A stretch of DNA of 11,275 nucleotides from an uncultured bacterium (GTDB lineage: Bacteria; Eisenbacteria; RBG-16-71-46; CAIMUX01), in NCBI GenBank assembly GCA_946886185.1, contig CAMPIC010000042.1, forward strand, positions 1-11,275. Direction: 5' to 3'. This document shows, one piece after another, positions 1 through 11,275 of the stretch (the first letter of the stretch is position 1; each line of letters starts with the position of its first letter). The position numbers were made by a program, and so were the translations under genes. The notes under the pieces are model-generated. The model saw only the letters and a list, made by a program, of their open reading frames with translations. It made no database searches and was not told where the DNA came from.

Positions 1-738
1 CTGATCGCGCCGGGCACCTACGCGCTCACCGGCACCTCCACCGGAACCGCGGGCAATGAGATCCGTTCCATCTCGCTCAATCTCATGAATCTCCCGGGCC
101 CCGGCGCCTATCCGCTCGGTACGGGCGCCGGCGTTTCCGGAGGAATTGCCTCGTACATCGAGCCGGGCTCGGGTTGGACGACTCCGCTCAGCGGACTCGC
201 GGGAACCCTCACCGTGACGACGCTCACGGACAATCGCATGGTCGGGGAGTTCGCATTCGTTGCGAACCTGTCCACGGGATCAGGTCCCGATACCCGGACC
301 ATCTCTTCCGGTGCGTTCGACGTCCCGGTCGTGATCACAGGGACGCCCGGAGAGGTTCCGGATCGCAACCGCAACATGATCTCTGCGAAATTCGACGATG
401 AAATGTGGGTAGGGTCGACCGTGGCGACCACTCGGAATCCTTCCGTTATGATCTGGAGCGCGAACAACACACGCTGGTCCGCTTCGTTCTCATGGAACGG
501 CGTCGCTGCGCCCGACACGTTGGACCTCTCCGTCGAGAATCCTCCGATTTCGATCACGATCGGGCGGGTGGACGGCAGCGCCACCTGGAGTCTCGGTGCG
601 GGAGCGCAAGGAACGGTGGCGGTCGAATCGGTGACTCAATCTCGAATCGCGGGCCGTTTCGAGTGCATTCTCCCCCGCGCCCTCGGTTCCGGCGATCCGC
701 TCATCGTGACGGACGGAGTGTTCGACATCGGCTTCTGA
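1..738 (+). CDS. Partial repeated beta-sandwich protein (DUF6252-like), 5' end missing
   Basis: The reading frame is open from the first base to a TGA at 736-738, so the true start lies upstream of the window; 245 residues are visible. They form about two copies of one module. The first begins near residue 4 and ends around residue 105 with ISSGAFDVPV. The second begins at a short SAKFDDEMW stretch and ends with IVTDGVFDIGF at the C-terminus. Both carry the pattern G-x-hydrophobic-x-V, then I/M-x-G-x-F, then S/T-D-G-x-F-D. This resembles DUF6252-type secreted or lipoprotein beta-sandwich modules, by recall of the family pattern rather than a search. The sequence is rich in Gly, Ser and Thr, typical of an extracellular protein, but any signal peptide is outside the window. 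No catalytic motif is seen and the function is unknown. It converges on the beta-helix gene ending at 980. Confidence 0.75.
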   Translation: MIAPGTYALTGTSTGTAGNEIRSISLNLMNLPGPGAYPLGTGAGVSGGIASYIEPGSGWTTPLSGLAGTLTVTTLTDNRMVGEFAFVANLSTGSGPDTRTISSGAFDVPVVITGTPGEVPDRNRNMISAKFDDEMWVGSTVATTRNPSVMIWSANNTRWSASFSWNGVAAPDTLDLSVENPPISITIGRVDGSATWSLGAGAQGTVAVESVTQSRIAGRFECILPRALGSGDPLIVTDGVFDIGF

Positions 739-776
739 AGGCGGCGGGCGAGGCTATTCCGGTTCTCGTCACCACG

Positions 777-809
777 TGACGTCCGTTAATGACCGAGTGC
801 GGGACGTCA
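777..809. terminator. Inverted repeat between convergent genes, candidate bidirectional terminator
   Basis: TGACGTCC at 777-784 is the exact reverse complement of GGACGTCA at 802-809, giving an 8-bp stem with a 17-nt loop. It lies 38 nt after the stop of the first gene and about 170 nt beyond the stop of the convergent beta-helix gene. No strong T-run follows on either strand, so a protein-binding site is an alternative. Apart from this hairpin, I see nothing else in 739-979. Confidence 0.35.
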
Positions 810-979
810 TTGTCGCGGAGTGATCCAGATGGTGCCCAGGAGCGACACCGATCTGTTTCTTTGAGGATCCCACTCATCCGCAAGATTCCGGATTCCCCAA
901 TGATGTTGCAGAGCGATCTCGAATCCATTGGGCAGCGCGCGCTTCTTGGGTTGGAGGACAGCGCGGCGCACTGCTCCTC

Positions 980-2044
980 TCAACGGGACGTCCTTGGGTT
1001 GAAGGTGCTCTTGATTCGTCCCCAGCTGGACCGCTCCACGGCAACGGGGTCCCCGCACGCGACCGGCTGAGCGCCGATCAGGCCGCACTCGGGATTGGCG
1101 GCGGGCGCACATGGAGAGATCTCGTGTAGACGGAATTCGCCGTCCAGACCGCAAAAGAGCGGATCCAACGCCAGGTTGCCGCGCAGGTCAGACTGGCCGC
1201 TGGCGCATCCCACCCAGTCGCCCCCTTCGTTCCCAAAGATGTCGGAGCAGGAAATCAGCACGTCGGCGAACGGAAGGCATTCGACGCCCCTGGAGCCGGA
1301 GTTGAACGCGATGATGCAGTTTTCGATGGTCATGACAGGCGCGGGCAGGCCGCCTGTGAACAAGATCGCCGCTCCGAGCTCACAGGAATTGCCGACAATG
1401 GTGCATCCCCTCACGGTCGGCGCTCCATCGATGGCCAAGATCGCTCCGCCACCTCCGTTCAGCGCCGCGGTGTTGTAGGCGATGACGCAGTCCTCGACCT
1501 GAAGGGTGCTCGATGGGTTGTATGTCGAGGCGATCGCACCGCCCATGATCGCGCCGTTTCGGACGAACCGGCACGACCGGATCGTGGGCGACGCTCCCTT
1601 GCACAGGACGGCACCGCCCATGCTGAACCCGTCTTCATCCGGGCCGTACCCGTTCTGGACCGTTACTCCTTCGAGAACCGAGTCGTTGCCCTCGCCGTGG
1701 GCGAACAGAAAGCCTCGATGTGGCGCGGACACACTGCCGCCGCAGTCGATGAGGCATCGCGTGGGATCTCCGCTCTGGGAACGGATGGTGATCGCCTTGC
1801 CCAGGAAGTCGATATCTCGATTGCGTATCCGTTCGAAGGTCCCGTCGGTCAGCTCGATGACGTCTCCGTCCACGGCTGCATCCACGGCACGTTGGATGGA
1901 GGGGAAGTCTCCGGTGCCATCGGGTCGCACCACATAGATGGCTGCTGATGCACTACCGGCCACGAGCGCGAGACTCGCCGCCAATACCCACGGTCCCCAA
2001 GACCTGCTCGTCTCGCATCGCGATGTGGATACAGCCATGGTCAT
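980..2044 (-). CDS. Exported right-handed beta-helix (pectin-lyase-like) repeat protein
   Basis: The product is 354 residues. The ATG at 2044 is chosen because AGGAGG (2052-2057) sits 7 nt upstream; an ATG at 2038 would be spaced less well. Residues 18-34 form a hydrophobic signal peptide ending SASA, with likely cleavage before AIYVV. Residues 37-100 match the start of pectin-lyase-fold proteins (DGTGDFPSIQRAVDAA, then GDVIEL, then KAITIRS). Residues about 110-300 hold short coils of the PbH1 type, with repeating TIRSCRFVRN, LQVEDCVIAYN, TVRGCTIVGN and TIENCIIAFN. The end of the domain (LDPLFCG, then EFRLHEISPCAPAANPECGLIGA) is typical of secreted beta-helix proteins from uncultured bacteria. 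No carbohydrate-lyase catalytic residues are evident, so it may bind or be structural. It ends in a short tail containing SSWGRIK. It is the second gene of a unit with the DUF3160 protein. Confidence 0.85.
   Translation of the reverse strand: MTMAVSTSRCETSRSWGPWVLAASLALVAGSASAAIYVVRPDGTGDFPSIQRAVDAAVDGDVIELTDGTFERIRNRDIDFLGKAITIRSQSGDPTRCLIDCGGSVSAPHRGFLFAHGEGNDSVLEGVTVQNGYGPDEDGFSMGGAVLCKGASPTIRSCRFVRNGAIMGGAIASTYNPSSTLQVEDCVIAYNTAALNGGGGAILAIDGAPTVRGCTIVGNSCELGAAILFTGGLPAPVMTIENCIIAFNSGSRGVECLPFADVLISCSDIFGNEGGDWVGCASGQSDLRGNLALDPLFCGLDGEFRLHEISPCAPAANPECGLIGAQPVACGDPVAVERSSWGRIKSTFNPRTSR
998..1039 (-). other. C-terminal WG..K tail motif of the beta-helix protein
   Basis: After the beta-helix ends (VACGDP), the protein closes with VERSSWGRIKSTFN followed by five more residues. 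The central S-S/T-W-G-basic-I/V-K-x-x-aromatic pattern recurs at the very end of the unrelated exported protein at 9240-9851. A shared short tail on two secreted proteins of different fold suggests a sorting or processing signal. That role is inferred. Confidence 0.5.
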
Positions 2045-2051
2045 CCCGATG

Positions 2052-2057
2052 CCTCCT
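2052..2057 (-). promoter_or_regulatory. Ribosome binding site overlapping the upstream stop codon
   Basis: On the minus strand the sequence TAGGAGG contains both the TAG stop of the DUF3160 gene (2056-2058) and the AGGAGG ribosome binding site of the beta-helix gene (ATG at 2044). This fixes the start of the downstream gene and suggests that the two are translated in a coupled way from one mRNA. Confidence 0.75.
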
Positions 2058-4911
2058 AACGAATCATGACCAACTTCTGGGTGGAAACCTCCGACCCCGC
2101 TTCCAGCGCGACGTAGTACACCCCGGCGGAAGCCTTTCTTCCGTCGGAGTCGTTTCCGTCCCATTTCACGTGGACGAGGTGTGGGCCTCCATCCATGCGG
2201 AACGAGCGCACCCGACTTCCCACGCTATCGAAGATGGAAATCTGGACTCCACCCGTATGCGGCTGCGCGAGTCGGAACGAAATGATCGCGTCGCCACGCG
2301 CCGGGTTCGGCGACACACCGAAGAACGGCGTCAGACTGTCCGGAGCATCGGCCCCGTCGTCTTCTTGCCCATCGCCTTCTTGCCCGTCGCCCGGAGCGCC
2401 ATCGTCATCTGGAGGCGTGCCGGTGGAGTCCGAAGGAGCACCACCGTCATCAGGCGTGCCGGTCGAGTCTGAAGGCGCTCCATCGTCATCGGGTGTACCC
2501 GTCGAATCTGAAGGAGCACCGCCATCATCGGGTGTGCCGGTCGAATCCGAAGGCGCGTCCGTGGAATCCGGAGGCGCATCGTCCGGATCACCCGGATCTC
2601 CGCCCAACGGCGCCGGCAACACCCAGTCTGTAACTTGGAGCGGCGGCTCAGTGACCAGCCTCGGACCACCAGCTACTGCGCGTCCTCCGGCGTCGGCCAG
2701 ATACACATTCGTCCAGTCCGGGCGCGCCGGAGCGCGGCTGCTTCGATACAGATGGTTCCACTCCTCGTCGCTCAGGCGAGTGAACCCGGAGGTGACGAAC
2801 TGGTGATACGAAGCCACCGGACCGACGTACGCGATCGCATCGCATCCCGGGAGCGCAGCCACGAAAATGCCGAGCTCCGGATCACCGGTCGCGACGTGCA
2901 GCACCTGCCTGCGGTTCGGATCGGTATGCACGTCCGCCACCACCGCATCAGGTTCAAGCGCGGTTCCCGCGAAGTCGTCCTCTATCGATCTCCCATTTAC
3001 GAAAGACGCATAAATCAGATCCGGATACCAACCCAGATGCTCCGTCGAGCCGTGACTGCAGGCGTCCCCATCGGCGGGGTAATAATGGGTGTCGTATGCG
3101 GCCGACTGGAGGAACCGGAACTCATCCTCCGTGAAAGACTCCCCCATGAGCTCCTTGGTCGCGATCCTACCGAGCTGATCCAGTGTCTGTTCGAGATTGT
3201 CGAAGTAAGATTCGACGTCGCGCAACCTCGGAACCGACGCGAATGCTTGGGATGCTCGCCGCGCGAACGTGGCCAGGGCGCTGTAGAACTCCGGCACCGG
3301 CTCGACGTATCCGTGCGGGTACGAGCACGTAGGAAGATCGCCCGTATACGACGGTTTGGCGTAGAGCAGGTTGTCGTGACGCAGCTCTGTCCAGGCGGCA
3401 AGCTGCGTGTTCACCTTCTGCTGCTGCCACGCGCCGGTTTCCATGAACTGCGGCACTTCATCCCCGCGTCCCGTCTTGGAGAGAGTGCGAATGGCCTCCA
3501 GCCATGCGGTGTAAAGACTCTCTCCCCAGGTCGCTTCGTCTCCGCTGTCCATCAGATAGCGCAGCGCGCCCAGGTTCCAGGCGTATTCGTGAGTCTCCAT
3601 CTCGGTCCGGAGAAACGGAAGCACGTCGTCGTTTCCCAGGGCGAAGAGGGCATCGAGAGGGTCCGGCATCACGCGGCAAGGCGGCTCCAGAGTTTCCGGG
3701 TTGGCGCAAGGAGTGAACGGATAGACGACCTGGCCGGTGATGAACGAGTCGGGAATGAAACGCTGCCCCATGAGCAGGAACGAAAACGGCAACCCTTCGC
3801 GGCTCGGATCGAGCTGGAAGTCGAACGTCAGAACCTGAGAGAGAGTGCGTTGCGCCGCGTAGGGACCGCGGTTCAACTCCGCAACCAGTTCGCTCACCCG
3901 GCTTGATTCGAGGAATGCGGGCGCGGGCAGCGCGCCAAGGGACGCGGACAGGCTCTCCAGGTCCGCGAGCGTCAGGTTGTCCGGAGCTGCCACCAGCTCG
4001 CGCAGGATGCGATCGATGTTTTCCAGGTGCGGTTCAGCGCCACTGGTTCTCGCGAGCTCCGCCAACAGGAAGGCGTCGGTGATCTCGCGAGAGAGATCCT
4101 CCCGTCTGTCCGGATGGGTGAATCGAAACTCGGTTCGTCCGATCCACATCATGCAGCGAAAGTACTCCCGGATCCTTCCTTCCTGCGAAGTGTAGTGCCC
4201 TCGCAGCTTGAACTGGCTGAAGTCATAGACGCGAGTCCTCGGATGGAAGAGTGCGATCTCCACGACCTCTTCGCTCTGGATCAGCTCGAGGATCGTCGCC
4301 ACCTCGCTTTCGACATCGCTCCAGGGTTGAATGTCGCGCCGAGGTTCGAGCAGACGGCGAGCCACCGTCAGATACACGTCCAGATCCGCGAGACAGCGTT
4401 CGACGCGAGGATCTCCCGCATGACGCCTTTCCAGCTCCGGCCAGGCGGCGTGCATCTTCTCGATGGCCGTATCCAACTGCGGGAGGAGGTACTCCGTCTC
4501 CACCTTCTCCAGGATCTGATCATAGGAGCGATGAACCGCGTGCAGGATTGCATCGGTGGAAATGAAGACGGGCAGGTCCGCATGCCAGACCCACTTGAAT
4601 GCGTCTCCGTAGGACTCATGACGCCAACGCTGACTGACGACGAAGTCGTGTTGTTGGAGAAGGGCAAGCTCGTCGCGGGTGAGGCCCAGCTTCGCGTCGA
4701 TTTCCTCGAAAAAGTACGGAGCCACTTCGCGACGAGGGACCGCAGGCTCGTACGGCCCGAACGGTTCGTACGAATGGATGAGCTGTTCTCCTGACAAACC
4801 CCACGTTTGCGACAGATGCGCGCGATAGGCCTCGAAGTCGAACTCGGCCTGGGCCGACGAGGAGAGGGTCAAGACAAACAAGACGACGAGAGATCGAGCT
4901 TCCCACTTCAT
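2056..4911 (-). CDS. Exported DUF3160-family protein with Ser/Thr/Pro/Asp linker and FlgD-Ig/T9SS-like C-terminal domain
   Basis: The product is 951 residues. The start at 4911 follows GGAGGT (4916-4921) with a 4-nt gap, and it places a clean signal peptide (residues 1-22, ending SSSAQA) at the N-terminus. Residues about 45-780 match the large, mostly helical DUF3160 family, including PVFISTDAILHAVHRSYDQI at about 114-133. Its function is not established. Residues about 787-840 are a low-complexity linker of four near-identical 13-14 residue units, followed by Asp/Gly/Glu-rich sequence. Residues 859-951 form a C-terminal domain opening with SPNPARGDAIISF and containing WDGNDSDGRKASAGVYYVAL and a closing TQKLVMIR. 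This is the pattern of FlgD-Ig/type A sorting domains of type IX secretion substrates. The protein is therefore predicted to be surface-exposed or secreted. It is the first gene of a unit with the beta-helix protein. Confidence 0.88.
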   Translation of the reverse strand: MKWEARSLVVLFVLTLSSSAQAEFDFEAYRAHLSQTWGLSGEQLIHSYEPFGPYEPAVPRREVAPYFFEEIDAKLGLTRDELALLQQHDFVVSQRWRHESYGDAFKWVWHADLPVFISTDAILHAVHRSYDQILEKVETEYLLPQLDTAIEKMHAAWPELERRHAGDPRVERCLADLDVYLTVARRLLEPRRDIQPWSDVESEVATILELIQSEEVVEIALFHPRTRVYDFSQFKLRGHYTSQEGRIREYFRCMMWIGRTEFRFTHPDRREDLSREITDAFLLAELARTSGAEPHLENIDRILRELVAAPDNLTLADLESLSASLGALPAPAFLESSRVSELVAELNRGPYAAQRTLSQVLTFDFQLDPSREGLPFSFLLMGQRFIPDSFITGQVVYPFTPCANPETLEPPCRVMPDPLDALFALGNDDVLPFLRTEMETHEYAWNLGALRYLMDSGDEATWGESLYTAWLEAIRTLSKTGRGDEVPQFMETGAWQQQKVNTQLAAWTELRHDNLLYAKPSYTGDLPTCSYPHGYVEPVPEFYSALATFARRASQAFASVPRLRDVESYFDNLEQTLDQLGRIATKELMGESFTEDEFRFLQSAAYDTHYYPADGDACSHGSTEHLGWYPDLIYASFVNGRSIEDDFAGTALEPDAVVADVHTDPNRRQVLHVATGDPELGIFVAALPGCDAIAYVGPVASYHQFVTSGFTRLSDEEWNHLYRSSRAPARPDWTNVYLADAGGRAVAGGPRLVTEPPLQVTDWVLPAPLGGDPGDPDDAPPDSTDAPSDSTGTPDDGGAPSDSTGTPDDDGAPSDSTGTPDDGGAPSDSTGTPPDDDGAPGDGQEGDGQEDDGADAPDSLTPFFGVSPNPARGDAIISFRLAQPHTGGVQISIFDSVGSRVRSFRMDGGPHLVHVKWDGNDSDGRKASAGVYYVALEAGSEVSTQKLVMIR
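2393..2551 (-). repeat. In-frame tandem repeat (42 + 3 x 39 bp) encoding the linker
   Basis: Four adjacent copies lie at 2393-2434 (42 bp), 2435-2473, 2474-2512 and 2513-2551 (39 bp each), with more degenerate copies towards 2590. Each encodes GAPSDSTGTPDD plus G or D; the 42-bp copy has one extra Pro. Differences are mostly at third codon positions, so the peptide is conserved more than the DNA. The array joins the DUF3160 domain to the C-terminal sorting-like domain. A copy-number change would alter linker length without breaking the frame. Confidence 0.9.
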
Positions 4912-4936
4912 GGCGACCTCCGATGCGGCGAAGACC

Positions 4937-4957
4937 CCACCGCAAACAGGACGGTGG
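4937..4957 (-). promoter_or_regulatory. Hairpin in the 5' leader of the DUF3160 gene
   Basis: CCACCG (4937-4942) pairs with CGGTGG (4952-4957) around a 9-nt loop. It ends about 15 nt before the ribosome binding site (4916-4921) of the downstream minus-strand gene. It could affect mRNA stability or translation. No known riboswitch pattern is recognised. Confidence 0.3.
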
Positions 4958-5014
4958 ATCCCGGCCGTGTAAGAGTACACCGATTCGGCCCCGTGGGGAA
5001 ATGCTCTGACCGGC

Positions 5015-5059
5015 ACATGCGGGACGTACGTACATGCTCCGGAGCGTTCCCGCACATGT
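5015..5059. repeat. Nested inverted repeat between yedE-like and DUF3160 genes
   Basis: ACAT+GCGGGA (5015-5024) pairs with TCCCGC (5048-5053) and, after a 2-nt bulge, ATGT (5056-5059). The loop contains the perfect 10-bp palindrome GCTCCGGAGC (5036-5045). It lies in the 271-nt gap between the two minus-strand genes, whose size suggests that the DUF3160 gene has its own promoter. There is no T-run, so an operator or a factor-assisted stop is as likely as an intrinsic terminator. Confidence 0.4.
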
Positions 5060-5182
5060 TCAAACGGCCGAGTGCAGCGACTGACCATGGGTCACTTGCC
5101 GGTTGCCCCAGGCAAACACCCAATTGCGGCTCCGTCTTGGGGGACGGCCTCGTCAGAGCATTCGCCGCGATTCGCTTCTCGA

Positions 5183-6328
5183 TCAGCTCGATCGCGCGGC
5201 TTTGGACGAGGCGGACACGATCGCCGCAGCGTAAAGGAGCGCTGCCAGACCTCCGAGGATCACGACGGCGCGCCCGGCTTCGGTCGTCCCGCTTCCGGAG
5301 GACACGATGCCGAGCCCGTGCGCGGTCGCGCCGCCGACCAGCAGGCCCATGACCGTGACGAACGCATCTCCATTGCCCTCCCCGGAGAGCACCATCTGAC
5401 GCACAGGACACCCGCCGGCGAGCGCGCCGGTCAATCCCACGACCGCCATCGCGGCGATGTTCCATACCGTCTCCGGCTGCGAAGCAGGCTGACCGGTCCA
5501 ACCGAATTTCCATGCGCCGGTCATCAATGAGATCAACGCGTATCCCACGACGAGACAGCCCGCGCCGATCAACATCGCGCGCTGGCGAAGGAACACTTGG
5601 CGGGCCGCGGTCACCGCGCAAAATCCGGTCGCCGACATGATCGCGCCCGCGATCGACGCGATCACAAGCGACCAAACCCAGAAGGCATGGGGCGGATCAC
5701 CCGCGGCTCCGGGCCCCGGTCCCGCGAGTCCTGCGCCGAAGAGGAACGCGAGCAGCAATGCGGCAGCGACCGCCGGGCCGACCCATCCGACGGCCGGAGC
5801 GACGACCGCGGTGCGCCCGATGGAATAGCCTTTCTTCTCGAACCACAGTCCGACCCCGACACCCGCGACGAATCCGATCGCTCCCATCACCGCGTGCAGG
5901 TCTCCGCCCCCGATCCGTTGCAACATCCGGAATGGACAACCCAGAAAGACGAGGGCGGTCCAACCCATGATCACGCCCAGGAGGAACCGGCTCACGGCGA
6001 AGCTCCCCGAACGCGCCTGATACTTCCGGCGAAGCACCACCCAGAAGAACGCGCCCAGAATGACTCCGGCCACCTCGGGCCGGAAGATCCTCGGTCCCGC
6101 GCCGGTGAACATGTTCAGAGAGCCGGCTGTATCCCGGAGAAAGCAGGCTCCGCAGATCCCCATGTTTCCCGGATTGCCGAGGAACACGAGCAACGAGGCT
6201 CCCACTCCGACGGCCGCCATCAACAGCCAGCCCAGCCGCTCGCCTCGCTTGCTCGTGCTATCGCTTCTCAGCATTGGAAAGAACCCCGACTTTCGTGACT
6301 GGTGAACTTCGGGAGAGGCGAGGTTCAT
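5183..6328 (-). CDS. yedE: YedE/YeeE-family membrane transporter (putative selenium or sulfur-compound importer)
   Basis: The product is 381 residues. The ATG at 6328 has an ideal AGGAGGT (6334-6340) 5 nt upstream. The protein is hydrophobic, with about nine to ten membrane segments. It contains the signature pieces of the YeeE/YedE family: GNPGNMGICGACFLRDTAG (residues 51-69), LGCPFRM (129-135), GGDLHAVMGAIGFVAG (141-156) and GGCPVRQMVLSGEGNGDA (305-322). Conserved cysteines are at 59, 62, 131, 237 and 307. Related YeeE proteins import thiosulfate using membrane cysteines. The YedE subgroup is annotated as a selenium transporter because it co-occurs with selenium-use genes. The full-length pattern fits the YedE subgroup, but no selD, yedF/tusA or sulfurtransferase gene is in the window, so the substrate is unproven. 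The first 30 residues are a charged cytoplasmic extension. Confidence 0.87.
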   Translation of the reverse strand: MNLASPEVHQSRKSGFFPMLRSDSTSKRGERLGWLLMAAVGVGASLLVFLGNPGNMGICGACFLRDTAGSLNMFTGAGPRIFRPEVAGVILGAFFWVVLRRKYQARSGSFAVSRFLLGVIMGWTALVFLGCPFRMLQRIGGGDLHAVMGAIGFVAGVGVGLWFEKKGYSIGRTAVVAPAVGWVGPAVAAALLLAFLFGAGLAGPGPGAAGDPPHAFWVWSLVIASIAGAIMSATGFCAVTAARQVFLRQRAMLIGAGCLVVGYALISLMTGAWKFGWTGQPASQPETVWNIAAMAVVGLTGALAGGCPVRQMVLSGEGNGDAFVTVMGLLVGGATAHGLGIVSSGSGTTEAGRAVVILGGLAALLYAAAIVSASSKAARSS

Positions 6329-6428
6329 CGCGCACCTCCTATGAATCGATCCCACATCGACCCGGCAGTATCTCCAGATCAACTCCAGTAGGTCCACAAC
6401 TCCATGGTGTCCGGACAGACAGGAAGGG

Positions 6429-6440
6429 ATTCGATCGAAT
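6429..6440. promoter_or_regulatory. 12-bp perfect palindrome, candidate operator
   Basis: ATTCGATCGAAT is identical to its reverse complement. It lies 101 nt upstream of the yedE-like start, on the side expected for that gene's promoter. This suggests a dimeric regulator site; no specific regulator is identified. Confidence 0.4.
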
Positions 6441-6486
6441 TGTCATCATGGTCTGACCTGATCACCGAGGGAAGCGGCTGTCCGAT

Positions 6487-6520
6487 CGAGACATGCTTCA
6501 CCTCGAGACATGCTCCACCT
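6487..6520. repeat. 17-bp tandem direct repeat (two copies)
   Basis: CGAGACATGCTTCACCT (6487-6503) is followed immediately by the same 17 bases with a single T-to-C change (6504-6520). It lies between the divergent yedE-like and GNAT genes. It could be a direct-repeat regulator site or a recent small duplication. Confidence 0.8.
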
Positions 6521-6709
6521 ATCTGCTGCCCGTTGGAGGGAAGCATCCGGTCCATGGATTCATGGATCCCCGATTGATGAGCGAGACCGGCAATCGGGTC
6601 CGTGTGTCATCATCCTTGATCCTGAGAAGCGGACACGCGGATCATCCGCCGATTGAACGGACTGCATGCTCCGAGAGTCTGCAGTCTTCTCGATCATGGC
6701 CGAACCAGT

Positions 6710-6714
6710 AGGAG
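6710..6714 (+). promoter_or_regulatory. Ribosome binding site deciding the GNAT start
   Basis: AGGAG lies 11 nt before the ATG at 6726. The in-frame ATGs at 6666 and 6696 have no such site. The start at 6726 also gives the usual GNAT N-terminus (MIRQL). Confidence 0.5.
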
Positions 6715-6725
6715 ATGCCGTTCCG

Positions 6726-7241
6726 ATGATCCGTCAACTCGACCCCAATGATGCCGAAGCGTGGTCCTCGATTCGCCGGGAAATGCTGGAACGGAATCCA
6801 CTCGCGTTCGGCGCATCCATTCCGGATGAGCCGGAGGTCCTTCTCGAGACGGCACGCCAGCGTCTGACCGAGCGCGCCGAGTCGGCCGTCTTGGGCGCGT
6901 TCGATTCATCGAGGCTGGTCGGTACCGTCGGGGTGAAGCGACATGAAGGATTGAAAGAGCGCCACAAGGCGTTCATCTGGGGGATGTACGTCAGCGAAAC
7001 GCACCGCGGGCGCGGCCTCGGCAGCCTCTTACTGCGCGAGGCGATCGATCGCGCGCGGTCCTGGGACGGCCTCGAGCAAGTGCATTTGACGGTGAGCGAG
7101 GTCGCGATCGAGGCCAGGCGGATGTACGAACGGCATGGCTTCCGGGCCTGGGGACGCGAGCCGCGCGCCCTTCTCTGGGAAGGACGCGCCGCGGACGAGC
7201 ATCACATGGTCCTGACGCTGCGCGACTCCCTCGTGGAGTGA
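6726..7241 (+). CDS. GNAT-family N-acetyltransferase
   Basis: The product is 171 residues, the usual length of a single GNAT domain. It begins with an IRQLDPNDAEAW strand/helix start followed by NPLAFGASIPDE, common in this family. The acetyl-CoA pyrophosphate-binding loop is clear as R94-G-R-G-L-G99 within GMYVSETHRGRGLGSLLL (86-103). It is followed by HLTVSEVAIEARRMYERHGF (120-139), the motif B helix and the strand that closes the CoA site. The start at 6726 is preferred over ATGs at 6666 and 6696 on ribosome-site grounds. The substrate cannot be read from the sequence. It converges on the KamA-like gene with a gap of 71 nt, raising the possibility of a functional link like that of the AblA/AblB pair, although true AblB proteins are longer and lie in the same operon. 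Confidence 0.88.
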   Translation: MIRQLDPNDAEAWSSIRREMLERNPLAFGASIPDEPEVLLETARQRLTERAESAVLGAFDSSRLVGTVGVKRHEGLKERHKAFIWGMYVSETHRGRGLGSLLLREAIDRARSWDGLEQVHLTVSEVAIEARRMYERHGFRAWGREPRALLWEGRAADEHHMVLTLRDSLVE

Positions 7242-7290
7242 ACCGTCGGCCGCTGTGAATGCATTTCGATTCCTTTCGGGAAGCAAGACA

Positions 7291-7307
7291 ATGCCGGCAG
7301 ACGGCAT
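7291..7307. terminator. Small hairpin between convergent genes, weak terminator candidate
   Basis: ATGCCG and CGGCAT form a 6-bp stem around the loop GCAGA, in the gap between the GNAT and KamA-like stop codons. No T-run follows on either strand, so intrinsic termination is uncertain. Confidence 0.3.
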
Positions 7308-7312
7308 CCCTC

Positions 7313-8689
7313 TCACGCCACGCCCGCTTCCTGCTCGTCGTAGCGCACGCGACCGGGACGCCGCCAGGCATGCGTGCTCCCCACTTCGAGGATTTCGTCC
7401 AACTCATCCTCATAGAAGAAGCGAGACTCCCCGAAGGCCGGGCGCAGATCCGTCAGCCAGGTTGCCTCCGGATCGAATTCCGCGAAGAACGGCCGCTTCA
7501 CCCAGGACGGATTGCGCGCCTGGAGGAACTGGAGCACGAAGACCCTCTCCCCGTTCACTTCTGCGATCCCCTCAATGGACACCTTGCCCGGGAGCGCCGA
7601 CATCGACGGGCCGCGGGCGGTGCGCGCCAATCCGGAGACGCGCCGAATCGCGGTGCGATAGATCTCCACGGCGCGCGCCAGCGGAACCTCGAAGTGGTGC
7701 TGCGCGCCTGTGTTCCGCTCCACGAACATGTAATAGGGCGTGCAACCGAGCTCCACCTGCATCTGCCACATCTTCGCCCACACCGCGGGATCGTCGTTCA
7801 CGTGCCGCACGACGGGCGACTGCGTCCGGTACTGCGCCCCCGTGGCGCGGATCCGCTCGATGGCGCGCCGCGCGATCGGAGTCGAAAGCTCCACCCAGTG
7901 GGAGTGATGTCCCATGATCGAGAGATGCTTGCCGGCCGCTACGATGCGTTCGAACAAGCCCAGGACATCATCGGCATCCTTGTCGGTCACGAATCGGTAC
8001 GGCCAGTACGCCACCGACTTGGTTCCGATGCGGATCGTGCGCACGTGCGCGAACTTCGGCCCCAGGAGCGGCTCGATGTACTCCTCGAGCTTGCGCGCGG
8101 TCATGATCATCGGGTCGCCTCCCGTGATCAGGACGTCGGTCACTTCGCGATGACTTCGGATGTGCTCCAGGAACGTGCGGGCTTCGTCGGTCGCGAACTT
8201 GATCTCGTCGGTGGGAACGAACTGCGGCCAACGGAAGCAGAAGGTGCAGTACGCATGGCAGGTCTGGCCGCTGGAAGGAAAGATGAGGACCGTCTCGCGA
8301 TACTTGTGCTGCAAACCGGGGACAGGCTCGCCGTCGAGGAGCGGCACGTTCGCGGAGCGCTGACCTGCCGGGTGGGGATTGAGCTGATTGCGGATCTGCC
8401 GCGCTACGGATTCGATTTCGCTGCGCCCTGCATGGGCTCGCACCAGGCGCGCCATTCTCTTGTATTGGTCCGGGCGAAGCATGTCCCGCTGCGGAAAGGT
8501 GAGCTGGAACATCGGATCGTCCGGAGCCCGCGTCCAGTCGATCAGTTGGTCGACCACGTAATTGTTCGTTCGGAAGGGAAGGACTTCGGCCACGACCCGC
8601 ATTTCCTCGATGCGTTCCGGGTCCAGTAGCGCGAGTTGCGGAATATCTTCAAAATTGCGGGAGCCGTAGAACTTCATCGTGTCCTGCAT
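7313..8689 (-). CDS. KamA-family radical SAM/PLP aminomutase-like protein, altered substrate pocket
   Basis: The product is 458 residues. The ATG at 8689 has ACCTCCT (8695-8701, AGGAGGT on the coding strand) 5 nt away. The radical-SAM cluster motif C144-HAY-C148-TF-C151 fits CxxxCxxC, and R153 matches the arginine that holds the amino-acid carboxylate in lysine 2,3-aminomutase (LAM). GGDPM (190-194) is the SAM amino-group motif. The LPGK segment with K369 aligns with the PLP-binding lysine of LAM (PGGGGK). The C-terminus (RNPSWVKRPFFAEFDPEATWL, then LRPAFGESRFFYE) belongs to a LAM-like subgroup. By eye-alignment on PYY (318-320), the two aspartates that bind the lysine side chain in LAM are missing; R325 takes the place of one. 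The C-terminal zinc cysteines of clostridial LAM are also absent. I infer a 2,3-aminomutase on something other than lysine, perhaps an acidic amino acid. It is longer than EpmB, and no efp or epmA is nearby. Confidence 0.85.
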   Translation of the reverse strand: MQDTMKFYGSRNFEDIPQLALLDPERIEEMRVVAEVLPFRTNNYVVDQLIDWTRAPDDPMFQLTFPQRDMLRPDQYKRMARLVRAHAGRSEIESVARQIRNQLNPHPAGQRSANVPLLDGEPVPGLQHKYRETVLIFPSSGQTCHAYCTFCFRWPQFVPTDEIKFATDEARTFLEHIRSHREVTDVLITGGDPMIMTARKLEEYIEPLLGPKFAHVRTIRIGTKSVAYWPYRFVTDKDADDVLGLFERIVAAGKHLSIMGHHSHWVELSTPIARRAIERIRATGAQYRTQSPVVRHVNDDPAVWAKMWQMQVELGCTPYYMFVERNTGAQHHFEVPLARAVEIYRTAIRRVSGLARTARGPSMSALPGKVSIEGIAEVNGERVFVLQFLQARNPSWVKRPFFAEFDPEATWLTDLRPAFGESRFFYEDELDEILEVGSTHAWRRPGRVRYDEQEAGVA

Positions 8690-8763
8690 CGAACACCTCC
8701 TATAGATCAGGCTCTTTCGCCCGTAAGTGCGCCTCCTTGCGGACGAGAGACCAAGCGTCCGAT

Positions 8764-8779
8764 CCCGTCGACCGACGGG
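8764..8779. promoter_or_regulatory. 16-bp palindrome upstream of the KamA-like gene
   Basis: CCCGTCG, a 2-nt centre, then CGACGGG: seven bases each side pair perfectly. It is about 75 nt upstream of the KamA-like start, where an operator or a leader hairpin for that gene could act. Confidence 0.4.
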
Positions 8780-8850
8780 GACGCGAATTCTCCCGGCCCA
8801 CGGGGACCGTTCGGTTGCGGAAGACGAAAATCGCCGACCGGCTAGTGATT

Positions 8851-8873
8851 GTTCCCGTTCGGGAACGGAGAAC
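8851..8873. promoter_or_regulatory. Dyad of four GTTC/GAAC half-sites, candidate operator
   Basis: GTTCCCG (8851-8857) and CGGGAAC (8860-8866) form a perfect 7-2-7 palindrome. Read as tetranucleotides, the site is GTTC (8851), GTTC (8857), GAAC (8863), GAAC (8870), with spacings of 2, 2 and 3 nt, so it is nearly symmetric around 8861-8862. The divergent intergenic position favours a regulator-binding site over an RNA hairpin. The regulator is unknown. Confidence 0.45.
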
Positions 8874-9239
8874 CGGGTCGCGGTGGTTGACCCTGTCCGG
8901 GATCCTGGAATCGGAGGAGAAGGAAACCTGTCGGGTCTCCGTCTCTCTCGGCGGTCAGTTGAAAATTTCGAGCCTAGTCCGGACGGACCGCCCGAGGGGC
9001 GCGATCTGGAAGTCCAGTCCGGATCGGGACTTGCTCAGAGGACCATGGTAACCCGATTTCGCCCGCCGTCGGGGAAAAAGTTACACCCGGCGGGGCGCGA
9101 ATGCTTCCCGTTGCCATCGGCTGGACGGATCCCTATCCTTTTCGCACCATGTTGGCGCGGGCTCCCCGCGACAAGTTCGAAACGCATCATGACCCCCGAC
9201 GCGAAGCAAGACGGCCGCGCCGGGAGTTCCGGAGGCTAC

Positions 9240-9851
9240 ATGAAGCTTGCGACCATGCTCGTCGTCCTCGCCGTTTCGCTCACAGCCTCGATTGCTCACG
9301 CCGAGCGGATTGCTCAATCCGGATCGTTCGTGATCGATCTGGACACGATCGAACGCGAAGCTCCGCAAACCCCTTATCGCGGCTCGTCGAATGTGCTCGA
9401 TAACGCTGGGTTCGAAACCGGCTCGCTTCCGCCGTGGAACACCACCGGATGGACGGTGACCAGCGCGGATGCGCAGTCCGGCACCTACTCCGCGGAGGGC
9501 ATCGGGAATAACTACGTCGAGCAGTTTTTCACTCCAGTCGACGTGAACTCGATCAATGCGGTCGGCTTCTGGGTCAGGCAGCCGGAGCAAGCGCTCCAGG
9601 CGATCGACTTCTTCTACGGCGGCGGCGATTTCGATGAGTTCCTGATCTTCCCGTTCGCGGACTGGAGCTTCTTCGACGTGACCTCTCGGCTCCGCGCGGT
9701 CGGCAATCTGGAAGGGATCCGCATCTGGGGGTACACGGGCGGAGGTCCTGATATCGACCTCACTCGCGTCGACGACGTCGTGATCGACGCGGACGTCGCG
9801 ACGCCGATCCAGGAGTCCACTTGGGGCAAGGTGAAGCAGCTTTACCGTTAA
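9240..9851 (+). CDS. Small exported protein with galactose/carbohydrate-binding-like domain
   Basis: The product is 203 residues. The ATG at 9240 has GGAGG (9231-9235) 4 nt upstream and yields a good signal peptide (residues 1-21, ending IAHA). Residues about 50-184 look like a jelly-roll module of the CenC/galactose-binding type: NAGFETGSLPPW (55-66), then GWTV, SGTYSAEG, EQFFTPVDV, an alternating strand region with FFYGGGDFDEFLI (124-136), and the closing VDDVVIDAD (177-185). Such modules bind sugars or act as surface adhesion domains; no catalytic domain is present. The last 14 residues, after the domain, carry ESTWGKVKQLYR, which matches the tail of the beta-helix protein at 980-2044. It stands alone between a long regulatory gap and a strong terminator, so it is likely monocistronic. 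The family is not named with certainty. Confidence 0.82.
   Translation: MKLATMLVVLAVSLTASIAHAERIAQSGSFVIDLDTIEREAPQTPYRGSSNVLDNAGFETGSLPPWNTTGWTVTSADAQSGTYSAEGIGNNYVEQFFTPVDVNSINAVGFWVRQPEQALQAIDFFYGGGDFDEFLIFPFADWSFFDVTSRLRAVGNLEGIRIWGYTGGGPDIDLTRVDDVVIDADVATPIQESTWGKVKQLYR
9807..9848 (+). other. C-terminal WG..K tail motif of the small exported protein
   Basis: IQESTWGKVKQLYR forms the exact C-terminus. It aligns without gaps to VERSSWGRIKSTFN near the end of the beta-helix protein: the S, W, G and second K are identical, and the other core positions are conservative (V/I, E/Q, S/T, R/K, I/V, F/Y). Confidence 0.55.
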
Positions 9852-9877
9852 TCGCCGCATCAGCCTCGACCCGTGGA

Positions 9878-9914
9878 AGGCCACTCGGCATTGCGCCGGG
9901 TGGCCTCCTTGTTT
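9878..9914 (+). terminator. Intrinsic terminator after the small exported protein
   Basis: AGGCCAC (9878-9884) pairs with GTGGCCT (9900-9906). A T-G wobble and CGGC/GCCG continue the stem to 12 pairs around the loop ATTGC. It is followed by CCTTGTTT and starts 27 nt after the stop codon. Confidence 0.75.
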
Positions 9915-10023
9915 GATCCTCGACTCCAATGCGACGCAAACCGCCGCGGCCCGGCGCAGTACGTCGCGGAGCAATGGAGCACCAGAACGGCGTCGCCTCG
10001 ACCGCCGTTGAACAGGAGCTGAG

Positions 10024-10941
10024 GTGACTCGCTGGAAGCCCGATCCGGATGCGCTGCGTGATCGAATCGCGGTCGTCGCGGGAGCGACGCGCGGAGCCGG
10101 GCGCGGAATCGCAGCCGCGTTGGGAGAAGCGGGCGCGACGGTCATCTGCACCGGTCGGAGCAGCCGCACTCGCTCATTGAAATCCGACTACGACCGGCCC
10201 GAGACGATCGAGGAGACCGCGGAGATCGTCACATCGCTGGGCGGACGAGGCATCGCGGAAGTCGTCGATCACCTGGACTCCGATCAGGTGGCGAGCTTGG
10301 CGGCGAGGATTCGAGACCGGCACGGCCGCATCGACATCCTGGTCAATGACATCTGGGGCGCGGAAGAGCTCAAGGGTGGTCCCGCCGAGTGGGACAGGCC
10401 GATCTGGGAGCTGGATCTCGAGAAGAATCTCCGGCTGCTCCGCCTGGCGATCGACACGCATCTCATCACTTCGCACCATCTCCTTCCGCTCGTGGTCGCG
10501 CGTCTGGGCGGACTGCTGGTCGAGGTCACCGACGGCACGGACGAATACAACGCGTCCCAGTATCGAATCTCAGTTTTCTATGACCTTGCGAAAGCGGCGG
10601 TGAACCGGCTGGCTTTCTCGCAGGGCCACGAGCTCGCGCCCTATCAGGCGACGGCGGTCGCGCTCACGCCGGGATGGCTCCGCTCCGAGATCATGCTCGA
10701 GCACTTCCACACCACGGAGAAGGATTGGCGCACTGCGGCGGCGCCGCCCGGTTTCGAGCACTCGGAGTCGCCGCGCTACGTGGGACGCGCCGTCGTGGCG
10801 CTCGCATCCGACCCGCACCGCTCGCGATGGAACCAACGATCGGTCACGGCCGCGCGGCTCGCCGCGGAGTACGGCTTCACCGATATCGACGGCACCCAGC
10901 CCGACATCTGGACTCACATGGCGAGCGAAGAGGGCGGTTGA
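10024..10941 (+). CDS. Short-chain dehydrogenase/reductase (SDR), GTG start, atypical active site
   Basis: The product is 305 residues. It starts at GTG 10024, supported by AGGAG (10014-10018) 5 nt upstream; no ATG fits the N-terminus. The Rossmann nucleotide-binding motif is G20-ATR-G24-A-G26 (TGxxxGxG type), followed by CTGRSSRTR (42-50), whose arginines suggest NADPH preference. The usual NNAG is replaced by N108-DIWG. The catalytic Y186 and K190 are present (YDLAK). The serine normally 13 residues before Tyr is not where expected: the strand reads VEVTDGTDEYNASQY (166-180), leaving T169 or T172 as candidates. A long C-terminal part (TPGWLRSEIML to the end) is larger than the classical 250-residue form. 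By recall, a bacterial SDR subgroup shares the NDIWG and FYDLAK features. The substrate is unknown. It is cytoplasmic, lies downstream of the terminator at 9878-9914, and probably has its own promoter in 9915-10013. Confidence 0.88.
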   Translation: MTRWKPDPDALRDRIAVVAGATRGAGRGIAAALGEAGATVICTGRSSRTRSLKSDYDRPETIEETAEIVTSLGGRGIAEVVDHLDSDQVASLAARIRDRHGRIDILVNDIWGAEELKGGPAEWDRPIWELDLEKNLRLLRLAIDTHLITSHHLLPLVVARLGGLLVEVTDGTDEYNASQYRISVFYDLAKAAVNRLAFSQGHELAPYQATAVALTPGWLRSEIMLEHFHTTEKDWRTAAAPPGFEHSESPRYVGRAVVALASDPHRSRWNQRSVTAARLAAEYGFTDIDGTQPDIWTHMASEEGG

Positions 10942-11157
10942 GATCCGGAGGTTCGTGCGCGCTCCCTATGCATGGGAACGCCATCGATGCGAAAGCCTCG
11001 AGTCGGTGATGAGGTGGTCCCGGAGCGGGAGTCAGCCGCGCTCGAGCGTGATCGACCTGGCACGGGGACTGATCGCGCGTGCAACCGGATCCTCGATCAT
11101 CGCCACGAAGGAATGTCAAAGAACGGTTAGGTCCGGGGACAATCGGAGGCAGGATCC

Positions 11158-11275
11158 ATGAAACGAGCGGCCTGGGTTGCCCTGCCCCTCATGCTGACGT
11201 CCTCGAGCTTCTGCGCGGCGGAGGAGCCGATCCTCGGCGGGCCTTGCGAAAACTGCGAGCTCGTGTTCGAAGGGC
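11158..11275 (+). CDS. 5' end of an exported intradiol ring-cleavage dioxygenase-like protein
   Basis: The ATG at 11158 follows GGAGG (11145-11149) with an 8-nt gap. The 39 visible residues begin with a signal peptide (KRAAWVALPLMLTSSSFCAA). The mature start contains GGPCENCELVFEG. A GGPCEGCE-type motif just after the signal peptide is characteristic, by recall, of secreted proteins annotated as intradiol ring-cleavage dioxygenases, whose beta-sandwich core and iron ligands (Tyr, Tyr, His, His) would lie beyond the window. The cysteine near the cleavage site (SSFC) is not a good lipobox. The gene runs off the right edge, so the assignment rests on this short motif. The 216 nt before it show only a short imperfect palindrome (10963-10977). 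Confidence 0.6.
   Translation, partial: MKRAAWVALPLMLTSSSFCAAEEPILGGPCENCELVFEG

Follow-up and report, generated by a model that had tools for sequence, protein, structure and literature searches.

The locus raises the question of why two exported proteins of unrelated fold should end in nearly the same short peptide. The window, i.e. the whole stretch of DNA analysed here, covers 11,275 nucleotides from an uncultured bacterium of the Eisenbacteria lineage. A first-pass annotation had pointed to a shared tail on these proteins and had suggested a sorting, anchoring or processing tag. Tails of this kind were presumed to occur in Eisenbacteria, and the evidence of the present analysis is independent of that presumption.

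Two window proteins with a common C-terminus

The first WG tail, IQESTWGKVKQLYR (9807..9848, forward strand), is followed directly by the stop codon of a small exported protein of 203 amino acids (9240..9851, forward strand), a CBM-like beta sandwich according to a structure model. The second WG tail, VERSSWGRIKSTFN (998..1039, reverse strand), is followed by the five residues PRTSR and then the stop codon of an exported right-handed beta-helix protein of 354 amino acids (980..2044, reverse strand; PF13229, E-value 1.9e-11). Both tails were found where they had been annotated, and a six-frame scan of the window gave no third [ST]WG.[IVL]K. The signal peptides annotated on both proteins are seen by eye at both N-termini: at 9240..9302 (forward strand) in the small protein, with cleavage after AHA and a helix at residues 2-16 in the AF2 model, and at 1943..2044 (reverse strand) in the beta-helix protein.

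The AF2 model of the small protein, based on 44 sequences, places the sandwich within residues 24-184, and the nearest structures are the carbohydrate-binding modules CBM61 and CBM16. The tail is predicted as a helix at residues 192-201, at a pLDDT of about 50. This agrees with the earlier claims that the two folds are unrelated (beta sandwich by model, beta helix by PF13229) and that the tail of the small protein lies outside the folded domain. Neither window tail is covered by any model in Pfam or NCBIfam.

Given the amino acid composition of the window, its eight proteins should contain the aromatic-bearing motif 7.7e-6 times within their final 25 residues. An origin of the pair by chance or by common descent is refuted by this expectation from composition (about 8e-6), by the unrelated folds and by hundreds of further cases. 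Nothing was found in its favour, and we assign it practically no probability.

Composition and spread of the tag

The genome-wide motif test was carried out in the genomes of relatives with a strict DNA pattern, W-G-x-[IVL]-K-x-x-[YF]-R with a stop codon directly behind it, and the reversed pattern was used as control. The last codon of the strict pattern, TRR, also allows TGG, which was seen in single matches. A strict match was present in 48 of 386 genomes drawn around G457, and the reversed pattern in three genomes. Fifteen crowded genomes had from 9 to 58 strict matches apiece, 443 in sum, with a reversed control of 0 (G664 58, G793 43, G481 38, G554 33, G791 33, G661 33, G649 32, G819 32, G524 27, G780 27, G691 22, G726 20, G521 18, G589 18 and G627 9). 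The phylum of G694 had one to three matches in 15 of 42 genomes, with the reversed pattern in three, and four of the 16 genomes with a KamA-like locus had a strict match (control 0).

Of 296 genomes from the phylum to which the Ignavibacteria record G006 belongs, 71 had a match, nearly always a single one, and the reversed pattern occurred in six. One match per genome is the usual number in the Bacteroidota. Twenty-seven of the 28 loci read from the G006-phylum search encode small exported proteins of a single FnIII-like type, whose C-terminus reads [RK]-[TS]-W-G-[ST]-I-K-[AS]-[LM]-F-R; the 28th, L086, is a chance frame of 33 residues, and L082, L124 and L126 from the same search are chance frames of 12-30 residues. 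WOR-3 was rejected as a tailed phylum, four of 147 genomes against seven reversed matches being control level; the sole believable WOR-3 tail belongs to a beta-helix protein of G448.

Relatives of the window proteins themselves were also searched for. Within 22 whole genomes the small protein had a match in G694 only (44% over residues 50-201), which ends in LEQSTFGGIKALLGS, and a third window protein, the DUF3160 protein described below, was matched at 31-39% both in G591 and within the phylum of G694. Candidatus Eisenbacteria is the source name of five among the 120 proteins listed for the beta-helix protein, itself included. When only its final 40 residues served as query, the beta-helix protein retrieved itself alone (one of six candidates), this query being too short for the tool. 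The first-pass annotation had expected similar tails in secreted proteins of uncultured FCB-type bacteria, and this is supported: the tail recurs in uncultured relatives including those named Candidatus Eisenbacteria. The WG tail is a widespread and apparently undescribed C-terminal tag in little-known bacteria with type IX secretion machinery (T9SS). No description of it was found in the titles and abstract starts of papers listed by searches of the open-licence PMC library. Four similar-looking tailed genes stand on one short contig of G726 (L205), and five stand consecutively in G819 (L207).

For a consensus, 56 tails were taken by a looser pattern from 847 genes, called with a simple gene finder of our own in sequence sampled from 12 crowded genomes. 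The resulting consensus is P-[VT]-E-x-[ST]-[ST]-W-G-x-[IV]-K-[AS]-[LM]-[YF]-R (PVExSTWGxIKALYR-like), in which the tryptophan and part of the other positions were imposed by the search pattern. Outside the demands of the pattern, serine or threonine precedes the tryptophan in 53 of 56 tails, glutamate stands four residues before it in 39 of 56, and the protein ends directly past the arginine position in 52 of 56. A strongly hydrophobic stretch within the last 45 residues is absent from 55 of the 56, a hydrophobic 17-mer being found in one, and the hydrophobic moment of the tail is just moderately above that of shuffled sequences.

A score matrix was built from the 56 tails, all from other genomes than that of the window. 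The window tails score 30.3 and 29.6 bits, and an equal or higher score was reached by two of 300,401 background 15-mers, both of them tail-like and from proteins that look exported: one lies close to the end of a lipoprotein-like protein of G524, the other is internal to a protein of G793. In the 375-kb sample of G664, [ST]WG.[IVLM]K occurred 16 times at the C-terminus and never internally. The exported-looking protein of G793 (L188:2469-3932) carries the motif inside, at residue 152, and an apparently decayed copy at its end.

The FnIII-like proteins were modelled with AF2 from 49 sequences, which have 25-49% identity to the first of them. The model consists of a signal helix, a sandwich and a separate tail helix at residues 122-133 (pLDDT 73-83), and a comparison with the PDB gave weak matches, two of them at E<=0.001. 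W, G, K and R are invariant in this set because the search pattern demanded them; among the positions not demanded, T before W and I are each present in at least 90%, and F is invariant. The tail thus lies outside the fold in the models of both the FnIII-like and the small window protein, and its helix is a weak prediction.

Link to export and exchange with known C-terminal signals

An excess on exported proteins had been named as what a sorting tag should show. Such an excess was found: 43 of the 56 tailed genes were assigned a signal peptide, compared with 173 of the 791 other genes (P=9e-17, by a crude rule and with pieces chosen around tails included). By eye, several of the 13 tailed genes failing the rule have an ordinary signal peptide at the start. 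For the 305 genes on the 375 kb sampled from G664, the first rule flagged 137, and a stricter rule used in its place assigned a signal peptide to 16 of 19 tailed genes against 90 of 305 overall (P=5e-7). A 400-kb sample of G819, picked irrespective of tails, contained four tails in 309 genes; two of these four had a signal peptide against 51 of 305 others (P=0.14), which alone is not significant. The bodies of the tailed proteins are diverse, with a beta helix in 9 of 56, single cases of FG-GAP, CBM96 and LTD, and others, and at least 29 of 56 have no Pfam match at E<=0.001. The tail thus behaves like a C-terminal tag that exported proteins carry irrespective of their fold, in line with the sorting, anchoring or processing role first proposed.

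Directly upstream of the beta-helix gene and on the same strand lies the gene of an exported DUF3160 protein (2056..4917, reverse strand; PF11369, E-value 6.6e-151; the start codon at 4917 is our choice). This protein ends in a FlgD-Ig or T9SS type-A-like domain (2059..2316, reverse strand), matched above the cut-off by PF13860 (E-value 3.8e-7) and under the cut-off of 23 bits by TIGR04183 (21.3 bits, E-value 2e-4). A local model of FlgD-Ig-like domains was made from 18 seeds and matched the C-terminal end in 43 of 847 genes, none of them among the 56 tailed ones. Among signal-peptide proteins, 5.6 proteins with both tail and domain would be expected and 0 were observed (P=0.0012). Adjacency of tailed and FlgD-domain genes was not significant (P=0.19).

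The same exclusion is found within one protein family. At E<=1e-20 the beta-helix protein retrieved 854 database proteins; 120 of them were listed, including the sequence from the window itself. The remaining 119 comprise 97 with the tail among their final 40 residues, 19 with a FlgD-Ig domain, 0 with both and three with neither, and this listed part may slightly favour tailed relatives because the query itself has the tail. The FlgD-Ig domain was called by precomputed Pfam in 17 cases and by eye in two; among the matches listed, the tail motif is absent throughout these 19 relatives. Two of the three relatives with neither signal look cut. One relative, P0153, ends in a dockerin-type-like repeat and has neither tail nor FlgD domain. 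The distinction drawn in the first-pass annotation between the tail and the FlgD/T9SS-like domain therefore holds, as the two never occur together in the 56 tailed proteins or the 119 listed beta-helix relatives. Among the 97 listed tails, lysine stands four residues before the terminal arginine position in 94 and arginine in three; 43 end at the arginine position and 29 are one residue longer.

The small protein retrieved 45 database proteins including itself, and the tail is retained in 40. Of the five relatives lacking it, one stops short of the tail (P0035), three have other ends, and P0047 has a PEP-CTERM end (PF07589) where the WG tail would be. The same body is thus found with different C-terminal sorting signals, as would be expected if the tail were a signal and not part of the fold. 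In a tree of the beta-helix bodies the tail or domain label needs 15 changes against 17.9 when shuffled, and 7-12 of 500 shuffles were as low. This suggests repeated exchange of tail and domain, although we give the tree no weight because its support is poor and just one change is forced.

Relation to type IX secretion

SprA, the translocon of the T9SS (TIGR04189, E<=0.001), was found in all 15 crowded genomes and in all 11 tried genomes with one or two matches, in G495 below the cut-off. It was also found in four of four tail-less WOR-3 genomes, and 16 other tail-less genomes gave one strong and two weak matches. Among the 386 genomes, at E<=1e-20, 44 of the 48 with a tail have SprA, compared with 63 of the 338 that lack one (P=1e-23). 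The four tailed genomes without SprA at this threshold have one or two tail matches each; SprA of G495 is at 8.6e-19, and G558 belongs to the phylum of G694, which has real tails. The PorV family (PF19572) gave a match in each of the 40 SprA genomes tried, for three of them solely under its cut-off, and in none of four others. All 15 multi-tail genomes have PF19572, with at least two matches in each, and the matches are therefore taken as PorV-type, each a candidate PorV only. SprA is spread across FCB phyla, so that shared ancestry alone could account for much of the co-occurrence.

A co-occurring peptidase or membrane protein had been proposed as a further check. No convincing receptor or peptidase was found beside tailed genes in the Bacteroidota loci looked at, the neighbours being SpoIID and DUF6055 by Pfam and MATE and Maf by eye. 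In three Ignavibacteria-type loci (L133, L134 and L137) a SpoIID-domain gene comes next after the FnIII-tail gene, in the same orientation and 6 to about 225 bases away, and maf- and MATE-like genes are nearby; SpoIID was called by Pfam at L133 and L134 and by eye at L137.

Several C-terminal signals are available for comparison. PEP-CTERM, GlyGly-CTERM and MYXO-CTERM, read by exosortase, rhombosortase and myxosortase, respectively, are also short tags on dozens of unrelated exported proteins per genome. They consist of a motif, then a transmembrane helix and then basic residues, whereas the WG tail has no transmembrane segment or basic cluster behind it and 52 of 56 proteins end at the tag. 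The LPXTG motif of sortase substrates is likewise a C-terminal sorting motif of exported proteins, followed by a hydrophobic stretch with a charged end; the WG consensus contains neither LPXTG nor such a stretch and end. The terminal signal read by BAM is the last beta strand of a barrel with an aromatic final residue; in the FnIII and small-protein models, what precedes the WG tail is a complete domain other than a barrel. No catalogued sorting domain was named in the Pfam and NCBIfam tally of the 56 tailed proteins, save a single weak hit to NF033554, a family of PEP-CTERM proteins (E-value 0.0014, its place in the protein not given).

Closest in setting are the C-terminal domains of the T9SS (type A, TIGR04183/PF18962; FlgD_ig, PF13860, in the genomes studied here; types B and C), which are likewise C-terminal on Sec-exported proteins of SprA-bearing bacteria. 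Such a domain is a seven-stranded beta sandwich of 80-100 residues, whereas the WG tail is a single peptide of about 15 residues (a helix in the models), and models of T9SS domains had no match in the 56 tailed proteins (NCBIfam at E<=0.01, Pfam at E<=0.001, local model of the C-terminal domain 0/56). According to passages of PMC11285876, secretion of the T9SS cargo RgpB is blocked by the loss of two C-terminal residues, and extensions are tolerated. Type A domains have a near-invariant lysine close to the C-terminal end that contacts PorV; the contacts vary, and the authors suspect its main role elsewhere (parts of PMC10994853). The WG tail resembles type A in the lysine near its end and in tolerating residues beyond it. 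Distinct signal classes use distinct shuttles (PMC12618676; for types A, B and C, PMC10202324).

Our best reading, which we consider somewhat probable, is that Eisenbacteria-like and other FCB bacteria use the WG tail as a short sorting tag at the C-terminus of Sec-exported proteins. It would replace, in far fewer residues, the 80-residue FlgD-Ig/T9SS-type domain found on other proteins of the same genomes. The tag and its C-terminal place, the link to export, the independence of fold, the absence from proteins with a T9SS-type domain and the co-occurrence with SprA were shown by computation. Counted against this reading are the folded nature of known T9SS signals (domains of about 80-100 residues), the control-level result in WOR-3, the G819 sample, the non-significant adjacency, the usually single match in Bacteroidota, the internal motif in one G793 protein, the moderate hydrophobic moment and the 63 SprA genomes without a strict tail match. 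The last of these would suit a genuine sorting or processing tag read by a machine of its own and not by the T9SS, with SprA co-occurring as an old FCB feature. That the tail is unlike any T9SS domain, and that the Bacteroidota loci read have one conserved FnIII-like tailed protein per genome, as for a dedicated partner, also fit such a machine. We nevertheless regard it as rather unlikely, since few tailed genomes are without SprA (4/48 at E<=1e-20, among them G558 from a phylum whose tails are real), tail and T9SS-type domain interchange in one protein family, and the Bacteroidota loci examined have no consistent receptor- or peptidase-like neighbour.

The tail could also be an anchor or docking peptide, a short helix holding proteins at the surface or in the periplasm after export by other means. 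The AF2 models are consistent with this in the separate C-terminal helix of the FnIII protein (122-133) and the low-confidence helix of the small window protein. Furthermore, W, I/V, L/M and Y/F together with K and R would fit a docking helix, and CBM-like, beta-helix and FnIII-like bodies are found on tailed proteins. A plain anchor, however, could well occur together with the FlgD-type domain; moreover, the tail has an unexceptional hydrophobic moment, and ten residues are short for stable binding to a membrane; we consider an anchor improbable.

Returning to a sorting tag in place of the T9SS-type domain, we infer its helix, receptor, route, final location and T9SS dependence as follows. 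The tailed protein would be exported by Sec, a T9SS carrier would recognise the tail, and the protein would then cross or attach at the outer membrane. Recognition by a T9SS carrier is favoured by three parallels in the literature and seems the most likely by resemblance. More tentatively, the WG tail may be a fourth class of type IX signal: a linear peptide of 15 residues in place of a folded domain, read by a SprA/PorV-type translocon, retained by a single FnIII-like protein in many Bacteroidota, multiplied over dozens of cargos in Eisenbacteria-like phyla, and perhaps resembling the earliest T9SS signal. Hundreds of exported proteins in uncultured phyla, many of them without known domains, would receive a predicted destination from 15 residues. 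If the T9SS reads the tail, a linear peptide can substitute for the folded domain to which descriptions of the signal have been confined to date, and would offer a minimal handle for studies of cargo recognition and for secretion of other proteins. For lineages that are hard to grow, the tail is a concrete and testable sign of secretion.

Three other genes were noted in the window. A DUF6252-like protein fragment with an open 5' end (1-738, forward strand) has neither a WG tail nor a FlgD domain match. A YedE-family putative selenium transporter is encoded at 5183-6397 (reverse strand; TIGR04112, 293.9 bits against a cut-off of 200). The KamA-like radical SAM protein at 7313-8689 (reverse strand) is under the cut-offs of the NCBIfam models shown and has 64% identity to an Ignavibacteria protein; used as a query against genome contigs, it gave matches in Ignavibacteria and others.
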